From: an uncultured Acidobacteriota bacterium
GTDB taxonomy: Bacteria; Acidobacteriota; UBA6911; CAINFC01
Direction: 5' to 3'
DNA length: 64,000 bases
NCBI GenBank assembly: GCA_903847975.1
Contig: CAINFC010000252.1
Coordinates: 1-64,000 of the forward strand
The stretch's first letter is position 1, and each line of letters opens with the position of its first letter. The position numbers and the translations under genes are program-made. The notes under the pieces are model-generated. The model did no database searches and had not been told where the DNA came from. It worked only from the letters and a program-made list of their open reading frames with translations. Of the stretch, positions 1 to 64,000 are shown in pieces.

Positions 1-7
1 ATCAAAT

Positions 8-80
8 CCGCCTACCCGGGGTAGCGCCTGTGCGGCGCAACCCCGGGCTGTGATCCGGAACCCCTTTCGGGGTTCGGTGA
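8..80. repeat. GC-rich palindromic intergenic repeat, copy 1
   Basis: Two arms, CCCGGGGT (16-23) and a matching CAACCCCGGG (38-47), flank a short GC-rich spacer. They are followed by a second hairpin, GAACCCC-TTTC-GGGGTTC (59-75). The arrangement of a long stem with a GCGC core followed by a small hairpin matches the element at 331-400 in the same orientation of parts. It looks like a small non-coding dispersed repeat; its mobility is unknown. Confidence 0.5.
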
Positions 81-330
81 GACTTTTTGCCGGGCCATCA
101 AAAAAGATAGCTTCGCAAAGATCGGGCGGGTGCCTTCCGAAAGAGGCCTTTCCGTCTCCGAAGGAGGACATGTGGGCCGTTAAGGATTTGTATTCAGCAA
201 GGCGGGCGGAAGGCCCGAGACCCATCCTCTGTTGTCGATCCTTTACAAAGATTTTTTCCGGGACCTTCCTTGGGGGATAGGAAGAAAGGATGCCTCAGGC
301 TTTCAGCCCTTATGTATATCTCAACCGCGT

Positions 331-400
331 ACCTGGGGTTGCGCTACGTTCCACCCCAGGCTATTCTGTGCCGGGCCTTTGGCCCCTGGCTTTTTTCGGA
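331..400. repeat. GC-rich palindromic intergenic repeat, copy 2
   Basis: The left arm CCTGGGGTTGCGC (332-344) pairs with CCACCCCAGG (351-360) through a short loop. A second hairpin of the form GGGCC-TTT-GGCCC follows at 373-385. The architecture mirrors that of 8-80, although the arms differ in sequence and have compensating changes. That suggests conservation of RNA or DNA secondary structure rather than of primary sequence. Confidence 0.5.
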
Positions 401-430
401 AATAAGATGTAGGACTACTTGCCCAGTAAT

Positions 431-486
431 GGAGCCAACCCGGCAATGAATTGCCGGGCCACAATCTTGCCGTCCCTGACGGGACT
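431..486. repeat. Dispersed repeat, copy A (second copy at 43884-43941)
   Basis: This element of about 56 bp contains an imperfect hairpin (CCCGGCAA-TGAA-TTGCCGGG) followed by a GTCCCTGACGGGAC palindrome. The same sequence recurs at 43884-43941 with only a couple of C-to-T changes. Both copies lie in gene-free stretches, so this is an intergenic dispersed repeat and not part of a coding region. Confidence 0.75.
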
Positions 487-753
487 TTGTCTCGAAACAA
501 CATTCGTGCGCCGGCTTGTGCGGGGTTTCCCAGGGCCATGACGGAGCACAACGGTACGATATCCGCTACTTCGCCCCAAGGGTCACACCGCAAGCCCTTT
601 CAGGGTCGGCTGAACCAAATGAAAAATTGATTTTTTTCCGGAGTAGCCGAAGCGATGGCTTGGCCTCAAAGCCCTTCCTCGCTTCCAGATCTTCCTTTTT
701 TTTCTTCCTATGAAAAGAAAGAACGGCAGAAGAAAATCCTTCCACAGACAGGC

Positions 754-3351
754 TCAGGCCTTCCCGCCTGAGAATGGCTGGTACTTGATCTCCCTGATTT
801 CTATCTTTCCCTGCGCCACATCCAGAAAAGGCCTTCCCTGGCGCACCCCCACCGTACCGTAACCGCCGGCAGCGGAAAGAAAGCATCGGAAATCGCCGGC
901 CACCGAAGGCTGCAGATACAGAATTTTTTCCACGGCATCGTAGCGCGCTCCCGTCCACCCCTGGAATAAACCGTAGCTGGACATGGCACGCGCGTACCAG
1001 TGGCCGCACTCGTATTCGTTGAATGGATTGCGGACCCGGCCGTCATAGCGGTCCCGGCAGAAGCGCACGATTTCTCTTCCCTCCTCCACCCGCCCCATCG
1101 CCAGAAGATGGGCGGCCACCTGGTACTCGATTCCGGTCCAGACCTCATTGGAGTAGACGAACGGCAGCGACAGGGCGCCCCCCTTGGGCCAGGTGCAGAT
1201 CAGCAGCCCTCCTTCCGTGCCGCAGGCATAACTGGGCCGCTGCGGGTTGGCGTGGTCGCTGAGATCCTTGCGCAGGTTGTAGCGATGGACCGAACGCAGA
1301 TGGCTGGCAACCTTGTCCGGATCGAGGATGTGCCCCAACCCGCAGACCAGAGCCAGCCAGGATCCCAGCACTCCGTCGGCCAGGCAGCCGCTGCCGTACT
1401 GGTACTTGGGCCCCTCTTTATCCAGCAGGGCCAGGGCCTCGTGGCTGTAATCCCCGCCGAAATGCTGTACCTCCTGCGGATTTTTGGCCTTCAGGTTTTT
1501 CCATTCGATTTTCTGAATAAAATACTCGCCGTCGAACAGCTCCGTTTCCATCCTGCGGCGGCCTTTATCCAGCAGCTCCCGGAAGGCAGCAACATTTTCT
1601 CCGAGCGCCTGCCCCATGCGCACCGCGGCCTGCAGGGCCCCGAGATAAAAGCTGGTGCACATGCCGTCCGGCCCCCAGAATTCGATGTCGTAGGTGTTGT
1701 GGTGGGGCTCCTCCAGCCACCCCTTGCCGTCCGGGTCCCAGAGGCGAATGCAGTAATCGAGGCTGGCTTTGACCTGCGGCCAGAGGCGCCGCAGCCACTC
1801 CAGGTCGCCGTGAATCCGCCACTCGCGGTGCACTTTCATGATACCGCCCAGCTGCCCGTCCGCCGCAGCATGAAAATCATGGAGGAGCGGGCGGATGGGG
1901 AGAGCGCTGCGGAATTGCTGGTGTCCGCGCTCGTCCTGGGAGGGACCGAACTCCGTTTCCCGCAGGGTCCGCTCCAGGGCGGGAAACAGGTGGGGAATGG
2001 CCTGGGCGTAATTCCAGACGTGGGTGCAGGAACCGGCACAGCAGCCGGCGCTGTCGCTGCAGCCTTCCCAGGACCAGAGCCGCCCGTCCGCCTGGCGCAT
2101 CACGGTCGGCGATTTCAGAATGGTGAGATTGGCCGCGGCGGCCTCCAGAATCTCGGGCGGCAGAGTGGAATCATAAAAACAATCGCTGAACTGCCGGGAC
2201 GACCGGCGGAGCTCTTCGTAGCGACTGGTCCAGTAGCGGTCCACTTCCCCCAGACCGCCGAAACGGCCGGCGTACCAGGGAATATAACTGTCCTTGAGAG
2301 GCTCTTTCCCCGGCGCCGCGGCCGGATCTTTCCCGAACCGCAGGCTGGTTTTGCCGACGAACCAGGCCAGCCGCAGCACAATGGTGCGGCTCGCTCCGGC
2401 TTCCAGGCGAAACGGGAGAAAGAGCGACGCTCCGGGCGAAGGATTCCCTTCGGTCACCGGAGGCCGGTCATAGCAGGCCCCCTCCTCAATGTCTTTCCAG
2501 GCCATGGTCAGGGAGTCCCACCACCCGCCCCGGAACCAGGCATGATTTACCTTCACTTCGTTGCTGTCCGCAACGGCTGCGGCAAAGGCCCCTTCCTCCC
2601 ACGGCTTTTCGGAACTGCCGCCGCCCCACAGGAGGAATCCTCCGGGAAAAGACTTCACCGCCTGCTCATTCTTTCCCTGAACCATGAAGTTCTTGGCATG
2701 AAAAGAGAAGACGGCATCCACCGCTTCTTTGCCGGGGTTCCGGAAGCGATACTCGAGCGCCGCCACCGGCAGGCTGGAATTGTCCGCATCGCCCGGAACA
2801 AAAGGGCTCCACCCGGTTATTTCCGTTTCCAGGGGAACCGTTTTATCACGCAGCTTCACGGTGGCGAAGGGAAAGCGAACCGAAAAGACGGCCTGCCGGA
2901 AGCGGGGCAAACCGAAAGAGCTCCCCGCGGCGCCGTTGCCGGCACCCGGCTGCCCGAAGCGTTTCCACCCTGGAACCGGGCCCTCCAGGACCCGGGCTGC
3001 ATTCTTTCTGCCCTTGACATGCAGGGCCGCAAAGGTGCAAGGCTCGTTGAAAATGTCCGGCTTGTTGCGCAGCGAGAAGTGGGAAAGCGCTCCGGTACCT
3101 TCCAGGCAGATCATACCGGCGCCCATCCCTCCCATAGGAAATGCGACGCGGTTGAGCCGCTCTCCGGAGTAAGTGCCGGAGTATTTGCTGCCGGCAGCGG
3201 CGGCGGCCGGAGCCGCCTCACGCTTTTCCCCGGCTTCCTGGGCGGCAGCGGAAGCGCCGGCCATTCCGATCGTACCGGCCGTTACCGCGGATAGTTTTAA
3301 AAATTCCCGACGTGCGGTCGGCTGTTTGTCATTCCCGGCTTTCCTGGACAT
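754..3351 (-). CDS. Tat-exported GH116-type glycoside hydrolase (glucosylceramidase-like)
   Basis: The 865-residue protein resembles the GBA2/GH116 family: an N-terminal beta domain (about 55-370, opening with the VAFPMGGMGAGM signature) and an (alpha/alpha)6 catalytic domain (about 400-840). The family are retaining beta-glucosidases, xylosidases or glucosylceramidases. By analogy with human GBA2, E429 in a WEG motif is the likely nucleophile and D555 in HNTYD the likely acid/base; this is inferred, not aligned. Residues 14-19 (RREFLK) and the following hydrophobic Ala/Gly stretch form a twin-arginine leader, so folded export is expected. The ATG at 3351 has an AGGAGGT Shine-Dalgarno sequence at about 8 nt. 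A terminator separates it from the upstream oxidoreductase gene. The substrate is unknown. Confidence 0.85.
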   Translation of the reverse strand: MSRKAGNDKQPTARREFLKLSAVTAGTIGMAGASAAAQEAGEKREAAPAAAAAGSKYSGTYSGERLNRVAFPMGGMGAGMICLEGTGALSHFSLRNKPDIFNEPCTFAALHVKGRKNAARVLEGPVPGWKRFGQPGAGNGAAGSSFGLPRFRQAVFSVRFPFATVKLRDKTVPLETEITGWSPFVPGDADNSSLPVAALEYRFRNPGKEAVDAVFSFHAKNFMVQGKNEQAVKSFPGGFLLWGGGSSEKPWEEGAFAAAVADSNEVKVNHAWFRGGWWDSLTMAWKDIEEGACYDRPPVTEGNPSPGASLFLPFRLEAGASRTIVLRLAWFVGKTSLRFGKDPAAAPGKEPLKDSYIPWYAGRFGGLGEVDRYWTSRYEELRRSSRQFSDCFYDSTLPPEILEAAAANLTILKSPTVMRQADGRLWSWEGCSDSAGCCAGSCTHVWNYAQAIPHLFPALERTLRETEFGPSQDERGHQQFRSALPIRPLLHDFHAAADGQLGGIMKVHREWRIHGDLEWLRRLWPQVKASLDYCIRLWDPDGKGWLEEPHHNTYDIEFWGPDGMCTSFYLGALQAAVRMGQALGENVAAFRELLDKGRRRMETELFDGEYFIQKIEWKNLKAKNPQEVQHFGGDYSHEALALLDKEGPKYQYGSGCLADGVLGSWLALVCGLGHILDPDKVASHLRSVHRYNLRKDLSDHANPQRPSYACGTEGGLLICTWPKGGALSLPFVYSNEVWTGIEYQVAAHLLAMGRVEEGREIVRFCRDRYDGRVRNPFNEYECGHWYARAMSSYGLFQGWTGARYDAVEKILYLQPSVAGDFRCFLSAAGGYGTVGVRQGRPFLDVAQGKIEIREIKYQPFSGGKA

Positions 3352-3389
3352 GCGGACCTCCTGCGTATGGAAACAGGCAAATCGAGGAT

Positions 3390-3443
3390 TCTAAAAAACA
3401 GAAAAAACTCTTTTCGGGGCACGGCGCACCGTACCCCGAAAAG
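3390..3443 (-). terminator. Rho-independent terminator of the Gfo/Idh/MocA gene
   Basis: Read leftward, a near-perfect stem CTTTTCGGGG/CCCCGAAAAG (3434-3443 with 3410-3419) has inner pairing around a small loop. It is followed directly by a U-rich tail (A-rich on the + strand at 3392-3408). It lies 22 bp after the stop codon of the oxidoreductase gene (3465) and before the GH116 start (3351), so these two genes are probably not simply cotranscribed. Confidence 0.85.
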
Positions 3444-3464
3444 CAGAGAGACAGATTGGATCGG

Positions 3465-4802
3465 CTAGATGAGAGGGGTGGTTCCGGGAATGGCGACCGC
3501 CGGGAAAATTCCCGGTCCCGGTTTGATTTCCTTGGGCCAGATATCCAGCTTGCTGGAATTCAGCAGCCATTCCCAGGAAAATTCGCGGCCGGTATAAGCG
3601 GACATACGGATGCCGATGGCCGTCAGGGTGCTTTCCGCAACGCGGATTCCTTCGTTCAGAGGACTTCCGGAGCGGATGCTGGCAATCAGGTCGATATGCT
3701 CCTGCACCATGGGCTCCTTCTGCTGTCCGCTGAAAGAATAGGGCTTCTCCCCGGTGATGGTGTCGGCGCAATTGGAGACTCCCTTGGTGCCCACGATGCG
3801 CTCGGCCACGCGCTGCGCGGATTTATTGGGAGCGTGGCGGCCCATGCTCATGACCCGCGCACCGTTGGCGTATTCCAGCTCGGCGGCGGTGTGGTCGTAG
3901 ATGTTGCCCAGAATGTTGGGATGCCCGTTGGTCTCCCCCATCCGCTTGAAATCCGGGCTGTCTTTGACCAGCGGCAGAATGTCGGCGTCCCGGTTGGCGC
4001 GGCCGCCCATGGCCATGATCTTCTTCGGAGGGCCGTTGAAGCACCAGTTCAGCACGTCGATATTGTGAATGTGCTGTTCGCAGACCTGGTCGCCGCTCAG
4101 CCAGTCCCAGTGATACCAGTTGTAGCACTGCCATTCCAGGTCCGACAGACCGGCCGTGAATCCTTCCTTTTTCCGGAACCAGATCCCGCCCCCGTTCCAG
4201 TAACACTGCCCCCCGACCAGCTCGCCGATATCGCCGCCATGAATGCGCTTCATGACTTCGATATAGCTCGCCTGGTGGCGGCGCTGGGTGCCGGCTACCA
4301 CCGCCAGCTTTTTCTCCTTGGCCAGCTTGGAAGCTTCGATCACCTGCCGGCAGCCGACGGGATCGACAGCGATGGGCTTTTCCATAAAAACGTGCTTCCC
4401 GGCATCGATGGCCGCCTTGAACTGCGCGGGACGAAATCCGGGCGGGGTGGTGAGAATCACCAGATCCACTTCCGTTTTCAGCAGCTGCAGATAGCCGTCA
4501 AATCCGGAAAAGACGCGGTCTCCGGCAACGTTGAACTTTTTGGCGGCCGCCTCGGCCTGCGACTTGAACAGGTCCATAACCGCATAAATTTCTACCCCTT
4601 TATCCGCGGCCAGACAGTTCTGCCCGGCGCCCGTCCCGCGGCCTCCGCAGCCGATGATGCCCACCCGGATCCGGTCCGAGCCCTGCACCGCCCCGGGAGC
4701 CCGGCGGGTGGCCATTCCGGCCAGCGCCACACCGGTAGCCACCGGAACCGACCTTTGAAAAAAATTCCTTCGGGAAATGGAATTCTGGTTGTTGTCCGTC
4801 AT
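3465..4802 (-). CDS. Tat-exported Gfo/Idh/MocA family oxidoreductase
   Basis: The 445-residue protein has a Tat leader (R11 R12 in SRRNFFQRS, then a hydrophobic h-region) followed by a Rossmann fold (GIIGCGGRG, about 50-58). It has the family EKP motif at 143-145, where the Lys normally contributes to NAD(P)-linked sugar or polyol oxidation. A conserved His lies in HIHNIDVLNW at about 242. The family includes glucose-fructose oxidoreductase, a periplasmic Tat substrate with tightly bound cofactor, which makes a periplasmic sugar oxidoreductase plausible; the real substrate is not deducible. The ATG at 4802 has AAAGGAG about 7 nt upstream. The gene is followed by a terminator and then by the GH116 glycosidase, which suggests a link to sugar processing. 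Confidence 0.85.
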   Translation of the reverse strand: MTDNNQNSISRRNFFQRSVPVATGVALAGMATRRAPGAVQGSDRIRVGIIGCGGRGTGAGQNCLAADKGVEIYAVMDLFKSQAEAAAKKFNVAGDRVFSGFDGYLQLLKTEVDLVILTTPPGFRPAQFKAAIDAGKHVFMEKPIAVDPVGCRQVIEASKLAKEKKLAVVAGTQRRHQASYIEVMKRIHGGDIGELVGGQCYWNGGGIWFRKKEGFTAGLSDLEWQCYNWYHWDWLSGDQVCEQHIHNIDVLNWCFNGPPKKIMAMGGRANRDADILPLVKDSPDFKRMGETNGHPNILGNIYDHTAAELEYANGARVMSMGRHAPNKSAQRVAERIVGTKGVSNCADTITGEKPYSFSGQQKEPMVQEHIDLIASIRSGSPLNEGIRVAESTLTAIGIRMSAYTGREFSWEWLLNSSKLDIWPKEIKPGPGIFPAVAIPGTTPLI

Positions 4803-4859
4803 TTGGATCTCCTTTAATAATTGATATCGATCGACACCTTCCGTAATAATGATGGGAAC

Positions 4860-4887
4860 ATTATACCGGATGTCAACCGATTACCAA
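4860..4887 (-). promoter_or_regulatory. Candidate sigma-70 promoter of the Gfo/Idh/MocA gene
   Basis: On the minus strand, TTGGTA (4887-4882) and a perfect TATAAT (4865-4860) are separated by 16 nt, about 58 nt before the ATG at 4802. The -35 box lies inside the last codons of the anti-sigma gene, so the promoter would make the oxidoreductase independent of the sigma operon. Confidence 0.5.
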
Positions 4888-5658
4888 CACCCGCTGAAAG
4901 GAGCGGACGATCACTCCGGAGTTACGCCCGGCGGCACTTCCCTGACCGGACTGGGAATCGGCCAGAAGCTGGCCGAAGCGCTGCATCAGGTTCCAGTCCC
5001 GCGGGGAGCGCAGCACATCCTGAATGCTGCTGTGCCCTTCGGGGGTGACCAGAGTCAGGACCGACAAGGAGTCCTCGTGGGTGGCGCTGCTTTCCAGATC
5101 CGTGAACCGGCGCACCGCATATTGGTTGAAGCGCCGGTCTCCTTCGGGATGCTCCGGCGTGGAAAACAAAAGGGGAGTCACTGTCTGGTTTTCGATCTGT
5201 TCGTGAAAAGCGGTATTGCGGTAGACCGGACCCAGGGAACGGGAATAAATCGGATTATCACCCTGCATCAGCCGCTCCAGCTGGAACTGCAGCCGGGCGA
5301 CCTGAATGGGAATGGTCAGCAGGGCGATCATTGCCAGGACCGACCCCGTCAAAACTCCCGCCAGGCGGAATTTCCAGAAGGCATGCGGCCACTGCCCGGC
5401 GAGCAGGTTGCGCAGGGGCAAAGACGCCTCCTGGCGGAGGCTGGGCCGCCAGATGGCCCGGATGGCCTGGTCCTCTACCGGAGCCGGCTCCCGGGAGGCA
5501 TATTCCCGGATCAGGCCGGGCAGCAGCTTGACGCTCTCCCAGCGCTGCCGGCAGCAGCGGCATTCCCGAAGATGAGATTGAAAAAGCTCCTCTTTTTCCG
5601 GGCTCAGCTCTCCATCCAATGCGGGCGACCACCATTTCGAAAAGGTATGACAATTCAT
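4873..5658 (-). CDS. Zinc-finger transmembrane anti-sigma factor
   Basis: This 261-residue protein has an N-terminal ZAS/zf-HC2 motif, H29-x3-C33-x2-C36, preceded by His4. A single membrane helix spans about 98-118. The C-terminal portion of about 140 residues is probably periplasmic and matches no family I recognise. It starts 21 bp after the ECF sigma stop codon, the standard sigma/anti-sigma operon arrangement. The expected role is to hold the sigma factor at the inner face of the membrane until an envelope or redox signal releases it. The stop codon is followed closely by the next gene's promoter. The function of the pair is confident; the signal is unknown. Confidence 0.8.
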   Translation of the reverse strand: MNCHTFSKWWSPALDGELSPEKEELFQSHLRECRCCRQRWESVKLLPGLIREYASREPAPVEDQAIRAIWRPSLRQEASLPLRNLLAGQWPHAFWKFRLAGVLTGSVLAMIALLTIPIQVARLQFQLERLMQGDNPIYSRSLGPVYRNTAFHEQIENQTVTPLLFSTPEHPEGDRRFNQYAVRRFTDLESSATHEDSLSVLTLVTPEGHSSIQDVLRSPRDWNLMQRFGQLLADSQSGQGSAAGRNSGVIVRSFQRVLVIG

Positions 5659-5679
5659 AAACTACCTCTCGGCTGCCGG

Positions 5680-6342
5680 TCAGGAAATCCTTCCCGTCTG
5701 CAAATAGCTCTCGAGTTCTTTCCGCAAGGCTTCCCGCCCCCGGGCAATGCGCGACTTGACCGTTCCCGTCGACAGGCAAAGCACAGAAGCCATCTCCTCG
5801 TACCCCATCCCTTCCAGATCCCGCAAAATGACCGCCATGCGCTGGTCGAACGGCAGGCGGGCGAAGGCATCCTGCAGCCGGCGCGCCAGCTCGCGGCGAC
5901 AGGCAGTCTGTTCCGGATTCGGCAGGCAGTCCTCCGAAGAATTCCGAAAGCCGCGTTCCGGAATCTCGGATTCGGCCCCCTCATGCCAGGAATTCTGAAG
6001 ATCCTGCCGCCTCCTCTTCCACCATCTTCGGCGGTTGAGGGCGCTGTTGACGACAATACGGTAAATCCAGGTTTTCAGGCTCGAAGAACCCTTGAAATGT
6101 TCTATATTCTGATAAATCCGTAAAAATACCTCCTGGGTGACATCGGCGGTATCCTCCCGGTTTCCGAGAAACTGGAAGGCGATCCGGCGGACCATCGGCT
6201 GGTACCGATGAAACAGGAGATCGAAGGCCGCCGCGTCCCTTTTCTGCAGCCTCTGAATCAGCAGGCAGTCGTTCCCGGCCAGCCCGGCTTCCTGCTCCGC
6301 AGCCGGTTCCAGAACATATTCTGCCTGCAGGGAAGTAATCAT
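5680..6342 (-). CDS. ECF-type RNA polymerase sigma factor (RpoE/SigW-like)
   Basis: A 220-residue sigma-70 factor that lacks regions 1 and 3. Region 2 (about 35-105) includes DVTQEVFLRIYQN and the DNA-melting TWIYRIVVNSALNRRR segment. Region 4 (about 150-205) has LPFDQRMAVILRDLEGMGYEEMA and a helix-turn-helix ending TGTVKSRIARGREALR. An N-terminal extension of about 30 residues is unusual for the group. It is followed by its anti-sigma gene. The ATG at 6342 is about 68 nt downstream of a GGAACT-N16-GTCTAA promoter (6410-6437), close to what ECF sigma factors of the RpoE group recognise, so positive autoregulation is likely. Confidence 0.92.
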   Translation of the reverse strand: MITSLQAEYVLEPAAEQEAGLAGNDCLLIQRLQKRDAAAFDLLFHRYQPMVRRIAFQFLGNREDTADVTQEVFLRIYQNIEHFKGSSSLKTWIYRIVVNSALNRRRWWKRRRQDLQNSWHEGAESEIPERGFRNSSEDCLPNPEQTACRRELARRLQDAFARLPFDQRMAVILRDLEGMGYEEMASVLCLSTGTVKSRIARGREALRKELESYLQTGRIS

Positions 6343-6409
6343 GATCGCCCTCTTCCGAATGCCGTTAAAGCGAATTTTTCCTTTTCAGGGTTTTTCCCCA
6401 GGTATTCCA

Positions 6410-6437
6410 TTAGACTCCGTCCCGGAGAAAAAGTTCC
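6410..6437 (-). promoter_or_regulatory. ECF-type autoregulatory promoter of the sigma/anti-sigma operon
   Basis: On the minus strand, GGAACT(TTTT) at 6437-6432 and GTCTAA at 6415-6410 are separated by exactly 16 nt. This matches the GGAACTT-N16-GTCTgA-type consensus known for RpoE-like ECF factors. The predicted start of transcription is near 6403, giving a leader of about 60 nt before the sigma ATG at 6342. Confidence 0.7.
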
Positions 6438-6443
6438 CTCCAT

Positions 6444-8510
6444 TTACGGGGACGCGCAGGAAAAAGTCCCGTCCCGCTCAATCACGTCCTTCATCTTACA
6501 AAGAGAGTGGTTCCAGAGCACATCGTGCACATAGCTGGGAAAAGAAATCCGAAACAGGGTCCAGTACAGCCGGCTCAGCGGACCGCTTCCCCGAGGCATA
6601 TTGAAGGCGACATAAATCGAGAGCAGGAAAATCCTCGGACGCTTTTCCTGCACATCGAAGATTAAAACTCCGCCCCGGGCGAAGCCGTCCTGAACCCGGT
6701 ACAGGATCGACTCCTCGGGGTTATAGCGCTCCAGAACCAGGGAAAAGGTGGAAAACTGAAACGGGGTATGGTAGCGGATCTCGGTCCCGACTTCATTTTG
6801 CCTGCCTCGCAGGCGCAGCACCCGGATCATCCGGGGCTGGAAGTATTCCATGTCTTTTTCCCCGAACCGCCCCAGCTGGTAAAAGATTTTTTCGCGCGTG
6901 GACTTGATCTGAATGGAATACATTCTCTCAAAATCCAGGCGGCCCTGCAGCTCCTTCAGGGCAAAGCGGCGGATGAACTCCTGTCGCTTGGCGGCCAGAA
7001 CCTCACGGTAAACCCCGGTTTGAAAGCGGCCGAAATCCACCCACTTCAAGCCGAAAAGGGTTTCGGTCAGCCAGTTCCGCAGCGTGACCAGGCCCCCGCC
7101 CACCAGGATGGAAAGGAGGTTGGCGGGCCGCAGGATGGAAATGAAAATGCTGCGGTAGGTGGCGTCTCCGGCTGCAATTCTCCAGAGCTGATCGTCCAGC
7201 CGGCAGCGGGTTTTCCCCTTGCTTTTTCTCTCCGTGAGCACCGCCTGGTAAAGGATCCGGCTGAGAATCGGGTGCTGGAAAGCGATCCGGCTGAAAAGGA
7301 ACACCAGGCGGCCATACCGGTTGTCGATCTGAATTTCCCTCACCGCCGGCCAGTACCATTTTTTCAGGCTGCGGACATCCGCCCCTTTTTCCAGGAGGCA
7401 CTCGGCCAGCGCCCTGGCGGTCCGGTAGGCCGAAAGAATGCCGTCTTTGTATAGCCGGGCCACCGCCAGGTCGCCGATGATCGCCACCCGGTGGCCATAC
7501 GGCTGCCGGGCCGTGCCCACGGTCATGTTGGGGCTGCAGATACAGGCGGAATGGAAGTGGGTTCCCCGGGGAAAAATCCGCTTGATATGGGGAAGATCGA
7601 GCAGCTTGTCGACCAGGGCAAGGTAGTCGCCCGGCCCGGCGCGGTCGATACAGGGACCCAGCAGGGCGACGGTTATGAATTCCTCCTTGGGGATGAACGA
7701 GGACATCTCGATCTGCACCTCGTCCGAGCCGTACTCCACGAAGTAAATCTCGCCCTGCAGGTCCGACAGAAGCGCATGATCGGGCTTCAGCTCCAGGATC
7801 AGTGCCTTGCGGACTTTGGGCGGCACAAATCCGGGAATCAGCTGCCGAATGGATCGGACGAGCGGGTTGTCCTGCACCCGCATGCCCATTTTGGTGTTCA
7901 CGCCGCCGGCAAAAACCACGAAGTCCGCTTCGATCGGCTCCGGGTGTGGATCGTTTTTCCCCTGCGATTCCCATTCCACGACGGGCCTCCTGGCGGCGGA
8001 ATAGCTCACGCGGGTCACCTCGCCGGTGAGAATCCGGGCCCCTTCGGCCGCTGCGGTTTCCAGCAGGTAGGAATCGAAATTTTCGTAGCGGTGGGCCCGC
8101 TCCACCGGCCGGGATCCGCGGTGGACGGAGTACATCCGCCGCCCGGCGGGAACCGGCAGCTCGATATTTTTCCAGTCGCCCTGGACGATGACAGTCTCCA
8201 CTTCCCCGGTGATCACTTCCGGCGGGGCGCCGATCCCGGAATCGCGCAGCACATCGGCCATTCGCGGGGAAATGCCCCCGGCGCAATAATTGCACCCTTC
8301 CCGACATCCGCTCGAGCAGCTGCTTTGATAAAAGAGCGGCTGCTTTTTCTGTTCGAAAAGCAGGAGCTCCAGCAGCTGGCCTTTGCGCCTGGCCTGCCGC
8401 AGGATCTCAATGGCAAAGAAGGATCCGGCCGGCCCGCCCCCCACGACCACTACTTTGGAAAGAGAGCCGGAGAAACCGGCTTTTTCGGTCGATGGCGTCG
8501 CGTGAGTCAT
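6444..8510 (-). CDS. FAD-dependent oxidoreductase with Cys cluster and unknown C-terminal domain
   Basis: The 688-residue protein (ATG at 8510, weak GGAG about 11 nt upstream; a TTG 60 nt further out would add a poor-looking extension) starts with a Rossmann FAD site, VVVGGGPAG (21-29). A second flavin motif, AIIGDLAV...KDGI, lies at about 343-358, as in geranylgeranyl-reductase-like flavoproteins. Right after the first beta-alpha-beta unit is a cysteine cluster, C65-x3-C69-x3-C73-x2-C76, which could bind a metal or iron-sulfur centre. From about 440 the protein continues into about 250 residues with a hydrophobic stretch (459-477) and a mixed alpha/beta tail that I do not recognise. It lies downstream of no clear partner and is divergent from the DegT gene. 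Substrate unknown; a lipid or isoprenoid reductase is one possibility. Confidence 0.7.
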   Translation of the reverse strand: MTHATPSTEKAGFSGSLSKVVVVGGGPAGSFFAIEILRQARRKGQLLELLLFEQKKQPLFYQSSCSSGCREGCNYCAGGISPRMADVLRDSGIGAPPEVITGEVETVIVQGDWKNIELPVPAGRRMYSVHRGSRPVERAHRYENFDSYLLETAAAEGARILTGEVTRVSYSAARRPVVEWESQGKNDPHPEPIEADFVVFAGGVNTKMGMRVQDNPLVRSIRQLIPGFVPPKVRKALILELKPDHALLSDLQGEIYFVEYGSDEVQIEMSSFIPKEEFITVALLGPCIDRAGPGDYLALVDKLLDLPHIKRIFPRGTHFHSACICSPNMTVGTARQPYGHRVAIIGDLAVARLYKDGILSAYRTARALAECLLEKGADVRSLKKWYWPAVREIQIDNRYGRLVFLFSRIAFQHPILSRILYQAVLTERKSKGKTRCRLDDQLWRIAAGDATYRSIFISILRPANLLSILVGGGLVTLRNWLTETLFGLKWVDFGRFQTGVYREVLAAKRQEFIRRFALKELQGRLDFERMYSIQIKSTREKIFYQLGRFGEKDMEYFQPRMIRVLRLRGRQNEVGTEIRYHTPFQFSTFSLVLERYNPEESILYRVQDGFARGGVLIFDVQEKRPRIFLLSIYVAFNMPRGSGPLSRLYWTLFRISFPSYVHDVLWNHSLCKMKDVIERDGTFSCASP

Positions 8511-8643
8511 GAAGCCCTGTTCTCCGTTCGTGTATTTCCTCAAGCTACTTCCTTTTGGGCCGGCTTGCAAGTATTATGAAGGGATATGAATTTGGAACCG
8601 GCTCTCAGCCAAAGCCGAATAACGAACAACAAGGAGAACGGCC

Positions 8644-9960
8644 ATGAATAGAAGAAAATTCGTAACTGCGGTGACCGCCGGCGCTACCCTGCCCCGTCTA
8701 TCCGCCCAGCCGGCGGGCTCCGGTCCGGTCCGGGAGCAGCCGCTGACCGGCGAATTCTGGGGCCCCCTGCATTACGATGAAGCGGAGAGAAGCCAGGTGG
8801 TGGAAGTGCTCGACCTGCGGCGGCCGTTCCGCTTCGGCGGACGGACCGGCACGGGTGCGGATAAAGTCGCCACGTTCGAGAAAGAATTTGCCGCCAAGAT
8901 CGGAACCCGCTTCGCCCTGGCGGTCAGCTCGGGAACCACCGCCCTGGAATCCGCCGTTGCCGCCCTGGCGCTGGGGCCCGGGGATGAGGTCATCCTTCCC
9001 GCCTGGACCTGGCACTCCACATGCACGGCCATCGTCCGGGCCTGCGCCCTGCCGGTGTTTGCGGAAGTGGATGAATCCTTCAACCTGGATCCCCGCGACG
9101 TGGAGGCCCGCATTACGCCGCAGACCAAGGCCATCTTCGCCGTGCACCTGCAGGGAAATCCGGCCGACCTGGACCCGATCCTGGCCATCGCCCGGAAGCA
9201 CAAGCTGCGGGTCCTGGAGGACTGCGCCCAGTCGGTGGGCGCTTCCTACAAGGGCCGCCGGCTCGGCTCCCTGGGCCATATCGCCATATACAGCCACCAG
9301 GAAAGCAAGACCATTTCCTCCGGAGAGGGGGGATCGGTGGTGACCAGCGATCCGGAACTGTATGAGCGGGCCTGCCGGTTCCACAATGTGGGCAACCTGT
9401 CTACCGTGCACCAGCAGGCGATCGGGGAAGCCCGGCTCGGCCCCTTCGTGGGCACCAACGCCCGCATGAACGAGGTGACCGGAGGGATCATGCTCGCCCA
9501 GGTGCGCAAGCTGGACAAAATTATCGCCGCCGCCCGCGCCAACGCCGCCCGGGTGTATGAAGGGCTGGCGGACATTCCCGGAATCCGCTTCCGGCTGCGC
9601 CCGGACCCTGCCGGCGACCTCGGCTCCCCGGTGTTCATCCGCTTTGAGAGCAAGGCGCAGCGGGACCGTTTTATCGGCGCCATGAAGGCGGAAAACGTTC
9701 CCGTCAGCCCGCCCTCCGGCTCGGTCATTCTGCCGACCACCCCCTATATCGAAAACAAGGTGACCGTGCATCCCGCCTGGCCGACCTGGAATACGCCGCG
9801 CGGTAAAAGCATCCAGTACGGCGCCGCCTGCTGCCCGCGGACCATAGACATCCTCAGCCGGTTTGCCGGAATTGCCGTCGGGCCGAAATATACCAGCCGC
9901 GACATCCAGGACATTATCGCCGCGGTGCACAAGGCATACCCTGCGGCCCTCAAGGGGTGA
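8644..9960 (+). CDS. DegT/DnrJ/EryC1/StrS-type PLP aminotransferase with twin-arginine leader
   Basis: The 438-residue protein has a fold-type I aminotransferase body. The SSGTTALESA cofactor loop lies at about 95-104, ED(C)AQS at 192-197 and the Schiff-base lysine is K222 in SHQESK, followed by the typical SSGEGG loop. Family members transaminate keto-sugars (or AHBA precursors) in the cytoplasm. The odd point is the N-terminus: MNRRKFVTAVTAG followed by an Ala-x-Ala-like site looks like a Tat leader, so this enzyme may be exported. ATG with AAGGAG 8 nt upstream. The 3' end overlaps the convergent helicase gene by 11 bp. Confidence 0.85.
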   Translation: MNRRKFVTAVTAGATLPRLSAQPAGSGPVREQPLTGEFWGPLHYDEAERSQVVEVLDLRRPFRFGGRTGTGADKVATFEKEFAAKIGTRFALAVSSGTTALESAVAALALGPGDEVILPAWTWHSTCTAIVRACALPVFAEVDESFNLDPRDVEARITPQTKAIFAVHLQGNPADLDPILAIARKHKLRVLEDCAQSVGASYKGRRLGSLGHIAIYSHQESKTISSGEGGSVVTSDPELYERACRFHNVGNLSTVHQQAIGEARLGPFVGTNARMNEVTGGIMLAQVRKLDKIIAAARANAARVYEGLADIPGIRFRLRPDPAGDLGSPVFIRFESKAQRDRFIGAMKAENVPVSPPSGSVILPTTPYIENKVTVHPAWPTWNTPRGKSIQYGAACCPRTIDILSRFAGIAVGPKYTSRDIQDIIAAVHKAYPAALKG

Positions 9961-12283
9961 CCGCCGGACTCAACCGCAGATGGCCTTCCCCGGTCCCGAG
10001 GGCCAGAGAAAGAAGTTCCAGGGCGGCCGCCTTATCCGGGGAGGTGGCCGCCGAACCCATGCCCAGCCCGGGCTCCGCCACCCCCACACAGGAAGGGCAG
10101 CCCTCGCGGCAGGGGCAGGTGGAGATGATCTCCCGGGCAAACCGGAAAAGCTCGTCCAGGCGATCCAGGCCCTGCTCGGCGTAGCCCATGCCTCCCGGAT
10201 AGCGGTCATAGAGACAGAGCTCCGGAGTGCCGTCCACCGCGGTCCGGATCCAGCAGCCGATATCGCCCCGGTCGCACATGGAAAGCAGCGGCAGCGCCGA
10301 GCCCAGCGTATTCTCCAGCCCCTGCAGACCGCGAAGCAGGTCGGCTTGCCCCCCGGCGCTGCCGGCCTCCGGCGGAGGAAACCGCAGCATCAGGGCCACG
10401 GTGGAAAGCTTCTGCACAGGCATATCCAAGGATTCCACTCCGAGGTTGTCCCAGGAATAAAACTTCATGCGCCGGAAGCCAACCACCTTCCAGGAGACAT
10501 CCACCTCGGCAAGGCGGGCCTCTCCCCCCGGAAAAGGTCTGGAACCTTTCCGGGTCTGCTCTCTCAGGTCGGCCTGCACGATGGGGCGGGTGAAGTAATC
10601 CACCGCCATCGGTTTCACCTGAATCAGCCGAGCGGCAAAATCAAGCTTTTCCACCAGGAAGGTGTCTCCCTCATGCAGGTACACCGCCCCGGGGTGCGCC
10701 AGGAGCGGCGCCTGCGACTCATCCATGGTCCCGATGGCTTCCGTTTCCTTTCCGAGGCGAAGGATCGCAAAATTCTGACCCTGCAGGTTTCTCAATCCGC
10801 CGCGGGATGCCGGGGCCTCCGGACGGGACCAGTACCAGCGGCGGTCAATGGAACGAAGCATCCCTTCCTCTTCCAGGATACGGGCAATACCGCCGGAAAA
10901 GGCTCCGAAGCGCCCGGCTTCCTCCTCGTGGAGCGGCAGCTCAAAAGCCGCGCACCCCAGGTGCTGGGCCGTGATGTAGGGATTCTGCGGATCGACCACG
11001 GCGGACTCCACCCGGTTGTTCAGAAAGTAGTCCGGATGGCGCACCAGGTACTGGTCTTCGGGATCATTGGAGGCGATAAAAAGGGTCAGGCTGCTCTCCC
11101 GGCCGCGCCCGGCGCGCCCCGACTGCTGCCACAGGCTGGAAAAGGACCCCGGGTAGCCTACGATCAGGCAGGCGCGGATGCAGCCGACGTCGATGCCCAG
11201 CTCCAGGGCGTTGGTGGCCGCCACCGCCAGCAGCTCTCCCTGGAACAGCTGCCGCTCGATTTCCCGGCGTTCCGAGGGAAGGTACCCCCCGCGGTAGACC
11301 CTCATCCAGGACCCGGCCTGCTCCCCTCTGCTTTTCAGGCTGTCCCGCATCTGCCGGTAAAGCATTTCCGCTTGGGAGCGGGTTCGCAGAAAAGCCAGGG
11401 TTTGAATTTCACCTTCCAGAAGGCGGGCCAGCAGCAACCGGGCTTCGGAAAGAGCCGAGCGGCGGATGGAAGGGTTGAGCCGGGTGGGCGGCGGATTCCA
11501 GAAAATAAAGTGGCGCCGTCCGCGAGCGGCGCCGGAGCGGTCCACCAGCGAAAAGACCTGTTCCGTCAGGCACTCGGCCAGCTCCTGGGGATTGCGGATG
11601 GTGGCCGAGCAGCAAAGGAATTGCGGCTCGGCGCCATAGTGCCGGCAGATGCGCGTCAGGCGCCGCATGACGTGGGCCACGTGCGAGCCGAAGATTCCCC
11701 GGTAGACGTGAATTTCATCCAGCACCACGAAGCGCAGGTGGCGAAAAAAAGAGGCCCAGCGCGGATGGGCAGGAAGAATGGACTGGTGAAGCATGTCCGG
11801 GTTGGATAGCAGAAGGCGCGCCTCGGTGCGAATGCGCCGGCGATGGTGGGAGGGCGTATCGCCATCGTAGGTGTCGGCCGCAGGCCGGGGGATGCCCGGC
11901 GGAAACCTCTCCAGAAGAGAGCGCAGCGACCGCAGCTGGTCCTGGGCCAGCGCCTTGGTCGGGAAGAGATAAAGCGCGCGGGCCTGCGGCTCCCGAATCA
12001 GGCTTTCCAGTATGGGCAGATTGTAGCAAAGGGTCTTGCCGCTGGCCGTTCCGGTGGCGATGACCACATGGTGTCCTTTACGGGCCAGGTCCAGGCTCAT
12101 CGCCTGATGGCGGTAGAGCTCCTTCCAGCCGGAATTTTCCAGCAGCGGCCCCAAAAGGCCCATTTCCGCCGTGTCCATCCGGGCGCAGTCCGCTTCCTGC
12201 TCCGGGAGGATTTCATGCCGGGTAATCCGGGCCCGCAGCTCCTCGGTATCGAGAAGCTCCTGAATGAAGCGCTCAACGTCCAT
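9950..12283 (-). CDS. DEAD/DEAH helicase with C-terminal Cys4 domain (MrfA/YprA-like)
   Basis: The 777-residue protein is a superfamily 2 helicase: Walker A ATGTASGKT (76-84), DEIH (189-192), CSATI, then ATNALELGIDVG and SGRAGRG in the second RecA lobe. The C-terminal DUF1998-type region ends with the CPCREGCPSC cysteine cluster about 45 residues before the stop, the layout of Bacillus YprA/MrfA, a 3'-5' DNA helicase of mitomycin-damage repair. I chose the ATG at 12283 over the adjacent TTG at 12286. The start has no strong Shine-Dalgarno sequence; the upstream DnaJ gene ends 29 bp before it, so translation may depend on the operon. A DNA repair role is inferred from the family. Confidence 0.85.
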   Translation of the reverse strand: MDVERFIQELLDTEELRARITRHEILPEQEADCARMDTAEMGLLGPLLENSGWKELYRHQAMSLDLARKGHHVVIATGTASGKTLCYNLPILESLIREPQARALYLFPTKALAQDQLRSLRSLLERFPPGIPRPAADTYDGDTPSHHRRRIRTEARLLLSNPDMLHQSILPAHPRWASFFRHLRFVVLDEIHVYRGIFGSHVAHVMRRLTRICRHYGAEPQFLCCSATIRNPQELAECLTEQVFSLVDRSGAARGRRHFIFWNPPPTRLNPSIRRSALSEARLLLARLLEGEIQTLAFLRTRSQAEMLYRQMRDSLKSRGEQAGSWMRVYRGGYLPSERREIERQLFQGELLAVAATNALELGIDVGCIRACLIVGYPGSFSSLWQQSGRAGRGRESSLTLFIASNDPEDQYLVRHPDYFLNNRVESAVVDPQNPYITAQHLGCAAFELPLHEEEAGRFGAFSGGIARILEEEGMLRSIDRRWYWSRPEAPASRGGLRNLQGQNFAILRLGKETEAIGTMDESQAPLLAHPGAVYLHEGDTFLVEKLDFAARLIQVKPMAVDYFTRPIVQADLREQTRKGSRPFPGGEARLAEVDVSWKVVGFRRMKFYSWDNLGVESLDMPVQKLSTVALMLRFPPPEAGSAGGQADLLRGLQGLENTLGSALPLLSMCDRGDIGCWIRTAVDGTPELCLYDRYPGGMGYAEQGLDRLDELFRFAREIISTCPCREGCPSCVGVAEPGLGMGSAATSPDKAAALELLSLALGTGEGHLRLSPAVTP

Positions 12284-12312
12284 CAATGAGCAGCGGATTT
12301 CGATTTCGGCCG

Positions 12313-13851
12313 CTAGGGGCTTTTCCTGGATTTCGAACCCAGGATTTTCCCGAAAAGCGAACCGGATTCCTTTTCCCCGGCGGCCAGCAGCTTCAGCTCC
12401 AGCTGGGCCGTGCGGTTGCGGGGATCGCGCTGCAATGCGCTACGGAACTGGTTTTCCGCCCGTTTCGGAAAACCGGCCGCCTTGTAGAACAGGCCCAATT
12501 CGACATAGTAGTCCGCCTGCCGCGGATCCAGCTCGATGCAGCGCAGGAAGTTCTCCTCCGCCTCTTTCTTGTACCTGGGATTATGCCGCAGCGCGCGGGC
12601 CAGAGCCGAGCGGTACAGCGGCACATCCGGAGCCAGCGTGACGGCATAGCGCAGAAAAGGAAGCGCCCCCTCGTAATCCGCCTGCTCGATCCTCTGTGTC
12701 CCCTGCTGATAATAGGATTCCGCCTCGCCCTGCGCCTCCTGGGCGGAACCGGCCCCGCCCTCCGTTCCAGCGGGAGCCGCCTGCTGGTAGCGGCGCTGCT
12801 GGTCGTACTTTTCGCGCGAAGCCGGATCCTTCAGTACCTCGTGAGCCTTGCGGATTTTTTCGAACAGGTCAAAAACGCAGCTGCGGGCCTTCGGGGAGAA
12901 CTCCTGCCCGAAGAAAAGGTCGGGGTGGTACTTCTTAGCCAAGGCATAATACGCCTGTTTGATTTCCGCGGTTCCGGCCGTTTCGCCTATTCCCAGAACC
13001 TGATAGTGCGTGGCTTCCTGCAGCCATTCCAGGCGCTGCTGCAGGTGCTTTTCCCATTCCGCACCGGAAAGGTTGCCGGTTTCCGCCGCGGAGAATCCGC
13101 CGGCCGGACCGGAGGGCGCCGGAGCCTTGGCGGCGGGAGCGGCGGCGGCAGTCACAACCGGGGCAGGCCCGATGAGCTCCAGGGAGGAAAGCAGAAACAC
13201 GTGCCGCAGCACTTCTTTTCGGGAGTAAGGTAACTGGGCGTACAGCTGGGACAGGCTGGCTTCCCGGGAGAGGAAAGACAGCGTGCCGGATTCCGAAGAA
13301 TCCAAATGGTATTCGCCGGCTTTCTGCTGCCAGCCTTCCGACGCCCGCAGAGCGGCTTCGGCAGAAAAGCCCAGCCGGGACGCCAGCCACTCCTCCGGCT
13401 GGTCCTCCCGGAGAAGCAGCACAATCCCGTCCGTCAAAGGATAGCGAACCGGCTTCTCTGCGGAATGAAGAGACAGGGAAAAACTGAATTGCCCCGTCTT
13501 TTGATAGATGACCCGGAGCAGGCTTTCGAAATACCGGATCTGGAACTGATAAAGCACATCGGCATCGATGATCTCCGACTCGAACAGCAGCTCCTCCGCC
13601 GTGCGCAGGGAACGCGAGCGGTTGGCAATAAAAGCCAGTTCCTGCTGGTTGAGTACCTTGTGAACCAGGAGGAAATAGGGGAAGCTCTCCTCCATGCGGC
13701 TCGCCCGGGCATGCACAATATGCTTTTGCTGAATGGAGAAGGTGAAACTCTTTTCTTCAACCTCACAGGTCAGCTCGCCGCTTTTTCCACTGTGATGGAT
13801 TTGAAGCAGCGTCGAAATGAAGGACTCTGGTCTGAGTATGCCGCTTAACAT
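12313..13851 (-). CDS. DUF4388-DnaJ-TPR protein
   Basis: The 512-residue protein starts MLSGILRPESFISTLLQIH, a typical opening of the DUF4388 (PATAN-like) domain found in gliding or signalling proteins of myxobacteria and acidobacteria (about 1-110). The middle is a J-domain (about 280-345) with the HPD tripeptide in AKKYHPDLFF, needed to stimulate an Hsp70. The C-terminus carries three or four TPR units (about 370-480). The ATG at 13851 has a G-rich stretch upstream; a TTG 33 nt earlier was not chosen. It is upstream of, and likely cotranscribed with, the helicase gene. Probably a cytoplasmic scaffold that recruits DnaK; partner unknown. Confidence 0.8.
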   Translation of the reverse strand: MLSGILRPESFISTLLQIHHSGKSGELTCEVEEKSFTFSIQQKHIVHARASRMEESFPYFLLVHKVLNQQELAFIANRSRSLRTAEELLFESEIIDADVLYQFQIRYFESLLRVIYQKTGQFSFSLSLHSAEKPVRYPLTDGIVLLLREDQPEEWLASRLGFSAEAALRASEGWQQKAGEYHLDSSESGTLSFLSREASLSQLYAQLPYSRKEVLRHVFLLSSLELIGPAPVVTAAAAPAAKAPAPSGPAGGFSAAETGNLSGAEWEKHLQQRLEWLQEATHYQVLGIGETAGTAEIKQAYYALAKKYHPDLFFGQEFSPKARSCVFDLFEKIRKAHEVLKDPASREKYDQQRRYQQAAPAGTEGGAGSAQEAQGEAESYYQQGTQRIEQADYEGALPFLRYAVTLAPDVPLYRSALARALRHNPRYKKEAEENFLRCIELDPRQADYYVELGLFYKAAGFPKRAENQFRSALQRDPRNRTAQLELKLLAAGEKESGSLFGKILGSKSRKSP

Positions 13852-13967
13852 GAATTTCCCCCCCCACGTCTCCGCTACAAGCAAACCGATCTGCCGGCAG
13901 TCAAGGAATATGCCCCTTTCATTCTTCCATCCTGCAATCGCGCCCCGGGTACCATGCCTGACGCCGG

Positions 13968-14783
13968 TTAGGCCCAGCCCCAGTACCAGTACCCGATCAA
14001 TATGAATGAATTATACAAGCAATGCGCTATCATGGAAGCAATTAGATTTTTTCGCCACAGGAAGCAGAAGCCGAAAATCAATCCGAAGAGGGTAGCGCCC
14101 GTGGCGCTGTCCACCCCCTGAAGGAGATGCCCATATCCGAAGAGGAGGCTCCAGGCGACCAGCCCGAACCCCGGTATGGCCAGGTCATCCCGGAATCGCT
14201 GCAGGATGAAGGCCCTCTGGACCTCCTCCTTGATGCCGCCGACAGCGAGACCAATAAAGAGGAAGAGGGCCAGATCGCCGGGGGTTCGGACGAGCTCCAG
14301 GATCGGGTTCGTTTCACTGTGCCACGGAGGGAAATACTGTTCGAAAAGAAATCCCAGCAGAAGATTGGAACCCAGCAGAAGGGGAACCAGGGAAAGGCCG
14401 AGCAGAGCCTCCTGCCGCCAGCGGCGGAAATTTCCGGTGAGCAACACCAGGCTCTGCCGGTTCCACCGCAGAAAGATCCCGATAAGGAAAAGCACCTGGA
14501 CCGCCTCCAGCCCTCCCAGAAGAGCCAGGTAGCGGGACTGGGTCAGAATGGAATGATCGGGCACTCCGGACCAACGCAGCAGCAGGACGGCGTTCAAGCC
14601 GGTCAGCAGTCCGCTGCAGAGGATTATTTCCAATAAAGCACGGCAGACCTGGAGGAGATCGGGCAGCTTCCGCGATTCCCTCGCCGGCGAGGGAGCCTGT
14701 CCGGGCGTGGCAATGGTTTCCAAAGGGTCGGAGCCGCTATCCGGAACCTTCCCGGAAACATTATCTTCTTCCGGCAGAGTCAT
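13968..14783 (-). CDS. CPBP-family intramembrane metalloprotease (Abi/Rce1-like)
   Basis: The 271-residue protein has a polar N-terminus of about 45 residues and about seven membrane segments. It carries the three CPBP signatures: EE-x2-R (E186 E187 R190), a Phe/Gly-x-Gly-His motif with H219, and H254-x3-N258. In Rce1 these residues form the catalytic site on the membrane face. Bacterial relatives mature peptides or confer bacteriocin immunity, and no peptide gene is visible nearby. ATG at 14783 with GGGAAG 5 nt upstream. Divergent from the following aminotransferase gene across 187 bp. Confidence 0.85.
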   Translation of the reverse strand: MTLPEEDNVSGKVPDSGSDPLETIATPGQAPSPARESRKLPDLLQVCRALLEIILCSGLLTGLNAVLLLRWSGVPDHSILTQSRYLALLGGLEAVQVLFLIGIFLRWNRQSLVLLTGNFRRWRQEALLGLSLVPLLLGSNLLLGFLFEQYFPPWHSETNPILELVRTPGDLALFLFIGLAVGGIKEEVQRAFILQRFRDDLAIPGFGLVAWSLLFGYGHLLQGVDSATGATLFGLIFGFCFLWRKNLIASMIAHCLYNSFILIGYWYWGWA

Positions 14784-14970
14784 GACTTCCCATTAACAAT
14801 TCGGATAAACGATGGTATTTTGTATTGGCACAAAAGGTCGCCGGAACAGAGCTCCCGCGTCCCGAGTCGCATAAAAAAAGAATTTTTACTATACCACTAG
14901 AAGGAACAAACCCGAAAGGATCCCGGCCGGCCTTCCTGTTTTCGGAGAAACCGCCAAACGAGGGCGCAAC

Positions 14971-16080
14971 ATGAAAATCGAAGAATTCAAAATGGAGAGA
15001 TGGCAATCGATCTGGGAGAACCAGGTCCGGTTCAATCTCTCCGAAAGCGGGGTTCACCCGCTTGCCCTGCAGGACCTGATCGAAAGCCCCTGCGAACTGG
15101 ATGATTTAAAGCAGGTGCGTCTCGGCTATCCGCAAACCAACGGATCTCCGGCCCTCCGCCGCCTGATTTGCGGAATGTACGAGAAGGCCACGGAGCAGCA
15201 CGTACAGGTGACCAACGGCGGATCCGAAGCCAATCTGCTGGTTCTTTTGTCTCTGGTCGAACCCGGAGATGAGGTGCTGGTAATGCTGCCCAACTACATG
15301 CAGGTTCCCGGACTGGTTTCGGCACTGGGCGGAACCGTGCGGCCGTTTTTCCTGCGGGAGGAAGACGGCTGGGCTCCGGACTTAAGCGAGCTGAAGAAGC
15401 TTCTTTCCCTGCGGACCAGGATCATTGCCGTTTGCCATCCCAACAATCCCACCGGATCCATTCTGTCCGAGGGGGAGATTCGGACGATATGCGAAATGGC
15501 TGCCTCCGTGGGCGCCTGGGTTCTGGCGGATGAAATCTATCGCGGGGCGGAGCGCAGCGGCGTGGAAAGCCCGACGTTCTGGGGACGGTACGAAAGAGTG
15601 ATTATCACCGGCGGCCTCTCCAAGGCCTACGGCCTTCCCGGGCTGCGGATCGGATGGATTGTCGCTTCCCCCGAGTTCGTCGCCCGAACCTGGTCCTGCC
15701 ATGATTACACGACCATTGCTCCGGGAGCTCTTTCCGATGCTTTGGCCCGGATCGCCCTGGAGCCGGGCCGAAGGTCCGCCATCCTGGAAAGAACTCGCCG
15801 CATTCTTCGAGAAAATTTCCCGATCCTGACGGAATGGATCTATCGGAATCAACCCTGCTTCCGGATGGTCTCCCCGCGTGCGGGAGCCATTGCCTTTTTA
15901 AGGTGCCAGCCTCCGCATAACCCCAGCGACCTGGCCCGGCGTCTGCTGCAGGAAAAGAGCGTGCTCGTCGTGCCCGGCGTCCAGCTGGGAATGGACGGAT
16001 TTATCCGCATCGGGTTCGGTGGCACCCCGGAGGACTTGCAAGCCGGATTGCTCCGAATCCAGGAGCTGCTCCGGACGTAA
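14971..16080 (+). CDS. Class I/II PLP-dependent aminotransferase
   Basis: The 369-residue fold-type I enzyme has a substrate-loop sequence TNGGSEAN (81-88), NPTGS around 159-163, DEIYRG (187-192) and the PLP lysine K218 in ITGGLSKAYGLPGLRIGW. The N-terminal MKIEEFKMERWQS segment resembles a subgroup often annotated as capreomycidine-synthase-like, but that name should not be taken as function here. It probably transaminates an amino acid in the cytoplasm. It stands alone, with divergent upstream and a promoter-separated gene downstream. The start is the first ATG before the conserved MERW segment. Confidence 0.85.
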   Translation: MKIEEFKMERWQSIWENQVRFNLSESGVHPLALQDLIESPCELDDLKQVRLGYPQTNGSPALRRLICGMYEKATEQHVQVTNGGSEANLLVLLSLVEPGDEVLVMLPNYMQVPGLVSALGGTVRPFFLREEDGWAPDLSELKKLLSLRTRIIAVCHPNNPTGSILSEGEIRTICEMAASVGAWVLADEIYRGAERSGVESPTFWGRYERVIITGGLSKAYGLPGLRIGWIVASPEFVARTWSCHDYTTIAPGALSDALARIALEPGRRSAILERTRRILRENFPILTEWIYRNQPCFRMVSPRAGAIAFLRCQPPHNPSDLARRLLQEKSVLVVPGVQLGMDGFIRIGFGGTPEDLQAGLLRIQELLRT

Positions 16081-16098
16081 ACCACCTGCGATTTAAAG

Positions 16099-16128
16099 TT
16101 GGCCTTTACATTCAATCTGAGGTAAGAT
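16099..16128 (+). promoter_or_regulatory. Candidate sigma-70 promoter of the exported FG-GAP protein
   Basis: TTGGCC (16099-16104) and TAAGAT (16123-16128) are 18 nt apart and lie about 50 nt upstream of the ATG at 16176, within the only gap between the aminotransferase and this gene. Confidence 0.4.
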
Positions 16129-16175
16129 AGATTCTTTAAGAGTGAAAGAGGGATATCCCTGCTTTCTTAAGAAAT

Positions 16176-17921
16176 ATGAACAGATTTCGGAATAGAACGG
16201 TTTGCCTCGTGGCACCGCTGATCGGTATTTTTATCTACGCCGTAAGTGTGTCCCTGCCCTCCCAACCCGCGCCAAAAGTTGCATCCCAGGAGGTGCACTA
16301 CACTGTGGGCCAATACAGGCTGATCAGTCCGGAAAGCCAGAAGGAAAACGTTTCGTCTCAAAACAGCACTCTTGCTTCCAGCACTCCGGAACGTGCAACG
16401 ACGGTGGGCACCTCGACGCTCGGTATAAAAGCGGAAGACCCGGGCGATTTTACTTTCTTCGATATTTCGGAAACGGACCTGAACCGCTCCAAGGGGAATC
16501 TATCGGTTTCATTCGATCACCCGGCCCTGGAAAAATATGCCTCCCGGCAGCTGCGCTCCCTGGATTCCATTCATCCAACAACCGGCGCTCTGCCCGAATC
16601 GGCGGACTCTGCCAGCCTGGATGCGATACCGGACCAGTCGTTTGAAAGTTTTTATGCCACACTTTTTCCGGACAAGTCCAAGAGCCTGAACACCCCCGCC
16701 TGGGCTTCCACGGCGGTGCAGTCCGGTGAAAATCCATTCGCCGAAGCCATTGAACAGAGAAGCGTTGCTGCCAGCAGGGCGCAAAGCGCGGTGACCCAAG
16801 CCGTAAACCCGGCATCGGCCCCGACAGTTCCCGTTCGTGCGGCTTCCAGCTCTTCTGCATCTGTAACGGTCGCATCGGAGGCATACGGCATCGGGCAGGC
16901 CTGGTCTGCAACGGCTAGCTCCACCGGAGCGGCAAGCAGTCAAACCTCTACGGTTGCCCCCGGCTCGGGAAGCGGAAGTGCGACGGTTTCTGCCGGCGCC
17001 AATGCGGACAACGGCCCCACGGTCTCCGTTCCGGCGCCTGCCATCCCCGCTTCCCCCGGCAACACCTCCACCAGCCAAGCTACTATCTCTCAGCCGACCA
17101 TTGCGGGAACCAATTCCGGCTCTTTCCTTCTTGTCGGGGATATCAAGCGGTCCGGATCGGCGGAAATCGTTCCGGCGATTCATTATCAGGGCGGAAGGTT
17201 CGAAGTTCCTTTTCTGGGGCAGGTTCAGCTGAAAGTGGCGGTCATTGCCGATCCCCTCAACTCGTTCCGATCGCTGGCCGTGGAAGACATCAACAACGAT
17301 TCTCTGGCAGATGTGGTCTGGTTCAGCGAATCCGATCCCTTCGTTCTCGTATGGCTTGGAACCGCATCGGGAGATTTTACCTATGCCGGAGCTTCCGCCG
17401 TTATCGGACGGGGTAAATCGGCGGCCCTTTTCGATGTGGATGGCGACCGGATCAAAGACCTGGCCCTAATCGAAAGCACGGACGGAACCAAACTCGGGGT
17501 TTACCGCGGAAACGGCGCCGGACGGTTTCAGGCCATGGGAACCTGGAAGCTGCCGGCGACCGGCGATATGCTTAACATCGGCGATTTCGATGCCGACGGT
17601 ATTCCCGATCTGATGGCCACCAACCTGACCTCCCTGCGCACCTTTCTGCTGATGGGTCAGGCCACCGGCGGCCTGACGCCGGGTTCCTTCTCTTTCCTGT
17701 TCATGCCGGACCGGACCATGGAAACCGACATTAACTTTAACGGGATCAACGAAAAGATTTCCCTTTTCCAGTATGGAGCCCGTTTCTCGATTGCCATGAG
17801 TCGGACTTCCTCCGCCCTGCGGCATATCTCCAGCGTCCCCATGAAGCTGCCGGTGTATATCGTTCTGGGCGACCTGCTGGGCGAGGGCCGCATCGACCTC
17901 GGCGTGGCTATCAACAAGTAG
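16176..17921 (+). CDS. Exported FG-GAP/VCBS repeat protein
   Basis: The 581-residue protein has an N-terminal signal sequence (positively charged MNRFRNR, then a hydrophobic helix to about residue 30). A long low-complexity Ser/Thr/Ala linker follows (about 200-305). The C-terminal half contains FG-GAP/VCBS-like calcium-loop repeats, seen as DINNDSLADVV, DVDGDRIKDLA and DFDADGIPDLM (roughly 370-480), as in beta-propeller adhesins. No catalytic motif is visible. It is probably anchored or secreted and used in adhesion or surface binding. The stop overlaps the convergent glycosyltransferase gene by 11 bp. Confidence 0.65.
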   Translation: MNRFRNRTVCLVAPLIGIFIYAVSVSLPSQPAPKVASQEVHYTVGQYRLISPESQKENVSSQNSTLASSTPERATTVGTSTLGIKAEDPGDFTFFDISETDLNRSKGNLSVSFDHPALEKYASRQLRSLDSIHPTTGALPESADSASLDAIPDQSFESFYATLFPDKSKSLNTPAWASTAVQSGENPFAEAIEQRSVAASRAQSAVTQAVNPASAPTVPVRAASSSSASVTVASEAYGIGQAWSATASSTGAASSQTSTVAPGSGSGSATVSAGANADNGPTVSVPAPAIPASPGNTSTSQATISQPTIAGTNSGSFLLVGDIKRSGSAEIVPAIHYQGGRFEVPFLGQVQLKVAVIADPLNSFRSLAVEDINNDSLADVVWFSESDPFVLVWLGTASGDFTYAGASAVIGRGKSAALFDVDGDRIKDLALIESTDGTKLGVYRGNGAGRFQAMGTWKLPATGDMLNIGDFDADGIPDLMATNLTSLRTFLLMGQATGGLTPGSFSFLFMPDRTMETDINFNGINEKISLFQYGARFSIAMSRTSSALRHISSVPMKLPVYIVLGDLLGEGRIDLGVAINK

Positions 17922-18765
17922 TGCCGGCCAGCTGATTGAGCCGGTCTTCTGCCTCCTGGATTTTCCGCTCATAAAAGGAAGCTTCCTCCCGGTAATTCCT
18001 TTTGGCCGCTCCCTGCTGGAGGATCTGCGCTTTGCGAATGAGCTCCTTCCAAACCGCCTGCTCCTGCCAAGAAGTCAGCGGCTTTTCCCTGGCCAGCCGG
18101 AGAAGGGACTGCAGCCGGAACCGGTCCATCCCCCATTCGCTGTGCGAAAGCTGATCGGGATGACCGCCCCGCTTGACAATCAGCTTTTCCTCCAGGAAAA
18201 GAACCGGGTGCATGCAGGTCAGCCGCAGCCAGAGGTCGTAGTCCTCGCAAACCGGCAGAGACTCATCGAATCCGCCCTCCTCTTCCAGCAGTTGCCGGCG
18301 AAGCAGGATTGAGGAGGGACTGATCAGGCAAAGCGGAAGGCATCGCTCGAAAATCCATCCGGAATATTTCTGGTGCTTTTTCATGGGATTGACCCGCACA
18401 CCCCGCCGGATCCAGATTTCGTCGGTGTAGCAGAGCTGAAATTCCGGCTGCACCATCAAGGCATCGACCTGCCGCTGCAGCTTTTGGGGAAGCCACAAAT
18501 CGTCCGAATCGAGGAAGGCAATCCACTCCGCCCGGGCCGCGCGGACGCCGGCATTCCGCGCCCGGCTTACCCCGCCGTGACGAAGGTAGAGATACCCATC
18601 CGGTGAGCCCTTCCCGGACAGAGCACGGCAGGTTTCATCCTCCGAGCCGTCATCGACCACGATCAGCTCGAAGTCCCGGAAGCTCTGCGCCTGAACGGAC
18701 TCGATTGCCTCCCGGACCGGCCGGCATCGATTGTAGGTGGGAATGATGACGCTGATAAACGGCAA
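17911..18765 (-). CDS. Family 2 glycosyltransferase
   Basis: The 284-residue GT-A fold enzyme opens PFISVIIPTYNR, has VVDDGS (36-41) for nucleotide binding and a DSDD metal site (86-89). The ED motif of the acceptor region appears around VCEDYDLWLRL. It should transfer a sugar from a nucleotide donor to a cell-surface glycan or lipid. The start is TTG: no ATG lies near the canonical N-terminus, and GAGG sits about 9 nt upstream. It begins 12 bp after the nucleoside transporter stop, so the two are likely cotranscribed. Acceptor unknown. Confidence 0.85.
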   Translation of the reverse strand: MPFISVIIPTYNRCRPVREAIESVQAQSFRDFELIVVDDGSEDETCRALSGKGSPDGYLYLRHGGVSRARNAGVRAARAEWIAFLDSDDLWLPQKLQRQVDALMVQPEFQLCYTDEIWIRRGVRVNPMKKHQKYSGWIFERCLPLCLISPSSILLRRQLLEEEGGFDESLPVCEDYDLWLRLTCMHPVLFLEEKLIVKRGGHPDQLSHSEWGMDRFRLQSLLRLAREKPLTSWQEQAVWKELIRKAQILQQGAAKRNYREEASFYERKIQEAEDRLNQLAGTTC

Positions 18766-18777
18766 AGGCAGGATTCC

Positions 18778-19977
18778 TCAGAGCAGCATTCCGGCAATGC
18801 AGGCAGAAAGAAAATTGGCCAGGGTACCGGCCAGCAGGGCCCGAAAACCAAGGCACGCCAAATCCGACCTTCTTTCCGGGGCCAGAGAGCTGATGCCACC
18901 GATCTGAATTCCAATCGAGGTGATATTGGCGAATCCGCAGAGGGCATAAGTGGCGATGGTGAAGGAGCGCGGATCCAGGGTGTCCTTCAGCGGGCCCAGT
19001 TGCGAATAGGCCACCAGCTCATTGAGCACCAGGCGGGTTCCCATGAGAGACCCGATCAGGTTGGCATCCTTCCAGGAAACTCCCATCAGCCAGGCAAGGG
19101 GAGCAAAGGCGTAACCGATCAGCTGCTGCAGGCTGACCCCGGCGAAAGCCAGAAGGTAATTGAACAGGGCGATAAAAGCCAGAAAGCTGATCAGCATGGC
19201 GGCCACATTCATGGCCAGATGCATTCCCTCGGTGGTGCCGCGGGCAGCGGCAGCGATCAGGTTGGCGTCGATTTTTTCCCGCACCACGGGAACATCGGCC
19301 CCGGTTTTGGGCACCTCCGTTTCCGGAATCAGCATCTTCGCCAGCAGGATGGTGCCCGGGGCGGTCATGATCACCGCGCCGATCAGGTGCTTGGCGTCGA
19401 TGCCGAAGGCAATGTAGGCGGCCATGATCCCGCCTGAAATGTGGGCCATGCCGGAGGTCATGATGGTCATCAGCTCCGAGCGGGTCATCGCCGCGATATA
19501 GGGCCGGATGGTGAGCGGGGCTTCGGTTTGCCCCATAAAAATGCTGGCGGCCACGTTCAGGGACTCGGCACCGCTGGCCCCCATCAGGCGGGACATCACG
19601 ATTGCCATGCCGCGCACCAGGTACTGCATGACTCCCAGGTGGTACAAAACGGCAAAGAAGGCAGCGATAAAAACAATGGTCGGCAGAACCTGAAAGGCAA
19701 AATAAAAAGCCTGCCCATTGGCCCGGTCTCCCAGGCTGCCAAACACAAACCGGGACCCTTCCACCGAAAAACTCAGCAGCCGGTTGACTGCCCGGCCGGC
19801 GAATTCGAAAACCTTCTGACCGAGGTCCGTTTTCAGAACGATCAGAGCAAATCCCCACTGAAGGCCCAGGCCCCACAGCACCACCTTGGGCTGAATCGCC
19901 CGCCGGTTCGAGGACAACAGCCAGCAAATCGCCAGAATCAGCACCATACCCAAAACGCCAAATGCATTTGCCAACAA
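18778..19977 (-). CDS. Concentrative nucleoside transporter (NupC/CNT family)
   Basis: The 399-residue integral membrane protein has about ten hydrophobic segments. It shows CNT core features: the SIFMGQTEAPLTIRPY hairpin segment and the later AFIALFNYLL and FANITSIGIQIGG regions that bind nucleoside and the coupling ion. It imports nucleosides by ion symport. The likely start is TTG at 19977 with GGAG 6 nt upstream; there is no in-frame ATG nearby. Divergent from ompH across 193 bp. The following glycosyltransferase is probably in the same transcript but has no evident functional link. Confidence 0.9.
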   Translation of the reverse strand: MLANAFGVLGMVLILAICWLLSSNRRAIQPKVVLWGLGLQWGFALIVLKTDLGQKVFEFAGRAVNRLLSFSVEGSRFVFGSLGDRANGQAFYFAFQVLPTIVFIAAFFAVLYHLGVMQYLVRGMAIVMSRLMGASGAESLNVAASIFMGQTEAPLTIRPYIAAMTRSELMTIMTSGMAHISGGIMAAYIAFGIDAKHLIGAVIMTAPGTILLAKMLIPETEVPKTGADVPVVREKIDANLIAAAARGTTEGMHLAMNVAAMLISFLAFIALFNYLLAFAGVSLQQLIGYAFAPLAWLMGVSWKDANLIGSLMGTRLVLNELVAYSQLGPLKDTLDPRSFTIATYALCGFANITSIGIQIGGISSLAPERRSDLACLGFRALLAGTLANFLSACIAGMLL

Positions 19978-20170
19978 AACGTGCTCCTTTCTTAACTAGA
20001 CCCGCCCTACGGGCAACCCCTGCCCTCTTCCCCGGAAGCGTCGCTTCCCCACCCGCTTTGCCTTCTCCGCAGGGACCCTGGCGAACTCTTCGTGAAATTC
20101 TACCCGCTATAGGGTACAATTGCTGCTCGCTAAATAGAAGGTATCAAGACTTATTATTGGAGGATTTGCA

Positions 20171-20722
20171 ATGACCCAACGCTGTAAACTGTTTGCCGGA
20201 CTGCTCCTGGCATTTGCATGGATTGGAATGACTGCCCTTTCCGCCCAGACCCCGGCGGCACCCGCCGCTTCCAAGCTGGCCTTTCTGGATGTGGACCGTG
20301 CGGTGGTAAGCACTCTGGAAGGAAAGAGAAACCTGGACGAATTTCAGAAAGCCTATGAGGCCAAAGCCAAGGAAGTCCAGGACAAGCAGGATGCCCTGAA
20401 CAAGGCGATGAACGAATTCCAGGCCCAGCAGGTCACTCTGAGTGACGAAAAGCGGGAAGAGCGCCAGTCGCAGCTCGACGAACAGACCACGGCCCTGAAC
20501 CGCTTGAAGGAAGACCATCAGAAATTCCTGGAACGCCGCCGGGCGCAAATCATCAATGCCATCCTGGGCAAGATGCAGCCGATCATCGCCGACTATGCCA
20601 AGAAAAACAGCTTTACCGCCGTTTTTGTAATTCAGCAGCAGATGCTGGCTTTCGTGGATCCGGTCGCGGACATTACCGCCGAAATCATCAAGCTGTACGA
20701 TGCGGCCAACCCGGCGAAATAG
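20171..20722 (+). CDS. OmpH/Skp-family periplasmic chaperone
   Basis: The 183-residue protein has a cleavable signal peptide (about 1-25, ending near ALSAQ) and the family opening KLAFLDVDRAVVST. A long charged coiled coil (about 50-130) forms the tentacles of the Skp trimer. It binds unfolded outer-membrane proteins in the periplasm. It is preceded by a clear TTGGAGG Shine-Dalgarno sequence and followed by a strong terminator, so it appears monocistronic, unlike the bamA-skp-lpxD arrangement in proteobacteria. Confidence 0.88.
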   Translation: MTQRCKLFAGLLLAFAWIGMTALSAQTPAAPAASKLAFLDVDRAVVSTLEGKRNLDEFQKAYEAKAKEVQDKQDALNKAMNEFQAQQVTLSDEKREERQSQLDEQTTALNRLKEDHQKFLERRRAQIINAILGKMQPIIADYAKKNSFTAVFVIQQQMLAFVDPVADITAEIIKLYDAANPAK

Positions 20723-20769
20723 GCCTCCCGCGCACCCTCCCGCTCCTTTTTAACGCTTCTTCTTTGTTT

Positions 20770-20811
20770 CGCCCTGCCGGCCCATGGATACGGCAGGGCG
20801 TTTGCTTTTTT
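20770..20811 (+). terminator. Rho-independent terminator after ompH
   Basis: A perfect 10-bp stem, CGCCCTGCCG (20770-20779) with CGGCAGGGCG (20791-20800), has an 11-nt loop and is followed by TTTGCTTTTTT. It lies 47 bp downstream of the ompH stop. Confidence 0.9.
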
Positions 20812-20865
20812 CGGACTTTCTTTTCTGCAGGCACTGCCATCTGCACTTCCCCCTGAAAAGGTCCC

Positions 20866-22071
20866 GTGGCTCCCCGGATTATATTTCATGTCGATATGGA
20901 CGCTTTTTTTGCGGCCGTGGAGCAGCGGGAAAATCCGGAGCTCAAAGGGAAAGCGGTCATTGTCGGTGCCGATCCGGGCGGCGGAACCGGTCGCGGAGTG
21001 GTAGCCGCCTGCTCTTACGAAGCCCGGCGCTTCGGAATCCATTCGGCCATGCCGATCCGGCAAGCCTGGCGTCTCTGCCCCCAGGGCACATACCTTCGAC
21101 CCGACCACAAACTTTACTCCTCCGTATCCCGAAAAATCATGGATATCCTGGAAACATTCACCGACCGGCTGGAGCCGATCAGTATCGATGAAGCCTTCCT
21201 TGATTTTTCCGATTCGGCCCGCCTGTGGGGCTCGCCGCTGGAGATCGCCCGAAAAGTCAAGTCCTGCATCCTTCGGCAGGAGGATCTGACCGCTTCCATA
21301 GGTATCGCCGGTAACAAATTTCTGGCCAAAGTCGCTTCCGACCGGTGCAAGCCGGATGGAATCCTTTGGGTCCGGGAGGGTACGGAAAAGGAATTCCTGG
21401 CACCGCTTCCGGTTTCCAGGATCTGGGGCGTAGGAGAAAAAACCGAGAAATACCTTCATTCCTGCGGCTGGAAAACGGTAGGGCAGCTGGCCGCCCTGCC
21501 GATCCATGTTCTGGAGGCCCGCCTGGGCAAGTTCGGGCATGACCTCTGGCTGCTGGCCAACGGCGTGGACCACCGCCCGGTCTGCCGGGACTCGGAAACC
21601 AAGTCGATCGGGCATGAGCTGACCTTCGACGTGGATACCGATGACGTGCGGGTCTGGTCGGTGACATTGCTGCAACTTTGCGAGAAAGTATCCGCACGAT
21701 TGCGCCACGGCGGCCTTTCCGGACGAACGGTCACCCTCAAGGTGCGTCTGGAGAATTTTCAGACCTTCACCCATCGCAAGTCACTCCGCTCCGGTATCTC
21801 CACCACGGAGGAGATATATCCGCTGGTCCGCCGGCTTCTGGAGGAAACCGTACCCGGGCCGGTCCGGTTGCGGCTGCTGGGGGTTTATCTTTCCGGGTTC
21901 GACGAAGGAAAATCCGTTCAGCGTTCGCTCCTGGATCAGGAGCCCAGGAAATGGCAAGCCTTGTCCCGAGCCGTGGACGAAGTCCGGGACCGGTACGGCA
22001 ATCGAAGCATTCGCCGGGCGGCCCTGCTGGATCCGCCCGGTTCCAACCCGACGGAGCCGGAGCAGGATTAG
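20866..22071 (+). CDS. dinB: DNA polymerase IV (Y family)
   Basis: The 401-residue enzyme has the Y-family palm residues D10 (HVDMDAFFA) and D108-E109 (SIDEAFLD). It has the fingers segment SYEARRFGIHSAMP and the SIGIAGNKFLAKVAS helix-hairpin-helix lead-in. Near the C-terminus QRSLL resembles the beta-clamp binding pentapeptide. It performs error-prone translesion synthesis. The start is GTG at 20866, immediately before the conserved PRIIFHVDMD, with AAAGG upstream. No LexA-like operator could be recognised. The stop overlaps the convergent kinase gene by 4 bp. Confidence 0.95.
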   Translation: MAPRIIFHVDMDAFFAAVEQRENPELKGKAVIVGADPGGGTGRGVVAACSYEARRFGIHSAMPIRQAWRLCPQGTYLRPDHKLYSSVSRKIMDILETFTDRLEPISIDEAFLDFSDSARLWGSPLEIARKVKSCILRQEDLTASIGIAGNKFLAKVASDRCKPDGILWVREGTEKEFLAPLPVSRIWGVGEKTEKYLHSCGWKTVGQLAALPIHVLEARLGKFGHDLWLLANGVDHRPVCRDSETKSIGHELTFDVDTDDVRVWSVTLLQLCEKVSARLRHGGLSGRTVTLKVRLENFQTFTHRKSLRSGISTTEEIYPLVRRLLEETVPGPVRLRLLGVYLSGFDEGKSVQRSLLDQEPRKWQALSRAVDEVRDRYGNRSIRRAALLDPPGSNPTEPEQD

Positions 22072-23936
22072 CGGTTGTGGCGTGTAATCCGCTCGAAGGC
22101 CGTTTTCAACTGCTGCATGGCCTGCGGATCGGCAACATCAAAGTTGAAGTCCTTTCCCTCCTCGGACTTCAGGGACAAACGGAGCTTGCTTTTTTCGGGT
22201 TTCAAATCCATCCGGCGAAGGGTCACGATGGAGGACTGAAAATTGTGGTCCCCCTTTTCCGGGGTAAACACCACCGACTGGTCGCTCAGGGTCAGCGTCC
22301 CGAAGCAGTCCCCCTTCCAGTGATCGTGGTAGGCGGGAATGCTGATCCTGGACGCAGAGGTGGCCGGAACCGTCGAACTGGCAGCCGTGGTATCCTCCCG
22401 CTTGACCCGGACCTGCGATACAGACGCCAGGGTGGTCGTCGGCACCAGGGTGGAAGTGGTAGGATCCATCAGAACCATGGTAATCGCGCTGCCCGACTTC
22501 TTGGCGGACCCTGACCCTTTTCTGGAAGCCGAAGCCACCGTCGTTGCAGGGGAAAGAGAGGCGAGCGTGGAACTGCTTGCATCCGGAAGAGTCGTGGTCG
22601 ATTCGGCCAGCGGCTCCATGAGGGTCGTAGGCGCGTTCAGGGAGGCATTGTCTCCCGACGGATTGAGCAGAGGTTCCGAGGAGCCGGTTAAACGCACAAT
22701 CAGCCAGACAACAAACAAAAACAGAAACCCTGCAAGAGTGGCCATCGGAACCAGCCAGCGGGTTGGCAGCCGCAGAACATAGAGGAGGCCGCCCTTGATT
22801 CCGGTTTCCTCTGCTGCCGTCGGAACCGGCGGCGGCGGAAAGAACGAGGGAGCCGGAGTGGCAGGGGTGAGCGGAGCACTCGGTTTGGCGGGAGGCGCAG
22901 GAGGAGTTGCGGGAGGCGCGACCGGAGGCCCTACAGGAGGAGGGGTGGGAGCCGCCGGCCGGCTCTCCGAACTCCTGGGAAAAACGGTGGCGGCCGGATC
23001 GGGAATCGAAGTATGCTGCGCCGCCGGCGGAGGAACGAAAGATGAAGAAGGGGGCGACGACGGTGCAACCGGAGCAGCGGCAGGCTTTGTGGCCGGCATG
23101 ACGGAGGGCAGAGGCTGCAGCTGCAGCCTCTTCAAATCCACCATCAGCTCGTTGCAGTTCTGATAGCGCTGCTCCGGGTTTTTTGCCAGGGCTTTCTGGA
23201 CGATGGCTTCCACCTCCGGCGGTAGAGCGGGCTGCTGATGGAACACCGGCGGATGGGCTTCGTGAACGATTTTGTAAATAATGGTAGTGGGATTGTGCCC
23301 GACGAAAGGCAGCTGGGAGGTCAGGGTTTCGTAGAGCATCACCCCAACCGAAAAAATGTCCGAACGGTGATCGATCGCCTTCCCCATGATCAATTCCGGG
23401 GACATGTAACTCGGCGTTCCCAGGATATACCCTGTCTGGGTCAGGTTGGAAGAGGATAGCTTGGCAATCCCGAAATCGACGATTTTCACCTGTCCGTCCT
23501 GGGTCAGCATGATGTTGGCCGGCTTGATATCCCGATGAATGATGCCGTTCTTGTGCGCATACTCCAGGCCGGCGCAGAGCTGGGTGAAAATATGAACCAT
23601 GCGTTCAATGGTCAGCGGAAAATCGCGAACCAGGATTTCTCCCAGGTGGGTACCGTCGATGTACTCCATGGCGATGTAAGGCTCGCCATTGAAATCGCCC
23701 ACATCGTAGATGACCGCAATGTTCGGATGGGAGAGCCGGCCGGCGGCCTGTGCTTCCCGCATGAACCGGGTTACGAATTCCTGGTGCAGGGAGGGTTCGA
23801 TCCGGCCCATGGACCTCATCTGCTTGATGGCCACGATCCGGTCAATCTTCGGATCCCGGGCCTTATATGCTGTGCTCTGGCCGCCTTGCCCGATCTCTTT
23901 CAAAATCTCATAGCGTCCGACAGTGCGTAGTGTCAT
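22068..23936 (-). CDS. Membrane-anchored Hanks-type Ser/Thr kinase with extracytoplasmic domain
   Basis: The 622-residue protein has an N-terminal kinase domain (about 8-270): Gly-rich loop GQGGQS, ATP lysine K38, HRDIKPAN with D136 and N141, DFG D154 and an intact activation segment GTPSYMSPE. A Pro/Ala/Ser-rich linker (about 280-385) leads to one membrane helix (about 395-418) and a Ser/Thr-rich stretch. The compact C-terminal domain of about 90 residues, presumably periplasmic, is not a PASTA domain and I cannot name it. Substrates unknown. It lies just downstream of dxr-rseP on the same strand; the 49-bp gap makes cotranscription possible. Confidence 0.88.
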   Translation of the reverse strand: MTLRTVGRYEILKEIGQGGQSTAYKARDPKIDRIVAIKQMRSMGRIEPSLHQEFVTRFMREAQAAGRLSHPNIAVIYDVGDFNGEPYIAMEYIDGTHLGEILVRDFPLTIERMVHIFTQLCAGLEYAHKNGIIHRDIKPANIMLTQDGQVKIVDFGIAKLSSSNLTQTGYILGTPSYMSPELIMGKAIDHRSDIFSVGVMLYETLTSQLPFVGHNPTTIIYKIVHEAHPPVFHQQPALPPEVEAIVQKALAKNPEQRYQNCNELMVDLKRLQLQPLPSVMPATKPAAAPVAPSSPPSSSFVPPPAAQHTSIPDPAATVFPRSSESRPAAPTPPPVGPPVAPPATPPAPPAKPSAPLTPATPAPSFFPPPPVPTAAEETGIKGGLLYVLRLPTRWLVPMATLAGFLFLFVVWLIVRLTGSSEPLLNPSGDNASLNAPTTLMEPLAESTTTLPDASSSTLASLSPATTVASASRKGSGSAKKSGSAITMVLMDPTTSTLVPTTTLASVSQVRVKREDTTAASSTVPATSASRISIPAYHDHWKGDCFGTLTLSDQSVVFTPEKGDHNFQSSIVTLRRMDLKPEKSKLRLSLKSEEGKDFNFDVADPQAMQQLKTAFERITRHNR

Positions 23937-23985
23937 CGGTAGTTTCTCCGCAGGATTACCACAGCATTATATCCTCAGGGCCGGA

Positions 23986-25356
23986 TTAGGGAAATATCTT
24001 GCTCCACCAGGAAGAAGTATGCTTGCTCAGATCGTTAAACAGCACCACCGACATCAACAGGATCAGCAAAATGAAGCCCACTTTGGCGATCTGCTCCTTG
24101 ACGTGCAGGGAGAGGTCGCGGCGGATTAATCCTTCCAGCAGCAGCAGAAAGATCTGACCTCCGTCCAGGACCGGGATCGGCAGCAGGTTGAAAATACCGA
24201 GCTGCAGGCTGATCATGGCGATGAAGCCGATCAGGGCCAAAGGCCCCATCCGAGCCGCTTCTCCGGAGTAAACGGCGATGTCGATCGGTCCGGACATGAC
24301 CTTCAGAGAGGCTTTTCCGGTGAACAGCTTGCCCAGAAGGTCGAAGGTCAGGAGAGTGATTTCATAGTTGCGGCGCACGGATTCGTTCAGCGAGGCCCAG
24401 GCCCCGTACCTTTCCACCAGGCTGGGAATCCGGAAGCTGACACCCAGGCGACCCTGGCCGCTGTAGCCCGGATTGGAGGGAACGTTCATGCGTACCGGAA
24501 CAACCTTGCGCTGCAGGACTTCCTCACCACGCTTCAGGGTCACGGTGAGCTCCTTATCCTCGCTCCCGTAAATCAGGGCAATCTGGGCATACTGCTCTTC
24601 GGCGGCCTGCCCCTCGCGCTCGACCCGAACCAGGGTGTCCCCTTTCTGCAGTCCGGCCTTGTCCGCCGGGGATGCCGGCTCTACGCGATCCACCACCGGG
24701 TGGAGAAGGTAGGGAACGAAGCCCGCGCTGCCGATTTCCCCTCTTCCCAGGCTGATGGTGGTAATTTTGTAGGACAGCTGCTGGGCACCGCGGCGGATGG
24801 AAAAATCCAGTTCCCGGTTGGGGCTGGACCCGACGGCAATCTGCAGATCCTTCCACGTGGAGATCGCCCGGCCGTCCACCGCCAGGATCAGATCGCCGCT
24901 CTGCACGCCGGCCTTAGCGGCCGGAGATTCCGGAGGCGCCTGGCCGATGACCGGCGGCTCTTTCAGATACCGGGGCATTTCAATGCCGGCCATGTAGTTG
25001 ACGGCCAGGAACAGCACCGCCATAACAATATTCATCACCGGTCCGGCTACGTATACCAGGAAGCGCTGGTGCTTGGGTCGGGTGAGAAATTCATCGGGAC
25101 TCCCGGAGAGGGCGTCCTCCGGATTTTCCCCCGCCAACTTGACGTAGCCCCCCAGCGGAAGAAGGCAGACACGGTAATCGGTATCTCCCCGCCGAAAACC
25201 GAAAAGGCGCGTTCCGAAACCGAGAGAAAAAATTTCCACCCTTATCTTGAGCCATTTGGCGGCAATGAAGTGCCCGAATTCATGGACGAAAATCATCAGG
25301 CCGAGGACAAAGATAAAGGAGACTATCGTAGACAGCGAATTGAATAAAACATTCAT
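23986..25356 (-). CDS. rseP: Site-2 intramembrane zinc protease RseP
   Basis: The 456-residue S2P-family protease has HEFGH (H25 E26 H29) in the first membrane helix and the second metal-ligand motif LPIPVLDGGQ near residue 405. Between them are the PLGGYVK segment and two PDZ modules (about 120-320). It cleaves membrane-anchored anti-sigma factors (RseA-like) or signal-peptide remnants within the bilayer. It starts 13 bp after dxr, the common dxr-rseP arrangement. The ECF/anti-sigma pair at 4.9-6.3 kb is a candidate client, but only by inference. Confidence 0.94.
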   Translation of the reverse strand: MNVLFNSLSTIVSFIFVLGLMIFVHEFGHFIAAKWLKIRVEIFSLGFGTRLFGFRRGDTDYRVCLLPLGGYVKLAGENPEDALSGSPDEFLTRPKHQRFLVYVAGPVMNIVMAVLFLAVNYMAGIEMPRYLKEPPVIGQAPPESPAAKAGVQSGDLILAVDGRAISTWKDLQIAVGSSPNRELDFSIRRGAQQLSYKITTISLGRGEIGSAGFVPYLLHPVVDRVEPASPADKAGLQKGDTLVRVEREGQAAEEQYAQIALIYGSEDKELTVTLKRGEEVLQRKVVPVRMNVPSNPGYSGQGRLGVSFRIPSLVERYGAWASLNESVRRNYEITLLTFDLLGKLFTGKASLKVMSGPIDIAVYSGEAARMGPLALIGFIAMISLQLGIFNLLPIPVLDGGQIFLLLLEGLIRRDLSLHVKEQIAKVGFILLILLMSVVLFNDLSKHTSSWWSKIFP

Positions 25357-25369
25357 TTTTTTCTTTTTC

Positions 25370-26566
25370 TCAAAGGTTGGGAACGGAATGGGGCCCGGTC
25401 TCCAGCTGCTGCCGGGCGGCGGCTCTGGCCCAGGAATCGGCTTCCAGAACCGTCTCCAGGGAGTCGAGGCTCCGGGTGCCGTGCCTCTCCATGGTGCAGC
25501 CTATCACCCGGGCAATTTCAGGAAACAGGATCCGCCCGTCCAAAAAGGCCTGGACGGCGACTTCGTTAGCGGCATTCATGACCGCCGGCATGGTGCCCCC
25601 GGTTCGTAAGGATTGATAGGCCAGTTCCAGACAGGGAAACTTTTTACGGTCCGGAGCCAGAAACTCCAGCTTCCCCATCCGGCAAAGGTCCAGCGGGGGA
25701 CGTGCGTTCTGCCGCCGGTGCGGATAGAGCAGGGCGTACTGAATTGCATTGCGCATATCGGCAATGCCCAGCTGTCCGATAACCGAACCGTCGACCATTT
25801 CCACCAGGGAATGCACGGCCGACTGCGGGTGTATGAGAACTTCGATGCGCTCCAGCGGGATTCCGAACAGCCAGTGGGCTTCGATTACCTCCAACCCTTT
25901 ATTCATCAGAGTGGCGGAATCGATGGTGATTTTTTTGCCCATTTTCCAGGTGGGGTGGCGCAAGGCAACCTCCGGGGTCACCTGGGCCAGCTCTTCCTTG
26001 GGCAGGTGCAGAAACGGGCCGCCGGAAGCAGTCAATATGATGCGGCGTATGGAAGCCAGCTGCTCCCCGCGCAGGCACTGGTGCACGGCATTGTGCTCGC
26101 TGTCGATGGGCATGATTTCCCGCCGGTGAACCGAGGCGGCCTGCATGACCAGCTCCCCGGCGGTAACCAGGATCTCCTTGGTGGCCAGGGCCAGCTGTCG
26201 CCCCAGGCGCAGGGCCTCCAGGACCGGCACCAGAGCGGAGGCGCCGGCAATAGCGCAAAGCACCGTATCGCCGCCCGGCAGCGTGGAGCACGCCTTGAGT
26301 CCGTCCATTCCCCAAAGAATGGAGATCCGGTCCGAGGACGGCATCCGGTCCTTCAGCAGTTCCCACAGGCGGTCGACGCTATGGCGGTGTTCGACGCAAA
26401 GCAGAAGGGGCTGAAAGCGCACCGCCTGATCTGCCAGAAGAGCGAGGTTCTTCCCGGCTGCCAGGGCTACGACCTGCAGTTCTTCCGGAAATTCCTCCAC
26501 CACCCGCAAAGCGTTGGTGCCGATGGACCCCGTCGAGCCGAGGATGGATATCCTTTTTCGTTCCAT
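25370..26566 (-). CDS. dxr: 1-deoxy-D-xylulose 5-phosphate reductoisomerase
   Basis: The 398-residue enzyme of the MEP isoprenoid pathway converts DXP to 2-C-methyl-D-erythritol 4-phosphate with NADPH. The N-terminal ISILGSTGSIGTNAL binds NADPH; the metal and substrate region includes DSEHNAVHQCL, the TASGGPF loop and the KKITIDSATLMNKGLEVIEA signature. The start is ATG at 26566, immediately before the conserved fold; a TTG 30 nt upstream would add a poor leader. It is transcribed divergently from trmFO over about 120 bp and followed by rseP. Confidence 0.95.
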   Translation of the reverse strand: MERKRISILGSTGSIGTNALRVVEEFPEELQVVALAAGKNLALLADQAVRFQPLLLCVEHRHSVDRLWELLKDRMPSSDRISILWGMDGLKACSTLPGGDTVLCAIAGASALVPVLEALRLGRQLALATKEILVTAGELVMQAASVHRREIMPIDSEHNAVHQCLRGEQLASIRRIILTASGGPFLHLPKEELAQVTPEVALRHPTWKMGKKITIDSATLMNKGLEVIEAHWLFGIPLERIEVLIHPQSAVHSLVEMVDGSVIGQLGIADMRNAIQYALLYPHRRQNARPPLDLCRMGKLEFLAPDRKKFPCLELAYQSLRTGGTMPAVMNAANEVAVQAFLDGRILFPEIARVIGCTMERHGTRSLDSLETVLEADSWARAAARQQLETGPHSVPNL

Positions 26567-26686
26567 GTTGTTGCCGAATTCCGCTATTTTGAACAAGGGG
26601 TTTATTTTACAATAAATACCGCATTTTTTGCGGGAGCAGGGCCGTTCGGGTTACTTTTTCATAAAGGGATTTTTCCAGGAGGAGGG

Positions 26687-28033
26687 ATGAAGTTGCTCCA
26701 TACAGAGATTCGAGTGATTGGCGGCGGGCTGGCGGGATGCGAAGCAGCCTGGCAGATTGCCCGCCGGGGACTGCCGGTAAGACTTTTCGAGATGCGTCCG
26801 GAGAAGACCACGCCGGCCCACCAGTCCGAAGATCTGGCCGAGCTGGTTTGCAGCAACTCTCTGAAATCCATGTCGCCGGACTCCGCCACCTTCCTGCTGC
26901 AGGAGGAGCTGCGCCGCCTGCAGTCCCTGCTCATCCGGGTGGCGGACGAGACCAGGGTGCCCGCCGGACAGGCGCTGGCCGTGGATCGGGTTCTCTTCCG
27001 GCGCCGTGTCACCGAGATCCTATCCGCAGCCCCGGGCATCGAGCTTCGGCGGGAGGAGGTCACTTCGCTGGCCGGCCCGGGCATCGTCCTGGTGGCCAGC
27101 GGCCCGCTGACCTCCGACCGTCTCTCGCGATCCCTGCTTGAGTGGGCGGGCCAGGATCACCTATATTTTTATGACGCCATCAGCCCGATCGTCGAGGTCG
27201 ACAGCCTTGACTTCCGCATCGTCTTTGCCGCCTCCCGCTATGACAAAGGGGAAGGAGACTACCTGAACTGCCCAATGGACCGCGAAGAGTTCGAACGGTT
27301 TTTTGAAGCGCTGATTTCCGCGGAGCCCGTCCCGCTCCGCGATTTCGAAGCGCCCCGGTTCTTCGAAGCGTGCCTCCCTTTGGAGGAGCTGGCCCGCCGC
27401 GGCAAGGAAACCCTGCTGTTCGGGCCCCTGAAACCGGTGGGCCTGACCGATCCCCGCACCGGCCGGCGGCCGCATGCCGTCCTGCAGCTGCGCCGTGAAA
27501 ACCTGCAGAGCGATGCCTTCAACCTGGTCGGTTGCCAGAACCATATGAAATTCGGCGACCAGCAGAGAATCTTCCGGCTCATTCCGGGTATGGAAAACGC
27601 ACGGTTCCTGCGCTTTGGTCAAATCCACCGCAACACCTTTATCGATGCCCCCCGGCTGCTTCAGCCCACCCTGCAGAGCCGGAAGGAAGAAAGGGTTTTT
27701 TTTGCCGGGCAGATCAGCGGCGTGGAAGGGTACCTGGAATCGATTGCCACGGGCCTGATGGCCGGCGTGCATGCCGCCTGCCTGGCATCGGAAGGAACGC
27801 CGGCCTCCTTTCCCGAAACGACGGCCTGCGGAAGCCTGTGCCGGTACCTCTCGTCGGCTGAGGTCCGCCCCTATCAGCCGGCCAACATGACCTTTGGACT
27901 GCTGCCGCCACCGGCGGAACAGGGCAGGCAACGCATCCGCGACAAGAAAGAGCGCCGGCGCCGGCAGGTGCAGGACGCACTGCTTTGCCTGAACTCCTTT
28001 ATCCGGGATTATCCCCCGCTTCGGACCGGCTAA
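26687..28033 (+). CDS. trmFO: Folate/FAD-dependent tRNA (uracil-54-C5)-methyltransferase
   Basis: The 448-residue flavoprotein forms ribothymidine at position 54 of tRNA using methylenetetrahydrofolate. The FAD site is VIGGGLAGCEAA (10-21). C55 in VCSNSLKS corresponds to a conserved catalytic cysteine, and the GENAEF-like region reads IPGMENARFLRFGQIHRNTF. The true ATG at 26687 has an excellent AGGAGGAGGG Shine-Dalgarno sequence. The open frame runs far upstream, antisense to dxr, but that part is not coding. The stop is 40 bp from a convergent histidine kinase gene. TrmFO instead of SAM-dependent TrmA is typical of several non-proteobacterial phyla. Confidence 0.95.
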   Translation: MKLLHTEIRVIGGGLAGCEAAWQIARRGLPVRLFEMRPEKTTPAHQSEDLAELVCSNSLKSMSPDSATFLLQEELRRLQSLLIRVADETRVPAGQALAVDRVLFRRRVTEILSAAPGIELRREEVTSLAGPGIVLVASGPLTSDRLSRSLLEWAGQDHLYFYDAISPIVEVDSLDFRIVFAASRYDKGEGDYLNCPMDREEFERFFEALISAEPVPLRDFEAPRFFEACLPLEELARRGKETLLFGPLKPVGLTDPRTGRRPHAVLQLRRENLQSDAFNLVGCQNHMKFGDQQRIFRLIPGMENARFLRFGQIHRNTFIDAPRLLQPTLQSRKEERVFFAGQISGVEGYLESIATGLMAGVHAACLASEGTPASFPETTACGSLCRYLSSAEVRPYQPANMTFGLLPPPAEQGRQRIRDKKERRRRQVQDALLCLNSFIRDYPPLRTG

Positions 28034-28073
28034 ACCGTCTGCCCGGGAGGGAGTCGCAAGCCGGGGCCCGCCC

Positions 28074-30770
28074 TTAGGGCCGCCCCAGGGCCTCGCGCAC
28101 CATGACGGCCAGATCCTTGACGGTAAAAGGCTTTTCGATAAAGAGCATGCCTTCCTGCAGGATTCCGCGATCCTCGATGGCATCTGCCGTATATCCCGAG
28201 GTAAAAAGGAACCGGAGGTTCGGGCTGAGCGCCAGGAGCTGCCTGGCCAGCTCAATGCCGTTCATTTCCGGCATGATGATATCCGTCAGCGCCAGGTGAA
28301 TTTCGTCGGTCTTCTTCTGGACCAATTGGATAGCCGCTGCCGGCGAACCGCAGGCCAGAACCTTGTACCCCAGGCGCTCCAGCATTCCCTTGGTCATCTT
28401 GAGGAGAGACAGATCGTCTTCCACCAGAAGGACGGTTTCCGTGCCTAGCCGGGCTGGCTCCGGCGCGCTCTCCATTTGTCTGGACTCCGGCTTGCCCGGA
28501 TAGGCGGGCAATAAGATCTGGAAGGTGGTCCCCCGGCCCGGCTCGCTGCTCACCTGGAGGTGCCCGTTGTTCTGCTTGACGATGCCATAAACGGTCGCCA
28601 GCCCCAGGCCCGTGCCCTTGCCCAGAGCCTTGGTTGTAAAAAACGGCTCGAAGATCCTTTCCAGGACAGCCGCCTCCATGCCGCTCCCGTCGTCCCTGAC
28701 ATGCAACACCGCGTACTCACCGGGTGTAACATCCTTGTGCGTGCCGCCATAAGCCGGATCGATGGCCTGATATTGGGTCTCGATGGTCACCGTGCCGACC
28801 CCCCGAATGGCATCGCGGGCATTGATGCACAGGTTGGCCAGAATCTGGTCGATTTGCGAAGGATCCATCCGGATCGGTTTCAGACCCCGGCCCGGCAGCC
28901 AGACCAGTTCGATCTCTTCGCCGATCAGCCGCCGGAGCATCTTCAGCATGCCTTCCAGGGTCTCATTCAGGTCGAGCACCTTGGGCATGGCGGTCTGCTT
29001 GCGGGCGAAAGCCAGCAGCTGGCGGGTCAGATCCGCCGAATGCTGCGCCGTTTTTCGTATTTCCAACAGGTCGGCAAAAATCGACTGCTCCGGACCCACC
29101 TGGTCCAGTGCCATTTCGGCATGCCCGAGGATGACTCCCAGCATATTGTTGAAGTCGTGGGCCACACCTCCGGCCAGCCGTCCGATGGATTCCATCTTCT
29201 GGGCCTGAATCAGCTGGGATTGCAGCTTCTCCTGCTCCTCTTCGGCACGCTTTCGCCCGGTGATGTCGGTAATCTGCATGATGTAGCCCACCCGCCGGGA
29301 AACTTCGTCCGGAATAGGCGTAGTAATGACCGCCAGATGGCTTTTCCCTTTCCGGGTAGTAACATAGGGAGCCAGGGAAGCATCAAATTCGATTTCGTGC
29401 TCCACGATTTCCCCGCGGGCCAGACGTTCCCAGACTCCGGGCACCTGGTAATTGGGGTCCGTCCGCAGGCAGAACTTTCCCAGGTATTGCCGGACATCGA
29501 CCTGAAACATTTCCTCCACTTTCCGGTTGGCCCGGATCATCACCGCGTTTTTATCGTAGATCTCAATGCCGATGGGCGAATTCTCAAAAACCGTATCCAG
29601 CAGCTCCAGGGTTTCCTTGAGCGTTTCTTCGGCCTGCTTCTTTTCGGTAATATCCTGAATCAGCCCGTCATAGCTCAACAGGACGCCATTTTCATCGCGG
29701 TGGGGAACGCAGGTGTTTCGGACCGAGCGGATGGACCCGATGCGGTGCCGGATTCGATGCTCAATCGGCGGCGGATCCTCATTGGCTAAAATCCGGGCGG
29801 CCTGTTCTTCCACCTTCCTCCGGTCCTCCGGGACCACCATGTGCAGCCACAGGTAAGGGTCCAGGGTAAAATCGAGCTCCCGGTATCCGGTCACCGCCCA
29901 GCAGCCCGGCCCGTGGCTGGTTTCCGCGGCATGCCCGTTTTTCACCTTCACCGTGTAAACGTAATCCGTGATGGCTTCGGTAATGCGCCGGTAGTGCTCC
30001 TGGCTCTCGTGCAGCTCCTGCTCGGTGCTCTTCTGCTTGGAAATATCCATGCAGATGCCGATCATTCTCACCGGATTGGCACCCTCGTAAATTGTCTTGC
30101 CCGTGGCCAGAATCCAGCGGATCCTCCCGTCGGGGAGCAGGATGCGATACTCGTTGATCAATTCCTTGCGCTCGGCCATCGCCTCTTGAATGTTCCGCCT
30201 GGCCGTTTCCCGGTCTTCCGGGTGGACCGCCTTTTCCCAGGCCTCAAAGCTGGGGACGGTCTCGGGGCCCATTCCGAAGAGCTTCAGGAATTCCGGAGAC
30301 CAGTGGAACAGGTTTTGGACGATATCCCAGTCCCAGGCTCCGGCGCTGCCGGCCTCCAAGGCCATTCCCAGACTTTCATTTTTTCTCTGGTTTTCCTGGC
30401 TGGACTGGTTCCGTCGAAACGCCATGCGGATCAAAGCCACTATCAAGGCCGGATCCGAATTCCGGTCCACGATTCCATAACAGGAGGAGTCCTCCATGGC
30501 GGAAATACAATCTGCGGTTTGAAGGGAATAGAGAAAAACCACGGGTATTTCGGCCCGCTTCCGGACCTCCTGGGCCAGCCAGGCCCCATCCTTCCCGTTC
30601 CCGAAATGGAGATCGACGACCACCAGGTCAACCTGGTTCAGCCTGCCGCTGATCAGGGCCAGAGCCTCTTCCCGGCAGCGGGCCGCCAGGACGGCATACC
30701 CCTCCTGGCGAAGTGCCCCGCAAAGAAGCGTCACCTCATCTTCTACCAGCAGAATCGTTTTGGCCGACAT
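28074..30770 (-). CDS. Hybrid sensor histidine kinase (REC-PAS-PAS-PAS-HK-REC)
   Basis: The 898-residue soluble kinase (ATG at 30770, chosen because [12 protein letters not shown] is a standard receiver start) contains an N-terminal receiver (4-120, phospho-acceptor in VVDLHFG). Three PAS domains follow (about 150-515). A HisKA domain has the H-box [11 protein letters not shown], followed by a HATPase_c domain (DNGSGM-like [19 protein letters not shown]). The C-terminal receiver has [11 protein letters not shown] and the KPF motif. No membrane segment is visible, so it senses cytoplasmic cues, perhaps redox or light through PAS. It is divergent from the CheR gene by 191 bp. No separate output regulator is adjacent. 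Confidence 0.88.
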
Positions 30771-30961
30771 GTGGTTCCAACGGTATATCTTACCGGACTG
30801 TGGCTGGATTTGATATCCTTTCGGCCGGTGGAGAATTATACCTTGATTGGGAGGCCGTCTTTTGTGGTAATCTTTAAAAAAACATAGAGAGGACCTGCCG
30901 AATCGAAGACGGGCTCGGTCGTTACTCCTTGTTGCCGGGCGTTTTTCGGTTTTCATCACCT

Positions 30962-31816
30962 ATGAACTGGACCGAACAGGATCTGCAAGAAGTTGAAATG
31001 AAGCTCCTGCTGGAAGGGATTTTCCGGGTTTATGGCTGCGACTTTCGGGACTATTCTGAAGCATCCCTGCGGCGGCGGCTTCGTCTGTGGCTGGCCGGAT
31101 CCGGCTTCCATTCCTTTTCTGCAGCGCTCGGCCCGCTGATTCGGGATTCCGGCCTGTTCACGAAGTTCCTCCAGCAGATTACAGTGCATGTCTCGGAGAT
31201 GTTCCGGGATCCCGCTTTCTTTCGGACCCTGCGCCGCGCTGTGATCCCCCATCTGAAAACCTTGCCCGTCATCAGAATCTGGCATGCCGGGTGCGCCACC
31301 GGGCAGGAAGCCTATTCCATGGCTATTTTGCTGCAGGAGGAAGAATTGCATGACCGCTGCCGGATCTATGCCACGGACATCAGTCCGGAGCAGCTCCGAA
31401 TGGCCCAGGAGGGGGCTTATCCGCTGAAGGAAATGAAGACCTTCGCTTCGAACTACCAGAAAAGCGGGGGGAAGGCCGCCTTTTCCGATTATTACACCGT
31501 CCGGAACGACTGCGCCCTGCTGATGCCATCTCTGAAAAAGAATATTATTTTTTCCCCACACGACCTGGTCACCGACCCCGCATTCAGGGAAATGCACCTG
31601 ATCCTCTGCCGCAATGTCCTGATTTACTTCCAGGCGGCCTTGAAAAGGCGGGTGCTGGATCTTTTCCATTCCTGCCTGGCTCACCGCGGAATCCTGTGCC
31701 TCGGTCTAAAGGAGAATCTGATCGGACAGGAAATGGCCGCAAAGTATGACGAACTGGTTCCGCGGATGCGAATTTTCAGGAAGCGGGATGATGCAGACCG
31801 AACCCAAACCCGATAA
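30962..31816 (+). CDS. CheR-type chemoreceptor methyltransferase
   Basis: The 284-residue protein has an N-terminal helical CheR domain (about 1-75). The SAM-binding domain shows HAGCATGQEAYSMAI, YATDIS and the CheR hallmark LILCRNVLIYF. CheR transfers methyl groups from SAM to glutamates of chemoreceptors, but family members without adjacent cheB or mcp genes often act in other signalling systems. The ATG at 30962 was preferred to a TTG 33 nt upstream; the Shine-Dalgarno sequence is poor. It is followed 77 bp later by a receiver-kinase gene, so both likely form one transcript. Confidence 0.86.
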   Translation: MNWTEQDLQEVEMKLLLEGIFRVYGCDFRDYSEASLRRRLRLWLAGSGFHSFSAALGPLIRDSGLFTKFLQQITVHVSEMFRDPAFFRTLRRAVIPHLKTLPVIRIWHAGCATGQEAYSMAILLQEEELHDRCRIYATDISPEQLRMAQEGAYPLKEMKTFASNYQKSGGKAAFSDYYTVRNDCALLMPSLKKNIIFSPHDLVTDPAFREMHLILCRNVLIYFQAALKRRVLDLFHSCLAHRGILCLGLKENLIGQEMAAKYDELVPRMRIFRKRDDADRTQTR

Positions 31817-31893
31817 GGCAGCCGCACTCGGATCCTGCGCCAGAGAAGGCAGGAGGCCCGGGTTCCTGCTCCGAGCTTATCCGGAGAATCTTA

Positions 31894-33540
31894 ATGTCCG
31901 AAGATGAAAAAATCCCTGTCCTGCTTGTCGATGACACCAAAGAAAACCTGGTCCTCCTGGAAGCGCTGCTCGAGAATCTGAACCTGGAGCTCGTCAAGGC
32001 ACTCTCCGGCAACGATGCCGTTCGGCTGACTCTGAAAAGGGAGTTTGCCCTGGTTCTGCTCGACGTCCATATGCCTCACATGGACGGTTTCGAGACGGCG
32101 GAGCTGATACGATCCAACCCCCGCACCAGCAACCTCCCTATCGTCTTCATCACCGCTTACAGCCTGGACCTCCAGCACCAGTTCCGAGGCTATAGCGCCG
32201 GGGCCGTCGACTTTCTTTCCAAGCCGATCGAACCCCTGGTCCTGCAAAACAAGGTCAAGGTCTTTTGCGAAATCTACCGCCAGCACCGCCGGATCGAACA
32301 GAGCGAACAGATTCTGGCCAGACAGGTGGAAGAGCGGACGGCGCTGCTCGACGAAACCGTCGGCCGGCTGCTGTTCGAGCTGAAGGAGCGCAACCGGGAT
32401 AAGGAGGCAATTCAGCAGAGCCACGAGCTGTTGCGAAAACTGTCCAACCAGCTACCGGGAATGATGTACCAGTTCGAGATGCGCCCGGACGGCTCCTTCT
32501 GTGTACCTTATGCCAGCGAAGCCATCCGCAATATCCTGGGATGCACTCCGGAAGAGGTGCGTGAGGATTTCGGGCCGATCGCCCGAGTGATCCTGCCTGA
32601 GGACCTGCCCCGGATTCAGGCAGCCATTGCGGATTCGGCCGCAAACCTGGCGCCATTCAAGTGCGAATACCGCGTACAGCTGCCCGGACAGCCGGTACGC
32701 TGGATCTGGACCAACTCCGTACCCGAAGCCCATGCGGACGGAAGAATTACCTGGAGCGGATTTAATGCCGACATCACCGAACGTAAGCGGGCGGAGGAAG
32801 AGAGGGAAAAGCTGCAGGCCCAGCTTTTCCAGGCCCAGAAGCTTGAGTCCATCGGCATTTTGGCCGGAGGCATCGCCCATGATTTCAACAATCTGCTGGC
32901 CCTTATCCTGGGCAACATTTCCCAGGCCCAGGCTCTCGAGCCGGAGGAAGCCGCTGAAAGAGACCTTATTCTGGAAGAGGCCATGGATGCCTGCCGCCGG
33001 GCTTCCGATCTGAGCAACCGCCTTTTGACTTTTTCCAAAGGCGGCAGCCCTCGACGAGCAGTCCTGGCCCTCCGGCCGGTCATCGAGGAGTCGGTCCGCA
33101 TGGCGCTCAGCGGATCGAAGGTAACGCCTCATTTCGATTTTCCCGAAGGCCTTCCTCCGGTGCTGGCGCACGAAAGCCAGCTGGTTCAGCTTTTCCGCAA
33201 TCTGGCATACAACGCGCGCGAAGCGATGCCGCTCGGAGGAAAGCTGGAAGTAATCTCCGACCTGGTCCCGGTTCCCGAAGGAGCCATTGCCGACCTGTGT
33301 GCCGGCACCTACCACCGGATCACCTTTCGCGACGAAGGAGCAGGGATACCGGACGAAATTGCGGGCCGCATTTTTGATCCCTATTTTTCCACCAAGGAAA
33401 TGGGCAGCCAGAAAGGGCAGGGACTCGGACTGCCGATCGGTTTTTCCATCGCCCGGAAGCACGGCGGGACCCTGCAGCTGGATTCCGCCCCCGGATGGGG
33501 CGCCGTGTTTGTCGTTTATCTTCCCGCCATGCCGCAGTAA
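31894..33540 (+). CDS. Receiver-PAS-histidine kinase
   Basis: The 548-residue protein starts with a full receiver domain (about 8-125; LLVDDTKENLVL, D in LLDVHMPHMDG, KPIEP). A coiled linker and one PAS domain follow (about 180-300). The HisKA H-box is GGIAHDFNNLL and the HATPase_c region includes DEGAGIP and GQGLGLPIGFS. Transcription follows cheR; the ATG has GGAG 8 nt upstream. It ends in VVYLPAMPQ with no C-terminal receiver, but recognisable receiver-like sequence lies just downstream in another frame (33564-33683), so this may be a recently truncated hybrid kinase. Confidence 0.88.
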   Translation: MSEDEKIPVLLVDDTKENLVLLEALLENLNLELVKALSGNDAVRLTLKREFALVLLDVHMPHMDGFETAELIRSNPRTSNLPIVFITAYSLDLQHQFRGYSAGAVDFLSKPIEPLVLQNKVKVFCEIYRQHRRIEQSEQILARQVEERTALLDETVGRLLFELKERNRDKEAIQQSHELLRKLSNQLPGMMYQFEMRPDGSFCVPYASEAIRNILGCTPEEVREDFGPIARVILPEDLPRIQAAIADSAANLAPFKCEYRVQLPGQPVRWIWTNSVPEAHADGRITWSGFNADITERKRAEEEREKLQAQLFQAQKLESIGILAGGIAHDFNNLLALILGNISQAQALEPEEAAERDLILEEAMDACRRASDLSNRLLTFSKGGSPRRAVLALRPVIEESVRMALSGSKVTPHFDFPEGLPPVLAHESQLVQLFRNLAYNAREAMPLGGKLEVISDLVPVPEGAIADLCAGTYHRITFRDEGAGIPDEIAGRIFDPYFSTKEMGSQKGQGLGLPIGFSIARKHGGTLQLDSAPGWGAVFVVYLPAMPQ

Positions 33541-33563
33541 TCGGGTTTACGGCCAAGCCGCCC

Positions 33564-33683
33564 TGCCCGGGTGGCCTCGGCGGCCTGGAGGCGCTGAAAC
33601 AGCTCCGGGCTCTCCGCTCCACCGTCCGGGAGCTTGTTTCCAACGGTTACGCGGAGGATCCCATTCTGCAAAGGCTTCGGAAC
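33564..33683 (+). pseudogene. Remnant of a C-terminal receiver domain
   Basis: In a frame different from the upstream kinase, the translation PGGLGGLEALKQLRAL followed by SNGYAEDPILQRL closely resembles the second half of the receiver domains that follow such HATPase domains (the usual form is PGGMGGxEAxxxL...SSGYSxDP). The first half with the phospho-acceptor aspartate is missing, and so is the terminal KPF segment. The frame has no start codon context. It looks like a decayed piece of the kinase's former C-terminus. Confidence 0.5.
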
Positions 33684-33813
33684 GCATCAATAAAAGCGGG
33701 GGGGATTGACTCAATATACCTCAATGTGGTATTTGTGTTCTTATCAATCTCCGCCAGGACCGTTCCGGGGCGAGGGACCCCGACGGCCTGCCGCGTAGGA
33801 GAAAGGGGTCATC

Positions 33814-36800
33814 ATGATGAGGGTTATCGCACGCTACGAACCATGGTTTCCTGGATCAAGAGTCCTTCCGGTTCTGGGCTTCCTGGTTTTCTTTTGCTTC
33901 CCGGCCAAGGCAGCGCAAAAAGCAGTCAACGATGCGCCGGCTCCCGTAGTCCTTCAGCCGGTCGACGACTGGGCGGTCGGCAGCGGCCTGGTTTACTGGG
34001 GAAAGGATTGTTTTGCGGAGGAGTTTTCCCGGTCGGGGTATTTGAAGCGTTTGCCTCTGGGCGGGACCATCGAACGGATCCTGGAAACGACCGATGGAGC
34101 TCACTGCGACATGCCTTTCGGCATGAGTGCGCAGGACGATGGACTGTATTACGCGGATCTCTCCGAAGGGCGCATCGAGCGAACCCCCCTGGCGGAGCCG
34201 TACCTGGGCCTGGCGGTCGCCACGCTGGCCGCCGCCGACCTTCCCTTCTATTCCGCCCAGCTGGAAGTTACCGCCACACACGTTTACTGGCCGACTTCCG
34301 GCAGCGGCAAAATCCTGCGCGTTTCGCGAAACGGGGGCACGGTGGAAACGGTCGTCGGCAGCCTTACCAACCCGTTGGATATCCTGGTGGTCGGCGGAAC
34401 GGTTTACTGGACGGAAGCCGGCGGGCTGTGGGAAATCGGCAACTGCACTACGATTCCCTGCACCGGCAGCAAGCGGCAGATCGCCTCCTTTTCGGCCAAT
34501 ACAACCGGCAAAAGCATTTTTTATCGGACCCGCTCAGCCCTCAACTACAGCCTGTACTGGGTGCAGCGCACGGTCAATGCCGGCACGCCTGTTTCCGCAA
34601 TCCTCTCCATCGGCTGCTCTACCATCTCCCCCTGCGGCGGACTCGGCTCCGCTCCTTCGACCGTCTACACGGCCGGAAGCGACTGGGAAATCGGGGCACT
34701 GACCAGCGACGGCACCTATCTGTTCTGGACGGAATCGTATAACAAAGCCGGCATTCTGGACGGAAAAGTGAAGAGAAGACCCCTCAGCACCGCCTCTCCG
34801 GAAGATATTGCCGTTTCCCAGACCTACATCGATGTGCGCAAGACCTTTCTGGTCAGGGGCCATCTCTTCTTTGCCAGGCTGGCCGGCGCGGGTTCGGCCT
34901 CCGGTATCTTTACGCTTCCGGTAACCGCCGCCGCCATCCAGCGAGACCTGGCGGCGGACGCCATGGAGGTTACCCAGGCCATTCAGAATCTGGCCAACAG
35001 CGCACCCCTGGTGGCCGGCAAACGGACCTATGTCCGCGGCTACGGGAAGCAGCTGAGCGGCCCCCGGACGATCACCGTGGAGGCACGGCTGGCCGGCAGG
35101 CGCAACGGCAGCGGCCTGCCGGGAACGCCACTGAACCCCCTCAATGGAACTCTGGCCCTGACGGCGGGCGGCACCTACGACCGCGCCCGGCTGAACGACG
35201 GCTGGTACTTCCTGCTGCCCGAAAGCTGGACGACAGGCAGCGTGGAATTCGAGCTCCTGCTGGATCCCGACCAGAATCATACCGACTCCAATCTTCTCAA
35301 CAACAGCCTGAAAAAAATCCTAACCTTTCAGCCCCAGCCCCCGGTCTGCGTCATGACCGCCCCGGTCCGCACCCACAGCCCGCTGCCGTCCACCCGCGAT
35401 CCCAATTTCGCCGCGATGGTGGACCAGTTCAAGAGACGCTGGCCCGTACCCGACGCCTGGATCTTCCGGAACACCTCTCCGGTGGAGGAGCTGCAGGTTT
35501 GCACCTGGTACGGTATTCCTCACCCCTGCTTCGGGCCGTACGAGCTGGAAGAGGGCTGGGGCCTTCTGAACGGGATTCCCGACCGCGACAAGGTGATCAT
35601 CTCTCTATGGACCCGCGCCTTGCTCTCCTTTAATCCGGACGCCTGCGATAATATCAGCGCCCCCGTGCATTATATGGGCATGGTTCACCCCGCGGCCAAT
35701 AACGGCGGGGCCAGCGGATATGCCAGCCTGATCAGCACCAACAGCTGGGTACAGCTGCCGGCCCACACCCCCAATCCGGCTTTGCCGGACTGGAGTTCCC
35801 TGTTCGAAGGCAGCGTCATGGCGCAGGAGCTGGCCCACAACTACGGCCGCCAGCACATCGACTGCGGCAATCCCGGCGACGTCGATACGTCCTACCCCTA
35901 CCCTCCCTGCCAGATCGCCAGCACCGGCCCCGAAAGCTACTACGGTTTTGATACCACCACCCTGAAACCGATCCGGCCGGACGCCACCGCCGACTTCATG
36001 AGCTACTCGCAGCCCAGCTGGGTGAGCGATTACACCTGGCGCGCCCTGGTTAACAGCTTCGCGCGAACCCGTTCGCCGAATTCGGGATCTGCCGCACCGC
36101 ACGGGTCTCTGGCCGGCGACAGCGTGTTCGCCACCGGGGTGGTGGATACCGCCTCCGCCCGGGGCGAAATCACCACGGTGCTGACCCTGCCCGGCTCTTC
36201 CCTTCCGCCAGCCCTGCGCCTGTCCCGAACGACCGCAACAAGCCTTGCCGAACATAGCAGCACCCCGGCAGCCAGCTACTCCCTGCGCCTTCTGAACTCC
36301 TCCGGGGCCACCCTGCTTACCCAACCCCTGACCTTAAGCCATCTGGACGACCATAGCGGAGACAGCGACAACGCCCTTTTCAGCACTGTGTTTTCCCCGC
36401 CCGCCGGCACGGTTGCCACCATTCAGCTTCTGGCCGATTCCACGATCCTGGATTCCCTGACGCCCGGCAATCACATACCGGCGGTGGCCGTGCAGCAGCC
36501 CGCCGGCGGAACCCTGGTGGACGCCTCCATGGGGATCGCCTGGACCGCCTCGGATGCGGATCCCGCCGACACTCTGCTCTTCACCCTGCAATACAGCTAT
36601 AACAGCGGCGCCAGCTGGCAGACCCTGGTTACCGGCTTCCCCGGTAACCCTTCGGGAAGCTACTCGCTGACCCTGAGCGACCTGGGGAGCCTGCACGGAA
36701 GCTCCGCCAATACCGCCCTGCTCCGCATTCTGGCCAGCGATGGCTACCATACGGGCATCGCCCTCTCTCTGCCCTTTACCGTGAAGAACCGCGCTCCCGA

Positions 36801-38178
36801 AGCCTACATCGCCTCTCCGGTCGATTCCCATACCTTTCCGGCCGGCACCGCCATCGAGCTGGTGGGGGGAGCGACCGATCCCGAAGACGGCGGCCTCAGC
36901 GGAAACTCCATGGCCTGGGCCGTGGATGGAAACAGCACCAACAGCGGGGCCCAGGCGGTGGCCGCCGGCCTGGCCCCGGGGTTGCACACGGTGACCCTGA
37001 CCGCCACGGACTCTGCGAATAATAAAGGGACGGCCAGCGCCGGATTCCAGGTGGCCCCTCTGGCCATACCGCTGGGCGCGGCCCCGGTGCTCGACGGCTT
37101 CAGCGAAGAGGACAGCTATGCATCGGGCGCCGCGCTGCGGCTGGCACCTTACGGCGACGACGGAACCCAGGCCAGCGTATACCTGGTCCGCAGTTCCGCC
37201 CATCTTTATGCCTGCTTCTCGGGCCTGAAAAAAGGCGCGGCTCTTCCCGGCGCCCTGGCCGGGTTGCGCTTGGATGTCAATCACAGCGCCGATGCGCTGG
37301 CCCAGTCCGGCGATTACGGTTTCTTGGTCGGCGAAGACGGGGATGTGGTCACTTTCGCCGGGAACGGAGCCGGCGGATTTGCGGCCCCCGGCCCGGGCGG
37401 ACTCACCGCCCAGGTCAGCTTCCAGGCCAGCCGCTGGACTGCGGAATTGCGCATCGAAGCCGCCGTTCTGGGAGGTTGGGATCACCTGGTGGGCCTGGCC
37501 CTCGGTCATTACGCACGAAATTATGCCGGAGACGACTCTCCCTGGCCTTTTGCCGCACAGGGGAACAAGCCGGACAGCTGGGCGACAACGGCCCTGGGGA
37601 ATCAGCCGGTTCTCGCCCTGCTGGACCCTTCCACGGCATCCGCGGGCGGGGCGGGATTTACTCTGACCCTGCTCGGCAGCGGGTTCGCCGCAGGCATGAC
37701 TGCGATGTGGGGCGGGACAGCCCTGCCCACTGCGGTGGTCGACAGCGGCAAGCTGACCGCCACCGTGGCGCCCGCCCAGCTGGCCCCGGCGGGCACCGTC
37801 GCCGTGAGCGTATCGACCGGCGCCCCGGGTAACTTCACTTCCAACAGCCTGCCTTTTATCGTTTCCGCGGGAAGCCCGGCCATTACCGGCCTCAGTCCGG
37901 CGGCCGGCATGGCCTGCAGCACATCGCTGCCGCTGGTGGTGCAGGGCAGCAATTTTGCCGCCGATTCCCAGGTGCTCTGGAACGGAACGGCTGTGGCCAC
38001 CCAGTTCAGGAGCGCCAGCCAGCTCCAGGCGCAGATCCCGGGAGCCTTGTTAACCTCCGGGCAGTCCGCCGGAGTGGTGGTACGCAATCCCACTCCCTCG
38101 GAGCGGCTTTCCGCGGTCAGCTCCTATTCGGTCGGGCCCTGCAACCTGAGCCTTTTTCTGCCCCTGATCAAACGCTGA
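33814..38178 (+). CDS. Giant secreted metzincin-like protein with LPL-type C-terminus
   Basis: The 1454-residue protein has a signal peptide (about 1-34). A beta-propeller-like region (about 45-370, repeated VYW/YWTE strands) and a CARDB-like segment (about 380-510) come before a probable metalloprotease domain (about 520-755). That domain has QELAHNYGRQH at 671-681 with a Met-turn DFMSYS (about 727-732). This is the metzincin pattern HExxHxxGxxH, except that the first His is Gln. Ig/PKD-like modules follow, then a carbohydrate-binding-like domain (about 1085-1255) and two IPT/TIG-like domains, ending LSLFLPLIKR. The start is ATG at 33814 with AAAGGGG upstream. It precedes a second giant secreted protein and is probably part of extracellular polymer degradation. 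Confidence 0.7.
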   Translation: MMRVIARYEPWFPGSRVLPVLGFLVFFCFPAKAAQKAVNDAPAPVVLQPVDDWAVGSGLVYWGKDCFAEEFSRSGYLKRLPLGGTIERILETTDGAHCDMPFGMSAQDDGLYYADLSEGRIERTPLAEPYLGLAVATLAAADLPFYSAQLEVTATHVYWPTSGSGKILRVSRNGGTVETVVGSLTNPLDILVVGGTVYWTEAGGLWEIGNCTTIPCTGSKRQIASFSANTTGKSIFYRTRSALNYSLYWVQRTVNAGTPVSAILSIGCSTISPCGGLGSAPSTVYTAGSDWEIGALTSDGTYLFWTESYNKAGILDGKVKRRPLSTASPEDIAVSQTYIDVRKTFLVRGHLFFARLAGAGSASGIFTLPVTAAAIQRDLAADAMEVTQAIQNLANSAPLVAGKRTYVRGYGKQLSGPRTITVEARLAGRRNGSGLPGTPLNPLNGTLALTAGGTYDRARLNDGWYFLLPESWTTGSVEFELLLDPDQNHTDSNLLNNSLKKILTFQPQPPVCVMTAPVRTHSPLPSTRDPNFAAMVDQFKRRWPVPDAWIFRNTSPVEELQVCTWYGIPHPCFGPYELEEGWGLLNGIPDRDKVIISLWTRALLSFNPDACDNISAPVHYMGMVHPAANNGGASGYASLISTNSWVQLPAHTPNPALPDWSSLFEGSVMAQELAHNYGRQHIDCGNPGDVDTSYPYPPCQIASTGPESYYGFDTTTLKPIRPDATADFMSYSQPSWVSDYTWRALVNSFARTRSPNSGSAAPHGSLAGDSVFATGVVDTASARGEITTVLTLPGSSLPPALRLSRTTATSLAEHSSTPAASYSLRLLNSSGATLLTQPLTLSHLDDHSGDSDNALFSTVFSPPAGTVATIQLLADSTILDSLTPGNHIPAVAVQQPAGGTLVDASMGIAWTASDADPADTLLFTLQYSYNSGASWQTLVTGFPGNPSGSYSLTLSDLGSLHGSSANTALLRILASDGYHTGIALSLPFTVKNRAPEAYIASPVDSHTFPAGTAIELVGGATDPEDGGLSGNSMAWAVDGNSTNSGAQAVAAGLAPGLHTVTLTATDSANNKGTASAGFQVAPLAIPLGAAPVLDGFSEEDSYASGAALRLAPYGDDGTQASVYLVRSSAHLYACFSGLKKGAALPGALAGLRLDVNHSADALAQSGDYGFLVGEDGDVVTFAGNGAGGFAAPGPGGLTAQVSFQASRWTAELRIEAAVLGGWDHLVGLALGHYARNYAGDDSPWPFAAQGNKPDSWATTALGNQPVLALLDPSTASAGGAGFTLTLLGSGFAAGMTAMWGGTALPTAVVDSGKLTATVAPAQLAPAGTVAVSVSTGAPGNFTSNSLPFIVSAGSPAITGLSPAAGMACSTSLPLVVQGSNFAADSQVLWNGTAVATQFRSASQLQAQIPGALLTSGQSAGVVVRNPTPSERLSAVSSYSVGPCNLSLFLPLIKR

Positions 38179-38369
38179 CGGCTCCTCCCCCTCCGCAGGC
38201 GCACGGGAAGGAGGGAAGAACAGGAAGAGATCTCCTCTTTTCCTGAACTTCCTTCTTTTCCTGCGAAAAAGGAACGACCTCCTGCCGACCGCCTCGCGGC
38301 TTGATGTTGTGGTTCGTTTCCGCTAAACTCAAGGAATCCGCAAACGGAAGCCCGACCCCGGAGAAGACG

Positions 38370-41300
38370 ATGCAATCACGGATAAGCGCGCCAGGCCCCT
38401 ATCGGAGCCGAATCACAGCCGGACTGGCTTTTCTGCTCCTGGCCTTCGGTGTGCGGCACGTTCGGGTCCCGATTCCGGCGGGGGCATCCGCAGCGGTGCC
38501 GCAGGTGGTCTTCCAGCAGGGATCGAACGGCTATACCGGCGTGCGCGATACGTTCATCAGCCAGCATTCCTGGGGCAGCCCTCCGCAGTATACGCTCAAC
38601 TACGGGCAGAACACGGAAGTTGCGCTCTCCCGCAGCGGGTACGATACCCCTCTGCTGCGGTTCGACCTCAGCTCCATCCCGGCCAACAGCCTGGTCGTAT
38701 CGGCCACCCTGCAGCTTTACAACGGCACTCCTGGAGGAGGCGGCTGCGCCCAGCCGGGAACCGAACCCCGCCGCATCCAGCTGCTGCGCATGCTCCGGGA
38801 CTGGGACGAGGGGAACCAGATCTCCGCGCCGGTATCCACGACGGCGGGCGCCCGCGGCGCCACCGGCGACTATGCTTTTCTCTACTACAGCGGAGGGACC
38901 AATGTGGCCTGGGGAGTGCGCGGAATGGCCGCCGGCGTCGATTATTCTTCCACCGTGGAAAGCGATGCCGATGTTCGGAACCCCGGATGGTATTCGTGGA
39001 ATGTCACTCCGCTGGTCCGGGCATGGGTGCGCGGCGACTCCGCCAACTATGGCCTGTCCCTGCGCGACGCCACCGGCTACTCGGCCACCAACTGCGACTA
39101 CCGCAATTTTGCCTCCAGTCAGAATGCCAATACCGGCTTGCGGCCCAGGCTGACGGTGGACTACAACCCCAATGTGCCCTACGCCCAGGCGGGTCCGGAC
39201 CAGAAGATCTGGAATTGGAGCGGCGCGGCGCTGACTCTCGACGGATCGGCCAGCCATGACCGGCCCGGGGGCAATGATGCCACCCTGTCCTATTCCTGGC
39301 GCATTCTTCAGGCCGCCTGCGGATCGGCACTGTCCGGCATTCTTCCCCTGGCGGCAAAAACAGGGCCGTTCACGCCGGATGCCGCCGGCGAATGGCTGCT
39401 GGAACTGCAGGTCACCAACGACCTGGGCGAAAGCTCCACCGACCAGGTCCGATTGCAGCTCTGGCGCATTCCGGCAGGACATCCCCGCCTGTATGTCAAT
39501 GCTTCCACCCTGCCGGCCCTGCAGGCGCGGGCCACGGCGGGCAACCCGCTCTGGTCCCAGCTGCTCAACCAGGCCAACGGCAGCTATGACGTCAACGACT
39601 GGGGCAACGTCATGGAAAGCAGCGCCCTGGTCGGCCTGGTGACCGGACAGTCCGGCTACTGCAGCCGAGCCCTCCAGATCGCCTCCCTGCAGCGGGATGC
39701 CGACATCGGCTACAACCAGCGCAGCGGAGCGGGCGAGCTGGCCCTGGTTTACGACTGGTGCTACCCGCAGATGTCCGAAACGATGCGCAACCAGATGATC
39801 CAGTATTTCAATGCCTGGGGCGATAAGCAGAAGTGGTCCTCGCCGACTCACTTTACCGACGCCCAGCCGGGATGGGGCAATTACTGGCCCGCCTTTTCCT
39901 TTTCGTTTGCCCTGGCAGGCCTGGCCACTTACGGGGACAACGAGCGCGCCGCGGAGTGGCTGGACGAATACCGGCAGACCCGCGTAAGTCAGTACGACAC
40001 GGCAGCGCTGGCCCGGATTGCCGAAGGCGGTTCCTGGCCGGAGGGGACGGTGTACGACTGGCTGGCCAATCCGCCGCGCATGTACGCGCAGGCGGCCTGG
40101 CTCAGCGGCACGGGAGAGAACCTGTTCCTTTCCACCTCCTGGTTCCGCGAAAGGCTGGGATACCTGCTGCTGCAGAATTATCCCGGAACGGACAGCGAGT
40201 GGGGCTACACCTTTCATCCCTATATTTCCCAGGGCGATGCCGAGCGGCATCGGGGCAGCATGGCCAACTACAAGCGGATCATGAGCCTGCTGCTGGTGCA
40301 GATGTTTCCCTCCGATCCCCGGGCCGGCGAGCTGCAGGCCTATCTTACCGCCTCGCCGGCGGACACCTCCCTTCCGTTCCAGTATTACCTGGAATTTCTA
40401 TGGAACGCCCCCACGGTCATGCCGGTACCCCCCGCCTCGACGGCCCATTATGCCCCGGCACTCGGTCAGTTCGTATGGCGCTCCGGGTGGCCCAGCGGCG
40501 CGGCGGATACCGATCCGTGCGCTACCTATATCACCTTCAACGCCGGCGATCACTTCACCTACCACCAGCATTACGACCAGAACGCCTTCAGCCTCTGGAA
40601 ATGCGGAGACCTGGCGCTGGACAGCGGGGTCTACAGCGGCAACGGGCTGTCCTACCACGATGTGAATTATTACGTGCGGACCATCGCTCACAACACCCTG
40701 GTGGTTTACAATCCCCAGGAAAATTTCACCAGCGTGCGCTCCGATGCCGTCTCCAACGACGGCGGACAGCGCACCGTAGCACCCGCCAGCCGCTCGCCGG
40801 AATCGGTTTCCTACTGGGACATGCACGCCCAGCAGTACGACACGGGCGATATCCTGCGCCACGAGGAGGCCGCGCTTTTTTCCTACGCCCTGGGGGATGC
40901 CACCAAGGCCTACAACAACCCGGGCTACTCGCAGATGGCGAGCTATTCGGGCAATGGGCCCAAAGTGACCCGCTTTCAGCGGGAATTCGTTTATTTGCGG
41001 CCGCTGGAGCCAACCGCCACCGCCAGCCGCGACTTCGTGGTGCTCTATGACCGCGTGGGGGTGGTCTCGGCGGGCTTCAGCCAATCGAACACCAAACTGC
41101 TCTTCCACACCCTGACCCTGCCTACGGTGAGCGGTACACCCCAGGCGGTGAGCAGCGGCGAAACCCTCTATGCCAATGCCGCCGAAGCGGTCGCGGCTTC
41201 CGGCGGCGGCAAGCTCTTTTTCCGGTTTCTGCTGCCCGCCCAGCGCAACGTGCGCCTGGTGGGAGGACGCGGGCAGAAATCGTTCTGGGTGTTCGGCCAG

Positions 41301-41825
41301 AATTACGACTGGCACTGGTCCGCGGGGGAATCGCAGCCGCGTCCGGTTACCGACTTCGACCCGCTGCCCTACGGGGAGTTCCGGCTGGAGCTGGAGCCGG
41401 CGGATGCCGCCCTGGACCACAACTTTCTCACCGTTCTCTTCCCGACCGCCGCCGCCACCGCCGCCATGCCCGCCGCCACCCTGATCAGCGCTTCCGGAAT
41501 GGAAGGCGTCCACCTGGCGGATTCGGCACTCAACCGTCTGGTCCTGTTTTCCTCCGCGGCGGACGGCGGAGCGCCGGGCGGAGCACTGAGCTACAGCTAT
41601 TCTCCGACGGCCGCCACCTTAAACCTGCTGGTCGACCTGCCGCCCAATGCGGAGTACCTCCTGACCAGCCAGCGGGCCGGTGCGGTGCAGACCGTCACCC
41701 TGACGCCCGCCGCCGGCGGCGCCTGGCGGGCCAGCGCGCAAGGTGTGCTCCGCTTCACCCAGAGCCCCGAAGGCGGAGTGCCGCCCCCGGAAGTGTTCCT
41801 GCCCCTGGTGTCAAAAAACGACTAG
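38370..41825 (+). CDS. Secreted heparinase II/III-like polysaccharide lyase
   Basis: The 1151-residue protein (ATG at 38370 with GGAG 7 nt upstream) has an N-terminal hydrophobic signal. A DNRLRE-type carbohydrate-binding domain follows (about 45-265) and a PKD/Ig-like domain (about 265-355). An alpha-toroid region (about 365-700) leads into a heparinase II/III-type beta-sandwich with the GDHFTYHQHYDQNAF segment (His/Tyr active-site region) and AHNTLVVYNP. The family cleaves uronic-acid polysaccharides by beta-elimination. The true substrate is unknown. The C-terminus is PEVFLPLVSKND, similar to the tails of two other secreted giants in this window. It is cotranscribed with or next to the metzincin-like gene (191 bp gap). 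Confidence 0.75.
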   Translation: MQSRISAPGPYRSRITAGLAFLLLAFGVRHVRVPIPAGASAAVPQVVFQQGSNGYTGVRDTFISQHSWGSPPQYTLNYGQNTEVALSRSGYDTPLLRFDLSSIPANSLVVSATLQLYNGTPGGGGCAQPGTEPRRIQLLRMLRDWDEGNQISAPVSTTAGARGATGDYAFLYYSGGTNVAWGVRGMAAGVDYSSTVESDADVRNPGWYSWNVTPLVRAWVRGDSANYGLSLRDATGYSATNCDYRNFASSQNANTGLRPRLTVDYNPNVPYAQAGPDQKIWNWSGAALTLDGSASHDRPGGNDATLSYSWRILQAACGSALSGILPLAAKTGPFTPDAAGEWLLELQVTNDLGESSTDQVRLQLWRIPAGHPRLYVNASTLPALQARATAGNPLWSQLLNQANGSYDVNDWGNVMESSALVGLVTGQSGYCSRALQIASLQRDADIGYNQRSGAGELALVYDWCYPQMSETMRNQMIQYFNAWGDKQKWSSPTHFTDAQPGWGNYWPAFSFSFALAGLATYGDNERAAEWLDEYRQTRVSQYDTAALARIAEGGSWPEGTVYDWLANPPRMYAQAAWLSGTGENLFLSTSWFRERLGYLLLQNYPGTDSEWGYTFHPYISQGDAERHRGSMANYKRIMSLLLVQMFPSDPRAGELQAYLTASPADTSLPFQYYLEFLWNAPTVMPVPPASTAHYAPALGQFVWRSGWPSGAADTDPCATYITFNAGDHFTYHQHYDQNAFSLWKCGDLALDSGVYSGNGLSYHDVNYYVRTIAHNTLVVYNPQENFTSVRSDAVSNDGGQRTVAPASRSPESVSYWDMHAQQYDTGDILRHEEAALFSYALGDATKAYNNPGYSQMASYSGNGPKVTRFQREFVYLRPLEPTATASRDFVVLYDRVGVVSAGFSQSNTKLLFHTLTLPTVSGTPQAVSSGETLYANAAEAVAASGGGKLFFRFLLPAQRNVRLVGGRGQKSFWVFGQNYDWHWSAGESQPRPVTDFDPLPYGEFRLELEPADAALDHNFLTVLFPTAAATAAMPAATLISASGMEGVHLADSALNRLVLFSSAADGGAPGGALSYSYSPTAATLNLLVDLPPNAEYLLTSQRAGAVQTVTLTPAAGGAWRASAQGVLRFTQSPEGGVPPPEVFLPLVSKND

Positions 41826-41847
41826 CGGGGGGATGCCGGAAAGCCCT

Positions 41848-43674
41848 CTACGGCAGCCTTTGGGGATATTCCAGGGCATTGAGCCACTGTATGGCGCTGA
41901 TGTAGGCCGGGATCAGGGCCCCGCCATGCACGCTCCCCAGCCCCGGGATATATTCCACAAAGGGAACGAAATCGACACGGGCCTGCTTTCTCCAGGCTTC
42001 GAAGGCCAGGGCGGAATTGCCTACCGGAACGTAGTCGTCATAAATATTGTGCATCAGCAGCACCCGGTAGGAGGAGGACGGCGTCCAGTCGCTGAACGAA
42101 TTTTCGGCATTCAGAATCCCGACCACCGCGCTGTCCGAACGACCGAGCTCCCGGATCAGGGCGTTGGTCAATACGCTTCCCGGACCGTTATATCCGGCTA
42201 CTTCCATCATTTTGCCGGACAGGATGGCGCTGGTCACGTCCGGATCCCCCTTTTTCTGAGCCACCAGGCGGTATAGCGAGCTGTTGAATTCCCCCCAGCC
42301 CGATCCGGTGCGGTCCTTCCGGCTGAGAATGGCATTTTCGAATTTCAGCAGGGGGGCAACAGCCCCGTACCGGTTTCCATAGGCGGCGACAAAGCAGGGG
42401 AGAAAGTAGGGGGCGGTGTAAGACCGGGTGGCGGTCAGCATTACCTTGCGCATGGTTTCCGATAGAGAGTGCGGCCCGTCCATAGCCGCCACTCCGGCGA
42501 TGGTGTAGCGGCTGGAGTGCCGGGCCTGAAGCTCCTTGGCGGCCACCAGCGTGGCATAGCCTCCTTCGGAAAACCCGGCGAGATAGACTTTTCCGTTCCA
42601 GGAAACCCCGTAATTTTTAGGAGCAGGAATCTGTTTCAGCTCGCCAAGCTTCTGCAGTCCGGCGTCCAGGGTGGCCACGACGACTTTGCCCAGTTCGCTG
42701 GTGCAGTAGGGGTGGATATCGTAATTGTCGCCCAGCCCGGGATAATCGGCCACGACCACGATAAATCCCAGCTGCGCCAGGATCTGAGCCACCGGGATGG
42801 TGAACTGATCGTCGATGGGGTGATTTTTGGCGTTGCTCGGCGACTGGCTGCGCTTTACCTGGGTGGGATGCTGAAAGGCCAGCAGCGGGGCGCTGAACGG
42901 ATCGTCGATGTAGCTCGGGCCGTAGGGGACGACCAGCAGTGCGGTCAGCGGATCCTGGTACCCGGGCATAGTGTAGGTCAGCTTGAAAGCGTCCGTGGGG
43001 CGCAGCGGGGGATCCAGCTTTCCCATTTTCTCCAGCATCTCCCACAGGGCGTCCAGCGGCCCGTTCCCCGGGGCGACGTTGGGAACGAAGTCGAAGCCGG
43101 TGAGCAGATCGCTGATGCGCAGCGGCTGCTTGGCGGCCTCGCCGATTTCCGTTTTCAGCTGGGCGGGAGAGAGGGAATACAAAGCTTCCGAACCCAGCAG
43201 CGTTCCGATTTCTTTTCCGCGGAAAGCGGAGCAGTCGAAAAACTCCGCGGTTCCCGAGCTGAGTCCGGGTTGGAGCACGGCATTCCCCGAAGAATCCACG
43301 GAATACCGCAGGGTGGTCATCTGAAAGGTCCCCTTCCCGTCCGGCAGGGTAAAATCGACGTGGGCATAGGAGCGCAGGTTGCCCTGAGAGTCGGTGGTCT
43401 CCACACCGACTTCGATCTGGTCGGAGGATACCCGGCCGAATCCGCGCACGGCCTCCCGGAGAGGAATGGCGTTGGGATAGACGACGGAGGACCAGGTGGT
43501 TCCCGTAAGGAAGTAGTACCCGAACCCCACCTCCTGCACCGCCAATTTGTACTCGATGGGTGTGACGCCCATCCGCTGCGTGCTCAGGCTCATGCAGACC
43601 TCCTGGGCCAGGAGCGGGACGGAACCGGCAGCCCAAAAGGCCAACCAGGCGAAAATCCAAATCTTAAGTCGCAT
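41848..43674 (-). CDS. Secreted alpha/beta hydrolase (secretory-lipase-like)
   Basis: The 608-residue protein has a signal peptide (1-24, ending LLAQ). The alpha/beta-hydrolase core runs from about 230 to the end. The nucleophile is the Ser in AGFSEGGYATL (about residue 367), a G-x-S-x-G elbow; a preceding VVVADYPGLGDNY strand and late HNIYDDYVPVG/H candidates supply Asp and His. It resembles the fungal-type secretory lipase/esterase family but has an extra N-terminal domain of about 200 residues that I do not recognise. ATG with GGGGGAG upstream. Convergent with the lyase gene (22 bp apart). Confidence 0.75.
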   Translation of the reverse strand: MRLKIWIFAWLAFWAAGSVPLLAQEVCMSLSTQRMGVTPIEYKLAVQEVGFGYYFLTGTTWSSVVYPNAIPLREAVRGFGRVSSDQIEVGVETTDSQGNLRSYAHVDFTLPDGKGTFQMTTLRYSVDSSGNAVLQPGLSSGTAEFFDCSAFRGKEIGTLLGSEALYSLSPAQLKTEIGEAAKQPLRISDLLTGFDFVPNVAPGNGPLDALWEMLEKMGKLDPPLRPTDAFKLTYTMPGYQDPLTALLVVPYGPSYIDDPFSAPLLAFQHPTQVKRSQSPSNAKNHPIDDQFTIPVAQILAQLGFIVVVADYPGLGDNYDIHPYCTSELGKVVVATLDAGLQKLGELKQIPAPKNYGVSWNGKVYLAGFSEGGYATLVAAKELQARHSSRYTIAGVAAMDGPHSLSETMRKVMLTATRSYTAPYFLPCFVAAYGNRYGAVAPLLKFENAILSRKDRTGSGWGEFNSSLYRLVAQKKGDPDVTSAILSGKMMEVAGYNGPGSVLTNALIRELGRSDSAVVGILNAENSFSDWTPSSSYRVLLMHNIYDDYVPVGNSALAFEAWRKQARVDFVPFVEYIPGLGSVHGGALIPAYISAIQWLNALEYPQRLP

Positions 43675-43983
43675 ACAATCTCCCCCTAACCAATAAGGCT
43701 ACAAAATAAATGGAGTCATAATCGAGAAGACCTTAAAAATCAAAAGGCCCTGCGCGGAATGCCAGCCGATCGATTGGGCATTCTCTCTCCCCCCGGGCTC
43801 TTTTTCTGCAGGAAGATGCGGGATCTCGTAAAAAGTCGTTTTTTCGTCCGGTTCTGCCGTCCCGATGGGACTTGCTTCGTGCCCGGAGCCAACCCGGCAA
43901 TGAATTGTCGGGCCACAATCTTGTCGTCCCTGACGGGACTTAACTAATTTTTATGAATCCGACACAAAAAGACGCGCCCCACC
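43675..43983. other. Gene-free region with a dispersed repeat
   Basis: This 309-bp gap separates two leftward genes, the lipase-like gene and the second Gfo/Idh/MocA gene. It contains the repeat at 43884-43941 and a separate GTCCC-N-GGGAC palindrome at about 43859-43871. No open frame with a ribosome-binding site and no terminator of high quality was found. Confidence 0.6.
43884..43941. repeat. Dispersed repeat, copy B (first copy at 431-486)
   Basis: Nearly identical to 431-486, with the same two palindromes: a CCCGGCAATGAATTG(T)CGGG hairpin and a GTCCCTGACGGGAC palindrome. The changes break or weaken the first stem. The element sits in gene-free DNA in both cases, and both copies are in the same orientation. 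Confidence 0.75.
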
Positions 43984-45342
43984 TCAGAGGACCTCCTGCC
44001 GGAAGGGATCGAAGCGCATCACCCGGTTCCTGCGAAAGGCCTCCACCGAGAGCCCGATGGCCACCATGACTTTATAGGCCAGATCGGCATTCAGCGTTGG
44101 CTTCTCCCGGCTGCGGACGCAGTCCAGGAAATTCATCATGTGGTCCCTCTGGCTGACCACCGGAAACTCCAGGCAGGTCAAGGGCACCGCCGCATTTTGC
44201 CCCGCGGCGGGCTTGCGGGTTCGCTCCTCGCAGACGCCGGCCCGGGCACCCGGGAATTTGCCGGAGGAGATTTTCTGCTCCATGTCCGCGGCAAAAGGCG
44301 GTTCCGGACGCACCAGGATTCCCCTTTCGGAATCGAAGGTCATCGTGCCGTGCTGCCCGCGGATGGCATCGGCCAGTCCGTTCTGGTTCACCTGCGTGGA
44401 CGGGAGAACCACAGTGTGCCCGCCGGGGTAATCGATGGTCACAAAAAAGCTGTCCGGCACCTCCCGGTTGTCATTGCTCTTCCCGAAGACATAGTTTCCG
44501 CCGGTGGCCGTCACTCTTACGGGAAATTCCGCGCCCAGGGCCACCAGCAGGTGGGAAAGGCCGTGGTAAAGAAGGTCGGTGGCAATGCCTCCGCTGTAAT
44601 CCCAGAATTTCCGGAAGCGGAAGAAACGCTCCGGCTCCCAGGGCCGCCTGGGCGCCCTTTTCCACCGCCATCCCAGCCACATGTCCCAGTCCACATTGGA
44701 GGGGTTGGCCGTCGGGTCGATAGTCCAGTTCCAGTCTCCCTTCGGGTTGTTCCGGAAAGCCCCGCCCTGGGTCCAGATGAGTTTGCCGATCAGCCCGTCC
44801 TGGATCAACTGACGGGCCTTCCACCAGATTTCCTCGGAAGCCGACTGCGCCCCGCACTGGAAAACGCGCCCGGTGCGCTCCGCGGTGCGGGCGATCTCCC
44901 GGGCCTGCTGCCAGTAGAGGGTCACCGGCTTTTCGCAATAGACATCCTTTCCCGCCTCCATGGCTTCCACGGCGATCCTGGAATGCCAGTGATCCGGCGT
45001 GGCGATGAGGACTGCATCCACCTCTTTCCTCTCCAGCACTTTGCGGTAGTCCGCGTAAGCCTCCCCCTGGGACCACTGCCTGGCTTCCAGTCGTCGTTTC
45101 TCCCAGCAGTCGCAAACCGCCGGAATCGCTATTTTGCCTTGCGGATCCCTGGCCCATTCCACCATCCGCCGCAGGTGCCACCGCCCGCGGTCGCCGACAC
45201 CGATGAAAGCCAGATGAATGCGGTCGTTGGCTCCCGGAACACGTGCCTGGGCGGCAGCCATCCGGGTGCTCAGGCCCAGGCCGGCGGCCGTCGCCGATTG
45301 CTGAAAAAAGCTCCTGCGGTTCAAGTCGGTTTTGCCTTTCAT
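43984..45342 (-). CDS. Second Tat-exported Gfo/Idh/MocA oxidoreductase
   Basis: The 452-residue protein has R9 R10 in NRRSFFQQS plus a hydrophobic stretch, a Tat leader. The Rossmann motif is FIGVGDRG (47-54) and the EKP motif lies at 137-139. The C-terminal domain includes GGDWNW-like and YHGLSHLL elements. Many Acidobacteria, Planctomycetes and Verrucomicrobia have large families of these exported oxidoreductases, mostly without known substrates. The ATG has AAAGGAGAG 6 nt upstream. It is only distantly similar to the Gfo protein at 3465-4802 and sits downstream of rnc. Confidence 0.85.
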   Translation of the reverse strand: MKGKTDLNRRSFFQQSATAAGLGLSTRMAAAQARVPGANDRIHLAFIGVGDRGRWHLRRMVEWARDPQGKIAIPAVCDCWEKRRLEARQWSQGEAYADYRKVLERKEVDAVLIATPDHWHSRIAVEAMEAGKDVYCEKPVTLYWQQAREIARTAERTGRVFQCGAQSASEEIWWKARQLIQDGLIGKLIWTQGGAFRNNPKGDWNWTIDPTANPSNVDWDMWLGWRWKRAPRRPWEPERFFRFRKFWDYSGGIATDLLYHGLSHLLVALGAEFPVRVTATGGNYVFGKSNDNREVPDSFFVTIDYPGGHTVVLPSTQVNQNGLADAIRGQHGTMTFDSERGILVRPEPPFAADMEQKISSGKFPGARAGVCEERTRKPAAGQNAAVPLTCLEFPVVSQRDHMMNFLDCVRSREKPTLNADLAYKVMVAIGLSVEAFRRNRVMRFDPFRQEVL

Positions 45343-45483
45343 GTTCTCTCCTTTTGAAGTGAGCTCTTGCTCGTCACAGGCAGACGCAAAGATCGGGCGG
45401 AAAAAAGAACCGGCGCGCCTTCCCTTCGGGGCAGAAGGCTTTTGGTGAATCGATCCTCTTCCGATGGAAGGCCGCTCCTCCTT

Positions 45484-46269
45484 TCAGGAATGCCTCGCCC
45501 GAATCCAGGCTTCCATGCACTCCAGGGCGAGGCGGGAAGCCGCCTGCTGGCATTCTTTCTTGGTGCGGCCGGTGGCGGAAAAGGAAACCAGATGGGGAAT
45601 CTCCAGCCCGATGCGGAAGGTCTTATCATGCTGCGGACCGGTTTCCCCCAGAACCCGAAAGCGCGGCTCGGGCAGCTTCTGCAGGGATATCTGCTCCAGC
45701 AGGGTGCTTTTGAAATCGGTGTGCCCGGCGCGCAGGATGTCCACCTCCTGCAGGGCCCGGTCAAACTGCCGGGCAAGAAACTGCTCCGCGGCTTCCATCC
45801 CTCCATCCAGGTACAGGGCGGCGATCATGGCCTCGTAAGCATCCGCCAGCAGGGCTTTTTTCTTTCTCCCCAGCGCCTTGTCCTCCGCGGAGCTCAGCAG
45901 CAGGTAGTCTCCCAGATGGATGGACTCCGACAGCTGATACAGGTGGGTGGAGCTCACCAGGTAGGATTTTGCTTTTGCCAGGGCCCCCACCTTGGCTTCC
46001 GGAAAGCGGTGAAACAACGTGCGGCTGATAAAAAATCCGAGGATGGCGTCCCCCAGGAACTCCAGGGTCTCGTTGTGCTCCATCCCCTGAGCGGACTGTT
46101 CGTCGGCATAGGAGCGGTGCGAAAGCGCCCGCTTCAGCAGCAGGGGGTGGCGGAAGGAATACCCCAGCCTTTTTTCCAGCTCGCCCAGGCTCCCTGCGGC
46201 ACCATCCGCGGCACTCCGGTCAGAAGGTGTCTCCCAGGGGCCCGTTGCTGTTTCCCGATGGTCCATCAT
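45484..46269 (-). CDS. rnc: Ribonuclease III
   Basis: The 261-residue protein has the RNase III signature NETLEFLGDAILGF, with catalytic-site acidic residues E67, E70, D74 and a later D/E pair in DAYEAMIAALYLDGG. The C-terminal double-stranded RNA-binding domain (about 190-258) ends AASRLALECM. It cleaves rRNA precursors and structured mRNAs. It has an N-terminal extension of about 25 residues over the usual form. The start is ATG at 46269 (tandem ATG codons, CAGGATCC upstream). It stands next to tRNA-Ser, which is transcribed divergently. Confidence 0.93.
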   Translation of the reverse strand: MMDHRETATGPWETPSDRSAADGAAGSLGELEKRLGYSFRHPLLLKRALSHRSYADEQSAQGMEHNETLEFLGDAILGFFISRTLFHRFPEAKVGALAKAKSYLVSSTHLYQLSESIHLGDYLLLSSAEDKALGRKKKALLADAYEAMIAALYLDGGMEAAEQFLARQFDRALQEVDILRAGHTDFKSTLLEQISLQKLPEPRFRVLGETGPQHDKTFRIGLEIPHLVSFSATGRTKKECQQAASRLALECMEAWIRARHS

Positions 46270-46308
46270 GGATCCTGCCGGATAAGCGGAAAAGGAGGCC
46301 GTTTGGAT

Positions 46309-46337
46309 TTGACGAAACTCCGCAGGCCTTTTATAAT
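46309..46337 (+). promoter_or_regulatory. Sigma-70 promoter of tRNA-Ser
   Basis: TTGACG (46309-46314) and a perfect TATAAT (46332-46337) are separated by 17 nt. The predicted transcription start, near 46344, is about 11 nt before the mature tRNA 5' end. Confidence 0.75.
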
Positions 46338-46354
46338 TGAACGCCTCAATATGC

Positions 46355-46444
46355 GGAGGAGTGGCCGAGTGGTCGAAGGCGGCGGTCTTGAAAACCGCAG
46401 TACCCGTAAGGGTACCGTGGGTTCGAATCCTACCTCCTCCGCCA
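46355..46444 (+). tRNA. tRNA-Ser(UGA), CCA encoded
   Basis: The acceptor arm GGAGGAG (46355-46361) pairs with CTCCTCC (46434-46440), followed by the discriminator G and encoded CCA. The D-arm, a seven-base anticodon loop CTTGAAA with TGA at 46389-46391, a long class-II variable arm (ACCCGTAAGGGT) and the GGTTCGAATCC T-loop are all present. It reads UCA codons. The 3' end is 6 bp from the greA stop, so the genes are convergent. Confidence 0.97.
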
Positions 46445-46450
46445 GTTTTT

Positions 46451-46948
46451 CTATTCCCTCTCCCCTTCGATATCCGTTTCCTTCTCCTTGTCGTGGATGG
46501 TGATCAGCTTCCGAAGCTCGTACTCCTTTCGCCCCCCGGGGGTAACGATGCGGATTTCGTCCCCTTCTTTTTTACCGACCAGGCTGCGCCCGATCGGAGA
46601 GGAGGTCGATATCAGGCCGGCTTTGACATCCGATTCTTCGCTGCTCACCAGGGTATAAATGACTTCCTTGTCGGTTTCCGTTTCATAGAGGTAAACGGTG
46701 GAACCGTAGGAAACGGCATCATGGGGAATCCGGTCGAGATTGACCATGGCCAGCGCCGAAAGCCTGCTGGCCAGCTGCCCCTGCCGGGCCTGCAGCAGCC
46801 GCTGCCTCTCCTTGGCGGCCTGGTATTCGGCATTTTCGCTCAGGTCGCCCAGCTCGCGGGCCCGTTTGATCTCCTGGGGAAGGGTGACGGAAAGCTCATA
46901 CTTTACCGCCTCCATTTCTTTCTGCAGCTTGTCACGAATATTTTTCAA
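46451..46948 (-). CDS. greA: Transcription elongation factor GreA
   Basis: The 165-residue factor has the GreA/GreB N-terminal coiled coil, with the signature GDLSENAEYQAAKERQ at about 34-49. The C-terminal FKBP-like domain contains SPIGRSLVGKKEGDE. It stimulates RNA cleavage by backtracked RNA polymerase in the cytoplasm. The start codon is TTG at 46948, supported by AGGAG 8 nt upstream and the absence of an earlier ATG. It lies downstream of nuoN's operon, separated by 78 bp, on the same strand. Confidence 0.95.
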   Translation of the reverse strand: MKNIRDKLQKEMEAVKYELSVTLPQEIKRARELGDLSENAEYQAAKERQRLLQARQGQLASRLSALAMVNLDRIPHDAVSYGSTVYLYETETDKEVIYTLVSSEESDVKAGLISTSSPIGRSLVGKKEGDEIRIVTPGGRKEYELRKLITIHDKEKETDIEGERE

Positions 46949-47026
46949 TTGGATTCTCCTAAAAAAATGCCGGAGGGATTGAAAGCCGGAATCAGGAACG
47001 GTAACCCGCCGGAAGATAATCAGGAA

Positions 47027-48499
47027 CTATTTTAATGCCAGGTTGACCTTTTCGGCAAATTCGAGCCAGAACGAGGGTAGGATTCCCAGCCATAAAATAG
47101 CCAGCGCGGCCGTTCCAATCGCCAGGGCAAAGCCGATCGGAACCGGCGGCACTTCGGCGGGCGAGGGGCTTTCCGGAAGAGGCTTCATGTACATGTGAAC
47201 CACCGGCCGGAGATAGTAATAGGCGGATACCGCGCTGTTGAGAACGGCGATAATGACCAGGCCGACCAGCCCGTTTTTCAGGGCCGACCCGAACAGGTAA
47301 AACTTGGCGGTGAAGCCCCCGGTGAGCGGAATCCCGGTCAGGGAAAGCAGGAAAAGGGAGAGCAGGGCGGCTAATCCGGGCCGGCGCTCAGCCAGTCCGC
47401 TCAGATCGTGCAGGGAAACGCAAAGGTCGCCCTTCCCGCTGAGCAGCGACAGGATCAGAAAGGCCCCCAGGTTCATCATCGAATAAGCCAGCAGGTAGAT
47501 AAACAGGGTGGTGTCGGCGGTCTCATTGTCGATGAAAATCGCCAGGATCATATAACCGGCATGGGCGATGGAAGAGTAGGCCAGCATCCGCTTCACGTTC
47601 TGCTGGGAAATGGCGGCCAGGTTGCCCAGGGTCATGCTGGCCACGGCAATCCACCCGGCGAAGTGGCCGGCGCTGTAGTGCATGCGGGGAAAGTGAAAAT
47701 TGAAAAAGCGCATCAGCGCGGCCATGGCCGCCACTTTGGGAGCCGTGGAAAAAAAGGCGACGATCAGCGAGGGGGCCCCTTCATATACATCCGCCGCCCA
47801 GGAGTGGAAGGGAACCAGCGCCAGCTTGAATGCCAGCCCCACAAAAATAAGGGCCAGACCACAGTTCAGGAGCAGCGTGGCCTGCTTGTCGGAATGGCTC
47901 CCCATCAGGGCGAACAGGTCGGCATACCGGGTACTGCCGGTGGCGCCAAAAACCATGGCAATGCCGTAAAGGAAGAACGCCGAAGAGATGGAGCCCAGCA
48001 GAAAATACTTCCAGGCCGCTTCGTTGGCCCGCAGATCGCTCCTTTTCAAACCGAGGAGGATGTAGCAGCCGATGGAAAGGACTTCCAGGCCCACAAAAGT
48101 GCTCAGCAGGTCCTGGCTCCCGGACAACAGCGCCATGCCGAGATAAATAAACAGCAGCAGGGCATAAAACTCCCCGCGGAAGATCTCCTCCCTTTCCAGG
48201 AAGGGGCGGGCCGCAAGGGAGATCACCGCGCAGATGAGCAGCAGAAGAAAGCGGAAGGAGAGCGAAAAGGTATCCCCGGAAAAGGACAGCTCCTTCATCG
48301 GGCTCTGGGGCAGGTCCCGGGCAACGGTAAACAGGGCGACCATCGCCCCCAGCAAAATCAGCAGAGTCAACCCGGGAATCAGCCGCGAACCCCTGTCCCG
48401 GCTGCCGCGCAGAAAGGGAGTCAGCAGGACGATGAATATCCCTCCGGCGCCGGCCAGGATCTCCGGAAGAAGAGCCCAATAGAGAATCGAATCATTCAT
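47027..48499 (-). CDS. nuoN: NADH-quinone oxidoreductase subunit N
   Basis: The 490-residue antiporter-like membrane subunit of complex I has about 14 hydrophobic segments. The conserved proton-channel charges of the Mrp-like fold include a Lys in AFKLALVPFHSWAADVYEGAP and a Lys in QQNVKRMLAYSSIAHAGY. It starts 8 bp inside the end of nuoM, so translation is coupled. It is the last gene of the nuoEJKLMN cluster. Confidence 0.95.
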   Translation of the reverse strand: MNDSILYWALLPEILAGAGGIFIVLLTPFLRGSRDRGSRLIPGLTLLILLGAMVALFTVARDLPQSPMKELSFSGDTFSLSFRFLLLLICAVISLAARPFLEREEIFRGEFYALLLFIYLGMALLSGSQDLLSTFVGLEVLSIGCYILLGLKRSDLRANEAAWKYFLLGSISSAFFLYGIAMVFGATGSTRYADLFALMGSHSDKQATLLLNCGLALIFVGLAFKLALVPFHSWAADVYEGAPSLIVAFFSTAPKVAAMAALMRFFNFHFPRMHYSAGHFAGWIAVASMTLGNLAAISQQNVKRMLAYSSIAHAGYMILAIFIDNETADTTLFIYLLAYSMMNLGAFLILSLLSGKGDLCVSLHDLSGLAERRPGLAALLSLFLLSLTGIPLTGGFTAKFYLFGSALKNGLVGLVIIAVLNSAVSAYYYLRPVVHMYMKPLPESPSPAEVPPVPIGFALAIGTAALAILWLGILPSFWLEFAEKVNLALK

Positions 48500-50099
48500 G
48501 GGGGAAGCTCCTGGGCTCCGGCGCTATCCTGCTCTCCCCGGCAGCCGGTTTCGGCGAAGCCGCGGGGCGGAAATCAGGACTGGCTTCTCGGGCCACCAGC
48601 TGATTGGACTGGATCGGATGGAGAATGTTCCGGGAGGCTCCTTCCATACGCTGCAGGAATGGCTGGGAATAAATCCCCATCCAGACGGCCATCAGGATCA
48701 GGGGTATCAGGCAGGCCCACTCCCGTCGGTCGAGGTCTGCCAGTTGCCGGTTTTCATCCCGGGTCAGCGGGCCGAAATACACTCGCTGGTACATCCACAG
48801 CAGATAGGCGGCGGAAAAGAAGACTCCGGTTACCGCGACGGCCGTCAAAGCGCTGTTTTTAGCAAAAGAGCCGAGCAGGATTAAAAATTCTCCGACAAAT
48901 CCGTTCAGCCCGGGAAGGCCGATGGAGGAAAGGGCGATAATCAGCGTGGCGGCGGCATAGTGCGGCATGCTGCGGGCAATTCCGCCGAATTCCTCGATCC
49001 GCCGGGTATGACGGCGTTCATACAGAATGCCTACGATAAGAAACAGCGCTCCGGTGGAAATTCCGTGGTTCAGCATCTGATAGCTGGCCCCCTGCAGCCC
49101 CTGCAGGGAAAAGGAAAAAATGCCCAGGACCACGAACCCCAGGTGACTGACCGAAGAGTAGGCAATCAGCTTCTTCATGTCGGTCTGCACCAGGGCTACC
49201 AGAGCTCCGTAAATAATGCCGATCACTGCCAGAAGGGAGATCAGCGGCGCGAAAGCCGTGGAAGCATGCGGAAAGAGCGGAAGGCAAAACCGCAGGATCC
49301 CGTAGGCGCCCATTTTCAGCAGGACGCCGGCCAGAAGAATCGACCCGGCCGTGGGGGCTTCCACGTGGGCATCCGGAAGCCAGGTGTGGAAGGGAAACAG
49401 GGGAACCTTGATGGCAAAGGCAACAAAAAACGCCAGGAACAGCCAAAGCTCCTGCGTTCGGGTCAGCGCCGCGGCCCCCGAGGAGAGCTGGCCGGCGATT
49501 CTCAACAGATCAAAACTCCCGGTCCCGGTTTGCAGGTGCAGATAGAGGATGGCAACCAGCATGAGCAGGGATCCGACCATGGTATACAGGATGAACTTGA
49601 CCGCGGCGTAAATCCGGCGTTCTCCCCCCCAGATTCCGATCAGCAGGTACATGGGCACCAGGGTCACTTCCCAAAAGAGGTAGAAAAGAACCAGATCCAG
49701 CGCCAGAAAGACACCCAGCATGCCGGTTTCCAGGAACAGCAGCAGCGCATAATACGACTGGACCTTCCGGTGGACTGCCGTAAAGGAGGAAAGGATGGCG
49801 ATGGGGGTCAGAAAGGTGGTCAGCAGAACCAGGAAAAGGTTGACTCCGTCCACGCCCATGTGGTGGGTGATTCCCAGCTGGGGAACCTGCAGCCACCCGA
49901 GAGTCTCCTCCAGCACGTAGCCGGCAGCCGGCAGCGGATACGATGCAACCAGGAGCAGGGACAGCACGAACACCGCGGCGGACAGAAGAAAGGCAAACCA
50001 GCGGATGACTTTCTCCTGCGCTCCGTTGACCAGCAGGACCAGGATCCCGCCGGCCGCAGGAAGATAGGTGAGCAATGCGAGCAGATATGGAATTTTCAT
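48492..50099 (-). CDS. nuoM: NADH-quinone oxidoreductase subunit M
   Basis: The 535-residue membrane subunit has the antiporter-like core: FWEVTLVPMYLLIG, the KVPLFPFHTWLPDAHVEAPT channel segment, and QTDMKKLIAYSSVSHLGFV. The ATG at 50099 overlaps the nuoL stop by 4 bp (ATGA), so the upstream extension of the open frame is not used. It pumps protons during NADH-dependent quinone reduction. The C-terminus of about 35 residues is Pro/Ala-rich and overlaps nuoN. Confidence 0.95.
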   Translation of the reverse strand: MKIPYLLALLTYLPAAGGILVLLVNGAQEKVIRWFAFLLSAAVFVLSLLLVASYPLPAAGYVLEETLGWLQVPQLGITHHMGVDGVNLFLVLLTTFLTPIAILSSFTAVHRKVQSYYALLLFLETGMLGVFLALDLVLFYLFWEVTLVPMYLLIGIWGGERRIYAAVKFILYTMVGSLLMLVAILYLHLQTGTGSFDLLRIAGQLSSGAAALTRTQELWLFLAFFVAFAIKVPLFPFHTWLPDAHVEAPTAGSILLAGVLLKMGAYGILRFCLPLFPHASTAFAPLISLLAVIGIIYGALVALVQTDMKKLIAYSSVSHLGFVVLGIFSFSLQGLQGASYQMLNHGISTGALFLIVGILYERRHTRRIEEFGGIARSMPHYAAATLIIALSSIGLPGLNGFVGEFLILLGSFAKNSALTAVAVTGVFFSAAYLLWMYQRVYFGPLTRDENRQLADLDRREWACLIPLILMAVWMGIYSQPFLQRMEGASRNILHPIQSNQLVAREASPDFRPAASPKPAAGESRIAPEPRSFPHE

Positions 50100-52027
50100 A
50101 CGATCAATAAATACAGGAGAACCGTCAGCGCCCCCGCGCACAGCCAGGCGGCATAATCGCGGACCGACCCGCTCTGCAGCCGGCGTAAAATATTCCCTGC
50201 ACCCGCGAGAATTCGTCCGGTGCCGTTTACCAGGCCGTCGATCACCTCCTGGTCCCAATAGAGCCAGAAGACCCGCCGTGAAATCCAGAGGCAGGGCTGG
50301 ACAAAGACCCCACGGTAAAGCTCATCCACCCAGTACTTGTTGCGGAGCAGGCGATACAGGAAGGGAAAGCGTCCGGCAAGGGCGTCGGGATCAAGGCGGC
50401 GGTAGAAATAGAAAAGAAGAGCCGCTCCGATTCCAAGAAGAGCGATGCCGGAGGAAAGGGCGGCGGCGGCGATTTCGGTGGAATGGGACCCGGCGCCATG
50501 CGCCCCCTCGGCATGAACGGCGAGCGCCGGAGACAGGAACTCCTCCAGGTGGTTGGTCCCGAGCCAGGCCGGCAGACCGATCCAGCCGGCGGCGATCGAC
50601 AGCAAAGCCAGAATGACCAGCGGCACAACCATGACCGCCGGCGATTCGTGGGCGGCATGTCCGTGCGCTTCCTCGCCGTGCGGCCGGCTGCCGAAAGCCA
50701 GCAGAATCAGCCGGGCGGTATAGAAAGCGGTCATGGCGGCGCCGGCCAGTCCTGCGATCCAGAGCCAGGTGTGGCCGGAGGAAAAAAGCTTCCAGAGGAT
50801 TTCATCCTTGCTGAAAAAACCCGATAGCCCGGGAACTCCGGCGATGGCCAGCATGCCGACCAGCATGACCGCAAAGGTCCGGGGCATCTGCTTCCGCAGA
50901 TTGCCCATGTGGAAGAGATCCTGCTCCCCGTGCAGGCCATGAATTACGCTCCCGGCGCCGAGAAACAGCAGCGCCTTGAAAAAGGCATGGGTCACCAGGT
51001 GAAACATTCCCCCGACAAAAGCCCCTACGCCGACGGCAGCAAACATGTATCCCAGCTGGGAGACCGTGGAATAAGCCAGGACCCGCTTGATGTCCCGCTG
51101 CACCAGCCCGATGGTGGCGGCGAAGACGGCGGTAAGCATGCCGACCACGGCCACCGTTTCCATAGCCAGGGGCGCCCGCGTGAACAGGGCCGAGCTGCGC
51201 ACCACCAGATAGATGCCGGCGGTGACCATGGTCGCGGCGTGAATCAGGGCGCTGACCGGGGTGGGACCCTCCATGGCGTCGGGAAGCCAGACATAAAGCG
51301 GTATCTGGGCGCTTTTGCCCACCGCACCGACAAAGAGGAGAAGCGCGGTCAGGGTCAGCGTGCCGATCTGGCCTGTTTCCACCGGGAAGTGCAGCGGCTC
51401 GGAGTGCAGGGCATGTTCGATGCCGCGAAAATCCAGCGTGCCGAACTGGTAAAACAGCAAAAAGAGCCCCAGCAGAAAGGCGGCATCTCCGATCCGGTTT
51501 ACCAGGAAAGCCTTTTTTCCCGCAGAGGCGGCGGCCGGCTTTTCAAACCAGAAACCGATCAGCAGGTAGGAGCAAAGCCCCACCCCTTCCCAGCCCACAA
51601 AAAGCAGAAGGTAATTTTCCGCCATGACCAGGGTAAGCATGGCGAAAAGGAACAGGTTCAGGTAGGCGAAAAAGCGGGGATACCCGGGATCGCCGTGCAT
51701 ATACCCCGTGGAGTAGATGTGAATCAGCAATCCGACGCCGGTAATAACCAGAACCATGACCATGGAAAGGGGATTCAGGCCGAAGGAGAAATCCGCCTGA
51801 AAGTTGCCCGCGGCAATCCAGGTGAATAGGCGCTGCGAGAAAAAGCGCGCCTCGTCCGGCTGACGCAGAAGAGCCTGCCAGGAAAACAGAGCGGTGACGA
51901 AGGAAAGAGCTACGCTGCCGCAGGCCGTCAGCGAAACGGCGGCAACCGGGAGCCTCCGGCCGACGAGCCCCAGAACCAGGAAGCCGGCCAGCGGAAAGAA
52001 AGGGATGATCCAAAACCAGTCGCTCAT
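50096..52027 (-). CDS. nuoL: NADH-quinone oxidoreductase subunit L
   Basis: The 643-residue membrane subunit carries FVGWEGVGLCSYLLIGFW, AQIPLYVWLPDAMEGPTPVSALIHAATMV and KRVLAYSTVSQLGYM. These are the standard NuoL proton-channel segments. The C-terminal region contains the amphipathic lateral helix expected for NuoL. A His/Glu-rich loop (about 445-460) is unusual but short. ATG with an upstream gap of 9 bp to nuoK. Confidence 0.95.
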   Translation of the reverse strand: MSDWFWIIPFFPLAGFLVLGLVGRRLPVAAVSLTACGSVALSFVTALFSWQALLRQPDEARFFSQRLFTWIAAGNFQADFSFGLNPLSMVMVLVITGVGLLIHIYSTGYMHGDPGYPRFFAYLNLFLFAMLTLVMAENYLLLFVGWEGVGLCSYLLIGFWFEKPAAASAGKKAFLVNRIGDAAFLLGLFLLFYQFGTLDFRGIEHALHSEPLHFPVETGQIGTLTLTALLLFVGAVGKSAQIPLYVWLPDAMEGPTPVSALIHAATMVTAGIYLVVRSSALFTRAPLAMETVAVVGMLTAVFAATIGLVQRDIKRVLAYSTVSQLGYMFAAVGVGAFVGGMFHLVTHAFFKALLFLGAGSVIHGLHGEQDLFHMGNLRKQMPRTFAVMLVGMLAIAGVPGLSGFFSKDEILWKLFSSGHTWLWIAGLAGAAMTAFYTARLILLAFGSRPHGEEAHGHAAHESPAVMVVPLVILALLSIAAGWIGLPAWLGTNHLEEFLSPALAVHAEGAHGAGSHSTEIAAAALSSGIALLGIGAALLFYFYRRLDPDALAGRFPFLYRLLRNKYWVDELYRGVFVQPCLWISRRVFWLYWDQEVIDGLVNGTGRILAGAGNILRRLQSGSVRDYAAWLCAGALTVLLYLLIV

Positions 52028-52036
52028 CGTTGGCCC

Positions 52037-52336
52037 TTACCCCTTCATCAAACGGAAATCTTCGGAATCCAGTGAGTTTCGATTCCGGAAAAGAACCACC
52101 ACCAGGGCCAGCCCGACTCCGGCCTCCGCCGCCGCCACAGCCATGACGATGAAGACGATGACGGAGCCATCGGCACGCCCCTGGGAAAAGGCGACGAAAG
52201 CCAGGTTGGCGGCATTCAGCATTAACTCCACGCACATGAACTGCACCAGGAGATTGCGCTTGAGGAGCAATCCCACGGATCCCAGTGCGAACAGCAGGGC
52301 GCTTAAGCCGAGGTAGTAAATGATGGGAACGGTCAT
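52037..52336 (-). CDS. nuoK: NADH-quinone oxidoreductase subunit K
   Basis: This 99-residue protein has three membrane helices. The helix pair contains the conserved glutamates in [16 protein letters not shown] and [14 protein letters not shown], which form part of the proton path next to the quinone arm. The ATG at 52336 overlaps the nuoJ stop by 4 bp. An upstream frame extension is overlapping nuoJ sequence and not part of the protein. Confidence 0.95.
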
Positions 52337-52833
52337 ATTTTTTTCTTGGCCAGCAAAACGGCTCCCAGGGTAGCCATTAAAATAAGTATACCTACGGCCT
52401 CCAACGGAATCAGGTAACGGTGGAACAGGGCGAGCCCGACCTCCACGGCTCCTATCTGACCGGCAGCCGGTTTCGGGTGCCCCGAATTCAGAAAGCTCTG
52501 GGAGCGGCTCAGAAAAACGGCCAAAGCAGCAAAAAGGGAAATTCCCAGCACCGTGGCCAGAAAAAGCATCCGCCGCGGCCGGCCCGACCCGCTGTCGCTC
52601 CTGGGGTCCAGCAGCATGATGACGAAAAGAAACAGCACCATGACCGCCCCGGCGTAAATGATAATCTGTATGGCCGCGGCAAAGGGGGCCTGCAGAAGCA
52701 GATACAGGCAGGCCAGAGACGCCATGCAAACCACCAGGGAGAGCGCGCAATAAACGGACTCCTTCTGAAACAGCATGTTCAGAACCGCGGCAATGCAGAT
52801 AAAGCTGAAGATCAGGAAAAGAATGAATTCCAT
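52333..52833 (-). CDS. nuoJ: NADH-quinone oxidoreductase subunit J
   Basis: The 166-residue membrane subunit has five predicted helices and the hallmark [21 protein letters not shown]. The loop after helix three is typical. It follows nuoE at 11 bp, the immediate neighbour in this unusual order. Subunit J contributes to the connection between quinone site and proton channels. Confidence 0.95.
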
Positions 52834-52844
52834 GGGTTGAACCT

Positions 52845-53318
52845 TCAGGACTCTTTCCGAAGCTCGGCGATCAATTCACGGATCTGGCGGCAGGTGACGT
52901 GTTCCAGGTATTCCTCGTTGAGCTGAACGACCGGAGCGGCCCCGCAGGCCGCCAGGCACTCCGTTTCCTGCAGTGTAAATTGTCCGTCGGGAGTCGTTTC
53001 CCCCGGCTGAATTCCCAGAATCTCCGACAGGGTTTGCATGATCTCTTCGCTGCCCCGCAGCATGCAGGAGACGTTGGTGCAGACCTGAAAAATGAAGCGG
53101 CCGGCGGGCCGGGTGCGAAACATGTGATAAAAGGTGATGGTTTCGTGTATCTGCGCCCGGCTGAGCTCAAAAACCTGGGACAGAAATACCGTTGCCTCCG
53201 GCGAAATGTAGCCCGACTCCTGCTGGATGAGATGCAGAGCGGGCATAAGCCCGGATCGGCGCTGGGGAAACGCCGAAGCCAACGCTTCTACCTTTTCCTT
53301 CGTTGCTGCGGAAATCAT
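52845..53318 (-). CDS. nuoE: NADH-quinone oxidoreductase subunit E (24 kDa [2Fe-2S])
   Basis: The 157-residue thioredoxin-like protein binds the N1a [2Fe-2S] cluster through C80, C85, C121 and C125 (CTNVSC and CLAAC). It belongs to the NADH-input module with NuoF and NuoG. In most nuo operons E is followed by F and G; here it is followed by J, and no nuoF, G, H or I gene lies in the window. The operon's promoter is about 80-105 nt upstream of the ATG at 53318. Confidence 0.93.
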
Positions 53319-53358
53319 GATGGGAATGCTGCCTTCTACGGTTAAGAACCGCGCCTGC

Positions 53359-53399
53359 TATTATGCCAAAAATTGAGGCCGGTCGCCATGGGCATAATA
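53359..53399. repeat. Inverted repeat over the nuo promoter -10 region
   Basis: TATTATGCC (53359-53367) and GGCATAATA (53391-53399) form a perfect 9-bp inverted repeat with a 23-bp spacer. The right arm overlaps the -10 box of the nuo promoter, so it may be an operator or a hairpin of the leader. It has no U-tract, so a terminator is less likely. Confidence 0.5.
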
Positions 53400-53423
53400 A
53401 TCTTTGCGGTAAAAGCATGTCAA
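53394..53423 (-). promoter_or_regulatory. Sigma-70 promoter of nuoEJKLMN
   Basis: On the minus strand, a perfect TTGACA (53423-53418) is followed after 18 nt by TATTAT (53399-53394); an alternative TTATTA gives a 17-nt spacer. Predicted transcription starts near 53387, leaving a leader of about 70 nt before nuoE. Confidence 0.65.
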
Positions 53424-53487
53424 GGCTGAACTGCAGGCGGAACGGCAAACCGCTTCCGGAAGAGGCAAAATTCGCCACTTTCCGGGA

Positions 53488-54690
53488 TCAGGGGGAGGCC
53501 GGATTCCGAACGACCCCCAGGAGGGGGTGGTGGATGTAGACCGTGCTAAAGGAAACCTCCTTCAGCAGAAAATCCTTGCGGATGGTTTCCGCCGGCTGGA
53601 AAAACCATTTCCCGTCCAGCGACCAGGCCCAGGGAGGGTGAGCCGCATTGGGCCGGCCGTTATCGCCGCACAGGGAGACACCGATGCCGGGAAAATGCTT
53701 TTCCACGGTCTGTACCCGCTCGCCGATCCTCGTCGAAAGTCGATAGGGGCCGAGCGACCGGTTCTGACAATAAAGGCGGGCTCCCGGCGCTGCCGACTGG
53801 GCCCTGACCCATAATGAAGTCGACAGCGGAATCAGTTCGTAGCCGACATTCTTAAGTCCGCTGTCTGCCGGATGCTCCCCCGACTTCCGGTTCCGGTACA
53901 CGACAAAGCTGTCGCCCTGACTCATCCTCTGGGATTGACTTTCGGTCAGGCCGTGCATGCCATGCCCCCGGGGCTCGATGTAGGCCATGGGGTGGTTTCC
54001 TTCCGCCAGCATTTTTCCCAGGGATCCGGGAACATGGGTTCCCAGCGAAGAATGGTGGTATTTAAGGAAAACGTTGTGGGAAAGCGTTTCCATATAAACC
54101 GGCCGACCCAGCGCGGCCGACCCGGCCGTATCTTTTTCCACGACAACCAGGGCTCCTTCCAGGTCGTTTTCATGGATCGAACCCCAGTCCCGGGGATGAA
54201 AAACACAGAAGAAAAGAAAATAGTGGGATTCCGTCTCGACTCCGTAAAAATAGACAGCGGCGCGGAAGTCCGCTGCCGGGGATTCGAAATTCTGCCAGTT
54301 GTCATCCGCGATCCAGTTGCCGTCGAAATCGACACGGGTAATATAATCGGCGTGGGCCAGCGGAAAACCGGATTTGCTTTTGGCAGCCGGCGGGGCAGGA
54401 GCGGAAATTCCGGGCAAAAGGGGACCGAAATCCTGGCAAAAGACCGGGGAAAATTCGCGGGCAAAAGCCCAGTCCCTGGCGGAAGGCGCCGCAGCGGCTG
54501 GAGCCCGGGGCAAGTCGTCTTCGATCTGCCGACTTCCGGTTTCAGGTTGAGCTTTTTCCGTTTTCTGCCCAGGCTGGTCCGGGTCTTCGATTCGCTGGGC
54601 CGAAGCCCGCCCGACGATAAGCAGGAAAAGCAGGAAAAGCGAAAAACCTATTATCCTGCGAGACAAATAATTGGCCGCAGCTTGACTCAT
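53488..54690 (-). CDS. Secreted protein of unknown function
   Basis: The 400-residue protein (ATG at 54690 with GAGGAAGGG upstream; a GTG 45 nt further out was not chosen) has a signal peptide, with RR, a leucine-rich hydrophobic stretch and a cleavage-type GRASA-Q. A Pro/Ala-rich segment (about 60-110) leads to a domain with DFDGNWIADDNWQNF, an acidic HENDLEGALVVVEKD segment and WSLDGKWFF. These bear a loose resemblance to VPS62/DUF946-type domains, but I cannot assign the family. It is divergent from aroB and upstream of the nuo promoter. Function unknown. Confidence 0.6.
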   Translation of the reverse strand: MSQAAANYLSRRIIGFSLFLLFLLIVGRASAQRIEDPDQPGQKTEKAQPETGSRQIEDDLPRAPAAAAPSARDWAFAREFSPVFCQDFGPLLPGISAPAPPAAKSKSGFPLAHADYITRVDFDGNWIADDNWQNFESPAADFRAAVYFYGVETESHYFLFFCVFHPRDWGSIHENDLEGALVVVEKDTAGSAALGRPVYMETLSHNVFLKYHHSSLGTHVPGSLGKMLAEGNHPMAYIEPRGHGMHGLTESQSQRMSQGDSFVVYRNRKSGEHPADSGLKNVGYELIPLSTSLWVRAQSAAPGARLYCQNRSLGPYRLSTRIGERVQTVEKHFPGIGVSLCGDNGRPNAAHPPWAWSLDGKWFFQPAETIRKDFLLKEVSFSTVYIHHPLLGVVRNPASP

Positions 54691-54793
54691 CCCTTCCTCT
54701 GCCCTCGATGGTTGCCGATATTTCCCTGAGCGCACCGCCCGGTCGGAAAATCCCTTTCGACCGAAATGGTATCATTGATTTAAACCAAACAGG

Positions 54794-55900
54794 ATGAATT
54801 TGACAATGACGAATATCAAGCTGAAGCTGCCGCAGGGAAGCTACCCTATTCTCATCGGTCACGGCCGGCTGGCCCGGACCGCGGAAGCCATGCGGCAGAA
54901 CCGCCTGCAGGGAAGGGCCTTCGTGGTTACCCACCCCCGGATCCGCCGCCTTCACGGGGATGTGCTGCAGAAATCACTGCAGGATGCCGGTTGGGACCAG
55001 GAATGGCTGGAGGTCCCGCAGGGAGAAAGCACCAAATGCCTGGACCAGACCGAGCGTCTTTATTCCCGGCTTATCCGCAGCCGGGCGGGCCGCGGCGACC
55101 TGGTTCTGGCTTTTGGCGGAGGGGTTATCGGCGACCTGGCCGGCTTTGTGGCCGCTACCTACCTTCGTGGAATCCGGCTGGTGCAGATTCCCACCACCTT
55201 GCTGGCCCAGATTGACAGCTCCATCGGCGGAAAGGTCGGGGTCAACCATCGCCTGGGAAAAAACCTGATCGGCGCCTTTCACCAGCCCGCGCTGGTGCTG
55301 ATCGACCCGTCCTGTCTGCTCACTCTTCCCCGAAGGGAACTGCGCGCCGGCCTGATGGAGGCCGTAAAATACGGGGTGATCGCCGATGCCGGACTCTTCT
55401 CCTATCTGGAAAAGTCGGCGGATCCGCTGATCCGCTGCCAGCCGGAAGCCATGCGGCACGTCGTGCAGGCCTGTGCGGCCATCAAGGCCAGGGTGGTTTC
55501 GGAGGACGAGCGCGAATCCGGCCTGCGGATGATCCTCAACTTCGGCCACACCCTGGGGCACGCCTGGGAGACGGTCACCGCCTATCGCCGCTTCAAGCAC
55601 GGAGAAGCGGTGGGCTGGGGAATGATCTTTGCGGCCCGCTGGGCTTGCGATCTCGGCTTTCTTTCCCGCGGCGACGCGGAGCGGCTGGTGCAGCTGGTGC
55701 GCCGCTTCGGTCTCCCGCCGCTTCCCGAAATGGCCGCCGGCGAACTGCTGGCTGCCATGCGCCAGGACAAGAAGCGCTCCGGCGGGTCTCTGCGCTGGGT
55801 CCTTCCGGAGAAGATCGGCGGGGTTTTCATTCATTGCACCGATGATTTTTCCGCCCTGCAGGAGGCCCTTCTGCGACATCAGATGGCAACCCGTCCCTAG
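54794..55900 (+). CDS. aroB: 3-dehydroquinate synthase
   Basis: The 368-residue enzyme forms 3-dehydroquinate from DAHP using NAD and a divalent metal, in the shikimate pathway. It has FGGGVIGDLAGFVAATYLRG, the DSSIGGKVGVN segment, LMEAVKYGVI, and the metal-ligand region LNFGHTLGHAWE (His ligands). Translation may start at 54794, or 12 nt later at a second ATG that AGGA places better; both give the same core. It is followed by menG at 56 bp. Confidence 0.95.
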   Translation: MNLTMTNIKLKLPQGSYPILIGHGRLARTAEAMRQNRLQGRAFVVTHPRIRRLHGDVLQKSLQDAGWDQEWLEVPQGESTKCLDQTERLYSRLIRSRAGRGDLVLAFGGGVIGDLAGFVAATYLRGIRLVQIPTTLLAQIDSSIGGKVGVNHRLGKNLIGAFHQPALVLIDPSCLLTLPRRELRAGLMEAVKYGVIADAGLFSYLEKSADPLIRCQPEAMRHVVQACAAIKARVVSEDERESGLRMILNFGHTLGHAWETVTAYRRFKHGEAVGWGMIFAARWACDLGFLSRGDAERLVQLVRRFGLPPLPEMAAGELLAAMRQDKKRSGGSLRWVLPEKIGGVFIHCTDDFSALQEALLRHQMATRP

Positions 55901-55956
55901 GATCCGGCGGTCTTCCCGCCTTTCCGCCCTTCCCCAACCGCAAAAAGCCACTCATC

Positions 55957-56685
55957 ATGGTAGACAAACAGGCAACCGTCATCCGGGCCATGTTCAATTC
56001 CATCGCCTGGCGCTACGATTTTGCCAACCATCTGCTTTCCCTGGGTGTCGACCGCCTCTGGAGAAAGCGTCTGGTTCGCCGGCTGTCCAGGCATTTCAGC
56101 GGGGATATCCCGCAGATCCTGGATGTGTGCTGCGGAACGGGAGACCTGGCCCTGGAGCTCTCGGCTCTTGGTCCGGTGTTCGGCGCCGATTTCGCCCATT
56201 TCATGCTGCTGCGCGCTCTGCAAAAAGGGCGCTCCCGCTCGTCGCCCTCCTACCCTCTCCATTGGGTGGAAACCGACGCCCTGGCGCTCCCCTTTCCCGC
56301 CGGCCGCTTCGACCTGGTCAGCGCGGCTTTCGGCATTCGCAACTTCGCCAGCCTGGAAGAGGGAATCCGGGAGCTGGCCAGGGTTTTGCGGCCGGGCGGC
56401 GTCCTGGCGGTGCTGGAGTTTTCCATGCCCCGGGGGATCCTGTTCCCCGCACTTTACCGCTTTTATTTTCGGAATATTCTTCCCCGGATCGGAGGCCTGG
56501 TTACCGGCAACGAGGCGGCCTACCGCTACCTTCCCGCCTCGGTTCACCTTTTTTCCAGCCCGGCGGAAATACGTGCCCTCCTGCAGCGCTTCGGACTGAC
56601 ACCGCTGAGCGTGGAGTCCTGGACCGGCGGGATCGCCGCCTGCTATCTGGCACAGAAAGACTCCCCTCCCGCCAAGCCCGCTTAA
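55957..56685 (+). CDS. menG: Demethylmenaquinone methyltransferase (UbiE/MenG)
   Basis: The 242-residue SAM-dependent methyltransferase has the UbiE-family opening MFNSIAWRYDFANHLLSLG. The SAM site is ILDVCCGTGDLALEL (54-68). The family motif AAFGIRNF (about 127-134) and PGGVLAVLEF are present. It methylates demethylmenaquinone, the last step of menaquinone synthesis. The window has no ubiquinone-specific gene, so menaquinone is the likely electron carrier for the nearby complex I. The start codon has no strong Shine-Dalgarno sequence. Confidence 0.88.
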   Translation: MVDKQATVIRAMFNSIAWRYDFANHLLSLGVDRLWRKRLVRRLSRHFSGDIPQILDVCCGTGDLALELSALGPVFGADFAHFMLLRALQKGRSRSSPSYPLHWVETDALALPFPAGRFDLVSAAFGIRNFASLEEGIRELARVLRPGGVLAVLEFSMPRGILFPALYRFYFRNILPRIGGLVTGNEAAYRYLPASVHLFSSPAEIRALLQRFGLTPLSVESWTGGIAACYLAQKDSPPAKPA

Positions 56686-56756
56686 CGGAACCGTTCCAAG
56701 GGGGAAGGAAACCGCGGGCCACTTGTTGTACCTCCCTGGGTCCAGCGGAAAAAGGA

Positions 56757-59423
56757 TCAAGGATTCAATTTTTCATTCAGGAGCTCCTGAAAAGCGGGAT
56801 TGCCTCTCAGGTTTGCCAGCTCCGGATCCCGGGCCAGGTAAATTCGAGGATAGCCTTTCCGGGCTGCTGTTTTAAGCCAATCAAATACTAGCTCGTTGTT
56901 TTGTGCGATATGAGCAATAATGGCCGCATTAAAATAAAATTCCGGATTGGCCTCCAGCAAAAGAGCTTTTCTGGCATACATCTCAGCCTCCTTCGAATTC
57001 CCGGTCTTTGCCCTGCAAAGAGCAAGTACCATCAGGACTCGAGCTGATTTTGGATTTACTTTCAGTTCGCCCAAGCACAGGATTGTCGCCCGGGCGTAGG
57101 CATCTGCTGCTTTCTTTTGCCCGTTCTTGGTCCAACGATAAGCGTCTCCTAAGTTGGCCCACATCTGATAGTGATCCGGTGATAATCGGGTGGCAGATTC
57201 GAAAGCCTCGGCAGCTTCTTCAAAATGGTTGCTATAAAACTCCAGGGTACCGATGTTCGAATAAGCCAAAGCAGTGGGCTGCAGCTCGAGCGATTTCCTG
57301 TGCGAGACCAGAGCCTGCGAAAAATCTCCCATCAGCTGCTCGGTGGAGCCCAGGTTGGCGAAGGCCACGGCGTTGTCCGGCGAGAGCTCGGTTACGCGGC
57401 GGAACATTTCCGCAGCCCGGGGGTAATTGCCGCTATTGTAATAAAAAGCAGCAAGCTTGCTGTACCCGGCCCAGTAGGCCGGTTGAAGGCCGATGGCTCG
57501 CTGAAAGGTCTTTTCCGCTTCCGTCCGGCTCCCGGCCGCCGCATAGGAATTCGCCAGGCCCAGGGTAGCCGCGTAGTGTCCCGGTTGCACCTCCAGGGTT
57601 TTACGGAAGGAGGCCACCGCCTCCTCGGCCTGTCCGGCAGCCAGCCGCAGCTCGCCAATGGTAACCCCCACATCGGGAAAGTCGGGATCCAGCTTCCGTG
57701 CCCGGGCACAGGCCGAATCGGCGAGCTCCACCCATTTCCTGTCGCGGGTTTTGTTGTACTTGACCAGGTATCCCCGGCCCAGGGCGGCCCATATCATGGC
57801 AGCATCCGGTTTTTCCGCGCTCAGGCCTTTCAGGAGCTCGATGGCCTGATCCACGGAAGTTTCCCGGTCATAGCGCTGCAGATATCCCATCGCCTTGATG
57901 TACTGTTCCTGTGCCAGGGCCGATTCCAGTCCGGCCGGCTTGCGCGCGGCCTGGCCTGGAGCGAAAGAGATATGGAGCGAGCTCGTGACCTCGTCCGCCA
58001 GGCGATCCTGGATGCCGAACAGGTCCGAGGCGTTTCCATCGATGGCGTTGCCGCGGATTTCCCTTTTGAGCTTTACATTCCAAAGGGAATAGGTCACCCG
58101 GATGCGATCTCCGCTGCGCTGAACCGATCCGCCTACCAGCAAATTGGCCCCCACATCCCGGGCAGCCAGGAACGGATCTTCCTCCCGGTCCGATACTTTA
58201 AAGGCATCGCTGGGCATTACGATCTGGATACCTCCCGTCTGACCCAGCCGGGCGCTGAGCACTGCCACCATCCCCTCTCCCAGCTGACCCGATTCCTGGT
58301 TTCCCAGGTTTTTAAAGGGAAGAACGACCAGGAATTTCTGGTCCGGCAGGAAGGACCCGGCGGGGTTCGGGCGCGACACCCAGAAGTACCCCGCTGTCGC
58401 CAGAAACAACAGCAGGACCAGGGACAGCAGACCATAGAGGATCGCCTTCCCTGGCAAACGCACCTTGGCAGATTGCCCCCCCTTTTCCGGTGCAGAGGAG
58501 AGCAGCGCTTCCTCCATCCAGGCGCCGGCCGTGCTCATATCCGGCAGGCGCTCCCCGACATTCTTGGTGAGACAACGGCGCAGCAATTCCTTGATCCGTT
58601 CTGGCAATCCTTCGGGAATCTGAACCCAGGGCGGTTCGCCGGCGATGACAGCGGCAATCCGGTCCGTGATGGTCTCCCCGTCGAATGCCTTTTTACCGGA
58701 CAGCATTTCAAACAGCACGCAGCCGAACGCCCAAATATCGGTTCGATGATCCACCGTCTGACCGCGAGCCTGCTCCGGACTCATGTAGGTCGGAGTTCCC
58801 AGGATGGTTCCCGGGGTGGTTTCGAAGTTTTCGAGCGTGGGGGATTCCGCGGCATCCAGGCCGCTCAGCGTGGGGGATTCCAACCTCCCGGCGCTTCCGG
58901 CTTCCGGCCGGGAGCCTTTGGCCAGTCCGAAATCCAGAATCTTGACCAGGCCGTCGGGAGTTATCATGATATTCTGAGGTTTCAGGTCGCGATGCATGAT
59001 GCCCTTGGCATGCGCCGCACCCAGAGCTTCCGCAATCTGCCGGCCGATGCGGATCGCCTCCCGCCACGGGACGGCCCCGGAGCCGATTCGGTCGGAAAGC
59101 GTTCTCCCCGGAATGAATTCCAGAACAAGGAATTGAACGTTATTCCACTCGGCGATGTCGTAGATGGCCGCAATGTTGGGATGGTTTATGGCGGCCAGCA
59201 TTCGCGCTTCACGCTCGAAGCGGGCGATCTGCAGCTCGCCGCTGCCCCGGGGGGATGGAGGCAGCACCTTGATAGCCACTTCCCGGCCCAGCTTGCTGTC
59301 CCGGGCCAGGTAAACCTCTCCCATGCCGCCGACTCCCAGGCACTCGATAATGGTATAAGGCCCCAGACTTCCCCCGGGATGGAGGGAGCGGGATCGGCTG
59401 CTGCTTGGGGAAGAGGCCGCCAT
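56757..59423 (-). CDS. Ser/Thr kinase with TolB-like and TPR domains
   Basis: The 888-residue protein has a Hanks kinase domain (about 22-290): GVGGMGEVY loop, K52, HRDLKPQN (D146, N151), DFG D164 and GTPTYMSPEQARGQ. A single membrane helix (about 328-350) follows. Next is a FlgO/TolB-like domain (about 365-490) with FLVVLPFKNLG and the DRLADEV segment. The rest is a TPR array to the C-terminus (about 510-885). The layout is typical of acidobacterial kinases that combine a cytoplasmic kinase with a periplasmic sensor and scaffold. Substrates unknown. The last 500 bp are noticeably more AT-rich than the kinase part. Confidence 0.88.
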   Translation of the reverse strand: MAASSPSSSRSRSLHPGGSLGPYTIIECLGVGGMGEVYLARDSKLGREVAIKVLPPSPRGSGELQIARFEREARMLAAINHPNIAAIYDIAEWNNVQFLVLEFIPGRTLSDRIGSGAVPWREAIRIGRQIAEALGAAHAKGIMHRDLKPQNIMITPDGLVKILDFGLAKGSRPEAGSAGRLESPTLSGLDAAESPTLENFETTPGTILGTPTYMSPEQARGQTVDHRTDIWAFGCVLFEMLSGKKAFDGETITDRIAAVIAGEPPWVQIPEGLPERIKELLRRCLTKNVGERLPDMSTAGAWMEEALLSSAPEKGGQSAKVRLPGKAILYGLLSLVLLLFLATAGYFWVSRPNPAGSFLPDQKFLVVLPFKNLGNQESGQLGEGMVAVLSARLGQTGGIQIVMPSDAFKVSDREEDPFLAARDVGANLLVGGSVQRSGDRIRVTYSLWNVKLKREIRGNAIDGNASDLFGIQDRLADEVTSSLHISFAPGQAARKPAGLESALAQEQYIKAMGYLQRYDRETSVDQAIELLKGLSAEKPDAAMIWAALGRGYLVKYNKTRDRKWVELADSACARARKLDPDFPDVGVTIGELRLAAGQAEEAVASFRKTLEVQPGHYAATLGLANSYAAAGSRTEAEKTFQRAIGLQPAYWAGYSKLAAFYYNSGNYPRAAEMFRRVTELSPDNAVAFANLGSTEQLMGDFSQALVSHRKSLELQPTALAYSNIGTLEFYSNHFEEAAEAFESATRLSPDHYQMWANLGDAYRWTKNGQKKAADAYARATILCLGELKVNPKSARVLMVLALCRAKTGNSKEAEMYARKALLLEANPEFYFNAAIIAHIAQNNELVFDWLKTAARKGYPRIYLARDPELANLRGNPAFQELLNEKLNP

Positions 59424-59496
59424 TATGTCGTTCCTGGCCTCCTATCCTAAGACCCAAGGGAGCCGGATCGGGTATTCCATTCTCAATCCCGCGGGC

Positions 59497-62400
59497 TCAG
59501 CGCAGCACCAGGGGAAGACGGATGAAAACCAGGCTGGCGGAAGGAGCGGCAATCTGGCTGCCCGGATCCTCCGAGGGCCACAGCACCGGCCGGTCCGCCT
59601 GCTCCTTGTCGGGATCGATGCCCCCCATCGGATCCGGCATCGCCCGCCTCGCCGCCACCGCCGCCACCCCCATCATCAGCTGGTACTGCGCCGCCGTGTT
59701 GCCGTGCACCTCCACCTGGTACACCCCCGCCACCGGCGCCGCCACTACCACCTGGTCGATCCCCACCGACAAATTGCTGATCCACGGCGGCTCCTTGGCA
59801 CTTTCCGGCGCCCACACGTACAGGTCCGGATCCCCCGTAACCGGAGTCACCGTCACCGTCAGCGTCTGCCCCACCGTCAGACTCTGCCGGTAGATCCGCA
59901 CCTGCTGCCGCCGGATGCTGTCGGTCGGCGGCGTGTAATTGATGCTCCCCTTGTACGGAAACACCGATACATTCCCCGCCTGGTCGATCGCCCAGGCCTG
60001 CAGCGCATGCATCCCCACAAACGGCACCAGCTTCCAGTCGTAATTCGAACTGGCCGTCGCGTACGGCACCCACCCCGACTGCTGCACCGGGATCCAGCTC
60101 TTCACCCCCTGGTTGTACTCAAACTCCTGGTAAAACAACGAGGCCAACCCCGAGCTGGGTGATGCATCGCTCGCCGCCGCATCCAGCTTGATACTCAGGC
60201 TGCCGGTGGCCGCCGCCCCCTGGGCCACGCGGAAGCTGTCCACGTGCGGCGGCGTGTTATCGGGCAGGGCTCCCAGAACGCTGACCGTTCGCAGAACCTG
60301 ATTGTTGTCCTCCCGGCTCTCGGCCGCCGTGTTCCCCGGATCGATTACCGCGCAGATCGTCACCTCCCCCATGGCCGACGGCGTCCACGGTACCCCGTTG
60401 GTGCTCTCCGTGCTGTCCGGAGACAGAAAGGCGATCGCGCCGCTGCCCATCGACGCCCCGCTGCCGCAGTCCCCTTTGCGGAAGTCAACGGAAATGTTGC
60501 TCCGCACGTTCTTGCCCCCGTTGCGGTGCACCAGCAGCCCGATGGCCCCCGCGGTGCCAACATGCGGCGTGGCAGGACTGGTCCAGAGCTCGTAGCTGTA
60601 GCCGTACAGATCGTCGATGGCCCCGCTCAGGCTGTCCAGCACGGTGTAGGCCGCCGGCAGCGTTACGCTGCGGTTGTCCGGATTGGTGACGCTCACCGCA
60701 TAGGTACCCGGCACCAGCCCCTCGGGCACCGTGGCCCGCAGCTCCGTCGCGCTGACGTAGGTTGTTGCCAGGACCGTGGTGCCCCCGGAGGCTGCCGGAG
60801 CCTTTTGAGCCGTATTCAGAAGAGCCGCGGAGATTCCCTCCACGAATCCGTTGCCCACCAGGGTGATTTCGTTGGGCACGTCGTTCCACCCCTGGTTGGG
60901 CCGAACCTCAACAAGCTGCAGCGGGGCGGAAGCGGCCTGGGTGCGCGTCATGCTCCACACCCCGAGGTTGCTGTAGGTCACATGGATCGTCCTCGGATTG
61001 GTAGGCAAAACGAGCAATCCGAAATTATGGCTCCTGTCTGCCGAAGGCCCCAAACCGTTATTGATCGGCGTCCACAAGCCACCGCTGTCGGTGGAAAGAA
61101 AGGCGCCGTTAATGCCGATCAGATAAAGCGTGGATGGCGTCAGGGAATCCACCGCGATTCGCCAGACGGAACCTGCCGACAGACCGCTGCTGCTGGCATA
61201 CCAGGTCGTGCCGCCATTGGTGCTTTTCCAGACGCCCTGCGGATTGCCCACTCCCGCATACAGCGTATTGGGATTGGAGGGGTCCGGGGCAATCGAATTC
61301 ACCCAGGTATTGGTGGGCAAGCCGCCGGAGGAGCCGCTCCAGCTGCCGCCTCCATCGGTGCTTTTGAAAATTCCTGTGTCCGTGCCCGCATAGACCGTCT
61401 GGCTGCTTGCCGGAGAAAAAGCCAGGTCGTTGACATTGGAGTCGGTCATTCCGTTAGAAGCGGAGGCCCAGTTGGTACCGGCGTTGATGGTCTTATAAAC
61501 GCCATTGCCGCGCGTGCCGGCGTAAAGTGTTTGCGATTGGGCGGGATCCAATAGGAGGGATCGGATATTACTGCTGGGAAGTTCGTTCTTTTTTTGTATC
61601 CAGGTCGCTCCGCCGTTAGTCGTCTGAAATACACCCTCCCAGCCGGTTCCCACATACATAACCTGACTGTTGTTGGGATCGATGGCGATCGATCCCGCAG
61701 TATCGGTAATTAGGCCAGTCTCCGGGGATCCGTATGGAGCCCAGGAAGTCCCTCCGTCCAGGCTTCGGAAAAGTCCAGCCACATGGACAGCCGCATAAAG
61801 AGTCTGCGGTGACCCCGGGACAAAGGCGAGAGCATTCGTATTGGAATGGTTGATTCCGGTGCTGGCAGAGTCCCAACTGGAGCCGCTATTGGTACTTTTA
61901 AAGACGCCGCCCCCCTCACTGCCGGCATAAAGGGTTTGCGCTGATCCGGGCTGGATCGCTAAGGTGTAAATGGCGGCGGCGTAGTTCGGAATGCCGCTTC
62001 CAGACTGGATCCAGCTGCTTCCGCCGTTGGTGCTTTTAAAGATTCGCTGTCGCCAGGTCGCCGCATAAAGAGTCTGGGGAGAAACAGGATCCAGCACCAG
62101 TCCGCGCATGTCCCAATGGGATATTCCGTTATTGACGGCTGTCCAGGCAGCTCCTCCATTGGTACTCTTATAAACCCCTGCTCCGTGAGTGGATACATAG
62201 AGGATTTGCGAATTGGAAGGATCGATTCCAACGGCATAAATGTCGTTGTTGGCTACGGGAAGTCCGGCATGAGACAGCACCCAGCTTCCCCCTCCATCCG
62301 TGGTTTTGAACAATCCCGCCGATGTGCCGGCGTATGTCCCGGCATAAAGCAATTGATGATTGCCGGGGTCCATGGCTATGGTAGTCACATTCGTGAGGGT

Positions 62401-62916
62401 GAGGCCGGTTTTCGCCGCTGAGAAGGTACTGCCTCCATTGGTGCTTTTATAAATTCCATCCCCGCCCATTCCGATGTAAATCGTCTGCGAATTGGCAGAG
62501 TCGATCAGGATGAATTCGATGCCCGAAGTACTGGGAATTCCCGTCGTGCCGGACGGCAGGTCCGACCAGGAAATCCCGCCATTGGTCGACTTCCGGAGGA
62601 GACCGCCCCACTGCCCCACATAAAGCACCTGCGGATTGGCCGGATCGATCGCCAAAGAGCGGACGTTGGTGCCGGCAAACAGGTTTTGCCAGCTGCCGCC
62701 GCCGTCGGTGCTCCTGAACAGTCCCCCGCCATAGGTGCCGGCGTATAAAGTACCCGGCGTCAGAGGGTCAAGGACAATTGCACTTATTTCCGGTGTTCGC
62801 GGTCCATGATTCGTCCAAAAGTTGTTCCCCGCCACAGCCCATGAAAATGTCATCAGCGCCGTGGCCGTCGCGCACACGAATCTGCGCAAGTAATGAATAG
62901 CGGAGCCCATTTTCAT
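59497..62916 (-). CDS. Giant secreted beta-propeller repeat protein with LPL-type C-terminus
   Basis: The 1139-residue protein (ATG at 62916 with GGGAG 6 nt upstream) has a signal peptide to about residue 29. About 13 tandem BNR/YCF48-like repeats of 40-50 residues follow (about 45-660), each with an LYAG strand and a KSTNGGxSW Asp-box-like turn, i.e. multi-bladed propellers. Then come an IPT-like domain, a CARDB-like domain (about 775-880), an Ig-like region and a PPC (pre-peptidase C-terminal) domain (about 1030-1105). It ends IRLPLVLR. No catalytic residue set is apparent; a surface or adhesion role is most likely. It is separated from the TPR kinase start by about 70 bp. Confidence 0.75.
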   Translation of the reverse strand: MKMGSAIHYLRRFVCATATALMTFSWAVAGNNFWTNHGPRTPEISAIVLDPLTPGTLYAGTYGGGLFRSTDGGGSWQNLFAGTNVRSLAIDPANPQVLYVGQWGGLLRKSTNGGISWSDLPSGTTGIPSTSGIEFILIDSANSQTIYIGMGGDGIYKSTNGGSTFSAAKTGLTLTNVTTIAMDPGNHQLLYAGTYAGTSAGLFKTTDGGGSWVLSHAGLPVANNDIYAVGIDPSNSQILYVSTHGAGVYKSTNGGAAWTAVNNGISHWDMRGLVLDPVSPQTLYAATWRQRIFKSTNGGSSWIQSGSGIPNYAAAIYTLAIQPGSAQTLYAGSEGGGVFKSTNSGSSWDSASTGINHSNTNALAFVPGSPQTLYAAVHVAGLFRSLDGGTSWAPYGSPETGLITDTAGSIAIDPNNSQVMYVGTGWEGVFQTTNGGATWIQKKNELPSSNIRSLLLDPAQSQTLYAGTRGNGVYKTINAGTNWASASNGMTDSNVNDLAFSPASSQTVYAGTDTGIFKSTDGGGSWSGSSGGLPTNTWVNSIAPDPSNPNTLYAGVGNPQGVWKSTNGGTTWYASSSGLSAGSVWRIAVDSLTPSTLYLIGINGAFLSTDSGGLWTPINNGLGPSADRSHNFGLLVLPTNPRTIHVTYSNLGVWSMTRTQAASAPLQLVEVRPNQGWNDVPNEITLVGNGFVEGISAALLNTAQKAPAASGGTTVLATTYVSATELRATVPEGLVPGTYAVSVTNPDNRSVTLPAAYTVLDSLSGAIDDLYGYSYELWTSPATPHVGTAGAIGLLVHRNGGKNVRSNISVDFRKGDCGSGASMGSGAIAFLSPDSTESTNGVPWTPSAMGEVTICAVIDPGNTAAESREDNNQVLRTVSVLGALPDNTPPHVDSFRVAQGAAATGSLSIKLDAAASDASPSSGLASLFYQEFEYNQGVKSWIPVQQSGWVPYATASSNYDWKLVPFVGMHALQAWAIDQAGNVSVFPYKGSINYTPPTDSIRRQQVRIYRQSLTVGQTLTVTVTPVTGDPDLYVWAPESAKEPPWISNLSVGIDQVVVAAPVAGVYQVEVHGNTAAQYQLMMGVAAVAARRAMPDPMGGIDPDKEQADRPVLWPSEDPGSQIAAPSASLVFIRLPLVLR

Positions 62917-63146
62917 CCGTTCTCCCACAAAAAGATGAAATAAATCAAAAACAAAAAATGCAATGCAAGGGAACAACGGTGCAACGGCGCCACTGCCGAC
63001 TGACACATTGTATGATAGAGAAAAGATTACTCGCGAGAGCCGTTCTTGTCAAATCCTATCTGGAAGGCTTGGCGGCAAAGAGCTGCAGCGGGGAGCGGTG
63101 CCGCGCCAGCACCTGGGCTCCCCTGCCAAGGCGGGAGCGAGAAAGC

Positions 63147-63578
63147 TTAGCCGCTGCGCTTTTTCTGCTGGAGCAGGAGGTCGTAGAACTGCGGATTGAA
63201 CAGGGCCCCGGGCCGTCTTTCCTGCAGGCGGCGCACGGCTTCGGGGCCGTCCCAGCCGAGGTGCAGCAGGATGTACCCGGCCAGCAGGGCCGAGCGGTTG
63301 AGCCCCATCCCGCAGTGGGAAAGAACCCGGCGGCCGGCCTGGATCATCTGCGCTCCCATGGCAGCCAGGGCTTCCAGGGTCAGCGGATCCGGAGGAGGAT
63401 CGTCCAGGATCGGAAAGTAGACGTAAACCACGGACCCCGGGAAGGTGGAAACACCGTGGTCCAGGCCGCCCTCCAGATCGAAGATGACATGAATCTGCAT
63501 TTCTTCGATCAATTCCCAGTCGTTGATCGCCTGGGAAACGAACAGCTGTCGGGCGTCGTCAATGGCGGCTATCTGCAT
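63147..63578 (-). CDS. Dual-specificity/tyrosine phosphatase-like protein
   Basis: The 143-residue protein has the Cx5R signature HCGMGLNRS (C89, R95). An Asp in FPILDDPP (about 59-60) is a candidate general acid, preceded by an alpha/beta core. It should dephosphorylate phosphotyrosine or phospholipid-type substrates in the cytoplasm. No signal peptide. It is downstream of serC with a hairpin in the 53-bp gap, and is perhaps only partly coexpressed. Small size and missing N-terminal additions mean substrate class cannot be set. Confidence 0.75.
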   Translation of the reverse strand: MQIAAIDDARQLFVSQAINDWELIEEMQIHVIFDLEGGLDHGVSTFPGSVVYVYFPILDDPPPDPLTLEALAAMGAQMIQAGRRVLSHCGMGLNRSALLAGYILLHLGWDGPEAVRRLQERRPGALFNPQFYDLLLQQKKRSG

Positions 63579-63583
63579 GGCGG

Positions 63584-63620
63584 GAAAAGCAGAAAAGCAG
63601 GGGCGCCGGAGAGGCGCCCC
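63584..63620 (-). terminator. Terminator-like hairpin between serC and the phosphatase gene
   Basis: A perfect 8-bp stem, GGGGCGCC (63600-63607) with GGCGCCCC (63613-63620), has a 5-nt loop. Read leftward, it is followed by TGCTTTTCTGCTTTTCC. The U-tract is interrupted, so termination may be partial and readthrough into the phosphatase gene is possible. Confidence 0.45.
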
Positions 63621-63631
63621 TGCTGCGGATC

Positions 63632-64000
63632 CTACCCGTTTTTCCGGGCGAATTCCTTCATGAAAGCGACCAGGTCTTCCACCCCCTGGATCGGGAAGGC
63701 ATTATAAATGGAGGCGCGCATTCCGCCGACAGAGCGGTGCCCCTTCAGGCCGTTAAACCCGGCCGCGGTGGCTTCCTTGGCAAACTGGGCTTCCAACTCT
63801 TCGCTCGGCAGCCGGAAGGTGACGTTCATCTGCGAGCGGCTGTCGGTCGCCGCCGTCCCGCGGTAATAGCCGCCGCTCTGGTCGATGGCCTCATACAGCA
63901 GGTCGGCTTTCTTGCGGTTGTGCTCCTGGATGGCCGGAATCCCGCCCAGTTCGAGCAGCCACTTGCAGACCAGGTTGACGATGTAAATGGCAAAACAGGG
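63632..64000 (-). CDS. serC: Phosphoserine aminotransferase, C-terminal part (runs off the window)
   Basis: About 122 C-terminal residues are present. The frame is open to the window edge and the stop is at 63632. The conserved tail GFNGLKGHRSVGGMRASIYNAFPIQGVEDLVAFMKEF, with the phosphate-binding HR, is diagnostic of SerC, which transaminates 3-phosphohydroxypyruvate with glutamate in serine synthesis. The N-terminal two-thirds, including the PLP lysine, lie beyond position 64000. Confidence 0.9.
   Translation of the reverse strand, partial: PCFAIYIVNLVCKWLLELGGIPAIQEHNRKKADLLYEAIDQSGGYYRGTAATDSRSQMNVTFRLPSEELEAQFAKEATAAGFNGLKGHRSVGGMRASIYNAFPIQGVEDLVAFMKEFARKNG

Follow-up and report, generated by a model that had tools for sequence, protein, structure and literature searches.

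What kind of oxidoreductase joins a flavin domain, a run of closely spaced cysteines and a C-terminal part without evident kin is the question raised by one gene of this window, the whole stretch of 64,000 nucleotides that was analysed from an uncultured Acidobacteriota bacterium. The gene is a single open frame on the minus strand (6444-8510) of 688 codons plus a stop, with an ATG start; a TTG lies upstream in frame and would give an alternative product of 708 residues. One copy of this flavoprotein gene is present in the source genome. The preliminary description of one 688-residue FAD oxidoreductase was borne out, residues 18-470 having the FAD fold of the geranylgeranyl reductase (GGR)/FixC type. 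Judged by sequence comparison, the product is a flavin enzyme akin to lipid-saturating reductases, a so far uncharacterised variant of the GGR-fold flavoproteins. A literature search of titles and abstracts found no description of this flavoprotein family. The enzyme belongs to a subfamily defined by sequence that spans several phyla, includes an anammox bacterium and is unnamed by the family models searched, and its three invariant cysteines and set of partner modules make the electron path directly testable. The features of the gene are collected in Table 1.

Table 1. Features of the flavoprotein gene, with window positions and the evidence for each.
Feature	Positions	Strand	Residues, content and basis
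Whole gene	6444..8510	(-)	688-aa FAD oxidoreductase: A module, helical linker and SRPBCC-like domain
A module, GGR/FixC-like FAD domain with hydrophobic C-terminal helices	7080..8459	(-)	Residues 18-477; structural matches and TIGR02032
Reported C-x3-C-x3-C-x2-C	8283..8318	(-)	Residues 65-76
Conserved CxxC (C73, C76), last part of the reported cluster	8283-8294	(-)	Domain counts
Invariant pair C323-x-C325	7536..7544	(-)	57/57 A-type domains, 10/10 long forms
R131-G132-x-x-P135 motif	8106..8120	(-)	Conserved in A type
Hydrophobic stretch, candidate membrane-contact helix	7080..7142	(-)	Residues 457-477; hydropathy; mostly helix in the model
C-terminal domain, read as divergent SRPBCC/START-like (Polyketide_cyc2)	6447..6968	(-)	Residues 515-688; hhalign, Pfam, conservation

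In the N-terminal part, matches to FAD families were weak. Pfam DAO was the sole FAD family above its cut-off in this part. The NCBIfam match with the lowest E-value was QhpG (NF049967; E 2.3e-9, 36.7 bits against a cut-off of 240), and the geranylgeranyl reductase family TIGR02032 gave E 3.4e-9 and 36.8 bits against a curated cut-off of 158.8. GGR models reached their cut-off neither in the window protein nor in any of the nine relatives scanned, and no solved structure matched the window protein confidently by sequence. A structure model built with five distant rows in the alignment had a pLDDT that exceeded 70 over most of residues 18-480, was 60-70 around C323, fell below 50 at residues 56-73 (just before and at C73) and was unreliable beyond residue 487. 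Foldseek against the PDB placed kynurenine monooxygenase (KMO) at the head of its list; VIA-align over the top 1000 PDB chains from Foldseek ranked TaGGR (3oz2) first (Z 27.7, rmsd 3.6, 367 residues aligned), followed by FixC of EtfABCX (7koe_C) and QhpG (7ctq_A) at Z 26.7 each, with many monooxygenases and halogenases within a few Z units of TaGGR. The best 50 entries had Z of 24.4 to 27.7 within residues 13-482, which identifies the FAD fold of the GGR/FixC/PHBH type; since the top matches are nearly tied, the fold alone cannot pick a function. The hydrophobic stretch previously noted at 459-477 was found again, with its best 19-residue Kyte-Doolittle window at 457-475; the mean of 1.59 is borderline for crossing a membrane, and we make no claim of a transmembrane helix at 457-477.

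The protein has eleven cysteines (residues 65, 69, 73, 76, 287, 323, 325, 371, 436, 671 and 685), and the check proposed in the preliminary description, conservation of the four adjacent ones in homologues, separated those that matter from those that do not. C65, C69, C73 and C76 do stand as C-x3-C-x3-C-x2-C. Nine other homologues share the build of A module, linker and SRPBCC-like domain, and across these ten long forms, four of which are additional to the wider set described below, C73, C323, C325 and C671 were cysteine in 10/10, C76 in 8/10 (glycine in the other two), C69 in 3/10 and C65 in 1/10. An initial alignment, with 26 A-type domains, showed the same pattern (26/26 for C73, C323 and C325, 25/26 for C76, 2/26 for C69, 1/26 for C65), and in it nine paralogous B-type domains kept C76 and lacked C73, C323 and C325 altogether. 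A wider set was counted after removal of 20 rows identical to others, with four A-type fragments (two of L026, and L111 and L116) placed in neither group. Among its 57 A-type domains, C323 and C325 were present in 57/57, C73 in 56/56 and C76 in 49/56 with serine in seven, the latter two positions being counted over 56 as L134 is without its N-terminal part; the 26 B-type domains had cysteine at C76 in 23, at C73 in one, at C323 in one and in the C325 column in eight. Pooling A-type domains and long forms gave 60/60 for C73, 61/61 for each of C323 and C325, and 51/60 for C76 (serine in seven, glycine in two). These counts are not independent because the sets hold close relatives, including nine pairs above 90% identity among the 57 A-type domains, yet they span several phyla.

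Because C65 and C69 are missing from most homologues, the four-cysteine cluster is rejected as a unit, and with it the metal or iron-sulfur site that had been proposed on C65, C69, C73 and C76. The reported cluster is half coincidence, and the conserved signature of the alignments, C73 with C323-x-C325, is the more interesting fact. Since C73 and C323 each occur in only one of the 26 B-type domains, this signature is not shared by the fold at large. Serine or glycine at C76 in 9/60 excludes a strict four-cysteine site as a rule; C73, C323 and C325 are always kept and C76 is sometimes lost, so that a three-cysteine site fits better than a strict four-cysteine cluster. What stands of the original proposal is a conserved set of cysteines, C73 (with C76) and C323/C325, probably located beside the flavin. 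A further mark of the A type is the motif RGxxP (R131-G132-x-x-P135), found in 11/11 rows of alignment A5 and in 10/10 long forms; among nine B-type rows P135 was absent in all and RG was present in one. By its A-type signature the protein is assigned to a GGR-fold subfamily that lies below every named-family cut-off searched.

The C-terminal part had been described as unrecognised, and conventional searches gave the same impression: residues 417-688 matched no Pfam family at E<=10, and a profile of residues 515-688 matched no PDB chain at E<=10. Pfam detected PF10604 (Polyketide_cyc2) in one of five members at E 0.0095, below the gathering score, and not in the window copy. A direct hhalign comparison of the five-member C-terminal profile with a Polyketide_cyc2 profile of 23 sequences from related genomes gave Prob 90.9, E 1.1e-6 and a score of 42.8, compared with a maximum of 22.9 for 50 column shuffles and 12.4 for the reversed profile. 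Adding a sixth member raised the match to Prob 92.7, E 4.3e-7 and score 45.1 over 138 columns, nearly the whole of the domain, whereas none of 16 other profiles, which included two cNMP-binding sets and two flavin-domain parts, scored above 19.4; the E-values are those of single-family comparisons rather than of a library search. Homology to the SRPBCC/Polyketide_cyc2 family is thus seen at the profile-profile level, and we read residues 515-688 as a divergent SRPBCC/START-like domain. A single-sequence model of the C-terminus alone had a pLDDT of 31.8.

Domains of the SRPBCC/START-like type hold hydrophobic ligands. In contrast to PF10604, this domain has invariant residues of its own: H662, D663, N667, H668 and C671 (HD..WNH..C, residues 662-671, near the domain end) are conserved in 10/10 long forms, which suggests more than passive binding. 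The domain was found in 5/396 genomes of the phylum of the source genome (source included), in 5/142 genomes of the class of one holder (the holder itself among the first five) and in 1/9 genomes of the order to which G1014 belongs, this holder coming from the phylum of Candidatus Jettenia ecosi. Every match to it lay in an open frame of at least 680 codons, so no free-standing copy was seen. The C-terminus is therefore real as a lineage-specific domain, and its family can be recognised at the profile level only.

The reading closest to the named neighbours of the fold is an ordinary GGR or MenJ-like prenyl reductase whose reaction would be the saturation of polyprenyl or menaquinone side chains, with the extra cysteines merely tuning the flavin. 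The likeness to archaeal GGR (TaGGR 3OZ2, SaGGR 3ATQ) lies in the fold, TaGGR being the highest structural match, though nearly tied with others, and in a cysteine of the loop that follows the first beta-alpha-beta unit. C76 aligns with the cysteine of the CAGHLS motif in the GGR-like protein P0002, and in the alignment of P0002 with TaGGR and SaGGR the conserved cysteine of these two enzymes falls at the same position; by this two-step alignment C76 is the counterpart of Cys47 of SaGGR. According to passages of PMC6309074 and PMC10821996, this residue belongs to the active site, lies at the isoalloxazine ring and is essential in SaGGR. One member of the cluster, C76, is therefore the usual GGR cysteine; the new features are C73 and the C-x-C pair. 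A C-terminal domain of the hydrophobic-ligand type is also consistent with a prenyl reductase. We nevertheless regard this explanation as unlikely, since YxWxFP, given in a passage of PMC6309074 as the substrate motif of archaeal GGR, is absent from 57/57 A-type domains, the window protein included. The motif was likewise found in 0/29 rows counted as B-type, a number that includes three A-type fragments. Further evidence against a prenyl reductase comes from the sub-threshold GGR models and from C76, which is replaced in some members whereas C73, C323 and C325 never are; in comparison with archaeal GGR, the window protein adds C73, C323-x-C325, RGxxP and the SRPBCC-like domain. One match, in Bathyarchaeota, proved to be a GGR-like protein.

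The distribution of relatives and their partner modules bears on a second alternative. Matches at E<=0.001 were found in 25/396 sampled genomes of the source phylum (source included; one, G080, is marginal), and most of them cover residues 18-465 only. Among the matches listed, holders of such short forms include a Bacteroidales MAG, Draconibacterium sediminis (L054), two Chloroflexi MAGs and Candidatus Jettenia ecosi, and the relative L057 comes from an anammox bacterium. At E<=1e-40 and with the starting genome included, matches occurred in 10/201 genomes of the phylum of one Chloroflexi MAG, in 15/246 of the Jettenia phylum and in 1/247 of the Draconibacterium phylum, the last being the starting genome only. 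At L057 and L117-L126 (Jettenia phylum), a single protein of about 900 residues often combines an A- and a B-type flavin domain, and extra solo A copies with serine at C76 occur in some genomes of this phylum. At L053 (11280-12109) about 270 residues follow the A module in a protein that has no Pfam match at E<=0.01 over its whole length.

Many loci are short, so the counts of fusions and neighbours are lower bounds. With this limit, a B-type domain is fused to at least 14 of the 57 A-type domains and encoded in the same locus for at least 9/57, and a cNMP-binding domain is fused in at least 2/57 (L044, L099) and encoded in the same locus for at least 13/57. In four of 57 a C-terminal pyridine-nucleotide oxidoreductase is fused to the A module; in the three fusions scanned Pyr_redox_2 scored far above its cut-off and NDH2_C below it (E 7e-5 to 7e-4), and the top NCBIfam match of the L049 fusion, TIGR03169, was also below cut-off, for which reason the partner is labelled no further than NDH-2-like. 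In a FastTree tree (a single method, with the deepest node without support) that included six long forms, these six formed one clade with support 1.0, whose sister group (0.979) comprised the four NDH-2-like fusions, three solo copies and one A-type domain with an adjacent B-type domain. B fusions and cNMP forms made up two further groups with solo copies also inside. On this tree, the partner modules largely follow the clades, the partner being a B-type flavin domain, an NDH-2-like, a cNMP-binding or an SRPBCC-like module.

The NDH-2-like fusions in the sister group suggest a possible link to quinone electron transfer, and an electron-transfer flavoprotein like FixC or ETF-QO, which gives electrons to quinone and holds an iron-sulfur cluster on its cysteines, would agree with the rank of FixC of EtfABCX (7KOE) among the top structural matches. 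The solo A gene at L056, with an NDH-2-like gene adjacent and a NapC-type cytochrome also nearby, points the same way. FixC partners with the ferredoxin FixX, whereas Pfam found no ferredoxin domain in the window protein; C76 is not always cysteine and the NDH2_C matches are below cut-off, so that we assign a low probability to this explanation as well. A flavin-dependent hydroxylase or peptide-modifying enzyme (QhpG/KMO/halogenase-like) is very improbable: the peptidyl tryptophan dihydroxylase QhpG (7CTQ) has the lowest NCBIfam E-value and a structural near tie, and KMO heads the Foldseek list, but the QhpG score is far under its cut-off, a scan of nine window neighbours found no quinohemoprotein gene, such monooxygenases are not known for invariant cysteines next to the flavin, and relatives occur in an anammox bacterium, a group that lives without oxygen.

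We favour, at a little under an even chance, a membrane-associated FAD oxidoreductase that represents a new GGR-fold subfamily and acts through a cysteine redox centre on a lipid-soluble substrate. C73, C323 and C325, mostly with C76, would lie next to the isoalloxazine ring as a redox centre, either a disulfide relay or an iron-sulfur site with an open position, that may relay electrons between the flavin on one side and the substrate or a partner on the other. The hydrophobic helices would dock the protein on the membrane, where the SRPBCC-like domain could hold an isoprenoid, a quinone or an acyl lipid for reduction or oxidation by the flavin. Partners would differ by clade, with an NDH-2-like module feeding the flavin core, a cNMP domain sensing and the SRPBCC-like domain holding the substrate. 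A membrane lipid or quinone substrate, as suggested earlier, is plausible given the SRPBCC-type domain, the hydrophobic helix and the sister clade with NDH-2-like fusions. A bolder form of the proposal, which we consider improbable, places a three-cysteine [4Fe-4S] cluster or a dithiol relay on C73, C323 and C325 directly at the FAD in a multi-phylum unnamed class of enzymes. The open iron site or thiol would then serve one-electron reduction of membrane lipids, and clades would differ in what the core is plugged into: an NDH-2-like module, a cNMP sensor, another flavin domain or, in the window protein, a lipid pocket of SRPBCC type that has an invariant HD..WNH..C site of its own.

Co-occurrence with lipid or quinone genes, the other check proposed at the outset, gave no such operon among the nine neighbours scanned, which detracts from the lipid or quinone substrate. 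These neighbours are GH116, Gfo/Idh, a 261-residue protein without a Pfam match, an ECF sigma factor, DegT, a helicase, a DnaJ protein, a CAAX protease and an aminotransferase. The ECF sigma factor and the 261-residue gene follow the flavoprotein gene on the same strand, and the DegT-type aminotransferase is its divergent neighbour. The GH116-family glycosidase identified by Pfam at 754-3351 (minus strand) has a twin-arginine signal apparent by eye.

Elsewhere, neighbours are shared among the long forms only between close relatives (L033/L171 and L172/L174). At L034, the only locus where this was noted, a radical SAM gene (6796-8592; Pfam E 6e-4, below cut-off) precedes the long-form gene on the same strand and stops 12 bases short of it. 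The Chloroflexi locus L056 (6369-12598) combines the short-form flavoprotein, the NDH-2-like gene and the NapC-type cytochrome with a gene for a radical SAM protein that has an HMPTM zinc ribbon and is similar to tetraether lipid synthases. In the closely related genomes of L172 and L174, whose long forms have glycine at C76, the gene directly after the long form on the same strand (L172:6260-7830, minus; L174:4911-6461, plus) contains an in-frame TGA in the context ...GGCT-TGA-PPW... (a CT-TGA-PP motif). With the TGA read as selenocysteine, the product gives sub-threshold matches to T4_deiodinase (E 3.3e-5) and to AhpC-TSA (E 7e-5) and is a candidate thioredoxin-fold selenoprotein; this deiodinase/AhpC-TSA-like neighbour may be a hint of thiol or selenol chemistry.
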